Origin: Gemmatimonadota bacterium
GTDB taxonomy: Bacteria > Gemmatimonadota > Gemmatimonadetes > Gemmatimonadales > GWC2-71-9
Length of the DNA stretch: 56,734 nt
Assembly: GCA_003221035.1 (NCBI GenBank)
Contig: QHUB01000027.1
Location: 1 to 56,734, forward strand
Reading direction: 5' to 3'
This document shows, one piece after another, positions 1 through 56,734 of this stretch. The position numbers and the translations under genes were made by a program. Numbering within the stretch: position 1 is the stretch's first letter; every line of letters starts with the position of its first letter. The notes below the pieces were generated by a model. That model worked only from the letters and a program-made list of their open reading frames with translations, was not told where the DNA came from and ran no database searches.

Positions 1-1239
1 CACGCCTTCTCGCGCGATCACGGCACTCCATCGCGTCACAGCCTCGCCGGTTCTCCCGCCGAGTTCCAGCGGCTGCTTGCGCCATGCAATGTGAGCAGCG
101 CACGCGCGCGCCAGCGTCTCGGGCGCTCGTCCGCGGCGTTGCTCGAATACGGGAATCAAAGGCAACACGCGTATCTGCATCTTGGCGTCCTGGTTGGTCG
201 CAATGACGCGCCACTCGTGGTCGAGCCACGGATTGCGGAATCGCTCCACGACCGCACGGGCGAACTGCGTGGCGCCTTCGGCCGGCAGGTCGGTTGCGGG
301 GATGATCTCGTCGAACAACAGCCTCCGCAAGAACGCCCCGAAGCGGGGGTGTTCGAGGGCTTCCCGAACCGTGCGAATCCCCACCAGCAGCGCGAGCGGA
401 GCGAGCGCCGTGTGTGTGGCGTTGAGAAGCCGGAGCTTCCGTTCCTCATAGAACCCGATGTCGCGCGCGAACACCACCCGGTCGGGCGCCTCGATCGGCA
501 AGGCGCGCCGCAATTCCTCCGGATGGCCCTCGATCGCCCAGAGCGCATAGGGCTCCGCAACCGTGATGAGCGCGTCGGCGTAGCCCAATCTGGCCTCCAA
601 TGCCGGGCGCTCAGCTTCCGGTGGGGCGCCGGTCGTGATACGGTCGACGAGCGATGAACAGAAGCGCACGCCACTCTTCAGCCAGCGCCGGAAGTCAGCC
701 GCGCGCGGCTCTGTAGCGGCCAGCTCGTCGACCATGGCCGCGAGTTTGGGGCCGTTATCAGGAACGAGCTCCGTCGGAATGACGAACAGCGGCGGGCCCT
801 CCGGCAGGCGTTCGAATCGCGCATACAGCAGATCGGTGAGGCGGGCGGGGAATCGGGAATCGATCCGAAATCCCGCCTCGGTCACATTGCTCACGATCGC
901 GCGCATTTCGGGAGCCAGGGCGGTGTCGCGGACGGCGTCCCACGCAGTGTCGGCCTGGAGCGCCCGCGAGATCGCGCCGATCAACCGGGTCCGCTCGATT
1001 CGCTTCCCGTTCTCCAAACCGCGCTCGACGAGCGTGAAGAGCCCGTCCTGCGCGTTGAGGGTATCGGCATTGCCGCGTGGTGTGCTCTGCACGACCACAA
1101 TGCGGCCGGCGGACGCGCCGGCGCGGTTCGCGACGTCTACTGCGTCCGCGACGAGGGCGCGCAACAACATCCCGGTGCCGAACTGCAGCACACGCTCGGG
1201 CAGCTCGTGTCGGCGGTAGGCGTCTGCGGGCCAGCGCAT
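1..1239 (-). CDS. uxaB: Tagaturonate reductase / mannitol dehydrogenase family protein, 3' end cut by window edge
   Basis: NAD-dependent polyol/hexuronate oxidoreductase, probably reducing tagaturonate to altronate in hexuronate catabolism. The first 413 residues lie in the window. The nucleotide-binding start reads ERVLQFGTGMLLRAL (residues 15-29), typical of altronate oxidoreductase. VRFCSSLVDRI (191-201) and KLRLLNATHT (268-277) match the central conserved block and the catalytic K-x(3)-LN-x-x-H block. The ATG at 1239 is chosen because the Rossmann entry begins soon after it. No good Shine-Dalgarno is seen; CCTAGG directly precedes the ATG. The gene diverges from the OmpA gene and no other hexuronate gene is visible. 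Mannitol or fructuronate reductase are alternatives within the same family. Confidence 0.8.
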   Translation of the reverse strand, partial: MRWPADAYRRHELPERVLQFGTGMLLRALVADAVDVANRAGASAGRIVVVQSTPRGNADTLNAQDGLFTLVERGLENGKRIERTRLIGAISRALQADTAWDAVRDTALAPEMRAIVSNVTEAGFRIDSRFPARLTDLLYARFERLPEGPPLFVIPTELVPDNGPKLAAMVDELAATEPRAADFRRWLKSGVRFCSSLVDRITTGAPPEAERPALEARLGYADALITVAEPYALWAIEGHPEELRRALPIEAPDRVVFARDIGFYEERKLRLLNATHTALAPLALLVGIRTVREALEHPRFGAFLRRLLFDEIIPATDLPAEGATQFARAVVERFRNPWLDHEWRVIATNQDAKMQIRVLPLIPVFEQRRGRAPETLARACAAHIAWRKQPLELGGRTGEAVTRWSAVIAREGV

Positions 1240-1343
1240 CCTAGGAATTAAGCCTCGTTCCTTAGACCGATGCAAAGTGCGCTGCGACACGATGATTCTT
1301 CCTACACGCCGGCATTCATGCCGCGCAGCCGGGGAGGGCTGAT
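1240..1343. promoter_or_regulatory. Divergent intergenic region, uxaB-like / OmpA
   Basis: This 104-bp gap must hold the promoters for both divergent genes. On the plus side a strong ribosome-binding site, GGGGAGGG (1331-1338), lies five bases before the OmpA ATG. I could not assign -35/-10 boxes with confidence. Confidence 0.4.
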
Positions 1344-1976
1344 ATGCAGCGGATAATGGCGGGGACGCTCATCGGTCTCGCGGTGGTTGGTGCGGGTTGC
1401 GTCAAGCGGTCTGTGAACCGCGAAACGGCAGTCGCAATCAACGCGGCGCCGATCACGAAGGAAACCGGCGCGACCGTGCGCAACGCCATCATGGGCGCCG
1501 CGGCCAACGGCCCCGCAGCGACGACGATCACCAAGCAGATGGACAAGCAAGCCCAGGAGCTCGCGTTCGAGCTGCCGGGCGCGCTCGTCCAACGTCTCGG
1601 CGGCGGCATCGTGGTGACGTTGCCGGAGAGCATGATGTTCGCGCAGGAATCGGACGAGTTGACGGCCGCGAGTCGCGACAATCTGCGGCGCCTTGCCACG
1701 AGCTTCGAGCAGTATCCCAACACGCGCATCATGATCGTCGGCCACACGGACACCGAGGGCGGCACCGACAAGAACCAGAGTCTGTCGGAGCGGCGCGCCC
1801 AGTCGCTCGCGGCGTTCCTCGAGCAGATCGGCGTGAATCGCGCGCGGATGACGGCCATCGGCCGCGGCGACGCGGAGCCGATCGCGACGAACGACACCGA
1901 CGCCGGCCGCCAATGGAACCGGCGCGTTGAAGTCGCCATCTACGCCGACGAAGCGACGCGGTTCGGGTCGCGCTGA
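1344..1976 (+). CDS. OmpA-family peptidoglycan-binding lipoprotein
   Basis: A 210-aa outer-membrane lipoprotein expected to tether the outer membrane to peptidoglycan. A signal peptide ends in a lipobox with Cys19 (VVGAGC). An Ala/Gly-rich segment (about 43-62) resembles the glycine-zipper part of YiaD-like proteins. The C-terminal OmpA domain (about 90-205) contains the diaminopimelate-binding signature: GHTDTEGG, then LSERRAQS and NRRVEV. The ATG has the GGGGAGGG ribosome-binding site at 1331-1338. The stop codon overlaps the next start (TGATG), so this is the first gene of a coupled plus-strand run to 5523. It could equally be called Pal/YiaD-like. Confidence 0.88.
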   Translation: MQRIMAGTLIGLAVVGAGCVKRSVNRETAVAINAAPITKETGATVRNAIMGAAANGPAATTITKQMDKQAQELAFELPGALVQRLGGGIVVTLPESMMFAQESDELTAASRDNLRRLATSFEQYPNTRIMIVGHTDTEGGTDKNQSLSERRAQSLAAFLEQIGVNRARMTAIGRGDAEPIATNDTDAGRQWNRRVEVAIYADEATRFGSR

Positions 1977-2269
1977 TGCCGTTGCTGCTTGCGCTGCTTG
2001 CTCTCCTTGCCCCGCGGATCGCGATCGTCCTGTTGTGGCTGTTCACGACATGGTTCGACGGCTTGTTCAGTTGGGTGATTTGGCCGATCCTCGGCTTCAT
2101 CTTCTTGCCAACCTCGCTGCTTTGGTATACGGTGGTGCTGCACTGGTTCGGTGGAGTGTGGTCGCCGTGGACTATCGTGGGCTTGATCATCGCGTTTCTG
2201 ATCGACGTGTCGCCGGCGCGTGAGCATCGGCGATTTGTCGGACGACGCGCGACGGACGTCGTCGCCTAG
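1976..2269 (+). CDS. Small integral membrane protein
   Basis: 97 residues, dominated by hydrophobic Trp/Leu/Phe-rich segments (about 2-22, 28-58 and 62-78), so probably three membrane helices with a short basic cytoplasmic tail. It starts inside the stop codon of the OmpA gene. The tail overlaps the GTG start of the next gene by 50 bases, so either the true C-terminus is shared sequence or the downstream start lies later. I recognise no catalytic motif and assign no function. Confidence 0.65.
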   Translation: MPLLLALLALLAPRIAIVLLWLFTTWFDGLFSWVIWPILGFIFLPTSLLWYTVVLHWFGGVWSPWTIVGLIIAFLIDVSPAREHRRFVGRRATDVVA

Positions 2270-2720
2270 TTTCGCCGCCGCGCGAAAGCTTGCGTACTGG
2301 TTGGATGCCGGGTTTCGCATTCCGGGCACCGACCTGCGTTTTGGGGTGGATCCCATCCTCGGATTGATTCCCGGCGTCGGCGATGCTGCTGGCGCCGTTC
2401 TTGCTGGGTGGATTCTCGTAGAGGCGTACCGACTTGGCGCATCCCGCGCCACGCTCGTGCGGATCGCCGGCAACGTGGCGCTCGATGCGGCAGTGGGCGC
2501 CGTTCCGCTATTCGGGGATATCTTCGACTTCGCATGGAAAGCCAATCTTCGGAACGTGGCGCTGCTGGAGCGCCATCTGGCGGAGCCGGGACGCGCGGCA
2601 CGCGCGGACCGCTCGTTCGTGTTCTTGGTACTTGGTGGCGTGCTTGTTACGGCGTTCGCGCTGCTCGTGCTGGGGATCCTGCTGACGCGCTGGGTGTTCC
2701 GCGCATTGGCCGCCGCATGA
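2220..2720 (+). CDS. DUF4112 domain membrane protein
   Basis: A 166-aa protein whose central part (ARKLAYWLDAGFRIPGTD, then GVDPILGLIPGVGDAAG, then GNVALDAAVGAVPLFGDIFD) is the conserved DUF4112 core. That core has two glycine-rich hydrophobic hairpins. A further membrane helix lies near residues 130-155. The GTG at 2220 is the first possible start and overlaps the preceding gene by 50 bases; an internal start is possible because the domain begins only around residue 20. The stop overlaps the lspA start (ATGA). Function of the family is unknown. Confidence 0.75.
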   Translation: MSIGDLSDDARRTSSPSFAAARKLAYWLDAGFRIPGTDLRFGVDPILGLIPGVGDAAGAVLAGWILVEAYRLGASRATLVRIAGNVALDAAVGAVPLFGDIFDFAWKANLRNVALLERHLAEPGRAARADRSFVFLVLGGVLVTAFALLVLGILLTRWVFRALAAA

Positions 2721-3223
2721 GAGCCAAGGCGTTGTGGTTCTGGCCCCTCGCGCTGGCATTGCTCGTGACGGACTGCGCGACGAAACGGGCGGTCGAGCAT
2801 CGGCTCACGCTCGGTGAGACGAAGCCGGTGGTCGGCGACGTCGTGCGCCTCACGCTCTCGTACAACAAGAACGCCGCGATGGGCGTCGAGGTCGGCGGCG
2901 ATTCCCGCCGCACCGTGCTGTCCGTCCTGACGTTCGCGGCGCTGCTCGTGCTGGGCGTGCTGTACCACCGCACGCGGCCATCGGAGCGGTTGCGCGTGAT
3001 TGGCGTTGCGCTGGTGGCGGGAGGCGCGTTGGGCAATCTCCTGGACCGCCTGCGGTCGTCGGCGGGGGTCGTTGACTTCATCGATGTCGGCGTCGCGCAG
3101 GTGCGCTTCTGGACTTTTAATGTTGCTGACATGGGCATTACAATCGGCGCCGTGCTGCTGTTGATCGCGTTGGGTTGGAAGACGCATGACCGGGGGTTGG
3201 TCCGGGCGCACCGGAGCCCTTAG
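2717..3223 (+). CDS. lspA: Lipoprotein signal peptidase (signal peptidase II)
   Basis: The aspartic protease of the inner membrane that cleaves the signal peptide of diacylglyceryl-modified prolipoproteins. 168 residues is the usual family length. Visible family marks are Asp19 and Lys23 in the first helix, the YNKNAAMGV block, GNLLDRL with catalytic Asp110, and FNVADMG with catalytic Asp138. Four hydrophobic helices are evident. The ATG at 2717 overlaps the DUF4112 stop (ATGA), which fixes the start. The product would process the many lipoproteins encoded in this window, including the OmpA protein of the same run. Confidence 0.93.
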   Translation: MRAKALWFWPLALALLVTDCATKRAVEHRLTLGETKPVVGDVVRLTLSYNKNAAMGVEVGGDSRRTVLSVLTFAALLVLGVLYHRTRPSERLRVIGVALVAGGALGNLLDRLRSSAGVVDFIDVGVAQVRFWTFNVADMGITIGAVLLLIALGWKTHDRGLVRAHRSP

Positions 3224-3234
3224 CTTTCGGCTGC

Positions 3235-5523
3235 GTGCCAAAACCGCAGCAGTTTCCCCACGCCTCACCGCCGCCTCAGCCGTCGTCTGCCCTGAAGGCA
3301 TCCCTCGCCGACCGCTACACCGTGGAGCGGGAGCTCGGCCACGGCGGCATGGCGACCGTCTATCTCGCCGAAGAAAAGAAGCATGGCCGCAAGGTCGCGA
3401 TCAAAGTGCTGCGTCCCGAAATCACCGCGGCGCTCGGCACCGAGCGGTTCTTGCGCGAGATCGGCATCGCGGCCCGTCTCTCACATCCGCACATCGTTCC
3501 CCTGATCGACTCCGGGGAAGCGGGTGGGCTGCTCTATTATGTCCAGCCGCACGTCCCCGGCGGCTCGCTTCGTGACCGGCTGCTGGGCGAACGGCAGCTG
3601 CCGCTCAAGGACGCACTTCGCATCGCGCAGGACGTCGGCGCGGGACTCGATTTCGCGCATCGCCAGGGATTTGTCCATCGCGACGTGAAGCCGGAAAACA
3701 TTCTGTTCGCCGACGGCCATGCATTGCTGGCCGACTTCGGCGTCGCGCGCGCCTGTTGCGGCGCCGAGGACGATGCCGCGCAGACCGGTCCGACCGTGAC
3801 CGATGTGGGGCTCGCTGTGGGGACGCCCGAATACATGAGCCCGGAGCAAGCGAGCGGCGACCAGGACCTTGGCGCGGCTAGCGACGTGTACAGTCTCGCC
3901 TGTGTCGTGTACGAGATGCTCGCGGGCGAGCCGCCGTTCCAGGGACCCGGCCGGACCGTGATCGCGAAGCAGGTAACGGAGATACCGCGTCCGCTGCGCG
4001 GTTTCCGTCCGGAAGTCCCGGCGCCGATCGAGCGGGCGATCCTGCACGCGCTCGAAAAGGACCCCGAGCAGCGCTATGGCACCGCGGCGGAGTTCATCGC
4101 CGCCCTGCTCGCGCCTGAGGGGCCGGGCGCCGGGCGCGCGCCCGCCACGACGCGCTCCATCGCGGTGCTGCCGTTCGTCAATGCCAGCCCGGATCCGGGC
4201 AACGAGTACTTGAGCGACGGCATCACCGACGAGCTGATCGACGCTCTCGCGAAGATCGCCGGATTACGGTTGGCGTCGCGGACGTCGGTCTTTGCGTTGA
4301 AGGGTCGGGCGCTCGATGTGCGCGCCGTGGGCGCATTGCTCGGCGTCTCGGTCGTGCTCGAAGGGACCGTGCGCCGCGCCGGCGATCGGCTGCGCATTAC
4401 AGCCCAACTCACGTCGACCGATGATGGCCGGCTCCTGTGGTCGCAGCGCTATGACCGTCAGCTCGTGGACGTCTTCGCCATTCAGGACGAGATCGCGGCG
4501 ACGATCGTCAATACGCTGCGCGCGACGATGTTCGCCGATCTGTCCGACTACATCCCGCGGCGCTACACGGAAAACATCCACGCCTACGGGCTGTACCTGA
4601 AGGGCCGGTTCGCGTGGAACAAGCGGACCCAGGAGGGCGTCGCCGAAGCGATCGACTACTTCAAGCAGGCGATCGCCGAGGATCCGGGCTACGCCCCCGC
4701 CTACGCGGGTTTAGGCGACTCGTACTCGCTCGACGTCGATTACCGCGCGATTCCGGTCGCGGATGCATACGCGCGAGCGAAGGAGTACGCCGGAAAGGCG
4801 CTGGCGCTCGATGAGTCTCTGCCGAGTGCGCATGCATCGCTCGCGTGGGTGCTCTTCATCTACGACTGGAAGTGGGACGAGGCGGAGCGTGAGTTTCGCC
4901 GCGCGATCGAGCTGAATCCCCGGTACGCCAGTGCGCATCAATGGTTCGCATTCCTGCTCGCGGCCCGCGGGCAGTTCGATGCGGCGCTGGTCGAGGGCCA
5001 TACCGCCCTCGAGCTCGATCCCGCGTCGGTGTCGATCCGGCGCGCTGTGGGCTGGGTGTACTTCTACGCTCGCCGCTACGCGCAGGCGCGTGAGCACCTG
5101 TCGCGCGCGATCGAAATGAACCCGCTGGCCGTCGAGAGTTACCGCATGCTGGGCAGCACGTTAGCGCTCCAGGGCGAGAACGCGGAGGCGGAGCGAATCT
5201 TTCAAGAGGCGCTGGCACTGCCGGGGTCCGGCGCGTATTCGATCGGCATGCTGGGCTGGCAGCTCGCGCGCCTCGGGAAACGGGATGACGCTGAGCAATT
5301 GTTGCGACAACTGGAGTCGACGCGCCAGCAGGGCTACGTCTCACCCGTGGCGTTCGCGATGGTGCACATCGGTCTGGGGAATCTCCAGCAGGCGCTGGAC
5401 TGGACCGAGCGCGCCTACGAGGAGCGTCGGGGCTGGGTCGTGTACGCGAATGTGAACCCGATCTTCGATCCGCTGCGCCACGAGGCCCGTTTCAGGGAGC
5501 TAACGGACAGGATGGAGTTATAA
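3235..5523 (+). CDS. Serine/threonine protein kinase with TolB-like domain and TPR repeats
   Basis: A 762-aa cytoplasmic kinase. The kinase domain (about 27-290) has the glycine loop GHGGMA (35-40), the ATP-binding lysine in VAIKVL (Lys57), catalytic HRDVKPEN (148-155), DFG (167-169), and GTPEYMSPEQ in the activation segment. Residues about 305-440 (SIAVLPFVN, then EYLSDGITDELI, then LEGTVRR) form the TolB/adenylate-cyclase-associated domain common in such kinases. The remainder is TPR-like helical repeats, presumably for protein partners. No membrane segment is seen. The GTG start at 3235 precedes the kinase fold by 25 residues; no strong ribosome-binding site is visible. It lies 11 bases after lspA and ends the plus-strand run. 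Confidence 0.92.
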   Translation: MPKPQQFPHASPPPQPSSALKASLADRYTVERELGHGGMATVYLAEEKKHGRKVAIKVLRPEITAALGTERFLREIGIAARLSHPHIVPLIDSGEAGGLLYYVQPHVPGGSLRDRLLGERQLPLKDALRIAQDVGAGLDFAHRQGFVHRDVKPENILFADGHALLADFGVARACCGAEDDAAQTGPTVTDVGLAVGTPEYMSPEQASGDQDLGAASDVYSLACVVYEMLAGEPPFQGPGRTVIAKQVTEIPRPLRGFRPEVPAPIERAILHALEKDPEQRYGTAAEFIAALLAPEGPGAGRAPATTRSIAVLPFVNASPDPGNEYLSDGITDELIDALAKIAGLRLASRTSVFALKGRALDVRAVGALLGVSVVLEGTVRRAGDRLRITAQLTSTDDGRLLWSQRYDRQLVDVFAIQDEIAATIVNTLRATMFADLSDYIPRRYTENIHAYGLYLKGRFAWNKRTQEGVAEAIDYFKQAIAEDPGYAPAYAGLGDSYSLDVDYRAIPVADAYARAKEYAGKALALDESLPSAHASLAWVLFIYDWKWDEAEREFRRAIELNPRYASAHQWFAFLLAARGQFDAALVEGHTALELDPASVSIRRAVGWVYFYARRYAQAREHLSRAIEMNPLAVESYRMLGSTLALQGENAEAERIFQEALALPGSGAYSIGMLGWQLARLGKRDDAEQLLRQLESTRQQGYVSPVAFAMVHIGLGNLQQALDWTERAYEERRGWVVYANVNPIFDPLRHEARFRELTDRMEL

Positions 5524-5525
5524 GG

Positions 5526-5591
5526 GAGACGCTGGGCCGCCGAGCCGCAGAGCGGGTCGGCTCGGCGGCTTGGCGGCTAACTCAGCGTCTC
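5526..5591. terminator. Long two-tier hairpin between convergent genes
   Basis: A 12-bp perfect GC stem (5536-5547 with 5558-5569, 10-base loop) is nested within a 9-bp outer stem, GAGACGCTG (5526-5534) with CAGCGTCTC (5583-5591). It lies between the kinase stop and the convergent DUF2914 stop, so it can terminate transcription from both sides. There is no clear T-run. The complex form could also mark an intergenic repeat element. Confidence 0.55.
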
Positions 5592-5595
5592 AGAT

Positions 5596-6033
5596 CTATT
5601 GCCCTACTGTAAAATCAATTCGCTTCAAGACCGCACCCGCTTCATCCCGAATCTCCACGTGCCATGCTCCCTTTGCATCGGCCGGGATGCTCTTGCGGCT
5701 CCACGTTCTCCACGGCGATCCACCGATCGTGAGAGAGACGTCGCCGACATTGTCGTCACCATGGAACCAGACGTGGTGCAGCGTTTGTCCGTTGCCGCCG
5801 GTCACGCGCATCCACAGCACGACGGTGCCGACGCTGTCGGGGAATGCCGTGCCCGTATCCTGCGGCGCGCGATCGGCGACGTTGCGCGCGAGGACGGCTT
5901 CCACGTTGACATTCCCCGCGGGGGCGGCGGCGGCCGGCGCAGCCGCCGGCGGCGCTGCCTGCTTGGTCGTATCCTGCGCAGCGAGGGATCCGGCGACGCC
6001 CAACGCAAGCCCCAGCAAGAGCAGCGATTTCAT
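5596..6033 (-). CDS. Exported DUF2914 domain protein
   Basis: 145 residues with a cleavable signal peptide (MKSLLLLGLALGVAGSLAAQ), a Pro/Ala-rich linker (about 25-40), and a DUF2914 domain. The domain is recognisable from VVLWMRVTG, HHVWFHGDDNVGDVSL and WRTWSRKSI, ending in GAWHVEIRDEAGAVL. The family has a small beta-sandwich appearance and no known activity; it is probably periplasmic. The start overlaps the upstream stop (ATGA). It is the last gene of the nine-gene run that begins at 10594. Confidence 0.8.
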   Translation of the reverse strand: MKSLLLLGLALGVAGSLAAQDTTKQAAPPAAAPAAAAPAGNVNVEAVLARNVADRAPQDTGTAFPDSVGTVVLWMRVTGGNGQTLHHVWFHGDDNVGDVSLTIGGSPWRTWSRKSIPADAKGAWHVEIRDEAGAVLKRIDFTVGQ

Positions 6034-6311
6034 GCAGACACTCCCTGGTCGAGTTTAGCACGCTCCGCAGCGCGCCGGCTGCGCCGCTCGAGCGACGCGC
6101 CCAACGCGGCGGCGATGAGACAGCCCAACAACGTTCCAGCCATCTGAAAGCCGAGTTGATACTGGAGCTGGATCCAGTGGCACTTGGGTGCGAAGATCGG
6201 ACCGACGAGCCGGCCGCAGGTGTTCTGCGAGAATGCGAATCCCCAGCTCGCCGCAAGCCCAAAGAGCAGCGGGAGCAGCGCGACGAAGAAATGCCGGAGC
6301 TGCAGCTTCAT
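6030..6311 (-). CDS. Small membrane protein, unknown
   Basis: 93 residues with two predicted membrane helices (about 8-28 and 53-72), separated by a loop with two cysteines (CGRLVGPIFAPKC), and a basic Arg-rich C-terminus that should face the cytoplasm. The start at 6311 is fixed by the ATGA overlap with the upstream enzyme gene; a longer in-frame reading upstream is only antisense-like low-complexity sequence. The paired loop cysteines could form a disulfide. No family is recognised. Confidence 0.65.
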   Translation of the reverse strand: MKLQLRHFFVALLPLLFGLAASWGFAFSQNTCGRLVGPIFAPKCHWIQLQYQLGFQMAGTLLGCLIAAALGASLERRSRRAAERAKLDQGVSA

Positions 6312-7402
6312 CGGCCACGCTCGATGTGCCAGCGGTCCATGATGCGGTCTCCTTCCATGACCACGTACTCGTCGAAATGCGCTTCGGTCAGGCAGGAGTG
6401 ATTGGGAACGATCTCGATCTGCTGCCCGACTTTGAACTTTCCCTCGATGGCCGCGGGCGCGGCGGCGCGAATGACACCGTGTTCCTGCGAAACGGATGCG
6501 ACGCTCAGCTCGGGGTGGTCCTTGACCGCGCCGAAGGAGGGCTCGAGGCCCAGATGCGTGGGGCCCAGGTCCTTGGAGAGCGACAGCGCGCCTGCATCGA
6601 CCACGAAATGCGACGCCCCGGGTTGATGCGAGACGACCGTCGCGAGCACCGTGACCGCGACGTCGCGCGGCTCGCAGCACCCGATGAGCACCATGGTCCG
6701 ATCATAGAAGATGTAGTTCCCGGGCCGTGCTTCTGTGACGCCCGTCAAGCCTTTTACGGCCACCATCGCGGGGGTCGAGCCGACGCTGATCCCGCGCACC
6801 CGCAGGCCGTCTTTCCGCAGCAGCTCCCCGAACCAGACCATCACCTGGCGCTCCTGCTCGGCGATCTGCGCCGCCTCGTCTGTGTTGCGCGTGCGATACG
6901 CGTGACCGGAATGGCTGAGGATTCCGTCGAAGGCGAGCCCACGCTCCGCGCCGAGCTCGCGCGCGACCTCGAGCGCGTAGCGCGATGACGGATCGACACC
7001 GGCACGGTGATAACCGCAATCGACTTTGAGCCACACGTGTAGCCCACTGCCGGCCAGAGCCTTGGCGGTCTCGAGATCGTCCAGAATCACACGCAGCGTC
7101 ACGCCGTTCCGACCGATTCGCTGCACGTGGGGCACGTGCGTCGGATCGAGCGGAAACGCCCACGTCAGATCGCTGAATCCGCCGCGGGCGAACGCCTCGG
7201 CCTCAAACAGCGTCGAGACCGTGATGCCTTGTGCGCCGTACGCCTGCTGCCGCCGCCCGAGCTCGAGACACTTGTGGGTCTTGATGTGCGGACGGAGGGA
7301 GACGCCCAGGCGCCGGGCTCTTTCTGCCATCTGCTTCAGGTTGCGCTCCATGACTTCCTGATCGAGCAGCAACGCGGGCGTCTCGATGTCCAACGACCTC
7401 AA
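6308..7402 (-). CDS. D-serine dehydratase-like / D-threonine aldolase-family PLP enzyme
   Basis: A fold-type III PLP enzyme (alanine racemase N-terminal barrel plus C-terminal DSD-like domain) acting on a D-hydroxy amino acid. The PHIKTHK motif (residues 38-44) carries the expected PLP lysine. The C-terminal NHSC pair resembles the zinc-binding His/Cys of eukaryotic-type D-serine dehydratase rather than the His/Asp of D-threonine aldolase, so dehydratase activity is favoured. I choose the TTG at 7402 because it overlaps the upstream TGA (TTGA), as other junctions here do, and begins just before the conserved DIETPALLLD. TTG codons at 7414 and 7393 are alternatives. The next gene overlaps by four bases. 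Confidence 0.8.
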   Translation of the reverse strand: MRSLDIETPALLLDQEVMERNLKQMAERARRLGVSLRPHIKTHKCLELGRRQQAYGAQGITVSTLFEAEAFARGGFSDLTWAFPLDPTHVPHVQRIGRNGVTLRVILDDLETAKALAGSGLHVWLKVDCGYHRAGVDPSSRYALEVARELGAERGLAFDGILSHSGHAYRTRNTDEAAQIAEQERQVMVWFGELLRKDGLRVRGISVGSTPAMVAVKGLTGVTEARPGNYIFYDRTMVLIGCCEPRDVAVTVLATVVSHQPGASHFVVDAGALSLSKDLGPTHLGLEPSFGAVKDHPELSVASVSQEHGVIRAAAPAAIEGKFKVGQQIEIVPNHSCLTEAHFDEYVVMEGDRIMDRWHIERGR

Positions 7403-7779
7403 GGCACGTACCAACCCTTCAGGATGCTGGTCGCCAGTGCTGCCCAACCGCAGAGGAACATGAGGCCGCCGACCGGCGTGATCGCGCCCAGCCAGCGAGC
7501 GCCGGTCACGGAGAGCAGGTAGAGACTGCCGGAGAACAGGATGGTACCGGCGATGAACAGCCACCCGGCGGCCCGCACCGGAATGCCGGGCCAGTGATTC
7601 GAAGCCCACGCGACTGCGAAGAGCGCCAGCGCGTGGTACATCTGGTAGCGCGCGCCGGTCTCGAACACGGTGAGGAGCTCAGGGCTGAGCCGGCCGCGCA
7701 GGGCATGCGCCCCAAACGCGCCCGCGGCGACCGCGATGAAAGCCGAGACGGCGCCCGCGAGGGCGAACGCCCTATCCAT
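7399..7779 (-). CDS. DUF423 family membrane protein
   Basis: 126 residues, four predicted membrane helices. The family signature is clear: GAVSAFIAVAAGAFGAHALRG at the N-terminus, then FETGARYQMYHALALF and a C-terminal TPVGGLMFLCGW. DUF423 (YgdD-like) proteins are small inner-membrane proteins without a defined biochemical role. The start overlaps the end of the holin-like gene by eight bases, and the stop overlaps the downstream TTG start. Confidence 0.88.
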   Translation of the reverse strand: MDRAFALAGAVSAFIAVAAGAFGAHALRGRLSPELLTVFETGARYQMYHALALFAVAWASNHWPGIPVRAAGWLFIAGTILFSGSLYLLSVTGARWLGAITPVGGLMFLCGWAALATSILKGWYVP

Positions 7780-8170
7780 CGATGCGGCGGCCCGTGACCT
7801 CCACGCGCTGCATCCGCTCGATGCGTCCCGAGCCGCCGATGAAGTGCGACGCAGCCCAGCTCGTCAGGCCGACGATGATCGCGCCCACCACGGCCGAGCT
7901 CAGGCTGCTCACCACAAACCCGGGGACCAGCCAGTCGACGATCTTGAGCGAGATGCCGTTCACCACGAGGATGAAGAGCCCGAGCGTAAGCACCGTGAGC
8001 GGCAGCGTGAGGATGAGGATGATCGGCCGGATCACGGCATTCACGATGCCGAGCAGCAGCGCCGAGATGACGAGCGCGCTGGTGCTGGTGAACTCGATGC
8101 CGGGCAGCAGTTGGTCGGCGATCCAGAGCCCGAGCGCGGTGATCAGCAGTCGTAGAAAGAAGCCTCTCAT
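7772..8170 (-). CDS. Phage holin family 4-like membrane protein
   Basis: 132 residues with four hydrophobic helices. The pattern MRGFFLRLLITALGLWIAD, ALLLGIVNAVIRPIILILTLP and LTLGLFILVVNG is that of the chromosomal phage_holin_4_2 family. These are housekeeping membrane proteins in many bacteria and do not indicate a prophage; no lysis or capsid gene is nearby. The start overlaps the stop of the lipoprotein gene (ATGA). Confidence 0.85.
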   Translation of the reverse strand: MRGFFLRLLITALGLWIADQLLPGIEFTSTSALVISALLLGIVNAVIRPIILILTLPLTVLTLGLFILVVNGISLKIVDWLVPGFVVSSLSSAVVGAIIVGLTSWAASHFIGGSGRIERMQRVEVTGRRIDG

Positions 8171-8667
8171 GGACTGGAAGATAACCGCGCCCGGCCCACG
8201 CGGCCCGCCACGAACCGCGCCGTCATTCCGGGCTTTGCCTGGACCCCCAACTTGGAGTCGAGCAGAACGGCCCCGCTCAGGGAGTCACGTCCCGCCCAGG
8301 CGAGCGACACTCCCGCGAACGGACCGAGGTCCGCCGGCCAGCCGCTGACGATGGCTTGCTCCGGTTGGCCAAACCAGCTCACGGCGAGCGTCTCGGCGCG
8401 CGGCTGGCGGAAAACCATCTGTCCGCGAAATACGCAGTCCCGGCCGACGACGACTGTCGCGGAATCGAGCGTGATGTCCTGGAGCCGGAAGCGATCGCTC
8501 ATGCCGGGCGCAGCGGGGAAGGTGAGGCTGTCGCCGCGGGCCACCGACCAGTGGCCGGCGTAGGGCAGGGAGTAGCGGCGCAGCCGGTCGAACTGATGGC
8601 CGGAGCACGGGTTCGAGGGGCCACACGCGGCGACCAGCCCGAGCGCGCCGACCATCACGGCGCGCAT
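8167..8667 (-). CDS. Lipoprotein, unknown function
   Basis: 166 residues starting at the ATG at 8667, which overlaps the preceding stop (ATGA). A short signal with lipobox LGLVAAC places the lipid-modified Cys at residue 14 or 15. The mature part alternates hydrophobic and polar residues, suggesting beta-structure, and contains two further Cys near CSGHQF and RDCVFRG. A longer reading from 8859 would remove the signal sequence and is not favoured. I recognise no family. Confidence 0.65.
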   Translation of the reverse strand: MRAVMVGALGLVAACGPSNPCSGHQFDRLRRYSLPYAGHWSVARGDSLTFPAAPGMSDRFRLQDITLDSATVVVGRDCVFRGQMVFRQPRAETLAVSWFGQPEQAIVSGWPADLGPFAGVSLAWAGRDSLSGAVLLDSKLGVQAKPGMTARFVAGRVGRARLSSSP

Positions 8668-8912
8668 CAGTACTCGGTGGTATCCCTCGCCACGCTGTCC
8701 GCACGCTGAATGCCGGCGCTCGTCGAGTCGGCGGCTCTCATGGCGCTTCCGACGGCGCGTGCGTTGGGAATCTTCGAGTTCGCGAGGATGCTGTCCTTCT
8801 GGCGCTCGGTCAGCGTGTCGCGGTTCACGGTCTGCCCCGATTGACCGGAGCCCCCGCACGCCAGCAGAGCGCAGATCGGAACGGCCCAGAAGATGGGTTT
8901 CATAGCTCGCAA
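8667..8912 (-). CDS. Small lipoprotein, unknown function
   Basis: 81 residues with signal sequence MKPIFWAVPICALLACGG, the lipobox Cys near residue 19. The mature part is a charged, Ser/Thr/Asp-rich, probably disordered or helical segment (TLTERQKDSILANSK). Either ATG (8912 or 8903) could start it. It begins 12 bases after the aminotransferase stop and ends in an ATGA overlap with the next lipoprotein. No family recognised. Confidence 0.6.
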   Translation of the reverse strand: MRAMKPIFWAVPICALLACGGSGQSGQTVNRDTLTERQKDSILANSKIPNARAVGSAMRAADSTSAGIQRADSVARDTTEY

Positions 8913-8924
8913 CGTTAATAGACC

Positions 8925-10220
8925 TCAGGACGTCGGCAACCCCTTTCGGAGCAGATCCTCCATCACATCCGCGAACCGGTCCACCTCGGCGAGCGTCGTG
9001 TAGACGTTCGGGGTGATCCGCAGGCAGTTGAACTCCGGATGCACGATCGGCGTGACGATGATGCGATGCCGGTCGAACAGGAAGCCCGTCACCTTATTCA
9101 CATCGAGCTGTCCGGGCGTGAATGACGCGAGCCCACACGACTGGGCCGGATCGTAGGGCGTGAGCACTTTCACGCCGGGCACGCGCTCCAGGCGTTTCGC
9201 CCAGCGGTCGCGCAGGAAGCGCAGTCGCGCGGCTTTGCGCTCCGGGCCGATCCCGTCGAGGAAGTCCAGCGCTTCGACGATCGCATTGTGGTTCGCCGCC
9301 GGATGCGTGCCGATTTCCTCGAACTTGCGGATGTTGTCGTTCATCTCCGGCGGCGCGGCCATCATCGGCCAGATCTTCGCGATCTTCGATTTGCGGACGT
9401 ACAGGAACCCTGTCCCGATCGGGGCGGTGAGCCACTTGTGGAGGCTGGTGCCATAATAGTCGCAGTCCAGCGCGTCGCGCGTGAACGGGAAGTGCGCGTA
9501 GGCGTGCGCGCCGTCCACGATCACCTCGATGCCCCGCGCCCGTCCCATCTGCGCGATCGTTTTGATCGGGAAGATCTGCCCGGTCAGGTTCGTGATGTGG
9601 CAGACATGAATGACTTTGGTGCGGGGTGTGATCGCCGCCTCGAACCGCCGTGCGAGATCCTCCTGCGACGTGGGCGGCACGGGGAAGGAGATCTGTTTGA
9701 GGACGATGCCGTCGCGCCGCTCGCGCTGTTTCCACGTGGTCATCATCCGCGGATAGTCCTGCGTCGTCGTCAGCACCTCGTCGCCCCGCTCGAGCTGCAT
9801 GCCGAGCTGCACGATCTCCAGCGCCTCGCTGGCGTTGCGCGTGATCGCCATCTCCTCGGGATCGCAGCCGAAATTGGCCGCCAGGCGCCGGCGCACGGAC
9901 TCGATTTCCGGCTCGATCCAGCCCCACATGGTGACCGCGGGCGCCTGGTTCGAGACGGCGAGGTAGCGCTGGAATGCCGCGTTCACGACCCGGGGGGATG
10001 GCGCGACCCCGCCGTTGTTCAGATTGATCATGCCACGGTCGATGTCGAACGCCGCCTGAATGTCGCGCCAGAAATCCTCATCCTGCGCGATGTCATCGGC
10101 GCTGCGGCCGGCAGCGCCTCGTGCGGCCGGAAGAATCCGCGCTAGCGCATCGCTCTTGAATGCGGGAACTGTGGCGGTCGCGGCGAAGAGAGAGCCAAGA
10201 AAGCGGCGGCGAGTGGTCAT
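8925..10220 (-). CDS. Tat-exported class V aminotransferase-family PLP enzyme (isopenicillin N epimerase-like)
   Basis: 431 residues. The N-terminus MTTRRRFLGSLFAATATVPA is a twin-arginine signal peptide, so the enzyme should be exported folded with its cofactor. The fold-type I core has TRNASEALE, the PLP aspartate in VDGAHA (Asp236), and the Schiff-base lysine in GTSLHKWL (Lys262). Related proteins act as isopenicillin N epimerase-like or cysteine desulfurase-like enzymes; the substrate cannot be read from sequence. The start overlaps the DUF2784 stop (ATGA). A D-amino-acid enzyme lies five genes downstream in the same run. Confidence 0.85.
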   Translation of the reverse strand: MTTRRRFLGSLFAATATVPAFKSDALARILPAARGAAGRSADDIAQDEDFWRDIQAAFDIDRGMINLNNGGVAPSPRVVNAAFQRYLAVSNQAPAVTMWGWIEPEIESVRRRLAANFGCDPEEMAITRNASEALEIVQLGMQLERGDEVLTTTQDYPRMMTTWKQRERRDGIVLKQISFPVPPTSQEDLARRFEAAITPRTKVIHVCHITNLTGQIFPIKTIAQMGRARGIEVIVDGAHAYAHFPFTRDALDCDYYGTSLHKWLTAPIGTGFLYVRKSKIAKIWPMMAAPPEMNDNIRKFEEIGTHPAANHNAIVEALDFLDGIGPERKAARLRFLRDRWAKRLERVPGVKVLTPYDPAQSCGLASFTPGQLDVNKVTGFLFDRHRIIVTPIVHPEFNCLRITPNVYTTLAEVDRFADVMEDLLRKGLPTS

Positions 10221-10594
10221 GGGGATCCTCGTGACAAGCGTCGGATGAGCACGGCGTACGCAAGAGCGTTGACTCCCAACACGGCACTACCCAAGACAAC
10301 CTGAATTCGGGGTGTGAGTCCGGCCGGGTAGATCGCCGGCAGCAGATAATGCTCGATGAACCCTCCGCTGTAGCCTGCCTGACCGGCGCGCGCCCGTAAG
10401 CTGTTTTCGAGCGGTGTCAGCGGGCAGATCCAGCCGCCGAACTCGATGAGCATACCCCACAGCGCGCAGGGAAGATGAACTACGACGACCCAGCGCCAGG
10501 GGGGGCGCCACGCGACAAAGCCGCCGAACACCACGAACAGAATGAACAGGCCATGAAATGCGACCACCGCATCGGCGAGCAGCCGGTAGAGCAC
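10217..10594 (-). CDS. DUF2784 family membrane protein
   Basis: 125 residues from the GTG at 10594. The family signature CPLTPLENSLR, then YSGGFIEHYLLPAIYP, is clear, with four hydrophobic helices. Upstream in-frame codons run into the terminator hairpin, so the GTG is the most credible start. CCTAGG immediately precedes it, as also before the uxaB-like gene. It is the first gene of the nine-gene run ending at 5596. The preceding terminator leaves almost no space for a promoter. Confidence 0.8.
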   Translation of the reverse strand: MLYRLLADAVVAFHGLFILFVVFGGFVAWRPPWRWVVVVHLPCALWGMLIEFGGWICPLTPLENSLRARAGQAGYSGGFIEHYLLPAIYPAGLTPRIQVVLGSAVLGVNALAYAVLIRRLSRGSP

Positions 10595-10598
10595 CCTA

Positions 10599-10641
10599 GG
10601 TAATAAAGCAAAACCCCCCGCCCGGCCAGAGCCGGGCGGGG
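10599..10641 (-). terminator. Intrinsic terminator after the 10666-11796 lipoprotein gene
   Basis: A perfect 11-bp GC stem (10616-10626 with 10631-10641) has a four-base loop. On the minus strand GGTTTTGCTTTATT follows. Stem plus T-rich tail 25 bases after the lipoprotein stop is a textbook Rho-independent terminator. It ends only a few bases before the GTG of the next gene, so it may act as an attenuator. Confidence 0.85.
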
Positions 10642-10665
10642 TTCTCTGCTGCCGGGTGCCGAGTG

Positions 10666-11796
10666 TTAGATCGAGCCGCCGAACGTGCTGATCGGCGCGA
10701 GGAGTCCGGTCACGGCTTCCTGGAAACTCTGCCACGCATCGAATAGATGATCGAGCGCTGCCAGGTCCTGGATGGTCAGCGGCTCACCGCCCGCGTCCAC
10801 CCATTCCGTTCCCGGCTGGGATGGGTCGCCATTGATCGACGCCACCGGATGTCCGTTCAGGGAGACCGCGACGTTGATGTTCGTCACGGCGGTCACCGTA
10901 TTGACCGTCACGTGACCGACAGTGCGTATCGTTTCGCCGTTCTGGATCAGCTTGAAGTCCGCGTCCACAACGATGTTCGGATTGTTGAACGACGCGGTCT
11001 CGTTCATCATCAACGTCGTGGCGGGATTGTCGAGCGCAAATGTCGCCGTGACATGCGCGCCCGTGCGCGTGACGCTGAGCGCCTCGTCGAACGAGAGCGT
11101 CTTGCCGGCGGCACCGTCGAGGCCGTTCGTAATGAACCCGCTGGCCGTGGCGGTCGCAGACGTGTTGCTGCTGACCACCGTGGCGAGATAGTCCAGATAC
11201 GTCTTCGTCCCACCGGGGCCCTGGACCAGCACGTGCAGCTTGAGCTGACTCGGCGTGCTCTGATCGATGATGTCCAGCGAGCCGATCGCACTCACAGGCT
11301 CCACGACCGCGCCATCGAGGCCGACGGCGTACAGGATGAAGCGGACGCCGGTGAGGCCGGTGACCGTGGTGCCCTGATAACTGTACTGGTGGAGCGTCGC
11401 GTCCCACTCGAACACGCGGCCGTACATCGAATCGGGGATGATGCGGCCCTGCGCTGCGGAGACACTGAGCTTGGGCAAGGCCGCTTGCAGCCGCTGGGCC
11501 TGCCGCACGTTCGGCAGGAAGATGTTGGCGCCGCTGCGCCGCAGCTCTGGACGCGTGGTCTCGAGCAGGGACGCCACCGGACGCATTGCCGGGGCCGGGG
11601 CCGTCGCGATGTCGAGCATGCCGGTCGCGATGCCGTAGCTGCGGAAGATGTCGCTGTCGAGCGCGGAATCGACCGCTGACAGATTGGCCGAAACGGCCGC
11701 GGGATCGGTGAAGTCAACCGGCGTCGGTGCGTCTTTGCCGCACGCCGCCAGCGTTGCCAAACCGATCACGACTCCCGCACGAAGGAACAACCGCAT
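10666..11796 (-). CDS. Large lipoprotein, unknown function
   Basis: 376 residues starting at the ATG at 11796, preceded by GGAGG six bases upstream on the minus strand. Signal MRLFLRAGVVIGLATLAACG has a lipobox Cys at residue 19. The mature protein is rich in Thr/Ser/Val with regularly spaced beta-like stretches (SQLKLHVLVQ, HVTATFALDN, ETIRTVGHVTVNTV), suggesting an all-beta envelope protein. It is transcribed alone between two hairpins. A start at 11874 would bury the signal peptide. No family recognised. Confidence 0.7.
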   Translation of the reverse strand: MRLFLRAGVVIGLATLAACGKDAPTPVDFTDPAAVSANLSAVDSALDSDIFRSYGIATGMLDIATAPAPAMRPVASLLETTRPELRRSGANIFLPNVRQAQRLQAALPKLSVSAAQGRIIPDSMYGRVFEWDATLHQYSYQGTTVTGLTGVRFILYAVGLDGAVVEPVSAIGSLDIIDQSTPSQLKLHVLVQGPGGTKTYLDYLATVVSSNTSATATASGFITNGLDGAAGKTLSFDEALSVTRTGAHVTATFALDNPATTLMMNETASFNNPNIVVDADFKLIQNGETIRTVGHVTVNTVTAVTNINVAVSLNGHPVASINGDPSQPGTEWVDAGGEPLTIQDLAALDHLFDAWQSFQEAVTGLLAPISTFGGSI

Positions 11797-11851
11797 GCAA
11801 CCTCCACGAGTAGAAATGGGAACGAAATTGAATTCTGCAGACATTCCGGCC

Positions 11852-11872
11852 GCGGAGGCTGTGACCCTCCGC
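11852..11872 (-). terminator. Hairpin after mnmA
   Basis: GCGGAGG (11852-11858) pairs with CCTCCGC (11866-11872) across a seven-base loop, 15 bases after the mnmA stop and ahead of the next gene's start region. No T-run follows, so it may be a weak or Rho-assisted terminator for the 12-gene run beginning at 25970. Confidence 0.5.
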
Positions 11873-11886
11873 ACGTCTCGCTTGGC

Positions 11887-12939
11887 CTAGCTGATCACTC
11901 CACCGCCGAGTAGGCGATCGCTGGCGTCGTACAGCACGCCGGACTGGCCAGGAGTGATTGCTCGGACCGGTTCCGCGAGCCGAAGTGCGATGCGGTCCTC
12001 CCCCTGAGCAGCAATCATGCCGGGAACGGCGCGCGCGCGATAACGGCATTGCACCCACACGGCGTCACCCGGGCCGAGCGGATCGGCCAGCCAGTTGACC
12101 TCTTCGAGGGACAGATCGTGTCCAAATAACTCATCGCCGGTTCCGACGACGACCTCACGTGTCTCGGGCCGGATCGCGACGACGTAGAGTGGATGCGCGA
12201 AGCCGCCCGGCAGTCCGCGGCGTTGGCCGACCGTGTAGCGCGCGAAGCCGTGGTGCTCGCCGATGACGTCGCCATTCGTCGTCACGAGCGGGCCGGGGAC
12301 GAGCGCCGGAGCGTCGGCGGGAAGGTGTTGCTCGAGTACGCCGACGTAATCACCATCCGGGACGAAGCAGATCTCGACCGATTCCTGCTTGTCGGCGGTC
12401 ACCAGCCCGAGTCTTCGGGCGACTGCGCGCGTCTCGACCTTGTTGAGCACGCCGACCGGCGTAAGCATGCGACGCACCACCGCGCGGTCGATCCCCCAGA
12501 GGAAATACGTCTGGTCCTTCAGGCGATCGCGGCCCCGGAACAACGCGCCATCGTGCGCGATCGCATAGTGGCCCGTCGCAATCGCATCGCACTCCAGGGC
12601 GTCGGCATGAGCCAGGAAGTCCCGGAACTTGGTGAACGAGTTGCAGCGCACGCACGGAATCGGCGTCCGGCCCCGCGCGTATTCGGCCACGAAGTTTCCG
12701 ATCACGTCGTGCCCGAAGCGGTCCTCGAGATTGATCACGTAATGCGGAATGCCGAGCTTGTGCGCGACCAATTTCGCGTCCGTGATGGAATCGAGCGAGC
12801 AGCACGGCCGGTCGGGGACGCTGTCGCCGTAGCAGAACAGCTTCATCGTCGCGCCGATGACCTCGTGTCCCTGCTCGACCAGCAACGCCGCGGCGACGGA
12901 GCTGTCGACCCCACCCGACATGGCGACGAGAACTCTCAT
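11887..12939 (-). CDS. mnmA: tRNA-specific 2-thiouridylase MnmA
   Basis: Catalyses ATP-dependent 2-thiolation of the wobble uridine in tRNA-Lys/Glu/Gln, using persulfide sulfur that comes originally from a cysteine desulfurase. 350 residues is usual. The PP-loop SGGVDSS (8-14) binds ATP. Cys99 in PCVRCNSFTKF and Cys191 in VEICFVPDGDY are the two catalytic cysteines. GHYA and RDRLKDQTYFLW are the expected tRNA-binding blocks. The start overlaps the desulfurase stop (ATGA), matching their shared pathway. An extra CC pair (46-47) is visible in the N-terminal domain. Confidence 0.95.
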   Translation of the reverse strand: MRVLVAMSGGVDSSVAAALLVEQGHEVIGATMKLFCYGDSVPDRPCCSLDSITDAKLVAHKLGIPHYVINLEDRFGHDVIGNFVAEYARGRTPIPCVRCNSFTKFRDFLAHADALECDAIATGHYAIAHDGALFRGRDRLKDQTYFLWGIDRAVVRRMLTPVGVLNKVETRAVARRLGLVTADKQESVEICFVPDGDYVGVLEQHLPADAPALVPGPLVTTNGDVIGEHHGFARYTVGQRRGLPGGFAHPLYVVAIRPETREVVVGTGDELFGHDLSLEEVNWLADPLGPGDAVWVQCRYRARAVPGMIAAQGEDRIALRLAEPVRAITPGQSGVLYDASDRLLGGGVIS

Positions 12940-14111
12940 CGGTGCAGGACCGCCGACAACGACCGGACCTTCTCGACAATCTTTGGCAGCGCCGCGGCTA
13001 CGGCCTCGACGTCCTCGAGGCTGCTGTCCTTGCCGAATGAAAACCGCAGCGCCGCGACCCCCAGATCGCGCGGCACGCCCATCGCCGTCAGGACGTGCGA
13101 CGGCTCGATGGCCCCGGTGCTGCACGCCGATCCGGAGGAGCACGCGATTCCGGCGAGATCGAGGTGCATCAGCAAGGCTTCGCTGTCGGTGCCCGGGATC
13201 GAAGCGTTGGAGATGTGCGGCGCGCGTTCGCCCTGCCAGCCGTGGATCACGGCGTCCGGCACGAGGGCGAGCAGCCGGCGTTCCAGCTCGTCGCGCAGCG
13301 CGCTCAGGCGCGCCGCGAGCGCCTGCTGCTCCTCGACGGCAAGGCGCGCCGCGACCCCGAGTCCGATGATGCCCGGTACGTTCTCAGTCCCGGGCCGAAT
13401 GCCGTACTGCTGGCCGCCGCCGTGGATGATCGCTTCGACGGCATTGCGGTCGCGCACAATGAGCGCGCCCACGCCCTTGGGGGCGCCGACCTTGTGACCC
13501 GAGATGGTGAGCAGCGAGCAGTTGACGTCGCGGAGCGATACCGGAAGCTTGCCAAACGCCTGCACGGCATCGGAGTGGAACGGCACGCCGGCATCGCTAC
13601 ATCGGGCGGCAATGGCTGCGACCGGCTGCCGTGTGCCGACTTCATTATTCACCCACATCACACTGACGATGGCCACGCCGGTCTTCAGCGCGGTCTCGAG
13701 CGCCTCGTTTTCCACCTGGCCGGATGCTGTGACGGGAAGAATGATCTCCTCACCGCCGAGGTGCGTGACGGCGTGTGCGGCGGCGAGCGCGGCCTTGTGC
13801 TCGGTCGCGGTCACCGCGACCCGGAATGGCCGGCCGCGGTCCTTCGCGGCCAGCGCGGCGCCGATGATGGCGAGGTTGTCGGCCTCCGTGCCTCCGGAGG
13901 TGAACACGACCTGATTCGGCTCGGCGCCGACTGCCGCAGCGACCGCACGCTTTGCCTCCTCGATTCCGGCGCGCGCGGCGCGGCCGAACCGGTGCGCCGA
14001 CGAGGGGTTGCCGAAGGCTTCGCTCCCCAAGTAGGGGAGCATCGCCTCGAGCACCTCGGGCCGCACCGGGGTCGTCGCGGCATTGTCGAGGTAGGTCACG
14101 CGCTTGGTCAT
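12936..14111 (-). CDS. Cysteine desulfurase (NifS/IscS family)
   Basis: PLP enzyme that removes sulfur from cysteine as an enzyme-bound persulfide, here probably for MnmA. 391 residues. Visible marks are YLDNAATTP at the N-terminus, TSGGTEADN, the PLP-aspartate block HSDAVQ, the Schiff-base lysine in SGHK (Lys207), and the catalytic Cys330 in SSGSACSTG. The loop length and SSGSACS motif are those of group I (IscS/NifS) rather than SufS. No IscU, Fdx or Hsc genes are adjacent; the partner mnmA overlaps by four bases. Confidence 0.94.
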   Translation of the reverse strand: MTKRVTYLDNAATTPVRPEVLEAMLPYLGSEAFGNPSSAHRFGRAARAGIEEAKRAVAAAVGAEPNQVVFTSGGTEADNLAIIGAALAAKDRGRPFRVAVTATEHKAALAAAHAVTHLGGEEIILPVTASGQVENEALETALKTGVAIVSVMWVNNEVGTRQPVAAIAARCSDAGVPFHSDAVQAFGKLPVSLRDVNCSLLTISGHKVGAPKGVGALIVRDRNAVEAIIHGGGQQYGIRPGTENVPGIIGLGVAARLAVEEQQALAARLSALRDELERRLLALVPDAVIHGWQGERAPHISNASIPGTDSEALLMHLDLAGIACSSGSACSTGAIEPSHVLTAMGVPRDLGVAALRFSFGKDSSLEDVEAVAAALPKIVEKVRSLSAVLHR

Positions 14112-14129
14112 GAGGCTCGGAAAGTTAAT

Positions 14130-14858
14130 CTAGATCGACTGCACGCCAAGCTTGAGCACGTCGTCCACTTCCTGCGTCTCGGGTGTGTAGAACGGCTCCC
14201 CGTAGCGGCGCCGGATCAGCGATCCGTAGTGCGCCGACTGCACCCGGATCAGCTCGTACAGGTCCTGGCCGGTGGGGTAGACCTCGCCGGCGGCTTTGGC
14301 GCCCTCGAACTGCGAACTGTAGCAGCGAATCGCCTGCATCTTCGTTTCGAAGACGTCCGAGATGTCCACGACGAATGTCGGCTTCACCGGGTCTTCGCGG
14401 TACGTGAGCGCATAGAGGAGCTTGTAGGGTCGGTGTGCCTCGACGTCTGTGCTCGGCGCGTACTTGGCGAGGCCGGCCAGATAGCACGCATCGCGGCCGA
14501 GCTCGGACGCGATGCGATGGTCCGGATGCCGCCCAACGGGGAAGGGAAGTATCACGACTTTCGGTTTCGCTCGACGAATCAACTCGACGATTTTTTTTCG
14601 TGACGCCTCATCGTTTTCCAGGTGCGCGTCGCGCAGCCCGGCATTCACCCGGATCGCGACACCCAGGGTCTTCGCTGCGCGCTCGGCCTCCGCGGCGCGT
14701 GTCGCGGCGTCGCCGCGCGTCCCCATTTCACCCTGCGTGAGATCGATGATGCCGACCCGGTGACCCGACCTGGCCGCCTTGGCGAGGGTGCCGCCGCACG
14801 TCAGTTCGACGTCATCCCGATGGGCGGCGATCGCGAGGAGATCGACCTGATCACTCAT
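14130..14858 (-). CDS. bshB1: Bacillithiol biosynthesis deacetylase BshB1
   Basis: LmbE-type zinc deacetylase expected to convert GlcNAc-malate to GlcN-malate in bacillithiol synthesis. 242 residues. DLTQGEMGTRG (39-49) and FPVGRHPDHRIASELGRDAC are diagnostic of the BshB1 subgroup. The N-terminal metal motif reads AHRDD where AHPDD is usual; His, Asp and Asp are retained. An eight-A run occurs in the coding strand (14591-14598). The start overlaps the end of the last permease gene by eight bases, and cysteine desulfurase follows 18 bases later. BshA and BshC are not in the window. Confidence 0.88.
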   Translation of the reverse strand: MSDQVDLLAIAAHRDDVELTCGGTLAKAARSGHRVGIIDLTQGEMGTRGDAATRAAEAERAAKTLGVAIRVNAGLRDAHLENDEASRKKIVELIRRAKPKVVILPFPVGRHPDHRIASELGRDACYLAGLAKYAPSTDVEAHRPYKLLYALTYREDPVKPTFVVDISDVFETKMQAIRCYSSQFEGAKAAGEVYPTGQDLYELIRVQSAHYGSLIRRRYGEPFYTPETQEVDDVLKLGVQSI

Positions 14859-16095
14859 ATCGCAGCGCTTCCACCGGATCGAGTTTCGCCGCGCGGGCCG
14901 CGGGTGCGATGCCGAACACCAAACCCACGAGGATCGAGGCCGCGGTCGCAATCGCCGCGGGGACGACAGGAATCGTCGTACTGAACGCGAGCAGCCGTTT
15001 GAGCACCTCACCCACGCCGACGCCCAGCACGATCCCGATGACGCCGCCGAGCAGGGTGAGTGTCGCGGCCTCGACGAGGAACTGCCACAGAATCGCGCGC
15101 CGCGTGGCGCCGAGCGCCTTGCGGAGGCCGATTTCACGGGTCCGGCTGGTGACCGACACCATCATGATTGCCATCACGCCAATGCCTCCCACCATCAACG
15201 CGATGCTGGACAGCACCAGCATCACGAAGAAAAACGCGAACGTCAGGCTGTCGAAGATACTCAGCACTTGATCCGATGTGAGCAGATCGAAGGTATTCGG
15301 ATCGCCCGCGCGGATGCCGCGCATGCGGCGCAGCGTGACCGTCGCCGCATCCATTGCCCGGTGGACGCTGACCTCGGGCTTGGGCTTCACCAGGATGATC
15401 AGGCCGTTGATTTCGTCGATGAAAAAGCTGCGTCGCGCCGTCTCGAACGGCGTGATGCCGGCGATCTCCGGCGTTCCGGGCACTTCAAAGATGTTGGTCG
15501 GACGCTGCCACACGCCCAGAATCTTGAAGGGCTGGCCGCCGATGCGAACGATCCGGCCCAGCGGATTCACCGCGCCGAACAGCCGGTCGATCGTGCGTTG
15601 CTCGACGATGACGACGGGGTCACCGCCGCGCAGCTCCGCCGGCGTGAACGACCGGCCCTTGACGATCTCGCCGCCGAGGATCTCCATGAAGCGATCGTCC
15701 GCGCCGAAGACGCCCAGCACACGCGTGTGGTTGCCGCCCCATTCGAACCGTTCGAACACCTGCGTCCAGATTGCGGCGTAATGGATCTCCGGCAGCCGCG
15801 CGACCGCCTCGGCCTCCTGCGGAATCAGCTTGGGACGGATGCGGACCTCGCGCGGCACGGCATCGGGATTGACGCCGGTCGTGGAAAAGAAGCGCAGCAC
15901 CCGAAACGTCGTCGGTCCCACCACTTCGAGCGTGTTCACGATCTGCTCGCGAAATCCCGCGACGATCGAGGCCATTGCCATGACGGTCGCGATGCCGATG
16001 ACGACGCCGAGGACCGTGAGGGCCGAGCGCAGCTTGTTGACGCGCAGCTGCTCGAACGCGATGCGCCATCCCTCACGCACCGAATGGAGTTTCAT
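14851..16095 (-). CDS. ABC transporter permease, MacB/FtsX type, B3 of three pairs
   Basis: 414 residues with MacB topology: one N-terminal membrane helix (about 22-45), a large periplasmic domain (about 50-275), then three C-terminal helices. It belongs to the B type of this locus, recognised by the helix-2 border GGIGVMAIMMVSV, then TREIGLRKALGATRRAILWQFLVEA and the C-terminus LDPVEALRYE. Its N-terminal leader differs from the other two B copies and lacks FEGVGIAL. It has no ATPase domain and must use the ATPase at 22374-23105. It abuts its A partner (16096-17340) with no gap and overlaps bshB1. Confidence 0.92.
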   Translation of the reverse strand: MKLHSVREGWRIAFEQLRVNKLRSALTVLGVVIGIATVMAMASIVAGFREQIVNTLEVVGPTTFRVLRFFSTTGVNPDAVPREVRIRPKLIPQEAEAVARLPEIHYAAIWTQVFERFEWGGNHTRVLGVFGADDRFMEILGGEIVKGRSFTPAELRGGDPVVIVEQRTIDRLFGAVNPLGRIVRIGGQPFKILGVWQRPTNIFEVPGTPEIAGITPFETARRSFFIDEINGLIILVKPKPEVSVHRAMDAATVTLRRMRGIRAGDPNTFDLLTSDQVLSIFDSLTFAFFFVMLVLSSIALMVGGIGVMAIMMVSVTSRTREIGLRKALGATRRAILWQFLVEAATLTLLGGVIGIVLGVGVGEVLKRLLAFSTTIPVVPAAIATAASILVGLVFGIAPAARAAKLDPVEALRYE

Positions 16096-17340
16096 CTATT
16101 CCTGGCGGAGTGCTTCGATCGGATCGAGGCGCGCCGCGCGCAGCGCCGGGAAGACGCCGAACAAGACGCCCACCACGAGTCCCAGGCTGATGGCCACTCC
16201 GATCGACCACAGCGTGACCCGCGCCGGGAGCGGCGAGATCGCCTCCACCAGTCCCGCGAGTCCAAACCCCACCACGATGCCGGCGATGACGCCCAGGATC
16301 GACAGCGTCAATGCTTCGGCGAAGAACTGGCGCCGGATGTCGCGGCGCGCCGCCCCGAGCGCCTTGCGGACGCCGATTTCGCGCGTGCGCTCGCTCACGC
16401 TCATCAGCATGATGTTCATGATCACAATGCCGCCGACGACGACGCCGATCACCACCACCGCCGGCACGACGGTGAAGATGACGCGCGTCAGCTTGCCCCA
16501 GAACGCGATCAGCCCTTCGCCGGTATCGATCGTGAAGTCGTTGTCGGAGCCCGGGCGCAGCCGGTGCGCGATGCGCATCGCCTCTTCGGCGCGGAGCATC
16601 GCGGGACCCACGCCGTCCGCGGCGGGCATCTTGACCGAGATCACCATCGTCTGGCGGCGGCCGTACATCGACTCGAACGTGCTCAGCGGCAGCATCACGA
16701 AGCCGTCCCACGACTGGCCCAGCACCGTGCCCTTCTTCGCGATGACGCCTTTGACCACGAGCTGAATCCCGCGCACGCGAATCGTTCGTCCGACTGCGGC
16801 CTCGATGTTATCGAACAGCTTTTCGGCCACGTCGTAGCCGAGCACGGCCACGTAGCGACGTTGTTGCACATCGATGTCCGTGAGCGCTGCGCCCGCGGCG
16901 AACGTGTAGTCCTGGACCAAGACATAGGGCGCCGTCACGCCGAAGACGAAGACGTCGCCGGTCGTGCGGTTGCGCCATTGCACGTCCGCCATCGGCGTGG
17001 GCCACCCCGACTGCAGCGCGACCGCCTCCGCATCGGGAACGGCGCGTTCGATGAAGTCGACGTCCTCCGGCGCGATGATCGGGCGGCGCTGGATCTGCTT
17101 CCACTGTTCGTCGTCGATGAATCCCACCTGGATCGGATCGCGCCGGATCTGAAACGCGTTGACGCCGACGATCGCGCCGGCGAGGCGCTCGCGCACGTAC
17201 GCGTTCATGCCCTGGATGACCGCCACGACGGCCACGAGGAAGGCGACCGACACGATGATGCCGAGCAGCGTGAAGAAGGACCGGAGCTTGTGACTCCAGA
17301 CGGTCTGGAGAGCGAGGCGGAGCGCTTCGTAGAGGGACAC
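16096..17340 (-). CDS. ABC transporter permease, MacB/FtsX type, A3 of three pairs
   Basis: 414 residues, MacB-like topology. A-type features are the N-terminal SLYEALRLALQT before the first helix and the C-terminal border GGIVIMNIMLMSVSERTREI, with the C-terminus LDPIEALRQE. The periplasmic domain (about 50-275) should interact with the MacA-like adaptor. It is the most divergent A copy: its first helix reads FFTLLGIIVSV where the others have GFSIIGVFIGV-like sequence. It is preceded by an 80-base gap carrying an inverted repeat, the only sizeable gap within the permease set. Confidence 0.92.
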   Translation of the reverse strand: MSLYEALRLALQTVWSHKLRSFFTLLGIIVSVAFLVAVVAVIQGMNAYVRERLAGAIVGVNAFQIRRDPIQVGFIDDEQWKQIQRRPIIAPEDVDFIERAVPDAEAVALQSGWPTPMADVQWRNRTTGDVFVFGVTAPYVLVQDYTFAAGAALTDIDVQQRRYVAVLGYDVAEKLFDNIEAAVGRTIRVRGIQLVVKGVIAKKGTVLGQSWDGFVMLPLSTFESMYGRRQTMVISVKMPAADGVGPAMLRAEEAMRIAHRLRPGSDNDFTIDTGEGLIAFWGKLTRVIFTVVPAVVVIGVVVGGIVIMNIMLMSVSERTREIGVRKALGAARRDIRRQFFAEALTLSILGVIAGIVVGFGLAGLVEAISPLPARVTLWSIGVAISLGLVVGVLFGVFPALRAARLDPIEALRQE

Positions 17341-17353
17341 GACTTGAAACTAC

Positions 17354-17422
17354 AATGCGGAATTCGGAATGCGGAATGAATCGGACCGGTCAATTCCGCA
17401 TCCCGCATTTCGCATTCGCATT
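17354..17422. repeat. Imperfect inverted repeat of GGAATGC-like units
   Basis: The left arm (17354-17381) holds several AATGCGG/GGAATGCGG units; the right arm (17392-17422) holds their complements. Within them ATGCGGAAT (17369-17377) pairs perfectly with ATTCCGCAT (17393-17401) around the palindrome GACCGGTC. It is less GC-rich than its surroundings and sits between two co-transcribed permease genes. It could be a mobile intergenic repeat or an mRNA stability or processing structure. Confidence 0.6.
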
Positions 17423-18656
17423 ATTCGTAGCGCAGCGCTTCTACCGGATCGAGCCGCGCGGCCCGGCTCGCAGGATAGAGACCGAATCCCACTCCGGTGA
17501 CCGCGGAAGCCAGCAGCGCCGCGACAATCGACCACAGCGGGACATTGGCGGGGATCGGGGTGACGGCGGCGATGAGCACGGCGAGCAAGCCACCGGCCAA
17601 CATCCCGACCGCGCCGCCGACGAGCGTCAGCGTGGACGCCTCGACCAAAAACTGCCAGAGGATCGCGCGGCGCGTCGCGCCCAGCGCCTTGCGGACGCCG
17701 ATCTCGCGCGTGCGCTCGGTCACCGAGATCATCATGATCGCGACGACGCCGACGCCGCCGACCATCAGGCCGATCGACGACAGCACCAGCATCACGAGGA
17801 AGAACATCCCCGTCACCTGATTCCAGGAATCGAGCAGCTTGTCCTGCGTGACGATCGAGAAGGTGTTTTCCTGACCGGGCTTGAGGTTGCGCATCGCGCG
17901 CAGCGTCGCGACGACCTCGTCCATCGATTCCTGTTGCGTGTAGCCGGGCGCGGGAGCCACGGCGAGTCGCATCCAGCCCTTGAAGTAGGGCACGGTCTTC
18001 ACGAATGCGCCGTGGGGAATGCCGACGAAGGGGGGCGCGGCGCCGCTGAAGAGACTCGGCGGCTGGGTATAGACGCCGATGACAGTGAACGGCGACCCGG
18101 CAATGTGGATCGTTTGCCCGATCGGATCACGGCCGCGAAACAGCTGATCCTCGAGCTTGCGGTTGATCACCGCGACTGCGCCGTTGGAGAGATCCTCGAA
18201 CCGCGTGAACGTCCGGCCGGGGTACACGTCGCCGCCGTTGACCTCGACCCATTCCGCCGACAGCCCGGACACATTCACCGATTCGAGCCGCAAGTCGCCG
18301 AATTCGACCGTCGCGGAGGTCTCTTCGCGTCGCGTGACGAACCGCACGGACGGCAGGAGCCGGATGCGGTCGGCTTCCATGTCGTTGATGGCGGGATTGC
18401 GGCGCCAGGGGCTCGACTCATCCGAGCCGTCCGACACGTTGATGCCGGCCTGGAAGAAGCGCCAAACCAGAAACGTGCGTGGCGCAATGGACTCGAACAC
18501 GCCCGCCACGCTCTTATTGATCCCGCTGATCATGGCGGCCATCAACATCACGACCATCACTCCGATGGCGATACCGAGGATGGTCAGCGCCGCGCGCGCC
18601 TTGCTGGTCCGCAGCGATTCGAGCGCGATCCCGACGCCCTCGAACATGGGGCTCAT
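17421..18656 (-). CDS. ABC transporter permease, MacB/FtsX type, B2 of three pairs
   Basis: 411 residues. The B-type start MFEGVGIALESLRTSKARAA leads into the first helix. The C-terminal part reads GGVGVVAIMMISVTERTREI, then ALGATRRAILWQFLVEA and LDPVEALRYE. The ATG at 18656 overlaps the A2 stop (ATGA). A much longer open reading from 20138 in the same frame has no family resemblance and runs antisense-like through the A2 gene, so it is rejected. B2 and B1 share more sequence with each other than with B3. Confidence 0.92.
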   Translation of the reverse strand: MSPMFEGVGIALESLRTSKARAALTILGIAIGVMVVMLMAAMISGINKSVAGVFESIAPRTFLVWRFFQAGINVSDGSDESSPWRRNPAINDMEADRIRLLPSVRFVTRREETSATVEFGDLRLESVNVSGLSAEWVEVNGGDVYPGRTFTRFEDLSNGAVAVINRKLEDQLFRGRDPIGQTIHIAGSPFTVIGVYTQPPSLFSGAAPPFVGIPHGAFVKTVPYFKGWMRLAVAPAPGYTQQESMDEVVATLRAMRNLKPGQENTFSIVTQDKLLDSWNQVTGMFFLVMLVLSSIGLMVGGVGVVAIMMISVTERTREIGVRKALGATRRAILWQFLVEASTLTLVGGAVGMLAGGLLAVLIAAVTPIPANVPLWSIVAALLASAVTGVGFGLYPASRAARLDPVEALRYE

Positions 18657-19897
18657 GTCTCGGCCCTCAGCGCGGTAATGGGATCGAGCCGAGCCGCGCG
18701 CGTCGCCGGGTACACGCCGGCGATGATGCCCACGCCGGCGCCCAGCGTCACGCCGACCACAATGGACCAGGGCGCGACCGCGGCAGGCAGGGGCGTCACC
18801 GCCGCGACCAGCGCCGCCAGCGCGATCCCGATCCCGACACCGGCGCCCGCACCCACGGTCGCCAGCGTGACCGATTCGACCAGGAATTGCCGGAGAATGT
18901 CGCCGCGCCGCGCGCCCAGCGATTTGCGAATGCCGATTTCGCGCGTGCGCTCGGCGACGGCCATGAGCATGATGTTCATGATCACAATGCCGCCCACGAC
19001 GAGCGAGATGGCGACCAGGCCGGGCAGGGCGTAAAACAGGATCCGGCTGATCTTGCTCCAGAAATCCAGCACTTCGTCGGCCGTCTCGAGCGCGAAGTCG
19101 TCCGCCTGCCGCGGGCGCAGACGCCGCCGGCTGCGCATCACCGCCTCCGCTTGCGACAGCGCTTCGCGCATCTCCGCCTGCGAGTTCGCCTTCATCGCGA
19201 CGGCGTCGATGACCCGCGGTGGGTTGACGAAGCGGCGGAGCGGGGCGGTCGCCGGCGCGACGACGAACTTGTCCAGCGACAAGCCGAGCAGAGTCCCTTG
19301 CTTCTCGACGACGCCGATGACGCGATACGGGATGTCGTAGATCTTCACCTCGCGTCCGATCGGATCCTGTCGTTCGAACAGCTTCTCGGCGAGATCGTGG
19401 CCGAGCACGAGCACGGGCAGGCCGGCCTGCACCTCCTGCGCGGTGAAGGCCCGCCCCTCCTCGATCACGAGAGAGCGGATATCGAAGTAGAGCTCGGTTG
19501 CCGCGGTGACCTGCACATCCCGCGCCGTCAGACGCCCTGCGGTCAACGTACTGCGCGTGTTCGACTCCCACGCCGCGAGCACCGGCACACTCACGCCGCG
19601 CATCACCGCCTGCGCATCCTCGTATGTCACGCGCGGACGCCGCATCCAGACGCGCCACATGGAGTCGGTCACATTGCCGATCTGGACATCGGGAAACTGG
19701 CGCAGCCGGAAGGTGTTCACGCCCAAAATCGTGCCGGCGAATTTGTCGGTCATGTAGCGGTTCATGCCTTCCACGACCGACACGACGGCGATGAGAAACA
19801 TGACGCCGATGAAGACGCCGATGATCGAGAAGCCGCTTTTGAGCTTCTGGGCCCTGATCGTCTGGAATGCGAGGCGGACGGCGTCGAGAAATGACAC
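18653..19897 (-). CDS. ABC transporter permease, MacB/FtsX type, A2 of three pairs
   Basis: 414 residues. A-type N-terminus MSFLDAVRLAFQTIRAQKLK, first helix GFSIIGVFIGVMFLIAVVSVV, periplasmic domain about 50-275, and C-terminal GGIVIMNIMLMAVAERTREI followed by KSLGARRGDILRQFLVES. Ser replaces Ala in the K(A/S)LGA motif in both A1 and A2, unlike A3. It starts three bases after the B1 stop and overlaps B2 by four bases. Confidence 0.92.
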   Translation of the reverse strand: MSFLDAVRLAFQTIRAQKLKSGFSIIGVFIGVMFLIAVVSVVEGMNRYMTDKFAGTILGVNTFRLRQFPDVQIGNVTDSMWRVWMRRPRVTYEDAQAVMRGVSVPVLAAWESNTRSTLTAGRLTARDVQVTAATELYFDIRSLVIEEGRAFTAQEVQAGLPVLVLGHDLAEKLFERQDPIGREVKIYDIPYRVIGVVEKQGTLLGLSLDKFVVAPATAPLRRFVNPPRVIDAVAMKANSQAEMREALSQAEAVMRSRRRLRPRQADDFALETADEVLDFWSKISRILFYALPGLVAISLVVGGIVIMNIMLMAVAERTREIGIRKSLGARRGDILRQFLVESVTLATVGAGAGVGIGIALAALVAAVTPLPAAVAPWSIVVGVTLGAGVGIIAGVYPATRAARLDPITALRAET

Positions 19898-19900
19898 CGT

Positions 19901-21130
19901 CTACTCGTAACGCAACGCTTCCACCGGATCGAGACGAGCAGCCTTGCTCGCCGGGTAAATGCCGAACAGCAATCCAGTCACCGCCGCGGCCACGAGCGCG
20001 GTGATCACCGACGCGAGCGGGACGTACGCGGGCACGGGGGTGAAGGAGTGCAGGACGAGCGCGATGCCCCAGCCCACGAGCATGCCGATCAAGCCGCCCA
20101 CGAGCGTGAGCGTGGCCGCCTCGACCAGGAATTGCCACATGATCTCCCGGCGCAGCGCGCCGAGGGCCTTGCGGACGCCGATTTCACGGGTGCGCTCGGT
20201 GACCGAGATCATCATGATCGCGATGACGCCGATGCCGCCCACCGTGAGGCCCACCATCGAGAGCGCGATCATGAGCATGCGCGCCACCTTGGTGAAGCTG
20301 TTGATGGCCTGGACGTACACCTCCTGCGTGACCGCGTCGAAGTTGTTCTTCTGCCCGGGACGCAAGCCGCGCATCGTCCGCATCGCCATCGTCACATCGT
20401 CGATCGCGCGCTCCGTGGTCACGGAATCCTGCGGGACCACGAACATGTCCATCCAGCCCGGCCAGTACTTCAAGTCCTTTTGGAAAGTGCCGTGCGGCAT
20501 CATGACTTCCGGCTGATCGCCGTCCCCGAACATGCGGGGCGGAGGATTGTAGATCCCGATCACGTCGTACGGCAGGCCGCCGATCTTGATGTGGCGATTC
20601 ATCGGGTCGCGATTGCCGAACAGGTTCTCGGCGAGCTTGCTGTTGACCACCGCCACGTGGGCATTGGACGCGTCTTCGAGATAGGTGAACGAGCGTCCCG
20701 GCTCGATGCTGCCACCTTCGATCTTCGGCCAATCGGCGTTGCGGCCCCGAATCCCGATCGCCGCCAGGCGATGCCCTTCGAATTCGATGTCAGCCGAGGT
20801 GTACTCGTCGACCACCACGAAGGCGATCGTGGGGAGCAGCGCGAGGCGGTTCGCCTCCTCGACGGTGATCGGCGGCCGGCGGCGCCACGGGTTGGGATCC
20901 TCCGGATCCTGGTCGTTCTGTCCGCCCCAGTACCGGCCCACCCAGAACGTCTTGGGGCCCAGCGAGGCCAGCATGTCCGAGATGCCCTTGTTGAAGCCGC
21001 TGATGAGCGCGCCGATGACCATCACGACGGTGACGCCGATGGCGACGCCCAGAATGGTGAGTGCCGCGCGCATCTTGTGCGCGCGCAGCGACGTGAGGGC
21101 GATGCCGACCCCTTCAAACAGTCCGGTCAT
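19901..21130 (-). CDS. ABC transporter permease, MacB/FtsX type, B1 of three pairs
   Basis: 409 residues. B-type N-terminus MTGLFEGVGIALTSLRAHKM, helix 1 AALTILGVAIGVTVVMVIGAL, a Trp/Pro-rich insertion after it (WGGQNDQDPEDPNPWRR), and C-terminal GGIGVIAIMMISVTERTREI and LDPVEALRYE. The NPWRR/SPWRR insertion is shared with B2 but not B3. It follows the A1 gene by three bases and is followed by A2. Confidence 0.92.
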   Translation of the reverse strand: MTGLFEGVGIALTSLRAHKMRAALTILGVAIGVTVVMVIGALISGFNKGISDMLASLGPKTFWVGRYWGGQNDQDPEDPNPWRRRPPITVEEANRLALLPTIAFVVVDEYTSADIEFEGHRLAAIGIRGRNADWPKIEGGSIEPGRSFTYLEDASNAHVAVVNSKLAENLFGNRDPMNRHIKIGGLPYDVIGIYNPPPRMFGDGDQPEVMMPHGTFQKDLKYWPGWMDMFVVPQDSVTTERAIDDVTMAMRTMRGLRPGQKNNFDAVTQEVYVQAINSFTKVARMLMIALSMVGLTVGGIGVIAIMMISVTERTREIGVRKALGALRREIMWQFLVEAATLTLVGGLIGMLVGWGIALVLHSFTPVPAYVPLASVITALVAAAVTGLLFGIYPASKAARLDPVEALRYE

Positions 21131-21133
21131 ACG

Positions 21134-22372
21134 CTACTCCTGTCGCAATGCGGTGATGGGATCGAGCCGCGCGGCCCGGCTCGCGGGATAAACGCCAAAC
21201 ACGATGCCTACGCCGGCGCCCAGCATGACGCCCATCAGGACCGAGGTGGGGGAGACGCTCGCCGGCAGCGGGGAAACGGCGTTGATCAATATGGTGAGGC
21301 CGATACCGGCCCCGATGCCGAACGCGGCGCCCAACAGAGAGATCACGGTCGATTCGGCCAGGAATTGACGAAGCACGTCGGTGCGGCGCGCGCCGAGCGA
21401 TTTCCGCAGGCCGATTTCGCGGGTCCGCTCCGCGACGGCCATCAGCATGATGTTCATGATCACAATGCCGCCGATCACCAGCGACACGATGACGATCCCC
21501 GGAATGACGGTGACGAGGATGCGGCTGATCCCGGCCCAGAAGCGCTGCACGCCTTCGGACGTATCCAGCACGAAGTTGTTGTCCTGCTTGGGCCGCAGAT
21601 GGCGCCGGCTGCGCATGATGCCCTCGGCCTGCGAAATCGCCTCCCGCATCTCCAGGTCCGAGCGTGCCTTCACGAGAAAGGCGTCGAGAATCCCGGGTGG
21701 ATTCACCAGGTTCTGCGCCGGCGACAGCGCGGGGACGACGACAAAGCGGTCGAGCGGGAATCCGAGGATGCTGCCCTGGTGCTCCACCACGCCGATCACG
21801 CGATACGGCACGCCGCCGATGCGCACACTCTTCCCGAGCGGGTTGCGATCGGAGAACAGGCGCTTGGCGACGGCCTCGCCGAGCACCGCTACGGGCGCGC
21901 CGGAGCGGTTCTCTTCGCCCGTAAACGGGCGCCCGACGGCGATGCCCAGGTTCTTGATGTCGAAGTACCGCTCGCTCGCGGCGGTGAGCTCGATGTCCCG
22001 CGCTTCCTTGTTGCCGTAGGTGACGGAGACCTGATCGCTCGACTGCCAGGCGGTGATCACCGGAATGGTCAGCCCGGCGCTGATCGCTTCGGCGTCGCTG
22101 AAACGAATGCGCGGGCGGCGGCGCCATGCGCGCCACACGGAGTCCGGCACATTGGCGTTGAACATGGGCTGCCGGCGGAGCTGAAACGTGTTCACGCCGT
22201 ACAGCGTCTGCGCGAACTTCTCCGTCATGTAGCGGTTCACGCCGTTGGCGATGGACCAGGCGGCAATGAGTGACGCGACGCCGACGAATACGCCCAGCAG
22301 CGAGAAACCGCTCTTCAGCTTCTGAGAGCGGATCGTCTGCAGCGCGAGCCTGATCGCTTCGTAAAACGGCAC
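21134..22372 (-). CDS. ABC transporter permease, MacB/FtsX type, A1 of three pairs
   Basis: 412 residues. A-type N-terminus MPFYEAIRLALQTIRSQKLK and helix 1 GFSLLGVFVGVASLIAAWSIA; C-terminal GGIVIMNIMLMAVAERTREI and LDPITALRQE. It is the first permease after the ATPase gene (one-base gap). Sequence similarity to A2 is obvious along the whole length (for example VNPPGILDA versus VNPPRVIDA in the periplasmic domain), indicating tandem duplication. Confidence 0.92.
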   Translation of the reverse strand: MPFYEAIRLALQTIRSQKLKSGFSLLGVFVGVASLIAAWSIANGVNRYMTEKFAQTLYGVNTFQLRRQPMFNANVPDSVWRAWRRRPRIRFSDAEAISAGLTIPVITAWQSSDQVSVTYGNKEARDIELTAASERYFDIKNLGIAVGRPFTGEENRSGAPVAVLGEAVAKRLFSDRNPLGKSVRIGGVPYRVIGVVEHQGSILGFPLDRFVVVPALSPAQNLVNPPGILDAFLVKARSDLEMREAISQAEGIMRSRRHLRPKQDNNFVLDTSEGVQRFWAGISRILVTVIPGIVIVSLVIGGIVIMNIMLMAVAERTREIGLRKSLGARRTDVLRQFLAESTVISLLGAAFGIGAGIGLTILINAVSPLPASVSPTSVLMGVMLGAGVGIVFGVYPASRAARLDPITALRQE

Positions 22373-22373
22373 G

Positions 22374-23101
<728 letters not shown>

Positions 23102-23105
<4 letters not shown>

Positions 23106-24424
23106 GAGCGGCGCCCCCCCCGCGTCGTGTCGTTCGACTCGCGGCTCGGCCGCACGTGCGCGCCTTCCTTCAGGTCACGGATCGCCTGATAGGGGCCGGC
23201 GACGATCGTGTCACCCGGGTGCACGCCCTCGACGACCTCGAAATGCTCCTCGCCGGCAATGCCGACCTTCACCGTATGGAACGTCGCGACGCCGTTGTGA
23301 ACCAGGAACACGCCCTCCGTTTCCTTCTTATTGGCTCCGCCGCGGCGACTGGTATCGCTGGCCGCAGCAGGTGTGGCGGCCTGGGCGGCGCCGCGGGACG
23401 GCTTCTCCTCCGTCGAGACGGGCGTGTTCTCCCGCACGGTCAGCGCGATGATGGGAATTGCGACGGCCTGTTTCCGCGTGTCCGTCACGATGCGCGCCGT
23501 CGCCGAAAGGTCGGGCCGGACCTCGGTGGGCGGATTGGACAGGGTGATTTCGACCTCGTAGTCCACCGCGCGGTCGCTCTGCGCCCCGCCGATCTGCGAC
23601 GCGGCGGTCAGGATCGCGCTGTTGGAAATCTTCGTGACCCGGCCGACGAACGTCGTGTCGGGGAACGCGTCGATCGTCACTTCAACCGAGTCGCCCATGT
23701 GCAGCCGGACGACGTCGGTTTCGTCGACCTGCACCTTCGTCTGAATGACCGAGAGATCGGAGATCGTCAGCAGCAGGCCGACATCGCGGGAGAACGTGCC
23801 CGGCACGGCGACCTCGCCCTCTTCGACGGCAAGCCGGGTCACCCGGCCCGTCATCGGCGCGAGCAGATGCGTCTTCGCGAGCTGATCGCGCGCTTCCCGC
23901 AAGCCCGCGCGCGACTGCTCGACGAGGTGCTGCGACGCCGTCAGGTTGGCCTCGGAGATGTCGGATCCCGTTTGGGCCTGCTCGAGCTGCTCCTGCGAGA
24001 CGAGGTTTGGGTTCTGCTCGCGCAACTCTTTGGTGCGCTGCAGCGCGCGTTGCGACTGATCGCGCGTGGCCCGCGCCTGCACCGCGCCGGCTTCAGCCTG
24101 CGACATCGCGGCTTGAGCCCGCTGCAGGTTCGCCTGATAGATCGTGGGATCGATCTGCAGCAGGAACTGGCCCTTTTGTACGAGGTCGCCTTCGCGCACC
24201 GCGATCCGCGTGATGCGGCCCGTAATGTCGGCGCTGATGTCGACTTTCTTCTTGGGCTGGATCTTCCCGCTGGCAGTCACCGCCGCGACGAGATCGCGTT
24301 TGCCGACGGTTTCGAAGCGCACCTCGATGCCTTTCTCGCGCTTCGCGCTGGCACTCACCATCACCAGGATGATCAGGAGAACGGCGCCTCCGCCCCCCAA
24401 CAGCACTTTGTTCCGCTTGGACAT
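23102..24424 (-). CDS. Periplasmic adaptor (MacA/HlyD, membrane fusion protein)
   Basis: 440 residues, linking an inner-membrane ABC transporter to an outer-membrane TolC. It has one N-terminal anchor helix (about 6-24), a lipoyl/beta part ([22 protein letters not shown]), a coiled-coil hairpin (about 95-185, rich in QA/E/R heptads), a second lipoyl half ([19 protein letters not shown]), a beta-barrel domain ([20 protein letters not shown]) and a membrane-proximal domain. A low-complexity Ala/Pro/Ser insert lies near residues 345-375. The ATG at 24424 has GAGGA ten bases upstream. It follows tolC by 19 bases. Confidence 0.93.
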
Positions 24425-24443
24425 GACGGCTCGATCCTCTCGG

Positions 24444-25970
24444 TTAACGCAAGCTGCGGCCGACGGCTGCTTCGAGCGCCGCCAGGGCCTTGTGATAGTC
24501 ATAGGTCGCGTTGACGGCGTCCTGCTCGGCGCGCAACGCGGCGATCTGCGCATCCAATAGCTCGAAGAACGTCCCGGACCCGACGCGGTAGCGCTCGGTG
24601 GCCAGCTGCAGCTGCTCCCGGGCCGCGACACGGTTCGTGTCCTGCAGGGCCACGGTCTGGAACGCGGTCTGCAGCGTCAGGTACGCCTGGCTCACATCGG
24701 TTTGCACCGCGAGGCCGCGCGCCCGCACGCGTTCTTCGAGGTCGTTATGCTGCGTGCGCGCGTTCGAGAGATTGAGCTCGCGCGCGAAGTTGTTGAAGAT
24801 CGGCCAGGACACCGTCAGACGGGCCTGGAACGGCTGCTGCGTGAACTGGAACGGGAAGACGGAGTTCCGGTCCCGGACCGCCTGTTCGTTCTGTGAGCTC
24901 CAGATGAACGCGCTGCAGTCCTCGGGTGCGAGGCCGGAGCTGGTCCTGATCGTGTTGTTGTCCTGACACTCCGTGTACTGACTCGCGAACGCCGCCTGCT
25001 GCGCAAAAATGATCGGATCGACATTCGTGAACTGCTGCGTGAACCCGGACCAGCCGGCCGAGACCGACAGCGCCGGGCCGTAGCTCGACGAAGCGGCGCG
25101 CACGCCCCAGGCCGCCGCGCCTTCACGCGCCCGCAACGCCTTGAGCGACGGATTCTGCTGCTCCGCCATCGTCAGGAGATCGTTCATCTGCCATGTCGGC
25201 GGCTGCACGGAAAACGAATCGGTGAGCTGCACTTCGCGGACGTCCAGCGGTGGGGTCACCCCCATCTGCTCGAAGAGCCGCAGCTTCTCGACGCTGATCG
25301 CGGTCTGTGCCCGGAGCAGCGCGACCTCGGCCTGGCCGCGTGCCACCTGTGCCTGACGCACATCGATCAACGTGGCCTGGCCGACGCCGTAGCGCGCTTG
25401 CGCGAGCTTCAGAAACTCGTCGTTGCGTTCGACCGTGCGGCGCGCGAGGTCGGCCGTCGCGACCGCCTGCAACACCGTGATGTACTGCTCCTTCACTCCC
25501 GTAATCAGGATGTTTTCCGCACCGGCGAGGTCGGCGTCCGCCGCGCGCAACTGCGCCTTGGCGAGCCCGGGCTGCGACAGCGTCTGGCCGGAAAGCTGCC
25601 AATTCAGCGACAGATCATAAAAGGAAGAGACCGTGGAGACCGACTGCGAGAAGCTCTGAGTCAGGAACGTCTGCGAGCCGGGTCCCGTGTACGTCATGCC
25701 GCCGGAGACGCCGAAGTTCGGGATGAGGAGACTGGAGTACGCACTGCGGACACCCCATGCCGCCGGGCCCCGGTTGTTCTGTACCTCGCGGAACGCCGGA
25801 TTATTCGCGCGCGCAACGGAAATCGCGTCCGCCAGCGACAAGTTGGCGGTGACGGCGGCGGCGGCGGCGGGGGCGGCGGCGTGGGGCGGGGCCTGGGTAG
25901 TTGGTTGCTGCGCAACGGCAATGGTGGCGTGACCTAACAAGAGGCCTGCCACGATCAACACCTGTCTCAT
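24444..25970 (-). CDS. TolC-family outer membrane efflux protein
   Basis: 508 residues, signal peptide ending near VAQQ, then an Ala/Pro-rich linker (about 25-42). Two OEP repeats follow: LSLADAISVARANNPAFREV (about 45) and LLTMAEQQNPSLKALRAREG (about 265), each followed by long alpha-helical stretches. Three GxxAWGVR(S/A) repeats are visible. The extracellular loop between Tyr/Cys-containing segments has two Cys (ECQDNN, PEDCS) that could form a disulfide. AAGGA five bases before the ATG is a good ribosome-binding site. It is the first gene of a 12-gene run. Confidence 0.93.
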   Translation of the reverse strand: MRQVLIVAGLLLGHATIAVAQQPTTQAPPHAAAPAAAAAVTANLSLADAISVARANNPAFREVQNNRGPAAWGVRSAYSSLLIPNFGVSGGMTYTGPGSQTFLTQSFSQSVSTVSSFYDLSLNWQLSGQTLSQPGLAKAQLRAADADLAGAENILITGVKEQYITVLQAVATADLARRTVERNDEFLKLAQARYGVGQATLIDVRQAQVARGQAEVALLRAQTAISVEKLRLFEQMGVTPPLDVREVQLTDSFSVQPPTWQMNDLLTMAEQQNPSLKALRAREGAAAWGVRAASSSYGPALSVSAGWSGFTQQFTNVDPIIFAQQAAFASQYTECQDNNTIRTSSGLAPEDCSAFIWSSQNEQAVRDRNSVFPFQFTQQPFQARLTVSWPIFNNFARELNLSNARTQHNDLEERVRARGLAVQTDVSQAYLTLQTAFQTVALQDTNRVAAREQLQLATERYRVGSGTFFELLDAQIAALRAEQDAVNATYDYHKALAALEAAVGRSLR

Positions 25971-26091
25971 GGTCGTCCTTGAAGAAATATGTCGGGGTCG
26001 AAGCGCACCCCCCTACGCGGGAGTTCATGAAGCGGTTTCGGCCTGCGACAGAACCTAGTCGAGGGGGGGAGGGCGGCAAGGCCGAGCGATG
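25971..26091 (-). promoter_or_regulatory. Leader region of the 12-gene exporter/thiol run
   Basis: 121 bp between the tolC-like start and the stop of the upstream minus-strand gene. It holds the AAGGA ribosome-binding site and an AT-rich CATATTTCTT stretch that could be part of a -10 element. G/C-runs (26054-26068) may end transcription from upstream. No terminator hairpin with T-run is evident, so read-through from 26092-26766 is possible. Confidence 0.4.
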
Positions 26092-26766
26092 TCAGTTGCC
26101 TGCCAGACGCTCCACATTGAGATGCCGTGAGGGGATTTCGAGCTTCATCAGGCGCCCATTGTCGTCCAGCCACAGGTGCACGGTCTCAGGTCCTCCACCG
26201 TCCACCGTGATATGACGCAACCGGGCGGGGTCCCGGTTGAGCGACGTCGATGCCTGGCCGTGGTCCTGCACCTGGACGGCGTCGCGCCGCAGCGCGCGTG
26301 GGAAGATTGCCGTCAGCGGCGTCGGACCGGCGGCGGCGCGCCACGCGGCGAAGAGGTAGAGGGCGAAAACAGAGTCGTCGAGTACGACCGCCTTATCGCC
26401 GGTGGAGAATTCGCGCGCGCGCTCAGTGGCGCGAGCGACCATGCGGACTGTAAAGCGTCCGCGGCCCAGCTCGCCAAGGATCCGGGACGGTTGCCGCGGG
26501 TCGGCGACGTCGTACTGCAACATGACCGGCATCGTGTCGCCGTTCACTTCCAGAATGGGCGCGAGCACGATCACCGGCCGGGCGCGGTCGTAGCGAATGG
26601 TCGTCGCCAGTGTCCAGCCCGTTTCACCGCGAGAGAGGCGGCCGTGACTCAGGCGAAACGACTCGCGCGCGACCTCCTGCGTGTCGACGCGGACGACGAA
26701 GACCCCCTCGTCGAGTGGGCTGCCCGCAGCCTGAAGGAGCGAGAGGAGGAAGAGGCCAGTGTTCAC
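26092..26766 (-). CDS. Exported protein, unknown function
   Basis: 224 residues from a GTG that overlaps the creatininase-family stop (GTGA). A short hydrophobic leader (MNTGLFLLSLLQAAGS) suggests export. The body alternates strands and polar residues (FVVRVDTQEVARESFRL, TIRYDRARPVIVLAPIL, VHLWLDDNGRLMKLEI), giving a beta-sandwich impression like DUF3108/DUF6134-type proteins. I cannot assign it to a family with certainty. Context suggests co-translation with the hydrolase upstream. Confidence 0.65.
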   Translation of the reverse strand: MNTGLFLLSLLQAAGSPLDEGVFVVRVDTQEVARESFRLSHGRLSRGETGWTLATTIRYDRARPVIVLAPILEVNGDTMPVMLQYDVADPRQPSRILGELGRGRFTVRMVARATERAREFSTGDKAVVLDDSVFALYLFAAWRAAAGPTPLTAIFPRALRRDAVQVQDHGQASTSLNRDPARLRHITVDGGGPETVHLWLDDNGRLMKLEIPSRHLNVERLAGN

Positions 26767-27482
26767 GCTGCTAGAGCCCCCAAAACTCGCGTGGCGATAC
26801 GGTCATGAATCATCTTATACAGGCGCGCCCCCTTTTCGGCAGACGCGAGGCTGGGTCGGCCGAGCGAACCGGGCGACAATGCCGGAACCGAGCCGGCGCC
26901 GCGCCGCCGGAACCGGGCCACTTGGCGCTCGGTGAGCAGAAAGTCCTGGGCGAGCTCCATATGGACCAGCTCGGGCGCGAGGTGGAGCATGAGAGACGTA
27001 TCGAGCTCGCCGCCATGGGTCGGTCCGGACGGGTCTTCGAGATAGTCGGTGAAGTCGAGGGCAAAGATGTCCACGGTGAATACTCGAGCCCGCCGCGTGC
27101 GCAGTGTGGAAAGGGCTTCTTGATGGGGATCATGTCCGTGGGCGGTAAGAATAATGAAAGTGTCCACGCCACACTGCTCCCAGGAGCCGAGCAGGTCGTT
27201 CATCCAGCGGTGCAGAGTCTTCCGGCGCACCGTCGCATTGCCCGGGAAGGGACGCTTGGTGGCGGTGTTCACGCCATACGATACCGTAGGGGCGCGCAGG
27301 ATGCCGAAGCCTCCCGACAAGTCGTCGGCGAGACGCTCGACGATGAGCGTGTCGCAGCCGAGCGGGAGGTGTGGTCCATGCTGCTCGCAGGTGCCAACGG
27401 GTACCAGCAGCCGTGAGTCGCGCGCGAGCGCGGCGCGCACGGCATCGGGGGTGAGAACGCTCAGATGCAGCGGCAAGCTCAC
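26763..27482 (-). CDS. Creatininase-family amidohydrolase
   Basis: 239 residues. Family metal-ligand motifs are present: EQHGPHLPLGCDT (Glu33, His35, Asp44), HGHDPH in the position of the usual NGHGGN, and HGGELDTS matching HAGExETS. This family hydrolyses cyclic or linear amides (creatinine, formamide intermediates) or processes mycofactocin-type peptides. No mycofactocin genes are visible, and HGHDPH departs from the consensus, so the substrate is open. I chose the GTG at 27482 because the conserved L-T-x-x-x-V-R segment begins about ten codons later; a TTG at 27476 is an alternative. The 5' end overlaps the divergent kinase gene by 18 bases. Confidence 0.8.
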   Translation of the reverse strand: MSLPLHLSVLTPDAVRAALARDSRLLVPVGTCEQHGPHLPLGCDTLIVERLADDLSGGFGILRAPTVSYGVNTATKRPFPGNATVRRKTLHRWMNDLLGSWEQCGVDTFIILTAHGHDPHQEALSTLRTRRARVFTVDIFALDFTDYLEDPSGPTHGGELDTSLMLHLAPELVHMELAQDFLLTERQVARFRRRGAGSVPALSPGSLGRPSLASAEKGARLYKMIHDRIATRVLGALAA

Positions 27483-30400
27483 GTTGTAGTCGCCGGCTGC
27501 CTCGCCAGCCTCGCCGCCGCCGAGTGGCTGCGGGGCGATGCGGGCGTCTGGGCGGTGCTCGCAGGGTTGGCCGGCGTTGCGGCGGTCGCGCTTGCGCTGC
27601 GGCCGCCTGGTCCTCGCCATACGCTGAGCGTCGCCGCGGGACTTGCGAGCCTGCTGCTCGGTGTGGTGCTCGGGGGCGGCGCGCTGCGCGTGTGGCGGAT
27701 CGAGTGCTGCTGGCCGGCGCTGCGCGAACAACGGGTCACCGGCGCCTCGCGTTCACTGCAGACCGCGCTGGGCGAGGCGATCGCTGAGGCGCGGCGCCTC
27801 GCGGAACGCGGTGCGACGGCGGCAGCGCTGCCGCGCGAGACGTTGTTCGACCAATTGGCGAGCACGGTGCCCGCGAGGGTCGGAGGGTCGTTCGAGCGCG
27901 GCGCCGCAGTGCTCAATGGAAACGAGGACGAGGATGTGCTGGCGTGGGCGGGACGCCACCGCGTGCTGCCCGCGGCACAGGATACGACCGAGCTCCAAAC
28001 GGTCATGACTCCATTCTACGCCGTGCTGGAGGCACGGCGCCAGACACAAGCCGCCACCTCGGTGGGCAGCGTGCTGCTGGCGGCGACGCCGGCAATCACG
28101 GATCGCGATCGCAGCGTTGCGGCATTGTTCGCGCGCGCGCATGGCGTTTCAATGCAGCTATTCCCACCCGGCGGAGGTCCGCGCGATTCGAGTGTCTTCG
28201 AGTTTTGTAATCCCCGCACGCCGTCCGGACAGCCCTGCGCGCCGGGCGACACGCTGTTCTCCGCACAAATGATCCCGCCATCGCAAGGAGACGCGAAACT
28301 CGCGGCGCTCGCCGACACCGCGCGGCTTGTCCGGCTCGCGCTCGCCCTGCTCCTTGGTGTGCTCCTCGCGACGGCGTCCGCGGGGAGATGGCGCTGGGGT
28401 GTACTTCTGGTCGCGGGGTGGGCATTGCTGCGCGCACCGGTGGGGCCTGCGGCGCTCTTCTCGCCGGCGACCTTCTATCGTCCCGTCCTGGGGTTGTGGG
28501 GGACGTCGGCCGGCTCCCTGCTCGTCATCGGCACATTGGTGCTGGTTGCCGCCGGCTCGCTCTGGCGTCGCGGCGTGCGTCGCACGTGGTGGGGCACGGC
28601 GGGCGCGGTGCTGCTGATCATCGCGGCGCCTTACATCGTGCGGTACTTCGGCCGCGGTATCGCCCCGCCCGCGGGCGGGGTCAGCCTGGTCTTGTGGTTG
28701 TCGTGGCAAGCAGCCCTCGCCGTCACGGCGATGGCTTTCATTCTCTTGGCGGCCGCACTGGTGCGGGGGTCCTCGGAGCCGCAACGCACGACGCCCGCGC
28801 TGGTCGGCGCGTGTGCCTGGGGCGCCGTCGCGGCGATCGGCGGTCTCTGGCTCTGGAACCCGCACGGGGCCTGGCCGGAGTGGTACACGTTCCTCTGGCT
28901 CCCGGCGCTCATCGGCGCCATCATGCCCGTGCCGCGGCGCTTTGCGCTCGCGGGCATGGCGGTGGTCGCGGGTACGGCGGCCGCATTGTTGACGTGGGGC
29001 GCCGACATCGAAGGACGGCTCTCACTCGCCACGCGCGACGCGCAACGGCTCGGTCACGAAGGCGATCCGGTTGCGGTCGCGTTGCTCGAGCGACTGAGCG
29101 ACCAGGTCTCGGCGCCCGGTCAGCAGCCGCTGCGCACCGCCGGCGACCTGTACGCGCTCTGGGTGGGATCCGCGCTTGGCGCGCAGGATTATCCCGCCAT
29201 GCTCGAGCTCTGGGGCGCGCGGCCCAACGCGCCGCTCCTCGCCGAGCTGCAGCTGGCGCAGCTGGACTTACGGCCGGGTTTTCTCGCGACGCTCGCGCGG
29301 AATGCGCCGGCGAGTCCCTGTATCGAACGGCACGAAGCGATTCCGGGCGTTCATTATATCCTGGTCGCGCCGCTCGCCAACGGCACGGTGTTGACCGTCG
29401 GCGTGGGTCCGCGCACGAGACTCTTGCCGCCCAACCGCATCGCACGCTTCCTCCGCGGTGACGCCGGCGTCGAGCCGCCATACACGATCTCGCTGTCCTT
29501 GCCCGTGCAAACCACGACGGTCCGAAACACCGTCGACTGGCGGCGGGAGGGCTGGACCGCACGGGGCGAGCGCCAAATCGAAGCACCCGACGGGGTCCAT
29601 CACGTCCATCTGCGCGTATCCCTCGGCGGGCCGTGGGGCTTGTTGGTCCGCGGCATTCTGGTCGTCGGACTCGACGTGATCCTGCTCGGCGGAATCTGGT
29701 TGTTCGGATTCGTGGTCGCCGAAGGCGGGCGGGCCCGCGTGCCCGTGCTCATTACCACGTGGCGTGCGAGTTATCGCGCGCAGCTCACGTCGGTGCTCAT
29801 CACGTTCTTTGTTCTGCCTGTTCTTGCGTTCGCCGCATGGAGCTTTGCGCGGCTCTCCGACGACGCGCGTCGTTCCGGCGATCTCCTCATTCGCCAGACG
29901 CTGCGCGATGCCGCGTCCGGCGCCTTGAACGTGGCGCAGGAGCGGCAGGAGACCATCGGACGCTCACTCTCGGAGCTCGGGCGCAATCTCGATGCGGAGT
30001 TGTGGCTGTATCGCGGTGGTCTTCTGGTCGCGACGAGCTCTCCGGTCATGGCGGAGCTCGGGCTGGTCGACCCGTTCCTCACGCCGGCCGCATTTCGCGC
30101 CACGCTGGAGGATGAGCTCGAAGTGACGTTGGACGCCCGGACGGCGGGCCGCTCGACGCGGATCGGGTATCTCGTCGTTGCACCGGGTCCGCCGGGCGAG
30201 CAGGCAGTGCTCGCGGCCCCACAACTGCTCGATGACGAGCTCGTGCGCCGGCAACAGGAGGACTTGGTCCTGGCGCTCGTGCTGGGCACGCTCGTGGGCT
30301 TGATCGCCGCGGTGTATCTCGCGGGGCTCGCGGCGCGGCGGCTGGCCAAACCGGTGGCCGCCTTGCGTGACGCCGCGATCGCGGTGGGGCGGGGGAATGT

Positions 30401-31526
30401 GCCGCCGGCGTTCCCGCCGGGCGCGCCGCGCGAGTTCGAACCGGTGATGAGCGCATTCGACCGGATGGTCACCGATGTCCGGCGCAGTCAGGCCGCGATC
30501 GAGGAAGCGCGTCTCCGAACCGCGCGCGTGCTCGCCAACGTCGCGACGGGGGTGATCGCCGTCGACGACGGGCTGCGGGTCACGATGGCCAACCCACGGG
30601 CGTCGGAGCTCGTGCTGGGCGGCGGCGACCGGCTGGCGCCGGGCAACGTGCTGCCGCAGACGACCGCGGACGGGTGGGCGCCCGTGTGGCAGGCCGTCGC
30701 GGCGTTCATCGCGGACAATCGCGACGTCATCAAGGAGCTCGAGTTCGAAATCGGCGGCCGGCAAATTCGCGTCCAGCTCGCGTTGCTCGGCGCGGCCCCG
30801 GACGGCTGCGTCATCGCCCTCGACGACGCGACGGCACTCGCGCGCGCGGCGCGCGTGCTCGCGTGGGGCGAGATGGCGCGCCAGGTCGCGCACGAGATCA
30901 AGAATCCGCTCACGCCGATTCGCCTCGGTATCCAGCACCTGCAGCGCATCCGCGGGGGGGGCGTCAAAGGCCAGTCGTCGAGTTTTGAAGCGACACTCAC
31001 CGAGACGTCCGAGCGCATTCTCGCCGAGATCGACCGGCTCGACGGAATCGCGCGCGCGTTTTCCCGGTTCGGCGCGCCGTCGGCGGCCGAACAGGTTCCG
31101 CTCGAGCCGGTGGATCTCGCCGCGATCGCGCGCGAAGTCGTGCAGCTCTACGAGTTCGGCTCTGCCACGCGGTTCGAGGTGCGCGCGAGCAACGGCACGC
31201 CCCCGCCGGCGCTCGCGCGCAAGGACGAGGTCAAGGAAGTGCTCGTGAACCTGCTGGAGAATGCGCGCAACGCCGACGCGAAGGGCGTGACTGTCCAGGT
31301 GGCGCCGACGGGACGTCAGTTGACGGTCGTGGACGACGGCCGCGGTATCCCGGCGGACGTCCTGCCGCGCGTGTTTGAACCGACCTTTTCGACAACCTCG
31401 AGCGGTGCGGGCCTGGGGCTGGCCATTGCGCGGCGGCTGGTGGAGAGCTGGGGCGGTGCGATCACGCTGGAAAGCGAGGCCGGCAAAGGGACACGGGTCA
31501 CTCTGACGCTCCAAACAGCACCTTAA
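27465..31526 (+). CDS. Large membrane sensor histidine kinase, NtrY-like
   Basis: 1353 residues. The N-terminal third contains many hydrophobic helices (two within 1-70, several between about 285 and 510). An extracytoplasmic sensory region (about 520-720) and further helices follow. Then come a HAMP linker (LAARRLAKPVAALRDAAIAV), a PAS-like domain (VLANVATGVIAVDDGLRVTM), HisKA with phospho-His about 1143 (QVAHEIKNPLTPIRLGIQHL), and an ATPase domain with EVLVNLLENARNA, VDDGRGIP and GAGLGLAIARRLV. The EIKNPLTPI motif is that of NtrY kinases. No response regulator is adjacent. The ATG has CGGGGGTGAG (27446-27455) upstream, inside the opposite gene. Confidence 0.9.
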   Translation: MQRQAHVVVAGCLASLAAAEWLRGDAGVWAVLAGLAGVAAVALALRPPGPRHTLSVAAGLASLLLGVVLGGGALRVWRIECCWPALREQRVTGASRSLQTALGEAIAEARRLAERGATAAALPRETLFDQLASTVPARVGGSFERGAAVLNGNEDEDVLAWAGRHRVLPAAQDTTELQTVMTPFYAVLEARRQTQAATSVGSVLLAATPAITDRDRSVAALFARAHGVSMQLFPPGGGPRDSSVFEFCNPRTPSGQPCAPGDTLFSAQMIPPSQGDAKLAALADTARLVRLALALLLGVLLATASAGRWRWGVLLVAGWALLRAPVGPAALFSPATFYRPVLGLWGTSAGSLLVIGTLVLVAAGSLWRRGVRRTWWGTAGAVLLIIAAPYIVRYFGRGIAPPAGGVSLVLWLSWQAALAVTAMAFILLAAALVRGSSEPQRTTPALVGACAWGAVAAIGGLWLWNPHGAWPEWYTFLWLPALIGAIMPVPRRFALAGMAVVAGTAAALLTWGADIEGRLSLATRDAQRLGHEGDPVAVALLERLSDQVSAPGQQPLRTAGDLYALWVGSALGAQDYPAMLELWGARPNAPLLAELQLAQLDLRPGFLATLARNAPASPCIERHEAIPGVHYILVAPLANGTVLTVGVGPRTRLLPPNRIARFLRGDAGVEPPYTISLSLPVQTTTVRNTVDWRREGWTARGERQIEAPDGVHHVHLRVSLGGPWGLLVRGILVVGLDVILLGGIWLFGFVVAEGGRARVPVLITTWRASYRAQLTSVLITFFVLPVLAFAAWSFARLSDDARRSGDLLIRQTLRDAASGALNVAQERQETIGRSLSELGRNLDAELWLYRGGLLVATSSPVMAELGLVDPFLTPAAFRATLEDELEVTLDARTAGRSTRIGYLVVAPGPPGEQAVLAAPQLLDDELVRRQQEDLVLALVLGTLVGLIAAVYLAGLAARRLAKPVAALRDAAIAVGRGNVPPAFPPGAPREFEPVMSAFDRMVTDVRRSQAAIEEARLRTARVLANVATGVIAVDDGLRVTMANPRASELVLGGGDRLAPGNVLPQTTADGWAPVWQAVAAFIADNRDVIKELEFEIGGRQIRVQLALLGAAPDGCVIALDDATALARAARVLAWGEMARQVAHEIKNPLTPIRLGIQHLQRIRGGGVKGQSSSFEATLTETSERILAEIDRLDGIARAFSRFGAPSAAEQVPLEPVDLAAIAREVVQLYEFGSATRFEVRASNGTPPPALARKDEVKEVLVNLLENARNADAKGVTVQVAPTGRQLTVVDDGRGIPADVLPRVFEPTFSTTSSGAGLGLAIARRLVESWGGAITLESEAGKGTRVTLTLQTAP

Positions 31527-31621
31527 AGGAGCGCCCGGGTGACCTTCCTCACACCTCATAATGGAAAAAACGAACACAATGTGCAAAGTTGTGTCGGCTT
31601 TTCCCTTGTCCGAGGTGCCCC

Positions 31622-32986
31622 GTGCGTATCGGAGTCGTCGCGTTTGCGCTGGTCTTGCTCGTCCTCGCGCCGGTCCGAGCGGCGCACGCGCAGTTTTCAT
31701 TTGATGCGCGGCGCTTCGGCATGGGTGGGGTCTCGCTGGGTCGCGACGGCAGTGTCAGTCGCTTCAACCCCGCCTATCGCGCGGTCAAGAAGCGGAGCGG
31801 CCTGAACGGCGCGCCCAAGATCTCGATTCCGATCCCCCTCGGCCTCGTCGACTTCCTGCAGCAGCATCCCCTCGGCCGGTTGCGGTACGACCCGATGTTC
31901 AATCCCGACTCGGCGGGCTTCAACCCCATCGCGTTGATGAACCTGATTACGAGCCCGCCGATTTTTTACGATTTGAAGAAACCGCCGGCCCCCACGAACG
32001 ACGTCGAGTTCACGATCGGGAAGAACGCGTTCGTCATGGACCTCGGCCAGGCGCAGGTGCTCATTCCCGAGCAGGAGTTCGGGTTGGGCAGCACGAGTCG
32101 CGTGCTCGACATCCCCGGCCCTGGATTCGCGGGCTTCCATGCCGGCGTGATGTGGTTCCTGAATTACGACATCGGCATGACGTTGGACGATTCGCTGCGC
32201 CGCGTGCTGAAGGAAGCGGACTCGGTACGCGCGAACTCGGTCTATTCCGTGCGCGCCGATGCACTCGGGCAGAGCGGCATCGCGCCGACGCTCAGTTATT
32301 CCGGCAGGCTCACGCACGGCGCCGGCGGAGCGGATTCGTCGGATGACGGCGTTTACCTCGGCGGCGCCGCTCACTATTACCTCGGCGCGGGCTATGCGCG
32401 TGGGCAGGGACCGGCAGGATTCGTGACCGGTACGCCCGTGTTCGGCACCGCGCCGACTCCCTTGCTCGACGACACGGTGTGGACGTCGAACAAGGCGTTC
32501 GCGACCGGCTTCGGCGGCGACGTCGGGGTCGCCTGGATTTCCGGTCCGTTCGAAGTGGGCTTCGGGGTCAACGACATTGGCGCGACCCTGAGCTGGTCGG
32601 ATACGAAGGTGCAGCGCTTCCGCTACTTCTCGGCGGGCGACTCCCTCAGCACCGAGCTCGTGGCCAATCACGTGCCGACGAGAACGAAGTTGCCGATCAC
32701 CTACGTCGCGAACTCGGCGATCCGGATGGGCACCGGCACGACGGTCGGTGGCGACGTCGTCAATTCCGGACGCGGCACCGTGATCCACGTCGGTGTCGAG
32801 CAGCGCTACACGGTGTTCGCCATTCGCGGCGGCGTGTCCCGCGATCAACGCAAGCATATGCAGTTCGGGTTCGGCGGCGGACTCCGGTTCGGCGGCCTGG
32901 GACTCGACGTCGGGTTCTGGACGCACAGTCCCTCATTGTCCGAGAAGCGCGCCATGACGATGGCGACGTCGATCTCGATTTACTAA
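31622..32986 (+). CDS. Outer membrane beta-barrel protein, unknown
   Basis: 454 residues from the GTG at 31622, preceded by GAGGTG (31611-31616). A signal peptide ends at AAHAQ. The mature N-terminus FSFDARRFGMGGVSLGRDGS resembles the start of TraF/FadL-type barrel proteins. Multiple amphipathic strands follow, ending in the aromatic C-terminus SISIY expected for BAM recognition. The gene starts about 95 bases after the histidine kinase and is followed ten bases later by a lipoprotein. It probably sits in the outer membrane; the cargo is unknown. Confidence 0.75.
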   Translation: MRIGVVAFALVLLVLAPVRAAHAQFSFDARRFGMGGVSLGRDGSVSRFNPAYRAVKKRSGLNGAPKISIPIPLGLVDFLQQHPLGRLRYDPMFNPDSAGFNPIALMNLITSPPIFYDLKKPPAPTNDVEFTIGKNAFVMDLGQAQVLIPEQEFGLGSTSRVLDIPGPGFAGFHAGVMWFLNYDIGMTLDDSLRRVLKEADSVRANSVYSVRADALGQSGIAPTLSYSGRLTHGAGGADSSDDGVYLGGAAHYYLGAGYARGQGPAGFVTGTPVFGTAPTPLLDDTVWTSNKAFATGFGGDVGVAWISGPFEVGFGVNDIGATLSWSDTKVQRFRYFSAGDSLSTELVANHVPTRTKLPITYVANSAIRMGTGTTVGGDVVNSGRGTVIHVGVEQRYTVFAIRGGVSRDQRKHMQFGFGGGLRFGGLGLDVGFWTHSPSLSEKRAMTMATSISIY

Positions 32987-32996
32987 AGAGGAATCT

Positions 32997-33533
32997 ATGA
33001 AGGCATGTGCTGCCGCTTTGCTCGTGTGCGTCGCCGCGTGCGGCCAGGGGAAAGCGATATTCAACGTGGACGTCTACAGCTACATGGCGGGAACGGGGAA
33101 GGACACAATTCAGTACTTCATTCCGCCCGCGACATCCGACAGCGCTTCGACGGTGCTGAAAGTCAGTCTGCCACCCGGCTTCGGCAGCTCGAGCGTGGAT
33201 TCCGTCAAGATCACGACTGGCAACGCGGACCTGCTGAACGCCGGTGGAACGGGCTCGATCGGTTTTTCGCTGTACTTCGCCGCTGACTCAGCCGGCACCT
33301 ACACGGCGCCGGCCGCTCTGAGTATTCCCTCGACTGCCGTGAGCGGTCCGGATACCGTGGCCGTGGCGATAACGGGAGACCTGAGCGGCATCGTGGACAG
33401 CTTGTTCAAGCAGAATGTGCTCTGGGTGCGCATTCAAGCGAAGGGAACGAATGGCGGCGCCACCCTCGTCTCGGGGAAGGGTGTGCTCACCGCCCTGCTG
33501 ATTCGCGTCGTTCTGCAGGACAAAGTCTTCTAG
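32997..33533 (+). CDS. Lipoprotein, unknown function
   Basis: 178 residues with signal MKACAAALLVCVAACGQG (lipobox Cys about residue 15). The Shine-Dalgarno AAAGAGG lies just upstream. The mature part is Thr/Ser/Gly-rich and beta-like. It follows the barrel gene by ten bases, so the two are probably co-transcribed. Its TAG stop directly touches the TAG of the convergent gene, with no spacer. No family recognised. Confidence 0.7.
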   Translation: MKACAAALLVCVAACGQGKAIFNVDVYSYMAGTGKDTIQYFIPPATSDSASTVLKVSLPPGFGSSSVDSVKITTGNADLLNAGGTGSIGFSLYFAADSAGTYTAPAALSIPSTAVSGPDTVAVAITGDLSGIVDSLFKQNVLWVRIQAKGTNGGATLVSGKGVLTALLIRVVLQDKVF

Positions 33534-34073
33534 CTACTTCACCGAGTACTTTCGGCCCTCCAGGCAGGCGGTCATCCCCTTCTTGAAGGTGTCGATCTTC
33601 TGCGCCACTTGCTGCTGGCTCTGGGCCGCGCCAGCCTGCGCTGCCTGGGCGGAGGCCTGCTTGCGTGCTCGGCGACCACCGACCGCGCCCGCCGCGGCGC
33701 CGATCGCCGCTCCCGTGCCGGCGTCGCCGGCGATCGCGCCAATCGCTGCACCGCCAACCGCTCCCCTGGCCGCGCCACCGACGGCAGCACCTTTCGTCGC
33801 CGAATCGGTCTTCGCCTGCGCTGCCCTCGCCGCGGAATCGGTATTCGCTTTCACCGTCGCGGGATCGATCCCCGTATTCTCTTTCGCCCAGCCGTAGCAC
33901 TGCTGCTCATCCAGCAGCTGCTGGTCCTTCGTCTGGTTGTCGCTCGGGAATACGATCAGTCCGAACTGGCTCGCGGGCGAAACCGGAGCGCCGGCGGGTT
34001 GGGCCGTTGGCTGTTGTGCGACCGCGGAAGAGGCGATCAGCGAAAGACCGGCGAGTGTGACGATGATCCGCAT
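33534..34073 (-). CDS. Exported glycine-zipper protein
   Basis: 179 residues with signal peptide MRIIVTLAGLSLIASSAVAQ. An Ala/Gly-rich hydrophobic stretch (about 93-133: GGAARGAVGGAAIGAIAG and following) is a typical glycine-zipper, capable of membrane insertion. Two cysteines flank it (QQCYGW, TACLEG), and the C-terminal KKGMTACLEGRKYSVK resembles YMGG/glycine-zipper family ends. It may be associated with the outer membrane. The start has AGGAGA nearby on the minus strand. Confidence 0.75.
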   Translation of the reverse strand: MRIIVTLAGLSLIASSAVAQQPTAQPAGAPVSPASQFGLIVFPSDNQTKDQQLLDEQQCYGWAKENTGIDPATVKANTDSAARAAQAKTDSATKGAAVGGAARGAVGGAAIGAIAGDAGTGAAIGAAAGAVGGRRARKQASAQAAQAGAAQSQQQVAQKIDTFKKGMTACLEGRKYSVK

Positions 34074-34106
34074 GGTATCTCCTTCAGCGACTACAGTTGA
34101 TTGCGT

Positions 34107-34487
34107 TTATGGTCCGACCCGCATGCGTGCCGACATTTCGTTTGCCACGTTGTGGTCCCACACGTTCTTCTGATGCACGTCCAGAACCCCCCGAACCGCC
34201 TCGAGCGCTTGCGTCAACAGGCCGCGGGTCGTTTCAAGGGTTGCCGAGTCGGGAGCCGTCAGCGCCGTTGGAGGCAGGCGGCTCATGTACGTCACCCGTA
34301 TGGAGTCCACGGCGTGCTGCTGGTGCGCCGTCAGTGTGATGTCCTTGAGCAGGGCCTGCAGCAACGGACTCGGATCCAGAGCACGTGCGGCTGAATCAGG
34401 CTTGGCTTGGGGAGGCGGCGTCTGCGCACGCGCGGTGCCCACACCGGCGAGCGCAACCAGAGTCAAAACGGTGAGGTAGCGCTTCAT
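34107..34487 (-). CDS. Small exported protein, possibly Spy/CpxP-like
   Basis: 126 residues from the ATG at 34487, with signal peptide ending at TARAQ. The mature protein is helical and Gln/Leu/Ala-rich. LLKDITLTAHQQHAVDSIR recalls the L-T-x-x-Q repeat of Spy/CpxP-type periplasmic chaperone-like proteins, but the match is short and function is not assured. It shares a 119-bp divergent gap with the DUF3943 gene. Confidence 0.6.
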   Translation of the reverse strand: MKRYLTVLTLVALAGVGTARAQTPPPQAKPDSAARALDPSPLLQALLKDITLTAHQQHAVDSIRVTYMSRLPPTALTAPDSATLETTRGLLTQALEAVRGVLDVHQKNVWDHNVANEMSARMRVGP

Positions 34488-34520
34488 ACCCAAGCGTACG
34501 GCCGGCGCCGGGCCGACGCA

Positions 34521-34536
34521 TTGGACTTTGGTCTAA
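34521..34536. repeat. Copy of the 16-bp dyad motif (copy a)
   Basis: TTGGACTTTGGTCTAA lies between divergent starts at 34487 (minus) and 34607 (plus). The ends form an interrupted dyad (TTxGAC-N4-GTCxAA) around the core TTTG that is shared with copies elsewhere in the right half. It is a candidate operator or promoter element. Confidence 0.5.
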
Positions 34537-34606
34537 TCGAGACGGCATTCGGATGACCCGAAGGTCGCATATCAGGCCGGGAAGGCGAATTACAACGTTG
34601 CCCACC

Positions 34607-36064
34607 ATGCGTCGCCTCCACTGCGCAGCATACCTGCTCGTCCTGTCGCTGATCGCCACGAACGCCGCCGCTCAGCGACTCCCGCAAGCGCCGAAGCAGT
34701 CGCCGAGCTGTCCCGACTGTGAGCCGCGGCCCAAGCGTTTTTGGCGGGCCAGCGCCGAGCTGTTCGTCGACTGGTGGATCCCGTGGGCGGTGAACTACTA
34801 CATCCGCGACGCCGAGTTCGCGAAGGTGACCCCGAAGTCGTGGTGGGACAACATCACGGGCGACTGGGTGTGGGACGACAACAATTTTCAGACGAACCAG
34901 TTCGCCCACCCGATGCACGGCAACTACTACTTCAACTCATTTCGCTCCAACGGCTACAACTTCTGGAGTTCCTCGATCGGCGCGATCGTCGGCTCTTACG
35001 GCTGGGAGTGCTGCGGCGAAACGCATCCGCCGGCACCCAACGACATGATCAACACCGCGCTCGGAGGCATCACCCTGGGCGAGATGTTCTGGCGCCTGTC
35101 CAACCTCACGTTGGACAATCGGGCGCGGGGCAGCGAGCGCACCTGGCGGGAAATCGGCGGCTTTGCGTTGAGCCCGTGGAACGGATTCAATCGCCTGTTG
35201 GACGGCCGGGTCAACGATGTCCACGACAATCCGCCCGAGTGGCGTCCGGCCTGGGCGCAGGCCTCGCTCGACGTCGGGAGTCGGTTCATCGGATCCAAAG
35301 GCAACTCGTTCGACGTGCTCAGCGATCCGCTGCGCGATCTCGCGGTCACGTTCCGGTTGATCTACGGCCGGCCGACGCTCGATCTGGTCGGGAAACCGTT
35401 CTCGACCTTCAGCCTCACCGGCGAGCTGGGCCTCGGCACGGACCGCCAGAAGCTCAATATTCTTTCGGCCCGCGGCAACCTGGGCGGCAAGGTGCTCCAC
35501 AGCGGTGAAAAGGCGCTCCACATCCTCGCCGCGCGCTTGCAATACGACTACTACTTCTTCCCCACCGCCGACACCGCATTCAATGCGGTGGTCTACGAGT
35601 ACGGCGGGCAGAGCTTCACGGGCGGGATCAATTCCTCGTTCATTCTCGGTTCGGGATGGCGGCTACTCACCGAGGAGTACCTTCGCGGCGTGGCAATCGG
35701 CGCCGTGCGGTCGGACTTCTACGAGATCAGCGGCGAGGGACGCAACTACGATTTCGGTCCCGGGCTCGGCGCCGGGCTGCAGGCGACGATCGGCAAGCCG
35801 GGCAAGGTCTTGTTCACCGGGGCCTACGGTGGAACATGGATCCACACGCTGAACGGTACGGATTACGATCACTACCTGGCGCAGGGCTCGCTCGACGCGC
35901 GTTGGTACGTGAGCTCGCGCTTTGGAATCGGCGCCCGCTACGACTACGCGTATCGCCAGAGCACGCCCAGCGATCCCGCGGTTGGACCGGTCACCTCGAT
36001 CAAGGTCCCGCAGGCCCGCCTGTTCATCTCCACCGCCATTCCGCGCTGGTCGACGATCGACTGA
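34607..36064 (+). CDS. DUF3943 family outer-membrane-associated protein
   Basis: 485 residues from the ATG at 34607, chosen because the signal peptide MRRLHCAAYLLVLSLIATNA begins there. The mature N-terminus carries a CPDC motif, then KSWWDNITGDWVWDDNNFQ and QFAHPMHGNYYFNSFRSNG, which are typical of DUF3943. The C-terminal half has barrel-like strands ending in RWSTID. Proteins of this family are predicted to be outer-membrane; activity is unknown. It converges on the FadL-like gene with a nine-base gap. Confidence 0.82.
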   Translation: MRRLHCAAYLLVLSLIATNAAAQRLPQAPKQSPSCPDCEPRPKRFWRASAELFVDWWIPWAVNYYIRDAEFAKVTPKSWWDNITGDWVWDDNNFQTNQFAHPMHGNYYFNSFRSNGYNFWSSSIGAIVGSYGWECCGETHPPAPNDMINTALGGITLGEMFWRLSNLTLDNRARGSERTWREIGGFALSPWNGFNRLLDGRVNDVHDNPPEWRPAWAQASLDVGSRFIGSKGNSFDVLSDPLRDLAVTFRLIYGRPTLDLVGKPFSTFSLTGELGLGTDRQKLNILSARGNLGGKVLHSGEKALHILAARLQYDYYFFPTADTAFNAVVYEYGGQSFTGGINSSFILGSGWRLLTEEYLRGVAIGAVRSDFYEISGEGRNYDFGPGLGAGLQATIGKPGKVLFTGAYGGTWIHTLNGTDYDHYLAQGSLDARWYVSSRFGIGARYDYAYRQSTPSDPAVGPVTSIKVPQARLFISTAIPRWSTID

Positions 36065-36073
36065 CGTCAGGCC

Positions 36074-37450
36074 TTACAGTCCGACCCCATAGGACAACGC
36101 AAACAGCAGGTTCGCCGTCTTGACGGAGAGTCGCGTCTCCGTCTGTTGGCCGCCCGCGGTGTTCCCGAGCGACTGGCGCGTGCCGGTTCCGAACGAGTAG
36201 CCGAAGCCGAGCGAGCCGGACAGCCGCGAGCCGGCGAGCGAGACGCCGGCGGTGAAGCGCGACAAGTTCACTTGCCGAAACAACGATTGCGACTGATCGC
36301 CGACCGGTGAGCCATCTGTCGAGTACCCGGCGTGGACGCGGAACTTGGCCGACAGCGGATAATTGGCGCCCACGGCGACGTTCGTGACGGCGCGAGCGCT
36401 GTTCATCGTCGTATCGAACGGGGGCGTCGTGGTGACCGGGGCGCCGCCGCTATCCTGCACCGTCAGCCGTCCGGCCACCGCGCTCGCGTACATGACGTAG
36501 GGATCGATGGCCGCATGGTAACGGACGTCGATCTCGATCTCTGCTCCCCGGGCGAACTGGAATGAGCCGCCGCCTGCCAGCTCGAGCGGCAGCTTGTAGT
36601 CCATCGTCACATTCTCGTCCGCGAAGATGAAATCGCTCAGGCTGTCCGCCGACCAGCGCGAGCTGTGCGACTTGAAGAGGCTGCTGCCGAGCAGCCGCGC
36701 CGTTGGCGCGACGACCATGGCCCCGAGCGTGACTCGGGGCGTGAGATCCCATTGCGCACCGGCCGACAAGCGCAAACCCCAGGTCTCGCCATCGGCGGAG
36801 AAGCTGCGCAGCGCCACGGTGGCATCGGTCGGAGTGGTGACACGGTCCGAGATGTCCTGCGATTGCAATATCGACGTGATGGCGACGCCCACTCCGGCGC
36901 CCAGGCGCAGGCGCCCGCTTTCGACACCGCCCGGTGTAAAGGAGACCGCCAGGTTGGGGATCATGACGGCGAGGTTGACGTTGGTCGCGTACCCGAGGAG
37001 CTCCTGGCCTCCCTGCAGCGATGCCGCCAGATCGAGCCCGCTGGGCTGCCACACGATGGGACTGGTGATCGAGAAGCCCAATCGCACCTTGTTGGAGTGC
37101 AACACGTCGTTGCCGATGACGACGCCCAGCAGTGTGCCGATGCTGCTGATGCGGGAACGGCCCGCACTCGTGCCGAGTCCTTCGAGCGAGAGGCTCGTGC
37201 CCTCGTAGGCGGTCGCGCTGGCGTTCAACGAGGTCTTGAGGCTCTTTCCCAGGCCGGCCGGATTGTACCAGTTCGCCGCCGCGTCGTTCGTGCGCGCGAG
37301 GTACGCGCCGGCCTCGATCCCTTCACGCTGGCCGACGGGCACGCGGTCATAATTCGGCAGGATGAGATTCGGCGGCACGCTGACGGCTTGGGCGGCAAGC
37401 GCCGCCGGCGCGGCCAGTGCCAGGCAGAGACAGGCGTATGTGGTCTTCAT
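36074..37450 (-). CDS. FadL/OMPP1-like outer membrane transporter
   Basis: 458 residues; signal peptide ends near ALAAQ. The N-terminal YLARTNDAAANWYNPAGLGK is the hatch-domain signature of the FadL/TodX family, which takes up long-chain fatty acids or other hydrophobic compounds. About fourteen alternating strands follow, and the C-terminus ALSYGVGL is barrel-like. The upstream region has a CATTGCCCCTAGG segment and long G-runs (37499-37514) that could influence its expression or that of the divergent DUF481 gene. Confidence 0.82.
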   Translation of the reverse strand: MKTTYACLCLALAAPAALAAQAVSVPPNLILPNYDRVPVGQREGIEAGAYLARTNDAAANWYNPAGLGKSLKTSLNASATAYEGTSLSLEGLGTSAGRSRISSIGTLLGVVIGNDVLHSNKVRLGFSITSPIVWQPSGLDLAASLQGGQELLGYATNVNLAVMIPNLAVSFTPGGVESGRLRLGAGVGVAITSILQSQDISDRVTTPTDATVALRSFSADGETWGLRLSAGAQWDLTPRVTLGAMVVAPTARLLGSSLFKSHSSRWSADSLSDFIFADENVTMDYKLPLELAGGGSFQFARGAEIEIDVRYHAAIDPYVMYASAVAGRLTVQDSGGAPVTTTPPFDTTMNSARAVTNVAVGANYPLSAKFRVHAGYSTDGSPVGDQSQSLFRQVNLSRFTAGVSLAGSRLSGSLGFGYSFGTGTRQSLGNTAGGQQTETRLSVKTANLLFALSYGVGL

Positions 37451-37566
37451 ACCGCTTGATGCAACACCACCAAGGCGGCGTGACCATTGCCCCTAGGTGG
37501 GGGGCTTGGGGGGGCTGCCCCTTCGTCTGATATCGGTGCACGGCGGCGCGATGAGATTGCGCCGCC
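37451..37566. promoter_or_regulatory. Divergent gap with G-tracts
   Basis: 116 bp between the FadL-like (minus) and DUF481 (plus) starts. It contains TTGCCCCTAGG (37487-37497), then G6 (37499-37504) and G7 (37508-37514), followed by CTGCCCC, which can pair with the G-tract. Possible roles are a regulatory hairpin, a G-quadruplex, or a degenerate copy of the 16-bp motif. No clear promoter boxes. Confidence 0.4.
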
Positions 37567-38595
37567 GTGCGCGCGACGCTCGCTGCCCTGGCCGTCGCCC
37601 TCGCTGCGCTGGCTGTCCCGCCGTCCTCGAGCGCGCAGAAGGCCGACACGGTCGTCCTGCGCAACGGCGACCGCATCGTCGGCGAAATCACGTACGTCGA
37701 TCGAGGTGCCCTGTCGTATAAGACCGACGACATGGGCATGCTGGCGATCAAGTGGGACAAGATCCGGCGCATCATCAGCTACCGGTACTTCGAGGTCGAA
37801 GTGGGGTCCGGCAACATCTATTACGGCCAGCTGCTGGCCGGGTCCCAGGAAAACCAGGTTGTCGTTGCGGTCAGCACGTTCAGCGACACGCTGCGCGCCA
37901 GCGACATCGTCCGCATCAATCCCATCGGCCGGAGCTTTCTGTCGCGCGTGGACGGCCATCTCTCGATCGGGTTCACATACCAACGCGCGAATCGACTGTG
38001 GAACTTGAGCACCGATTTCGCAGCGGATTACCGGACTCGGCAATGGCTGACGCAGCTGGAAGCGAACGCGTATTTCCAGGATGAGGAGGCGTCCAGCGCC
38101 ACCAGTCGCAGCTCCCTGGCGTTGCAGCAGCAACGTTTCCTGGCGCACCGCTGGTTGTTGCTCGGCAGTGGACAGCTCGAACAGAACCAGGAGCTCGACT
38201 TGGATCTTCGCGCTCTGCTCACGGGCGGGGGCGGCAGATTCCTGATCAAGACCCCGCGCTCGGACGTGCTGGTGGGTAGCGGATTGGTCTACACCAACGA
38301 ACGCTTCACCGCGAGCACGGTGACGTCGAATCTCGAGCTGCTGGTGACTGTCGTGGGGGAGTACTTTCGGCTCGATACGCCGCAGTCAGACTTGCAGGCG
38401 ACGCTGTCGCTCTATCCCAACCTGACGGACTTCGGGCGCGTCCGGGGCGATCTCGAGGTGAACCTCTCGCACGAGTTCATCAAGGACTTCATGATGGGGA
38501 TCACGATGTTCGACAAGTTCGACAGCCGTCCACCATCGGCGACCGCCGCGAAGAACGACTACGGCGTCACGTTCAATGTCGGCTGGACGTTCTGA
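37567..38595 (+). CDS. DUF481 family barrel protein
   Basis: 342 residues from a GTG, with a signal peptide ending at SSSAQ. The first mature block, DTVVLRNGDRIVGEITYVDR, is the small beta-domain usually found before DUF481. The C-terminal half (about 120-342) is the barrel-like DUF481 domain ending in YGVTFNVGWTF, an aromatic outer-membrane C-terminus. The family (YdiY-like) has no defined function. A strong bidirectional terminator follows. Confidence 0.82.
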   Translation: MRATLAALAVALAALAVPPSSSAQKADTVVLRNGDRIVGEITYVDRGALSYKTDDMGMLAIKWDKIRRIISYRYFEVEVGSGNIYYGQLLAGSQENQVVVAVSTFSDTLRASDIVRINPIGRSFLSRVDGHLSIGFTYQRANRLWNLSTDFAADYRTRQWLTQLEANAYFQDEEASSATSRSSLALQQQRFLAHRWLLLGSGQLEQNQELDLDLRALLTGGGGRFLIKTPRSDVLVGSGLVYTNERFTASTVTSNLELLVTVVGEYFRLDTPQSDLQATLSLYPNLTDFGRVRGDLEVNLSHEFIKDFMMGITMFDKFDSRPPSATAAKNDYGVTFNVGWTF

Positions 38596-38613
38596 GGGGT
38601 TCAGCAGACCACC

Positions 38614-38650
38614 ACCCACCACCGGATGCCGCACGCGTCCGGTGGTGGGT
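38614..38650. terminator. Bidirectional hairpin between DUF481 and DUF4136 genes
   Basis: ACCCACCACCGGA (38614-38626) pairs perfectly over 13 bp with 38638-38650 around an 11-base loop, in the gap between convergent stops. On the plus strand GGTTTTCACTT follows ten bases later. It can serve both genes. Confidence 0.75.
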
Positions 38651-38665
38651 CGCAGAATCAGGTTT

Positions 38666-39232
38666 TCACTTCAGCTCGGAGAGCAGCGCATCGACCGCGC
38701 GCTGGATGCTCTCGGGCGTGCTGCGGTCTACGTCGTTGACTTCTTTCTTGTACAGGCCCTGCCACGCCACGTTGTTCGAAGCGCGGTCACGCACGAAGAC
38801 CAGCAGGCCGCCCGTCTTGTATTCGATCGGCCGCACGTTGGTGCTGGTATACGTCGGTGCGCCGTAGACGCCCCAACCGTAGCCGCCGTACATTCCCGAC
38901 CCCGTGGAGGTTGACGTTGACTGCAGCTCGGTCGACCGCTTGATACCCACGTGGTAGGTCACGATCTCGGACGCCGAGTTCGGATCGTCCACCTTCCGCC
39001 AGCCTCTGGCCGTCAGATTCTTCTCGATCGACTGCTGAATGCGCGAATGCAGAATCGAGTTCTGCGCGACAGCCGGGTCCAGCTCGTAGGCGTGTATCGT
39101 GTCCCGTTTTCCCCATGCCCAGGTCGGCGAAGCGGGAAGTGGAACGTTGGCGTCGCGCTGGCTCGAGATGTCGGGGCCGGTGGCGCAGGCTGCGGCCGCG
39201 AAGAGTGCTGCTACGCTGAGTTGTCGAATCAC
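38666..39232 (-). CDS. DUF4136 lipoprotein
   Basis: 188 residues with lipobox AAACAT (Cys about residue 16). The mature part shows the DUF4136 pattern: a Trp-containing strand (SPTWAWGKRD), ILHSRIQQSIEKNLTARGWRKV, a Tyr/Gly-rich insert (GMYGGYGWGVYGAPTY), and LLVFVRDRASNNVAWQGLYKKE. Such proteins are periplasmic-facing lipoproteins without a known function. Two copies of a CCCCAAAG-type motif lie upstream (39264-39279 and 39306-39321). Confidence 0.82.
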   Translation of the reverse strand: MIRQLSVAALFAAAACATGPDISSQRDANVPLPASPTWAWGKRDTIHAYELDPAVAQNSILHSRIQQSIEKNLTARGWRKVDDPNSASEIVTYHVGIKRSTELQSTSTSTGSGMYGGYGWGVYGAPTYTSTNVRPIEYKTGGLLVFVRDRASNNVAWQGLYKKEVNDVDRSTPESIQRAVDALLSELK

Positions 39233-39263
39233 AGTGACAAGCCTCCAGTAAAAGTGCGGGTCT

Positions 39264-39279
39264 TCAGGCTTTGGGGAAG
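39264..39279. repeat. Degenerate copy of the 16-bp motif (copy h2)
   Basis: TCAGGCTTTGGGGAAG, 32 bases upstream of the DUF4136 ATG. It keeps the TTTGGGGAA half of the motif. Confidence 0.35.
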
Positions 39280-39305
39280 CTGCTGGAAATGCTGGGAGGG
39301 CAGAA

Positions 39306-39321
39306 TGGCACTTTGGGGAAG
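39306..39321. repeat. Copy of the 16-bp motif (copy h1)
   Basis: TGGCACTTTGGGGAAG, 74 bases upstream of the DUF4136 ATG. It shares CTTTGGGGAAGC with copy h2, 42 bases away. Confidence 0.4.
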
Positions 39322-39341
39322 CCGACCCCTACGGCAAAGCC

Positions 39342-39716
39342 CTACCGCACGACAATGCTGCCGTTCATCCCCGAGTGGAGGGTGCAGCGGTAGTTGAACG
39401 TCCCCTGATCCGTGAAGACCACCGTGTGTGTGCCAATCGCCTGTGTGGGGCTGCTGAGGGCGGGATCGGAGAACGTCACATTGTGCAAGACCGTATCGGT
39501 GGGCCACACCCAGATCACCACGCCGCCGCGGCTCAGATTCACCACCGTCGGATTGAACGCGAAGTTTTGGATGTGCACGGTCACCTGCAGCGACGTGCTG
39601 TCGTTGCCGCCGCCGCCGCTGGTGCTGATGCCGATCAACCCTGAGCCCGTGCCGCAGCTCAGCACGACGGCGACCGCCAGGGCGGTCGCCAGCCCCCACG
39701 CCAGTGAACGACGCAT
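39342..39716 (-). CDS. Cupredoxin-like lipoprotein
   Basis: 124 residues. Lipobox VVLSCG (Cys21), a Gly/Ser linker, then a plastocyanin-type domain. VHIQNFAFNPTVVNLSRGGV forms the first strands. The type 1 copper ligands are His in LHNVTF and Cys, His and Met in YRCTLHSGM (C-x2-H-x2-M). It is probably a small envelope-bound blue copper electron carrier. The spacing C-x2-H-x2-M is typical of plastocyanin-like auracyanin/halocyanin forms. It stands alone between DUF4136 and the kinase-like gene. Confidence 0.82.
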   Translation of the reverse strand: MRRSLAWGLATALAVAVVLSCGTGSGLIGISTSGGGGNDSTSLQVTVHIQNFAFNPTVVNLSRGGVVIWVWPTDTVLHNVTFSDPALSSPTQAIGTHTVVFTDQGTFNYRCTLHSGMNGSIVVR

Positions 39717-39751
39717 ACGCTGTCGTTACAAGTCGTTCTGGCGCAAGAAAA

Positions 39752-39767
39752 TTGGCCTTTGGGACAA
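39752..39767. repeat. Best copy of the 16-bp dyad motif (copy b)
   Basis: TTGGCCTTTGGGACAA has a nearly perfect interrupted dyad, TTGxCC-N4-GGxCAA. It lies 36-51 bases upstream of the cupredoxin-like ATG (39716, minus), in a 57-bp gap between two minus-strand genes. Confidence 0.55.
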
Positions 39768-39773
39768 CCCGGC

Positions 39774-40730
39774 CTAAAACGTGGTCAGGCGGCCATCGCG
39801 CAGGCGCCCCACGAGCCACTCGAGCCGCCGCCGCACGCCATCGATCTCCGGCTCCGTGAGGCCGAGCTGGAGCACATCGCCTTTGCGACGCACACCCCGA
39901 GACGGATCGAGATTGGCGGTAGGCTCGACCACGACGTATTGCCCCGCCCGCCGTTCGAATTGCGCCATCACACCCAGCGCGTGGGTCAGGTCCTCGGACC
40001 GAAGCCGCTCCAGTCGCGTCGCGGTGGCTCTGCCGATCCGTTTGACGCGCATCGAGCTCCACTCCGTCCCGCGGTTGCTCGCGGGACTGTCAAATGTCAC
40101 GCCGTTGTCGACCGAGAACATTCGCGGGTGGAGCGTATCCGACGAGATCAGGATGTTGCCGGCATTGGCGTCGCGTTGCCGGACCAGGTACGTGAAGACG
40201 TTGAGATCGCCGAGATGACGGGCGTAAGCGGTATCGCGCGCCGCGCGCTTCGTATCGAAGACGCCCTTGGAGGTAACGTCGAGCGTCCAGTACTGCAGAA
40301 TCAGGAGCACCGACGACGCGTCCGTGAAGGTCGGCTCGGTCGGGGTCGCGCTGATCTTGTGGTAATCGTCCACGGACACCATGCGTGCGACCGTCGGCGG
40401 GACGACATAGTCCGGCTCATTGAGAAAAAGCTTCTGGAGTGCATACGCGGCGATCTCGTACCGGGGCTCGTTGTTGAAGGCCGCGCCGCCCTGCGGCGCC
40501 TTCGCGAGCTTCACGTCCATGTAGCTCGAGTCGGCGAAATGCAGCAGCCCATGGCTGGTCCGATCGCCTTCGAATCTCGAGCCCGCCTGCTGTACCACAT
40601 CGAACGGTTGACCGCGCAGTCGTGCTTCGATCACCGGCACGGGTGCCGTGATCAGCCCGTCCTGAGCGGCGAGTAGTCCGGGAGCAAGCGTGAGCGCGAC
40701 CACGACCACATATCGGGGGAGCGCTGCCAT
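39774..40730 (-). CDS. Exported protein with atypical kinase-like motifs
   Basis: 318 residues with a signal peptide (MAALPRYVVVVALTLAPGLL, cleavage near AAQ). The body has the order of elements of a kinase fold. There is a lysine strand MDVKLAK (Lys74/77), and an acidic helix RYEIAAYALQKLF with Glu92. A catalytic-loop-like RDANAGNIL (186-194) carries Asp187, Asn189 and Asn192. A metal-binding SVDNGVTF (206-213) carries Asp208, like the DNG motif of FAM20-type secretory kinases. This is motif inspection only; no family hit is claimed. The start overlaps the stop of the nucleotide-transporter-like gene (ATGA), so the two are co-translated. It should act in the periplasm or outside the cell. 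Confidence 0.5.
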   Translation of the reverse strand: MAALPRYVVVVALTLAPGLLAAQDGLITAPVPVIEARLRGQPFDVVQQAGSRFEGDRTSHGLLHFADSSYMDVKLAKAPQGGAAFNNEPRYEIAAYALQKLFLNEPDYVVPPTVARMVSVDDYHKISATPTEPTFTDASSVLLILQYWTLDVTSKGVFDTKRAARDTAYARHLGDLNVFTYLVRQRDANAGNILISSDTLHPRMFSVDNGVTFDSPASNRGTEWSSMRVKRIGRATATRLERLRSEDLTHALGVMAQFERRAGQYVVVEPTANLDPSRGVRRKGDVLQLGLTEPEIDGVRRRLEWLVGRLRDGRLTTF

Positions 40731-43168
40731 CAGACCTCCAGTAGTGAATGCGCCGGCGCGCGCGCGAGCAGCGTGTCCACGCGATGCGCCATGCCGCGGA
40801 GCAGGGCGACGGCGAGTTCCGGGGAGTCGACCAGCAAGTCGAGCAGATCCGAGCGCGAGATCCTGAGCAAGGTGGCGGGACCGGTCACCGTTGCCGTGAA
40901 CATCGCGGGCCGTTCGCCGATCAGACCGAGCGCGCCGAACCCATCACCGCTCTTCGCGATCAGCGGTGGCATCCCGGGCATCGCCAGTGAGACTTCTCCT
41001 CGCGCCACGACGTGCACGGCGTTGGGCACCGCGTCCTCCCGCACGAGCACGGTACCGGCAGCGACGTCTGTTTCTTCGGCAATGCCCGCCAGCAGCGCCA
41101 AGTGATCGCTGCGGGCCTCGCGGAACACGTCGACGCGCTGCAGCAGGAAGACCTTATCGATGTCGTCCATGTGGTCGCTCGGGATGTTGTGGGGTTCGCG
41201 ATCGGCCGCGGTGGCGCAGCGCCGGACCCAGGGGTCCGCGTCCGTCGTCAATGCGGCGATCGCCTGTGCGGTCGCATCGTTCCGCGCCCGCGGTGTCGGG
41301 GAATCTTGCGAGGACGGGTTCTCGAGAACGGGTTCGAGCCGCTCGGAGAGACTGCGCGGCAGGCCCTCGTCCAGGAGATCGCGCGCCGCCTCCTGGCGCT
41401 GCGTCGTCTCACTCACGAGCGCCCGGTAACAACCGTCCATCACCGGCGGCGGATACAGCAACGCGAGATCCCGAAACACGTTCTCGCGCCGGCGCTGCCA
41501 CGCATCCTCGACGGCGCGCCGGAGCAGGGCGCCGCCAGGCAGGGCCGCACCCGCGGTACGATAGCGCGCCGCGGCGTCGAGATCGTGGTCGAGCGCCGCG
41601 GCCGCCTCGCTCGTGCCAATGGGGATCTGCGGCGCTCGGCGGTGCAGTCGCGTGAGGGCGCTGAGCGCGCCACCGCGCACGCGCGGGTTGTGCTCCGGGG
41701 CGGCGACGCACGCGAGCAGGGCATTCAGCGCGCGCGCATCGGCGATGCGTCCCAGCGCGCGGGCCGCGGAGCGGCGCGCCGAGTCGCTCGTGGCCTGGTC
41801 AGCCAGCGCCGCGGCGAGGTCGGGAATCCGATCAGGATCGACCGCGGGCGTCGCTCCCGCATCGCGACGTGCCAGGAGATCGAGCGCAAATGCCGCCTGA
41901 TCCGGCTCGCTACCCGAGAGTCCCCCCCGGAGCTCGGCGAGCAAGACGTCCAGTGTTGTGTCCCGCGTCGCGATGGCATGGGCCAGAGACCGGACGTAGC
42001 CACGCCGCAGTGCCCACGCCAGCGCGAGCCAGCCAACCGACAAGGCGGCCGCGGTCCACCCGAGCGCGGACGGACGGGCCACCGCGAGAATCAGGAAAAT
42101 CGCGCCGGCCGACAACGCCTTCGCCAGGCTGTCCACGCCGACGTCGATGATGGGCTTCGCGCGCGCCTTGATCGCCGGAGGGACGGGCATGTACACGATC
42201 TCACGGCCGGTGCGTTCCGCCGAATTCTGCAGCGTCGACTGTGTGGCCTTTGCCGTCGCGACCGCGGCCAGCCCGCCCCACAGCGCGACGACGACGTTCG
42301 TCGCGAGCATCGCGGCCGGCAGCATGAACAACGCCGCGCCGACGCCCCAGCGCGTGAGCAGCGGCTGCAGAATCGCCGAGGCCACCAGCGGCAACCATTG
42401 CGTGGCCGCGTTGAACTTGCCCTGGAATGCACTGATGCGTTCAGGGTCCACCAACGCCGCGGCGGTTCCCCGGTTGAACTGATAGTCCACGAGCTGCTTC
42501 ACCAGGACGGTCAGCACCACGCTCGCGGCGATGAAGCGGAGCTGACGGTCCGCGAAGATCGTGCGCCATCCCGCCCGGGGCTCCGGTGCACGACGACCAG
42601 TCGCGGACGCGTCGTCATGCGGCTGTGCCGGAATGACCATGGGGAGCGCCAGCGCGAACGCACTCGTGAGCGCCGCTCCGACGAGGAGCAGGCTTGGGAC
42701 GCCCAGCGATGTGACGAGGAAGCCGGTGATCACACCGCCGAGCGATGCACCGATCGATCCGCCGGCGATGATGACTGGGTATGCAGTCTTGGCGGTCCGA
42801 CCGCTGAGTAAGCCTTGCGTGCTGAGAAAGAATTGCGATACGAGAACCGCGGCAAAGAGATCGTGCCAGGCGTAAAACAGGATTCCGAACGCCGGGCCTC
42901 CCGGATAGAGCACCCGAAACAGGACGAGGTTGCTGACGAAAAAAAGCGCGAGGGCCGTGGTGAGCCAACGCGGCGGAACGCGAGCGGCGAGTCGACCGAA
43001 CGGCACGAGGAACAGCACGACGCCCGCGCTGGCGAGGTAGGCCTTGTAGAACCCGGCGGCACCCAGCCCTTTCAGCGCGAGCGCATTGCGGATCGGCTGC
43101 AGGAGTCCGATCGCGCATACCAGGAGCATGTACAGCATCGCGAGCAGCAGCAGACGGCCGCGTGGCAT
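40730..43168 (-). CDS. Nucleotide-transporter-like (Npt/Tlc) membrane protein with HEAT repeats and cyclic nucleotide-binding domain
   Basis: 812 residues in three parts. Residues about 1-390 form some ten to twelve membrane helices resembling the ATP/ADP translocase (Npt1/Npt2) branch: LLQPIRNALALKGLG near the N-terminus and TGREIVYMPVPPAIKARAKP between late helices. Residues about 400-640 are HEAT-like alpha repeats. Residues about 665-795 form a cNMP-binding domain (LQRVDVFREARSDHLALLAG, AGTVLVREDAVPNAVHVVARG, FGALGLIGERPAMFTATVTG). The FGALGLIGERP cassette resembles the phosphate-binding turn, but an Arg-Thr/Ala pair is not evident. The cargo may be nucleotides; an MFS-like alternative exists. 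It is coupled to the kinase-like gene. Confidence 0.78.
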   Translation of the reverse strand: MPRGRLLLLAMLYMLLVCAIGLLQPIRNALALKGLGAAGFYKAYLASAGVVLFLVPFGRLAARVPPRWLTTALALFFVSNLVLFRVLYPGGPAFGILFYAWHDLFAAVLVSQFFLSTQGLLSGRTAKTAYPVIIAGGSIGASLGGVITGFLVTSLGVPSLLLVGAALTSAFALALPMVIPAQPHDDASATGRRAPEPRAGWRTIFADRQLRFIAASVVLTVLVKQLVDYQFNRGTAAALVDPERISAFQGKFNAATQWLPLVASAILQPLLTRWGVGAALFMLPAAMLATNVVVALWGGLAAVATAKATQSTLQNSAERTGREIVYMPVPPAIKARAKPIIDVGVDSLAKALSAGAIFLILAVARPSALGWTAAALSVGWLALAWALRRGYVRSLAHAIATRDTTLDVLLAELRGGLSGSEPDQAAFALDLLARRDAGATPAVDPDRIPDLAAALADQATSDSARRSAARALGRIADARALNALLACVAAPEHNPRVRGGALSALTRLHRRAPQIPIGTSEAAAALDHDLDAAARYRTAGAALPGGALLRRAVEDAWQRRRENVFRDLALLYPPPVMDGCYRALVSETTQRQEAARDLLDEGLPRSLSERLEPVLENPSSQDSPTPRARNDATAQAIAALTTDADPWVRRCATAADREPHNIPSDHMDDIDKVFLLQRVDVFREARSDHLALLAGIAEETDVAAGTVLVREDAVPNAVHVVARGEVSLAMPGMPPLIAKSGDGFGALGLIGERPAMFTATVTGPATLLRISRSDLLDLLVDSPELAVALLRGMAHRVDTLLARAPAHSLLEV

Positions 43169-43205
43169 CGAGATGACCTATCGCGCATCCGCCGATCGCG
43201 ACAAG

Positions 43206-43233
43206 TGACCCTTGGGGCAGCCCTTAGGGACAA
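43206..43233. repeat. Two overlapping copies of the 16-bp motif (copy c)
   Basis: TGACCCTTGGGGCAGC (43206-43221) and CAGCCCTTAGGGACAA (43218-43233) overlap in the gap between the transporter-like (minus, 43168) and PI-PLC-like (plus) genes. Both retain CC-N4-GG with flanks close to the consensus. Confidence 0.4.
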
Positions 43234-43268
43234 TGCCGTCCGGGAGCCAGAAGCCCGATTCTCTCGCT

Positions 43269-45413
43269 ATGGCCACCCTTCGCTCTGTGAAGATGTCGAG
43301 TGCCCTGTTGATCGTGGGCGCCGCGTCTGTCTGGATTGCGCTGATCGTGGGCGGCGCCGCCCGAGCTATCGTCCGCCCCGACCCGTTTGCCCGCCGCGTC
43401 GCCGCCACATTGTCCGACCCGCGGGTGTCGTCGTACATCGCGGCCAGGGTTACCGACGCTATCGTCGCCCAGCGGCCCAACCTCGTCAGCGTGCGCTCGG
43501 TTCTTCAGCCGGCGGTGAACGGCGTCGTCGCGTCGGCGCCGTTCCGCGCGGTCGTGCGTACCTCCGCCCGCGCAGCGCACCGCGCACTGTTCGAGTCCGC
43601 GGCCAAGAACGCGCTCCTGTCGCTACCTGATGTCTCGGTGCTCGTGCGTGGCGCGCTCCAGCACGTCAACCCGGCCATCGCCGCGAAGATTCCGCCCGGG
43701 ATCGAAGCGAAGCTGGCCTCACCCGAGGCCGAGCAGCGGTTCACGCGGTTCATCGGCGCGTTTGCTCTGGTCGGCAAGGTGCTCTGGGCTGCGTGGGGCC
43801 TGTTACTCCTCGGCGTTGCGTCCATTGTCGCTTCGATTTGGGTCGCCCCGGAACGGCAGAACGCGCTCGTCCGAGCGGGCGGTAGCTTGTTCGCGGTCGC
43901 GCTGGCACTGCTGGCGGTTCTTCCTGCGGGCCGCATTGTCGCGGCTGCGCTCACCCAGGGTCCTGAGCTGCGCGGTGTGATCCACGGCCTGTGGTCGGCG
44001 TTCTTCCTGCCGATCAAGCCACTCGCGTTGATCGCCGGTTGCGCGGGCGTCGTGCTCGCGGCCGCGGGTGGGACGATGCTCGAAGCGGTGGACCCCTATG
44101 CGCGGTTCAAGGCGCTCTGGCGCTGGCTCACCGAGCCGCTCCATCCGACCGCGCAGGTCGGCCGGGCGATCCTCGTGCTGGCGGCGGGTGTCTACGCCGT
44201 TTCGTATCCGACACGCGCGGCGACAGCGGTCGTCGCGATCGTCGGCTTGGTGCTCGTCTATACCGGATTGCGCGAGGTGTTCCGCGTGGTGTTGGCGCGC
44301 ACCGGTGTTGCGACCGGCGCACGCGCGGCGGCGACGCCGCAGACCAACGTTTACGCCTGGCGGATGGCGGCGGCTGTCGCCGTCGTGCTCGCGGTCGTGC
44401 TGGGTGGCACGGCGTTGCTCGTGTTCCGCGCGCCGGCCGCGACGTTGGAAGAAGCGGGTGCCGTCGTCGCGTGCAATGGGTCGCCCACGCTGTGCAACCG
44501 GCGCCTCGACCAGGTCGTCTTCGCCGGCGCGCACAACGCGATGTCGAATGCCGAGATTCCGGGCTGGTTGTTCCCGCACCAGAACCATGCGTTCCCGGGG
44601 CAGCTCGAGGATGGCGTGCGCGCACTCCTGATCGACGTGCACTACGGCGTTCCCGCCGAGGAGCACGTCATCACCGATTTCAGCCGCGAGGGCGGTACGT
44701 CGATCGATAAGATCAAGGGCCCCCTCGGTCCTGAAGCCACCGAGGCGGCGGTCCGCATCCGGAACCGGTTCCTCGGTCACGAGACCGGCAAGTCAGCGCT
44801 GTACTTCTGTCACGGGTTCTGCGAGCTGGGCGCCTATCCGGTCCTGCCCGCGCTGGAGGGCATCCGCGACTGGATGCTCGCAAACCCTGGTGAGGTCGTC
44901 ATCATCGTCGTCGAGGACTACGTGGCGCCGCAGGACCTCGCCGTCGCCTTCCAGGACGCGGGCCTGTTGAACCTGATCTACACGGGGCCAGCCACGAAGC
45001 CGTTCCCGACGTTGCGCCAACTGATCGATTGGGATCAGCGCCTGGTCTTGTTCCTCGAGTCCGGAAAACCGGGCGTGCCCTGGCTCAGGCCCGCTTGGGA
45101 GTCGATGCAGGAGACGCCGTATACGTTCCATCAGCCGGCCGACTTCTCGTGCAAGCCCAATCGCGGCGGTGCCACCGCGCCGTTTTTCCAGATCAACAAC
45201 TGGATCGAGACCACGCCCGCGCCCAGGCCCTCGAATGCGCAGATCGTGAACGCGTATGACGCCCTGCTCGCGCGGGCGCGCGAGTGCCGCTCGGAGCGCA
45301 ATCACCTCCCGAATATTCTGGCGGTGGACTTCTACGACGTCGGCGATGTGTTCCGCGTGGTGCGGACATTGAACGGACTCGATGAGGGAGGGACGATCGC
45401 GCGTGGCCGCTGA
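43269..45413 (+). CDS. Membrane protein with PI-PLC X-like domain
   Basis: 714 residues from the ATG at 43269. The N-terminal half (to about 400) has several membrane helices and an extracytoplasmic segment. The C-terminal half resembles the PI-specific phospholipase C X-domain found in bacteria: VVFAGAHNAMSN with the first catalytic His, VRALLIDVHYG, and LYFCHGFCELGA with the second. An ATG at 43233 in the same frame is an alternative start but would overlap the motif region. Phosphodiesterase action on a lipid or GPI-like substrate is inferred from the family. The PP2C gene overlaps its 3' end by 11 bases. Confidence 0.75.
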   Translation: MATLRSVKMSSALLIVGAASVWIALIVGGAARAIVRPDPFARRVAATLSDPRVSSYIAARVTDAIVAQRPNLVSVRSVLQPAVNGVVASAPFRAVVRTSARAAHRALFESAAKNALLSLPDVSVLVRGALQHVNPAIAAKIPPGIEAKLASPEAEQRFTRFIGAFALVGKVLWAAWGLLLLGVASIVASIWVAPERQNALVRAGGSLFAVALALLAVLPAGRIVAAALTQGPELRGVIHGLWSAFFLPIKPLALIAGCAGVVLAAAGGTMLEAVDPYARFKALWRWLTEPLHPTAQVGRAILVLAAGVYAVSYPTRAATAVVAIVGLVLVYTGLREVFRVVLARTGVATGARAAATPQTNVYAWRMAAAVAVVLAVVLGGTALLVFRAPAATLEEAGAVVACNGSPTLCNRRLDQVVFAGAHNAMSNAEIPGWLFPHQNHAFPGQLEDGVRALLIDVHYGVPAEEHVITDFSREGGTSIDKIKGPLGPEATEAAVRIRNRFLGHETGKSALYFCHGFCELGAYPVLPALEGIRDWMLANPGEVVIIVVEDYVAPQDLAVAFQDAGLLNLIYTGPATKPFPTLRQLIDWDQRLVLFLESGKPGVPWLRPAWESMQETPYTFHQPADFSCKPNRGGATAPFFQINNWIETTPAPRPSNAQIVNAYDALLARARECRSERNHLPNILAVDFYDVGDVFRVVRTLNGLDEGGTIARGR

Positions 45414-46296
45414 GCAGCAGACTCAGGGCGTCGTGACGATGGAGTTGAAACCGCGGGATGAAGATCTCGAGTTGTTCGGATTGACGCACACTGGTCTGGT
45501 GCGGCCCGACAATCAGGACCACTTCCTCATCGGCACGCTCCATCGTGAGCTCGTGGTGCACGGCACGAGCTTGCCGGCACCGGACGAGCTGCCGGTCCGC
45601 GGGGAGCGCTTCGCCACCTTTGCGGTGGTGGCAGATGGCGTCGGCGGTGTCGTCGGCGGAGCGGCCGCGAGTCGTCGCGCGGTGGAAACGATCGCGCAGT
45701 ACGTGCAGTCCACCCTGCGCTGCTTTGCCGCGGCCAACCCTGCGCACGAACCGGCGTTCATTGACGCGCTGCGGGACGCCGCACTCGAAGCCGACGCGGC
45801 CGTGCGGGCCCTCGGAAATGAGCAGCGGGAATACGGACCCGCCACGACCCTGACGCTGGCGATTGGGGTGTGGCCTCGGGCCTACGTGCTCCAGGTTGGC
45901 GACAGCCGCTGTTACGTCCACGGCGAGGGCAAACTGCGCTGCCTGACCCGCGATCAGACCGTGGCGCAGGATTTGGTCGACAGCGGCAAGCTGACTGCGG
46001 AAGAGGCAGCGCGGTCGCCGTTCAAGAATACCTTGGTGAGCGCGATCGGCGGCCACCATGCGGCGCCCGTCGTGACGGCCGTGGACCAGCAGCACGACTC
46101 GGTGTTCTTGCTCTGTTCAGACGGGCTCACCAAACACGTCGGCGACGACGAGCTCGCCGAGTGCCTCGGCAATCTCCGCTCCGCGGAGCAGGCCTGTCAG
46201 AGCCTCCTGCGGCAGGCGCTCGAGCGCGGCGGCACGGACAACATCACGATCGTCGTCGGTCGCGCACGGCGCGCGCCCGCGACCCACCCTCAGTAA
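45403..46296 (+). CDS. PP2C-type serine/threonine phosphatase
   Basis: 297 residues. Metal-binding motifs are present: RPDNQDHFLI, VVADGVGG, GDSRCYV, LLCSDGLT and GGTDNITIVV, matching motifs of PP2C/Stp phosphatases. It can reverse phosphorylation by Ser/Thr kinases such as the one at 3235-5523. I chose the GTG at 45403 because GAGGGAGGGA (45384-45393) lies nine bases upstream; ATG at 45382 or 45439 are alternatives. It overlaps the PI-PLC-like gene at its start and the convergent PPK2 gene by seven bases at its end. Confidence 0.9.
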   Translation: MAAEQQTQGVVTMELKPRDEDLELFGLTHTGLVRPDNQDHFLIGTLHRELVVHGTSLPAPDELPVRGERFATFAVVADGVGGVVGGAAASRRAVETIAQYVQSTLRCFAAANPAHEPAFIDALRDAALEADAAVRALGNEQREYGPATTLTLAIGVWPRAYVLQVGDSRCYVHGEGKLRCLTRDQTVAQDLVDSGKLTAEEAARSPFKNTLVSAIGGHHAAPVVTAVDQQHDSVFLLCSDGLTKHVGDDELAECLGNLRSAEQACQSLLRQALERGGTDNITIVVGRARRAPATHPQ

Positions 46297-47090
46297 CGCT
46301 CCTTGACGTACGTGTAGTCGTACTTGGGCTCGCGATAGCCGTGAGCCTTCTGCCGTTTCGGAAGCTTGATCTTGTCCCGTGGCGCCTTCTGGTACGGTAT
46401 CGAGTCGAGGAGGTGCGCGATGATGTTGAGTCGCGCGCGCCGCTTGTCGTCCGAGCGGGCGACATACCAGGGCGCGTGCGGCGTGTCGGTCTGCTCGAAC
46501 ATTTCGTCCCGCGCCCGGGAATAGTCGTACCATCGGCTGTAGGATTTGAGATCCATGGGCGAGAGCTTCCAGATCTTCCGCCCATCTTCGATCCGCGATT
46601 CGAGCCGACGAGTCTGTTCTTCCTCACTCACTTCGAGCCAATACTTGACGAGAATGACGCCGGAATCGACGATCGCCTTCTCGACCGCGGGAACCGCCTT
46701 CAAGAATCGTGTGACGTCCTCTTCGCTGCAAAATCCCATCACCCGCTCGACTCCGGCGCGGTTATACCAGCTCCGGTCGAAGATCACGACTTCACCAGCC
46801 GCAGGGAGCAGCGGGATGTAACGCTGGATGTACATCTGCGACTTCTCGCGCGCGGTCGGAGCGGGCAATGCCATGACGCGAAAGACTCTCGGGCTCACGC
46901 GCTCCGTGATGGCCTTGATCGTTCCACCTTTACCGGCGCCATCGCGGCCTTCGAAGACGATACACACCTTGAGCCCCTTGTATTTGACCCACTCCTGGAG
47001 CTTGACCAGCTCGATATGGAGCTGCTCGAGCTCTTGCTCGTACTCCTTGTTCTTGAGCTTTTCCTTCGAAGCGGCTCCGCCCTTCGCCAT
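46290..47090 (-). CDS. ppk2: Polyphosphate kinase 2
   Basis: 266 residues. PPK2 transfers phosphate between polyphosphate and nucleotides. Walker A GRDGAGKGG (48-56), the lid-associated APTAREKSQMYIQRY and the Walker B/acceptor block DRSWYNRAGVE (105-115) are diagnostic. SRWYDYSRARDEMF and APWYVARSDDKRRARLN complete the family pattern. I start at the ATG at 47090, with AGGAG upstream; a TTG two codons earlier is possible. The sequence looks like a class I single-domain enzyme; whether it prefers ADP or GDP cannot be read. It sits after the SulP gene with a two-base gap. Confidence 0.93.
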   Translation of the reverse strand: MAKGGAASKEKLKNKEYEQELEQLHIELVKLQEWVKYKGLKVCIVFEGRDGAGKGGTIKAITERVSPRVFRVMALPAPTAREKSQMYIQRYIPLLPAAGEVVIFDRSWYNRAGVERVMGFCSEEDVTRFLKAVPAVEKAIVDSGVILVKYWLEVSEEEQTRRLESRIEDGRKIWKLSPMDLKSYSRWYDYSRARDEMFEQTDTPHAPWYVARSDDKRRARLNIIAHLLDSIPYQKAPRDKIKLPKRQKAHGYREPKYDYTYVKERY

Positions 47091-47092
47091 CG

Positions 47093-48814
47093 TCAAGCTC
47101 CTCTCATCGCCAGAGCGTCTTCGCTCTTCGCATCGGTCGCGTTCGCGCCCGAGTACTTCTCCACCGCAATCTCCAGGTTGAAATGCATCCGCGCGCGCCC
47201 AAGCGTGTCCTGCAGCGAGGACCGCCGGATGACGTTCAGTACCGCCGGCGTGAGCCCGATCAGCCAGACGGGCAATCCACTTTCGGTAAACCGCCGCTCG
47301 GCGTCGATGAGCGCCTTGAGCGCGGTGTACTCGATGTCGAACACGCCGCTCAGATCGAGGGCCACAACCTTCGGCTGAAACTCATCGACCAGCGCGCGGA
47401 TCTTCTCGCCGAGGCGCGACGCGTTGAGGAAAAAGATCCGCCCCTCGACTCTCAGCAGCAGGAGGCCGGGAAAACTCTCATCCTCGGGATGTTCCTCCGT
47501 GCGCGGCCGGAACACGTTGGTGCCCCGCTTGCGGCCGAGCACAGCGACAGGCGGACTGGCCACCTGCTGCGCCAGCGCGAGCACGGACACGACGATGGCC
47601 ACCAGAATTCCCTGCAGCGTGCCGAGCAGCACGACACCGGCGAGGGCCACCAGCGCCCAGATGAACTCCATCCGTCGGACTTCGAGGATCGCCTTGAACC
47701 CTGCGAGGTGAATCAGTCCGACCGAGTACACAATGACCACGGCCGCGAGCGTGGCCTGCGGCATCAATCCCATGGGAGCGGCCAGGAACAATATCGTGAG
47801 CAGCGTCGCGCCGGCGGTGACGAGCCCGGCCAGCTGCGTGCGCGCGCCCGCGCGTCGGTTTACCGCGGTCTGCGATGTCCCGCCGCCCGACGGCATCGCG
47901 CCGAAAAAGGCGGCGCCGGAATTGGCGAGACCGGTCGCCAGTAATTCCAGGTTGGGCTGCAGCGGCGGCTCACCGCTCGCTGCAAAGGCGCGCCCCGCGG
48001 CGATCGTCTCGGTGAAGCTCATCAGCGCGATGCTCAGGGCGCCCGGCCAGAGAACGGCGAGCAGCGACAGATCCGGCGAGATCAACGACGGCATGCCGTG
48101 TGGGACCGTTCCCACCGTGGCGATTCCGTGCGCGTCCAGTTTGAAGAGGCTCATCGCCGCGATCCCCACCGCGACGGCGACCAGGGGGGCAGGCACGCGG
48201 GGAAGGGCGCGTTCGATGGCGACCAGTAGGAGAATCGTGAGAACGCCCACCGCCAGAGTTGCGAGATGTGTGCCGGGGATCGCGCCAATGGTCGCGGCGA
48301 GGTTGTGCAGGAAATTGCCTTTGGCGAAATGCACACCCAGCAGCTTGGGAATCTGATCCAGGACAATGACCAACCCGATCCCCGCTTTGAATCCGGTGAG
48401 CACGGGATCTGAGATGAAGTTGGCCACGAACCCCAGGCGCAGCGCGGACGCGACGATGAGGATGGCGCCGACGAGCAGACTCAGCGTCACCGTTGCGCGC
48501 AGGAGTGTGGCGGCGTCACCGCCGGGCGCGACTTGCCCCAGCTCGGCCGCCGTCAGAATCGCGATGGTCGTGGTCGTGCTGACGCTGAGCGGCCGAGAGG
48601 TGCCGAGCAGGGCGTAGATGACCGCCGGCACGAGCGCCGTGTAGAGGCCCACCTGAACCGGTAGCCCTGCGATCGTGGCGTAGGCCATCGCCTTGGGAAT
48701 GACGACGGCGGCGGCGGTCAATCCCGCGACCACATCCATCCGCAGCCACTCTTTCCGGTAGCCGCCGGCCCACGCTAACAGGGGGATTCTCGCGCGCGGT
48801 GTCTTTTTGATCAC
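47093..48814 (-). CDS. SulP-family anion transporter with STAS domain
   Basis: 573 residues. The N-terminal transport domain contains VVAGLTAAAVVIPKAMAYAT and GLYTALVPAVIYALLGTSRP, classic for SulP/SLC26. About 10-14 helices follow. A C-terminal STAS domain (about 455-565) reads VVALDLSGVFDIEYTALKAL. Substrate may be sulfate, bicarbonate or another anion; sequence alone does not decide. The GTG at 48814 begins at IKKTPRARIPLLAW just before the first conserved segment; an upstream extension to 48979 looks like non-coding sequence. PPK2 follows by two bases. Confidence 0.9.
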   Translation of the reverse strand: MIKKTPRARIPLLAWAGGYRKEWLRMDVVAGLTAAAVVIPKAMAYATIAGLPVQVGLYTALVPAVIYALLGTSRPLSVSTTTTIAILTAAELGQVAPGGDAATLLRATVTLSLLVGAILIVASALRLGFVANFISDPVLTGFKAGIGLVIVLDQIPKLLGVHFAKGNFLHNLAATIGAIPGTHLATLAVGVLTILLLVAIERALPRVPAPLVAVAVGIAAMSLFKLDAHGIATVGTVPHGMPSLISPDLSLLAVLWPGALSIALMSFTETIAAGRAFAASGEPPLQPNLELLATGLANSGAAFFGAMPSGGGTSQTAVNRRAGARTQLAGLVTAGATLLTILFLAAPMGLMPQATLAAVVIVYSVGLIHLAGFKAILEVRRMEFIWALVALAGVVLLGTLQGILVAIVVSVLALAQQVASPPVAVLGRKRGTNVFRPRTEEHPEDESFPGLLLLRVEGRIFFLNASRLGEKIRALVDEFQPKVVALDLSGVFDIEYTALKALIDAERRFTESGLPVWLIGLTPAVLNVIRRSSLQDTLGRARMHFNLEIAVEKYSGANATDAKSEDALAMRGA

Positions 48815-48850
48815 GTCTAGTGGATACTGTCGGCGGACGAAAGAGGAGAT

Positions 48851-48866
48851 GGGCCTTTGGTGAAAC
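48851..48866. repeat. Copy of the 16-bp motif (copy f)
   Basis: TGGGCCTTTGGTGAAA lies 37-52 bases upstream of the SulP GTG. It keeps GGCCTTTGG and is followed by a second small dyad, TTGGACCACCAA. Confidence 0.4.
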
Positions 48867-48884
48867 GTTGGACCACCAATGCCG

Positions 48885-49661
48885 CTATGGACTCGCCATG
48901 CTCTCCTGCACCCGGAGCAGTGGGGTCTGGTCGACGCGAATGAGGCCGCGCCGCGGTCTGTCAAAATCGAGCACGACAAACGCCACGATGAGGATCAGGA
49001 GATTGAGCCCGAGGGAGAGGATCACATGGCGACGGCGCGCCTGGCCCAGCGCATGGCCGCTCATCGCGCCGCAGAGGATGATGGAAAAGGCCAGCAGCCC
49101 TACCACCGAGGGCGGCATGTGAAAGGTCCGTATCCACTCGCGGGTCGTGGATAGATCGATCACGTCATTTGCGGCTGGAACGATCGCGCTCGTGAGGGCC
49201 TGATTCGGGTTGGCGTTCACAGCACGTGTAATGCCGGTCCACAGCGTGGCTAACGTGGCATGCATACTGTCGGCGAGCCGCGCGAACTCGTGCGGGTCCA
49301 GACCTTTTTCGAAGCTTGCGACGCGCAGGTCGGTGTAGCGACGCAGCGCTGCGCGAATGTCGCCGCGGGCGGGTTCGGCGACGAGACCGGCGCGCAACCA
49401 GCACGTACCGATTGCGTTGGCTTCGTCGGTCACCAGGCGCGAGCGCTCGTTGAATCGGCTGCTCGTGATGGCGAATGAAAACCCGAGCAACAAGGCAACC
49501 AATCCCAGCGTGCTGGTCCGCAGCGTGTTGACGATGTCACGCTCACTGTCCGACACCTGTTGGGATCGGCCGTACCGAAAGCCGAGCTCACCGGCACCGA
49601 GCGACAGGAGCAGGATCACAAGAACGGGGATCCAGATCGGCCAGTCGTAGATCGCACGCAT
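48885..49661 (-). CDS. DUF4239 (bestrophin-like) membrane protein
   Basis: 258 residues. Helix near the N-terminus (about 10-28), then GFRYGRSQQVSDSERDIV and TLGLVALLLGFSFAITSSRF, the DUF4239 signature. A soluble helical stretch follows (about 70-175), then two C-terminal helices. Members are bestrophin-like membrane proteins of unknown function. It starts at the ATG at 49661 and ends 70 bases before the SulP gene. Confidence 0.82.
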   Translation of the reverse strand: MRAIYDWPIWIPVLVILLLSLGAGELGFRYGRSQQVSDSERDIVNTLRTSTLGLVALLLGFSFAITSSRFNERSRLVTDEANAIGTCWLRAGLVAEPARGDIRAALRRYTDLRVASFEKGLDPHEFARLADSMHATLATLWTGITRAVNANPNQALTSAIVPAANDVIDLSTTREWIRTFHMPPSVVGLLAFSIILCGAMSGHALGQARRRHVILSLGLNLLILIVAFVVLDFDRPRRGLIRVDQTPLLRVQESMASP

Positions 49662-49847
49662 TTCAACGATGGCTGGATCTCAGAATTACGCTTCGCCTCA
49701 CGGTTGGCTCCGCCTCGGGTGCGTCTAGAGTCGTGGCGCGAGGAACGCTCTAGAATTGCCCTTTGGGATAACCGCCGCTGCCAGGCGGCAGCTGTTGCAC
49801 CAAGAGCCGATGCGTCCAATTGCCCGACGCGGACCTTCAACAGTCCG
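49662..49847. promoter_or_regulatory. Divergent gap with inverted repeat and 16-bp motif copy d
   Basis: 186 bp between the DUF4239 and barrel-protein starts. TCTAGAG (49724-49730) is an exact inverted copy of CTCTAGA (49748-49754). Immediately beside it is motif copy d, TTGCCCTTTGGGATAA (49756-49771). A small hairpin GCTGCC-AGGC-GGCAGC follows near 49778-49793. The clustering suggests a regulated promoter region. Confidence 0.5.
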
Positions 49848-50423
49848 ATGCGACGCCTCATCCTCCTGCTGACGCTGCTGGACGGGCCGTGCGCGACACT
49901 GCTCGCGGCGCAATCTCCCGACAGTGTGTCCAGGGACTCCACGAAACGCGGGATCGGGTTCGGCTACTTCGCGACGCTGGGTGGCAACTGGCAGATCGAG
50001 GCTATCGAGATCGGCTATGTGCGGCACCCCGAGCGTGGCCCGGCGGCGCTGGCGATCGCCGCACGCCTGGGCACGTTCATGGAGGAAAGCGCAGTCGTCA
50101 GCGCGCAGCGCGGGGCGGTGTTCGCCCTCGCGGTTTCCGCGCGGACCCACATGTACCAGATCTCGGAGCTGGGCAGCGAGGAGCGCCATCTTCCGATCGG
50201 CCTCGACCTGACGCTCGAGGCGACGGGTTACCTTGCCGCCGGCTCACCGCAGTGGCAGGGATCGAATTGGTTGGCGCTCGCGGTCTTGCCGTCGTTGCGG
50301 GCTGGGCGCGGCGCCGTGACGTTGGGTCCGGCGCTCTTTTTCGGCGCGCAGAAACCGTCGCTCCGCTGTGTGCTCGCGATCCGCGGGGAGAAGCTGCTGG
50401 CGCGCCACGGGCGAAATCCCTGA
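49848..50423 (+). CDS. Exported beta-barrel-like protein, unknown
   Basis: 191 residues starting at MRRLILLLTLLDGPCATLLA, a signal peptide ending near AAQ. The mature part has short alternating strands (GIGFGYFATLGGNWQIEAIEI, AVFALAVSARTHMYQI, AVTLGPALFFGAQ) like a small eight-stranded outer-membrane barrel. The longer in-frame reading from 49560 crosses the intergenic motif region and lacks a signal, so it is not chosen. It converges on the histidine kinase gene with a three-base gap. Confidence 0.65.
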   Translation: MRRLILLLTLLDGPCATLLAAQSPDSVSRDSTKRGIGFGYFATLGGNWQIEAIEIGYVRHPERGPAALAIAARLGTFMEESAVVSAQRGAVFALAVSARTHMYQISELGSEERHLPIGLDLTLEATGYLAAGSPQWQGSNWLALAVLPSLRAGRGAVTLGPALFFGAQKPSLRCVLAIRGEKLLARHGRNP

Positions 50424-50426
50424 ACG

Positions 50427-52103
50427 CTACGCCGTCCCATTGCGACGTCCGGTAGTGTCTCGGCCATCTCCGTCCGCGGTGCGCAGCACCACGTGGAACG
50501 TGGCGCCGCGTTCCTGATTGTTCTCCGCCCAGAGACGCCCACCATGCGCGGTCACAATCGAGCGCCCGATCGCGAGCCCCAAGCCGAGGCCCTCGACCTT
50601 CGTCGTGTAGAACGGCTCGAACAGACGATTCGGCGCATCTGGCGGTAACCCAGTCCCGCGATCGACGACGGTGAGCTCCACGAAATTCGCGTCCTTGTGC
50701 TCCATCTGGACGCGCAGCTGACGCTCGCGCGCCGGCTTGTCGATCATGGCCTCGCAACCGTTGACGATCAGGTTCAGCACGACTTGCAACAGCTGCACCG
50801 GGTCGCCGCGCACCGGCGGCAGGTCGGTCGGGATGTCGGTTTCCACCTCCACACCGAGCCGCACCACGACGGCGCGGGCCAGCGCGAGGGCATCGCGCAC
50901 GAGCGACTCGAGCTGCAGCAACTCGGCACGCGGCGCGCGTTCCTGCAGGAACGAGCGCATCCGGGTGATGACGTTGGCGGCGTATCTATCCTGATCCGCG
51001 ATGTCGTTCAAAATCGTCCGAATCTCCTGCGCGTTCGTGCCGTCGCGCGCCAGCAGGGCACTGGCGGCCTGGGTGTTCGCCAGGATCGCCATCAGCGGCT
51101 GGCGCAGCTCGTGGGCGAGCGCGCCGGACAACTGACCCACCGTCGCGACCCGCGTGACGTGTGCCAGTTGATTGCGCTGCGCCTGCAGCTGGGCATCTGC
51201 CTGCTCGCGCTCGCGCATGACGCCCGCCAGCACCAGGAGGGGCATGCACATCGTGATCCAGAAGACTTGCAGCGACGTGACGCGATAGGCGTCGGCGATC
51301 ATCACAAACGGGCCAAGCTGCCGGGCCGTCCCCCAGACCGACAGCGCGGCGATCCCAAGCAACGCCGTGCTTGCGCCGAGCGGCCCGAGCCGAACCGCGG
51401 CCCAGAGCAGCGGTGGAAACATCAGCAGCAGCAGCGCGGGAAAGCGCGCCGTCTCCGGCCCGGTCCCGAACGCGATGAGTCCGACGGCGAACAGAAAGAT
51501 CAACACGGCACTCGCTGCCATCAGCTCGCGGGTGCGAACGCGGAACAGCGGCCGCACGCCCTGCTGCGCCCATAGCAGGATCACGGGAGTCACGAGCAGC
51601 ATCGCCGTCGCATTCGAGAGCGTGACGCGCACCCAGGCCGCAAGCGGCGTGAAGTCCTCGAGCTCGAGCACGGCGCGCACCACCGCCGGTGTGATGAGCG
51701 CGAACAGGGCGGCCAAACCAAACGCCGTCGCCATGTAGGCAAGCACCTGCCGGCTCGTGGAGAAGGTCAGTGGCACCCCCACGAGGCGGCGCAGCACCGT
51801 CGCCATCGAGATCGTCAGCACGGAATTGCCCGCGATCTGCCAGGCGATGCGCCACGCCGGAACGACGGGGACCATCGCGGCGACGTGCGCCGCCGCGGTG
51901 ATCATCAGCACCAGCGGCCAGCGCGCCGGCGGGGTCAACACCAGCGCGGACACCAATACGGCATTGGCGACCCAGACGACGCCGATGATCGAGTGCTGAA
52001 AGCGGAAGCTCAGCCCGAGGTGCGCGGCGAAGTAATAGCCGACTGCCAACGCGCCGAGCCAGCCGACGAGAGCGAGTTGCTTTCGGACTCGTGTTTCCAC
52101 CAT
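50427..52103 (-). CDS. MASE1-type sensor histidine kinase
   Basis: 558 residues. The N-terminal half is a MASE1-like sensor of about eight helices (VGYYFAAHLGLSFRF, GVVWVANAVLVSALVL). Then come a coiled-coil linker (about 298-325), HisKA with phospho-His331 in GALAHELRQPLMAIL, and an ATPase domain with LLQVVLNLIVNGCEAM, VDRGTGLP and GLGLGLAIGRSIV. It is of the FixL/NtrB-like HELRQPL type. The ATG at 52103, or the GTG at 52106, overlaps the stop of the double-LysR gene, so the two are co-translated. The likely partner is the divergent receiver at 54113-54562. Confidence 0.9.
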   Translation of the reverse strand: MVETRVRKQLALVGWLGALAVGYYFAAHLGLSFRFQHSIIGVVWVANAVLVSALVLTPPARWPLVLMITAAAHVAAMVPVVPAWRIAWQIAGNSVLTISMATVLRRLVGVPLTFSTSRQVLAYMATAFGLAALFALITPAVVRAVLELEDFTPLAAWVRVTLSNATAMLLVTPVILLWAQQGVRPLFRVRTRELMAASAVLIFLFAVGLIAFGTGPETARFPALLLLMFPPLLWAAVRLGPLGASTALLGIAALSVWGTARQLGPFVMIADAYRVTSLQVFWITMCMPLLVLAGVMREREQADAQLQAQRNQLAHVTRVATVGQLSGALAHELRQPLMAILANTQAASALLARDGTNAQEIRTILNDIADQDRYAANVITRMRSFLQERAPRAELLQLESLVRDALALARAVVVRLGVEVETDIPTDLPPVRGDPVQLLQVVLNLIVNGCEAMIDKPARERQLRVQMEHKDANFVELTVVDRGTGLPPDAPNRLFEPFYTTKVEGLGLGLAIGRSIVTAHGGRLWAENNQERGATFHVVLRTADGDGRDTTGRRNGTA

Positions 52104-54031
52104 CACGTGCCTGCCGGCAAAGGAGGGTCAGAATCTACGGAACTCTTTCGCAGCGCGCGAAATAGTGACGCGACCGCCCGGACATGCGGACTCGATTCGC
52201 GGCGCCGGGTGAGCAGCTCGAGTCCAAAGGGCACCTTGAAGCCCGCGATGCGGACCGCGACCGCGCCGACCGTGGCGTGCCCCAGTTGCGAGTGAAAGCC
52301 GACCGTCCAGCCTTTCGCCTGCGCAACGAGCGCCCAGACGGTCGCACGGTCGTCGTACGTCGCCTCGATCCGCGGCTGTACTCCGGCGCTGGTCAACGCG
52401 GCCAGCACGCGGTCGTAGAACGCCGGGTCATAGGACCGGTCCATGAACATGAACGGGGCGTTCGTCAGATCGCCCGGCGCGATTTCCCGACGACGCGCGA
52501 GCGGGGAACTGGCGCTCACCAGCGCGGAGTCCAGAGGGTCGTCCACCAGCCGCGTGGCCAGTATCCCGTCGGTTCGCGACCGGATTGTGGGAAACTGGTG
52601 CGCCAACCCCACGTCGATCCGGGCGGCGAGCAGTGCCGTCCGTTGCGTCGGCGTGGTCAACTCTTCGACACGAAGCTGAATGTCGGGGTATCTGACGCCG
52701 CAGCGCGCCGTCACCTGCGCCAACAGGCCGGTCGCGGCGGTGGTCGCTACCGTGCCGATCACGCACCGCCCCTCGACGACGCGCCTCGCCCGGCTCACCT
52801 CGCGGACGAGATGATCGGCGTCGTCGAGGATGGCGCCGGCATCCGTGGCCAGCGAACGGCCTGCGCCCGTCAATGCAACGCCGCGCGCCGAGCGCTCCAG
52901 CAGGGTGAAGCCCAGCGCATGTTCCAGCGCCCGTAACCGGCGCGAGAGCACCGGCTGTGCGATGCCGAGACGAGTTGCGGCGCGGCCGATGCTCGGGAGC
53001 GTGCTGACGGTCAGCAGCGCGCGCAGCTGCCGGAGCTGCAGATCCGCGGGGAGCGTTCCGGTGGGGCGCGGCGCACGAAACAGCAAGTTGCGCGAGCGCT
53101 GCCGACCACCCGGCGGAGGCCGTATGCGTGACTCAGGATAGTGCCGCGCGACCTCGCGCATGCGCTGCAGCACGGTGTGCACCACCGCGCGTCGCTCGTT
53201 CCGGCGCCACACGGCCGTCATGTCCACGTGTAGCGCCAGGCTCTCGATGGGAAGCGTCAGTGTTCCCTCGGGAGGCGCGTGGGCGGCGCGGGCGCGCGAA
53301 ATCAGGGTCCAGCCGTGCTCCGTGGCGATCATGAGGTGCGCGGCGCGTAAGTCCCCGTCCAGCGCAATCACCGGTGAGCGCATCCCCGCCCGGCGCAGCG
53401 CCTGTGCGACCCGTGACTGCACCGCGGCCGACGCTGTGCCGCGTGCGAATACAAAGGGGAACGCACTCAGATCTTCCAAGGTGACGGCGCTTCGAGTCGC
53501 GAGGGGATGGTGTCGCGAAACGATCACCTGGTCCAGCGTTTCGACCCACAGGGGCTCACTCTCGAGTCCGGGGCGCAGCTCACTCTCCGTGCACACGGCC
53601 ACGTCCGCATGATCCTGGGAAACTGCATCGGCCGGTGTCGGTTGCTCGAAGTCGCGGATCGAGAGGGTGATTCCCGGGTAGCTCGATCGAAGCGCGTCCT
53701 GCACGTCGATGGGAAATCCGCGCGCGGCCGCGGCCCGGGTCACGGCGAGCACGATGTGGCCGCGGTGCCCGGCCGCGGTCGCCTCGGCGCTGTCGAGCGC
53801 GCCGGCCAATCCCTGCAGGATCCGGGCACCAGCGCGCGCGAAAGCCGCGCCGGCAGCCGTGAGCTCCACACCCTTGGCGTGGCGCGTCAGCAGGTCGACG
53901 CCGAGCTCGCGCTCCAGCGCGTGAACGCGGCGCGAAAGCGCCGGCTGAGCGAGGTGCACGTGCCGCGCGGCGCGGCTGAGCGACTGCTTTTCAACGACGG
54001 CAGCGAAGCATTGCAGATCTCTAAGCTCTAT
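52103..54031 (-). CDS. Tandem double LysR-family transcription regulator, apparent AUA start
   Basis: 642 residues holding two complete LysR units in one frame without a stop. Module 1 has an HTH at 1-60 (MELRDLQCFAAVVEKQSLSR, then AQPALSRRVHALE) and an effector domain at about 90-290. A linker at about 300-328 contains PPPGGRQRSR. Module 2 has an HTH at about 330-390 (LRQLRALLTVSTLPSIGRAA, AQPVLSRRLRALE) and an effector domain at about 415-620. The first ATG/GTG/TTG in frame is the GTG at 53959, which would delete the first 24 residues, including HTH helix 1. The ATA at 54031 stands exactly where LysR proteins begin and has GGAG five bases upstream. It ends in an overlap with the histidine kinase gene. 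Confidence 0.82.
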   Translation of the reverse strand: MELRDLQCFAAVVEKQSLSRAARHVHLAQPALSRRVHALERELGVDLLTRHAKGVELTAAGAAFARAGARILQGLAGALDSAEATAAGHRGHIVLAVTRAAAARGFPIDVQDALRSSYPGITLSIRDFEQPTPADAVSQDHADVAVCTESELRPGLESEPLWVETLDQVIVSRHHPLATRSAVTLEDLSAFPFVFARGTASAAVQSRVAQALRRAGMRSPVIALDGDLRAAHLMIATEHGWTLISRARAAHAPPEGTLTLPIESLALHVDMTAVWRRNERRAVVHTVLQRMREVARHYPESRIRPPPGGRQRSRNLLFRAPRPTGTLPADLQLRQLRALLTVSTLPSIGRAATRLGIAQPVLSRRLRALEHALGFTLLERSARGVALTGAGRSLATDAGAILDDADHLVREVSRARRVVEGRCVIGTVATTAATGLLAQVTARCGVRYPDIQLRVEELTTPTQRTALLAARIDVGLAHQFPTIRSRTDGILATRLVDDPLDSALVSASSPLARRREIAPGDLTNAPFMFMDRSYDPAFYDRVLAALTSAGVQPRIEATYDDRATVWALVAQAKGWTVGFHSQLGHATVGAVAVRIAGFKVPFGLELLTRRRESSPHVRAVASLFRALRKSSVDSDPPLPAGT

Positions 54032-54112
54032 GCTGTCTCCGCATGGGTTTCACTCACGATTGGTATTTGCACCAACCCCCGTGTCCCTGGCTATTTGCCC
54101 CAAAGGCCTATG
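54032..54112. promoter_or_regulatory. Divergent promoter gap of the regulator locus
   Basis: 81 bp between the double-LysR start (minus) and the receiver start (plus). On the minus side GGAG precedes the ATA by five bases. On the plus side a motif-like sequence, TTGCCCCAAAGGCCTA (54095-54110), abuts the receiver start and includes AAAGG as its ribosome-binding site. LysR proteins often bind such divergent gaps, so autoregulation is plausible. Confidence 0.5.
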
Positions 54113-54562
54113 ATGACGGAGGCAAAGGTGCACGAAGGGGATCACGGAGACCGCGACACGTCTTTACTGCTGCCCGGTCGCGGGGAGCTGGTGCTGGTGG
54201 TAGACGACGACGACAAGCTGCGCACCGCGCTCGGCCGGATGCTGAAGAGTCTCGGCTTCTCCGTGGTGACCGCGGCGGATGGACTCGACGCGCTCGACGT
54301 CGTGCAAACGCTCACGACCCCGATCGATGCCGCGCTGGTCGATGTCGTGATGCCCAAACTCGGCGGACCCGAGCTGATTGATCGGCTCGCGCAACGCGGC
54401 ATTTACCCGGTCGTGATCTACATGACCGGTTACGAAGATCCAACCCGTCTCACTCGCGTCCTCGAGTCACCGAGCGTGACGCCGCTGCTGCACAAGCCCT
54501 TCACCCTGCATGCGCTCGTGCTGGTGCTGCGCAATCTGCTGGACCGCCGTCGCAAGCGCTGA
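54113..54562 (+). CDS. Receiver-only response regulator
   Basis: 149 residues with a single CheY-like receiver domain. The acidic pocket is VVDDDDK, the phospho-acceptor is Asp77 in ALVDVVMP, the switch Thr is in YMTGY and the Lys in LLHKPF. There is no DNA-binding or enzymatic output domain. A 24-residue polar N-terminal tail precedes the fold. Two adjacent ATGs (54110, 54113) are possible starts; the second has AAAGG six bases away. It is divergent from the double-LysR/MASE1 kinase pair and is the best candidate phosphorylation partner for that kinase. Confidence 0.88.
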   Translation: MTEAKVHEGDHGDRDTSLLLPGRGELVLVVDDDDKLRTALGRMLKSLGFSVVTAADGLDALDVVQTLTTPIDAALVDVVMPKLGGPELIDRLAQRGIYPVVIYMTGYEDPTRLTRVLESPSVTPLLHKPFTLHALVLVLRNLLDRRRKR

Positions 54563-54840
54563 GTTGTCGCGGGGTGTCGGGGCGGCCGGCTGAGCGGAAA
54601 AAATTGGCCGGGAATGATCGGCCACGTGGTTTGGCGCTGGCCGTCACAGCTACAAACCGGAACCGTGACCGAGCCATCCCCGGCTTTTCTGCTTAGATCA
54701 GACCCGCGGTGCACTTAATGGTGAACGTAGGCCGGACGCTCACGCAGACGCCGTTGGACTTTGGTGAAATGCCGCGCTCAACCGACCCTTCGGCGAAACG
54801 TCAGAGTCGTGTCCGGTGGCCCGGACGACTCCGCCTTCCT
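54563..54840. other. Intergenic region between convergent genes, with hairpin and 16-bp motif copy i
   Basis: 278 bp. TTGGACTTTGGTGAAA (54754-54769) is a copy of the right-half motif. A hairpin (GAGTCGT 54804-54810 with ACGACTC 54825-54831, inner GTCCGG/CCGGAC) lies nine bases beyond the stop of the minus-strand barrel gene and can terminate it. I see no convincing coding sequence or RNA gene, although a motif copy here, away from a gene start, could mark an unannotated transcript. Confidence 0.45.
54804..54831 (-). terminator. Hairpin after barrel-protein gene
   Basis: Seven-bp stem with an inner six-bp alternative stem and four-base loop, just after the stop at 54841 on the minus strand. 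It lacks a T-run, so efficiency is uncertain. Confidence 0.5.
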
Positions 54841-55827
54841 TCATAATGCGATGCGGTAGTTCATCATCAGCATGAACGACACGCGGCCGACAAAACCTGC
54901 CTCCGCCCGGAATCCCCAATGCTTGCCGATGTCGTACGTTCCGCCGACCAGGAGATTCCAGGGATCGGCGACCTTCTTGTTCAGCGAATAGTTGACAGTA
55001 GTGGTATCGAGGCCTCCCCCGATCCGTTGCACGAAGTTGTCCACGAGGGCCTTCTGCGCGGCGCTCAATCCCTGATACCACGCCGAGTTCTGATAATTGT
55101 TGAAGAGCGAATCGGTGCCGGGGGGAATGACGTCGGCGAGGTTGACCGATCCCAGGGTCTCGTTCTTCATCCCCTGATACATCGTGCCGATCCACGCCGT
55201 CGCGCGCATGCGGTCTTTTCGTTGCCCGACGCGAAACGCCTTCCCTATGCGCATGCTCAGGACGTTCACCGGCACCGGATTGGCGAGCAGGCTCGACCCG
55301 CCCCACTGGTGGTTGAAATCCACCACGAAGAAGTTGCGTTTGATCCCGAACGCGCCCGTGAGTCCGAGTCCCACGTTCGTCGCCGTAAAGTCGGCCGTGG
55401 TCGTGAAGTCGACCGGGGCGACGATGTGGACCGTCGTGTGTCCATTTCCCCTGCCGACCATGCCGTACACGTTCAGGAACGGAAACAGCCAGAGATCAGC
55501 CCGTGCGTTCACGTTCGTGAGTTTCGCTTCGGCCTTCTCGAAGGTGATGAAGCTGGCCGGCTGCGGCGGTTGATTGAATCCTAGTCCCAGGTCTGAGATC
55601 ACGATGTCCTGGTTCGCGTAGAAGCTGCCGATGTTGAAGCCGAATGGGAGCGGGAGATCGAAACCCCGCTCGATCGCCTTGCGGCCCCAGATCGGAAAGA
55701 CCTGATGGTAACCGGCGAGTATGCTGTCGCGCTCCGCCTGCGTCAGCGCGAGGTCGGGGTTCTGCTGGGCCACGGCGCGAAGCGGCAGCAGCAACGCCAC
55801 GCAGCCGATCAGGACACGGTTCATCAT
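54841..55827 (-). CDS. Outer membrane beta-barrel protein, unknown
   Basis: 328 residues with signal peptide ending at RAVAQQ. The mature part has strand pairs typical of a barrel (ADLWLFPFLNVYGMVGRGNG, TNVGLGLTGAFGIKRNFFVV, HWGFRAEAGFVGRVSFMLMM) and ends in MNYRIAL. Its overall pattern resembles putative lipid- or substrate-transport porins annotated only as hypothetical. The start ATGATG overlaps the stop of the upstream barrel gene, so the two are a translationally coupled pair. Confidence 0.72.
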   Translation of the reverse strand: MMNRVLIGCVALLLPLRAVAQQNPDLALTQAERDSILAGYHQVFPIWGRKAIERGFDLPLPFGFNIGSFYANQDIVISDLGLGFNQPPQPASFITFEKAEAKLTNVNARADLWLFPFLNVYGMVGRGNGHTTVHIVAPVDFTTTADFTATNVGLGLTGAFGIKRNFFVVDFNHQWGGSSLLANPVPVNVLSMRIGKAFRVGQRKDRMRATAWIGTMYQGMKNETLGSVNLADVIPPGTDSLFNNYQNSAWYQGLSAAQKALVDNFVQRIGGGLDTTTVNYSLNKKVADPWNLLVGGTYDIGKHWGFRAEAGFVGRVSFMLMMNYRIAL

Positions 55828-56558
55828 TTGGGACTCTCCGCCTGGCGCGGTCCGCCGATCGGCAGACCGAAGCCCACGCCGAAGGTGTCGTTTTTACCTG
55901 GCCCGTCGGACAGCGCGTCACCGAACGCGTGGTACCAGACGAGGCGAATGCGCATGCTGTGGAGTCCGAGCTGCGGCGCGAGGGCGAACTCACCGGTCAC
56001 GCTGACGCCGCTGTCCCAGCGATTCACCCGCGACCAGAGCCCGACGGTGTAGGCGAGATCATCGGTGCGGGTCACGGTGCCGACATAGCGATCCTCGGCG
56101 CGCACGACGTAGCCGAGCTGCGGTCCGATCCCCAAACCAAAGCGACCGGCTCTGAGCTTCACCAGGATCGGAATCGTGATGTAGCCCAGCGTGCGCGTCA
56201 CCGATACGTCGCGCGCCGTGGCGAACGCGCTGTCCACGGCGTCCGCTCCGGTCGGGACAAACGGCAGGCCGCGCGCGCCCGCGGGAGACTTGAACGTGAA
56301 CTCCGGCTGAATCGACCATCGCCCGCCGAGCTTCACTTCGATGAACCCGCCGAGGTCCCACGATCTCAGGCGAGCCGCATCCGCGACGCCGGCGAGCGTC
56401 GTGCCCACGACGTCGAACTTGATGCCACCCTGAACGTTTTCCGACGCGAACTTGTCGCCGAAGAGCAGGACGAGCAGCGCCTGCGACCATGCCGCACGCA
56501 AGGGCAACAGGCAGAGCGTGACGGCAACCAGCGCCCGCGTGATGAGTCGAGTGGTCAC
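55824..56558 (-). CDS. Outer membrane beta-barrel protein, PorT-like
   Basis: 244 residues from a GTG at 56558 with a signal peptide ending at AAWSQ. Strands such as GGIKFDVVGTTLAGVADAA, WSIQPEFTFKS, TLGYITIPILVKLRAG and FGLGIGPQLGYVVRAEDR follow the PorT/outer-membrane beta-barrel (OMP_b-brl) pattern. The C-terminal tail GGPRQAESPK is hydrophilic, which is unusual for a barrel that should end on an aromatic residue; the barrel may end at GVGFGLPI. It is coupled to the next barrel gene. Confidence 0.72.
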   Translation of the reverse strand: MTTRLITRALVAVTLCLLPLRAAWSQALLVLLFGDKFASENVQGGIKFDVVGTTLAGVADAARLRSWDLGGFIEVKLGGRWSIQPEFTFKSPAGARGLPFVPTGADAVDSAFATARDVSVTRTLGYITIPILVKLRAGRFGLGIGPQLGYVVRAEDRYVGTVTRTDDLAYTVGLWSRVNRWDSGVSVTGEFALAPQLGLHSMRIRLVWYHAFGDALSDGPGKNDTFGVGFGLPIGGPRQAESPK

Positions 56559-56575
56559 GGGGGAAGTCCTGCGGT

Positions 56576-56734
56576 TTACGCGAACGGCCCGACGCTCAAT
56601 ACGATACTGATGATCGCGACGACACCGACGAGCAACAGCAGGGCCGCGGCGATCACAGTGGCGGAGATCGGATAGGAGCTCTGGACGTGGATCAGCCCAT
56701 CCGCCGTGAGCTCGTCACGCAACCCGCGCAGCCC
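56576..56734 (-). CDS. Membrane protein, C-terminal fragment at window edge
   Basis: The last 52 residues of a gene that continues beyond the window. The visible sequence is GLRGLRDELTADGLIHVQSS, then one strong membrane helix (SATVIAAALLLLVGVVAIIS) and a short tail ending PFA. The stop TAA is at 56576-56578, 17 bases before the barrel gene's GTG. Too little is present to name a family. Confidence 0.55.
   Translation of the reverse strand, partial: GLRGLRDELTADGLIHVQSSYPISATVIAAALLLLVGVVAIISIVLSVGPFA

Follow-up and report, generated by a model that had tools for sequence, protein, structure and literature searches.

FAM20C, a luminal protein kinase, has a DNG motif in place of DFG, and the secretory-pathway kinases of eukaryotes depend on Golgi nucleotide transporters. 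Since the periplasm is generally considered to be devoid of ATP, the fuel supply of exported bacterial kinases is a problem. Among bacterial proteins, CotH was described as a FAM20-related atypical Ser/Thr kinase for structural proteins (PMC12189002, PMC7821199), which acts on the Bacillus spore coat.

Nucleotide transporters of the NTT type that have been characterized in the cited literature serve uptake or exchange. In AtNTT1 of Arabidopsis, four charged residues, namely K155, E245, E385 and K527, matter for transport (PMC4256464, PMC3306366), and K527 is required for ATP binding (PMC3306366). Fusions of an NTT domain with HEAT repeats and a cyclic-nucleotide-binding domain (NTT-HEAT-cNBD proteins) occur broadly in bacteria and were reported as uncharacterized in a survey that took in two Gemmatimonadetes NTT sequences (Major et al. 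2017, PMC5381601); a literature search retrieved no later functional paper on these proteins. Shewanella-like PPP phosphatases (Shelphs) were named after the Shewanella phosphatase (PMC535813).

The gene pair described here encodes an exported kinase-like protein, hereafter P, and an NTT-HEAT-cNBD protein. The preliminary description of the locus was based on the kinase motifs of P; the operon partner is the more telling part.

Organization of the gene pair

Within the window, i.e., the whole stretch of 56,734 nucleotides analyzed, the following features were assigned to the gene pair:

40730..43168, minus strand: NTT-HEAT-cNBD protein, 812 amino acids (Pfam and AF2/Foldseek)
40728..40739, minus strand: GGAGGT ribosome site and TGATG stop/start overlap between the upstream gene and P (sequence)
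39774..40730, minus strand: P, exported protein-kinase-like protein, 318 amino acids (ORF, 23-member alignment, AF2, Foldseek)
40665..40730, minus strand: predicted signal peptide of P, residues 1-22, with LLAA followed by QD (sequence reading and leaders of relatives)
40509..40511, minus strand: K74, beta3 lysine, expected to contact the ATP phosphates (20/23 members; strand 70-77 in the model)
40455..40457, minus strand: E92, alphaC-type glutamate (invariant; helix 90-99 in the model)
40155..40172, minus strand: D187-N192, DANAGN, putative catalytic loop (conservation, model, Pfam PI3_PI4_kinase match)
40101..40109, minus strand: D208-G210, DNG, putative metal-binding motif in the DFG place (conservation; after strand 204-206)

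The ORF of P, as read from the sequence, begins with ATG and encodes 318 amino acids. Its start codon shares nucleotides with the stop codon of the gene upstream (TGATG), and GGAGGT lies ahead, so that P was regarded as the downstream member of a coupled gene pair. By inspection, the N-terminus reads MAALPRYVVVVALTLAPGLLAAQ followed by D and represents a Sec-type signal peptide; the 22 aligned relatives likewise start with a hydrophobic leader, which ends at the corresponding AQ/GQ site. The signal peptide proposed beforehand was thus borne out at the sequence level, and P carries an export signal, which would place it, as judged from the leader, in an exported location comparable to the luminal one of FAM20C.

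Further genes were noted in the neighborhood. The 733-aa membrane protein encoded at 43212-45413 (plus strand) has a C-terminal part (GAHNAMSNAE...) resembling, as read from its sequence, PI-PLC X domains of bacteria; neither a convincing Pfam match nor a PDB match was obtained for the protein. Its membership as a third component of the module was rejected, as the gene is present at the corresponding site of a related genome without P (G007) and was not found beside P elsewhere. Moreover, a PP2C phosphatase gene (45382-46296, plus strand) and a PPK2 polyphosphate kinase gene (46290-47096, minus strand) lie near the pair.

Predicted fold and active-site residues of P

The alignment of P comprised 23 homologues, forming 12 clusters at 80% identity with a mean pairwise identity of 55%. 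An AlphaFold2 model calculated from this alignment (pLDDT 84.5, pTM 0.84) showed kinase topology in the order beta1-beta2-beta3(K74)-alphaC(E92)-beta4-beta5-alphaD-alphaE-catalytic loop(D187)-beta7-beta8-D208, where the kinase names of the secondary-structure elements are our own reading of the model. In a Foldseek search against the PDB, zebrafish Fam20C (DrFam20C1, 5yh0) ranked first (E 2.4e-6) and PI4K-II alpha (4hne) second (4.9e-6), followed by ordinary protein kinases. All 15 matches at E<=0.001 were kinases, and among the best 50 PDB matches listed, every one has a kinase fold, so that the structural check of the presumed kinase fold turned out positive for the predicted model. TM-scores were modest (0.3-0.5), with about 13% identity. 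Searching a viral structure library with the same model likewise returned mostly kinases and similar proteins.

Invariant in all 23 members were R52, R90, E92, W148, D187, N189, G191, N192, D208 and N209. K74 is a lysine in 20/23 members; the remaining three have histidine at this position, each with a lysine two residues on (K76). These three (L018, L020, L023) also have VDND in place of VDNG, as if the lysine had shifted two residues along the strand. G210 is present in 20/23 members, and position 185 is histidine in 22/23, the window member alone having glutamine. The putative catalytic loop is located between helix 167-182 and strand 193-196 in the model, and the Pfam PI3_PI4_kinase match spans it. 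By analogy to known kinases, D187 would be the catalytic residue and N192 would bind metal. Accordingly, the residues expected for a kinase, i.e., the beta3 lysine (20/23), the alphaC glutamate, the catalytic aspartate with its asparagine and the metal aspartate, are kept in the P family.

All motifs named in the preliminary description, namely VKLAK (K74), E92, QRDANAGN (D187-N192) and VDNG (D208-G210), were recovered, and their conservation rules out chance occurrence; D187 and D208, whose conservation had been proposed as a check, are both invariant. Of the two lysines proposed there, K74 was retained, whereas K77 is not conserved in the 23-member alignment and was dropped as catalytic lysine.

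Relationship of P to named families

The nearest named sequence profiles were PI3/PI4 kinases and SCO1664, with best E-values of about 1e-5 across the putative catalytic and metal loops. Pfam PI3_PI4_kinase was matched by 8/23 members (best 1.8e-5) and NCBIfam SCO1664 (TIGR03843) by 20/23 (best 1.3e-5); ABC1 matched weakly in four members in the profile scan. P differs from the two nearest families in its export signal and in scoring far below the curated cut-offs: the window protein reached 13.8-14.3 bits against PI3_PI4_kinase (PF00454; gathering cut-off 27.1) and 15.4 bits against the SCO1664 family (TIGR03843; cut-off 172.4). Searches against PDB sequences found nothing with P as a single sequence; with the P profile, a tyrosyl-tRNA synthetase and part of a PI3K were the only matches, at chance level (E 0.5-1), and were disregarded.

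In the Pfam scan, Fam20C (PF06702) was not matched by any of the 23 members. Likewise, the Fam20C profile gave no match in the window genome up to E 10; since it was equally silent in 14 control genomes, it is the scan of the 23 members that carries weight. Assignment of P to the Fam20C family was therefore rejected, its sequence leaning to PI3/PI4 kinases and SCO1664. The earlier designation as FAM20-like holds for the predicted fold, with Fam20C as best match, and for the location; it fails as membership in the Fam20C family, from which P, a bacterial protein, also differs by the low identity over the fold alignment. CotH is, like P, bacterial and FAM20-related; no Pfam CotH match was detected among the P members scanned.

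The window protein reached no curated cut-off, so that the P family has no name in the libraries scanned, in agreement with the initial impression that no named family could be recognized. Sequence comparison and structural modeling together support P as a member of an unnamed kinase-like family, which appears to be of the FAM20/PI4K-II kind by predicted fold and nearer to PI3/PI4 kinases and SCO1664 in sequence.

The upstream NTT-HEAT-cNBD protein

The 812-aa protein comprises an NTT/MFS-type membrane domain (residues ~1-416), helical repeats and a C-terminal cyclic-nucleotide-binding domain (~685-800). Pfam HEAT_2 and cNMP_binding scored over, and MFS and TLC under, their cut-offs. For TLC (PF03219; cut-off 21), 14.9 bits were obtained for the window protein, and 21.7, 40.1 and 41.6 bits for homologues. 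Furthermore, one relative matches AtNTT1 by sequence (1.4e-7), and an AF2 model of the window protein (pLDDT 74, pTM 0.47) had ADP/Pi- and ATP-bound AtNTT1 as best PDB matches (9j3m, 4.5e-9; 9j3l, 2.5e-8), with a TM-score of 0.67-0.69 by target. Based on the TLC scores of its relatives, the AtNTT1 sequence match and the predicted fold, the protein was assigned to the NTT-HEAT-cNBD proteins. It has the domain order of the surveyed fusions (PMC5381601) and, by its model, the AtNTT1 fold; different from these is the tie of one subgroup to an exported kinase-like protein and a phosphatase.

Three of the transport residues, K155, E385 and K527, were compared, with AtNTT1 numbering worked out by hand from the alignment. 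At the K527 position, an invariant lysine (K350) was found. At the position of K155, which is linked to ADP binding, the window protein has lysine and several relatives have glutamine or arginine, and E385 is replaced by aspartate. Given these two differences, a substrate other than ATP/ADP may be exchanged.

Distribution of P and association with the NTT subgroup

The in-depth search for P covered the 298 genomes of this phylum. With a single sequence as query, full-length relatives were detected in 22/298 genomes, including the window genome, and a profile search yielded one further hit, a fragment located where a contig begins. P was missing from all 60 nearest genomes, among them nine of the window's genus. 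In the bacterial genome collection, the single-sequence search found one relative, in a Gemmatimonadales MAG, and no relatives were found on plasmids or viral contigs. In draft genomes, a missing gene does not prove absence; genes of relatives were called with a simple script, so that start sites there are approximate.

NTT-like or otherwise related proteins occur in 257/298 genomes, and the subgroup nearest to the window protein is found almost only together with P. This close subgroup, delimited like the close phosphatases by thresholds (160 and 270 bits) chosen after viewing gaps in the score lists, was present in 21/22 genomes with P vs. 1/276 without P (Fisher 6e-30), and with P in 10/11 genera (1e-13), both values ignoring phylogeny. 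For this reason, the genus count, unlinked pairs and joint absence within a genus matter for the interpretation. The two genes lie within about 5 kb of each other in 19/22 genomes; in G188 and G206 both were kept though unlinked and far apart. P is missing from the other nine genomes of the window's genus, and the close NTT subgroup from all six of these that were tested. G007 has no such gene pair, and the two flanks of the window's locus lie near each other there. Between these flanks (L146, 8709-11030), in place of the pair, a homologue of the gene at window positions 36074-37450 was observed, indicating that this neighborhood was also rearranged.

The exception is G147, with two P copies and neither the close NTT subgroup nor a close phosphatase. 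As a separate observation, its copies (L027, L030) lie near genes that, by reading, resemble Hanks-type Ser/Thr kinases.

Phosphatase and two-component genes in relatives

In many relatives, the NTT-HEAT-cNBD gene is followed by those of the response regulator, the histidine kinase, P and the phosphatase, with P or the phosphatase inverted in some clusters. The partner phosphatase is exported, scores over the Pfam Metallophos cut-off and has the PPP motifs GDxHG, GDxxDRG, GNHE and HGG. With these motifs and the Shewanella phosphatase as best PDB match (2.6e-37), it can be classed as a Shelph, differing from known ones by an extra N-terminal region, a signal peptide and the genetic link to the kinase-like gene. 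It adjoins P in 17 genomes, and P and a close phosphatase occur together in 19/22 genomes (5e-24, phylogeny ignored). Contig ends lie close to P and to the phosphatase in G171 and G299, where the two genes may therefore be adjacent as well. No close relative of the phosphatase or of the response regulator was found in the window genome, whose ten metallophosphatase matches include none close to the partner phosphatase. The smallest unit accordingly consists of the kinase-like protein and the NTT protein.

Proposed mechanism and alternative explanations

From the predicted fold, the export signal and the genetic association, we infer an extracytoplasmic phosphorylation module, including the activity and substrate class of P, the export of ATP (i.e., direction and substrate of transport) and the coupling of the parts. 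Our proposal, to which we assign even probability, is that P works after export as a catalytically competent member of the protein-kinase-like superfamily, of the FAM20/PI4K-II kind, and forms a functional unit with an NTT-type nucleotide exchanger. Tentative, and on balance rather doubtful, is the further model of a self-fuelled system, in which the exchanger brings ATP to the exported kinase in the periplasm, a PPP phosphatase opposes it in most relatives, and cyclic-nucleotide or two-component control is exerted. By the simplest mechanism for the proposed functional unit, the NTT protein would pass ATP or another nucleoside triphosphate outward and take the diphosphate back, with the exchange gated by the cNBD and a cyclic nucleotide or, in relatives, by the histidine kinase/response regulator pair. 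Outside the cytoplasmic membrane, P would use the nucleotide to phosphorylate a target, either an exported protein or a molecule of the envelope. The exported Shewanella-like PPP phosphatase would remove the phosphate in most relatives, and genomes without it may use another enzyme for the reset or none. Counted against this explanation were the variable K155 position, the replacement of E385 by aspartate, Q185 in the window P, the role of the characterized NTTs in uptake or exchange, the absence of a close phosphatase and response regulator from the window genome, and the lack of both the close NTT subgroup and a close phosphatase in G147.

An unlikely but serious alternative is that P is an exported kinase receiving ATP from lysis or secretion, while the NTT-HEAT-cNBD protein is a regulatory nucleotide or metabolite sensor or importer working with the histidine kinase and the regulator. 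The NTT gene lies beside these two genes in most relatives, even where P is distant, the substrate residue K155 is not conserved, and NTT-HEAT fusions are broadly distributed and uncharacterized (PMC5381601). However, the close NTT subgroup occurs almost only with P, and in the window the two genes overlap and are not separated by regulator genes.

Less probable still is the reading of P as an exported enzyme of the phosphoinositide-kinase type, which would phosphorylate lipids or small molecules and so modify lipids or glycans of the envelope instead of proteins. PI3_PI4_kinase is the best named sequence similarity of P, PI4K-II is the second-best fold match, and an action on lipids was suggested for Legionella kinases near FAM20/CotH (PMC9758233). 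The best fold match, however, is the protein kinase Fam20C, and P is usually accompanied by a PPP phosphatase whose closest match is a protein-tyrosine phosphatase.

Kinase-fold proteins with non-kinase activities are known; a review cites one of them, a polyglutamylating bacterial pseudokinase (PMC7948968). That P is an exported pseudokinase, or a kinase-fold enzyme of another reaction such as AMPylation or glutamylation, and serves as a nucleotide-binding regulator is nevertheless very improbable: the window protein deviates from the H185 consensus, but all residues expected for phosphotransfer (K74, E92, D187, N192, D208) are kept. Finally, an association arising merely from shared ancestry or a passenger gene pair, with an unrelated role of P, is highly improbable: 11/22 genomes belong to one genus (g73), but the link is seen in 10/11 genera, at unlinked loci and as joint presence/absence in the window's genus.

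Significance

An exported kinase-like family and a protein resembling an ATP/ADP translocator were found together almost always in this phylum, and the predicted structure of the partner in the window resembles plastid and parasite ATP/ADP transporters. If the proposed self-fuelled system is true, fuel, kinase, eraser and control would form a full phosphorylation circuit of the bacterial envelope, representing a bacterial counterpart of the eukaryotic secretory-pathway kinases. Moreover, the widespread and uncharacterized NTT-HEAT-cNBD fusions would be provided with a first, testable function.
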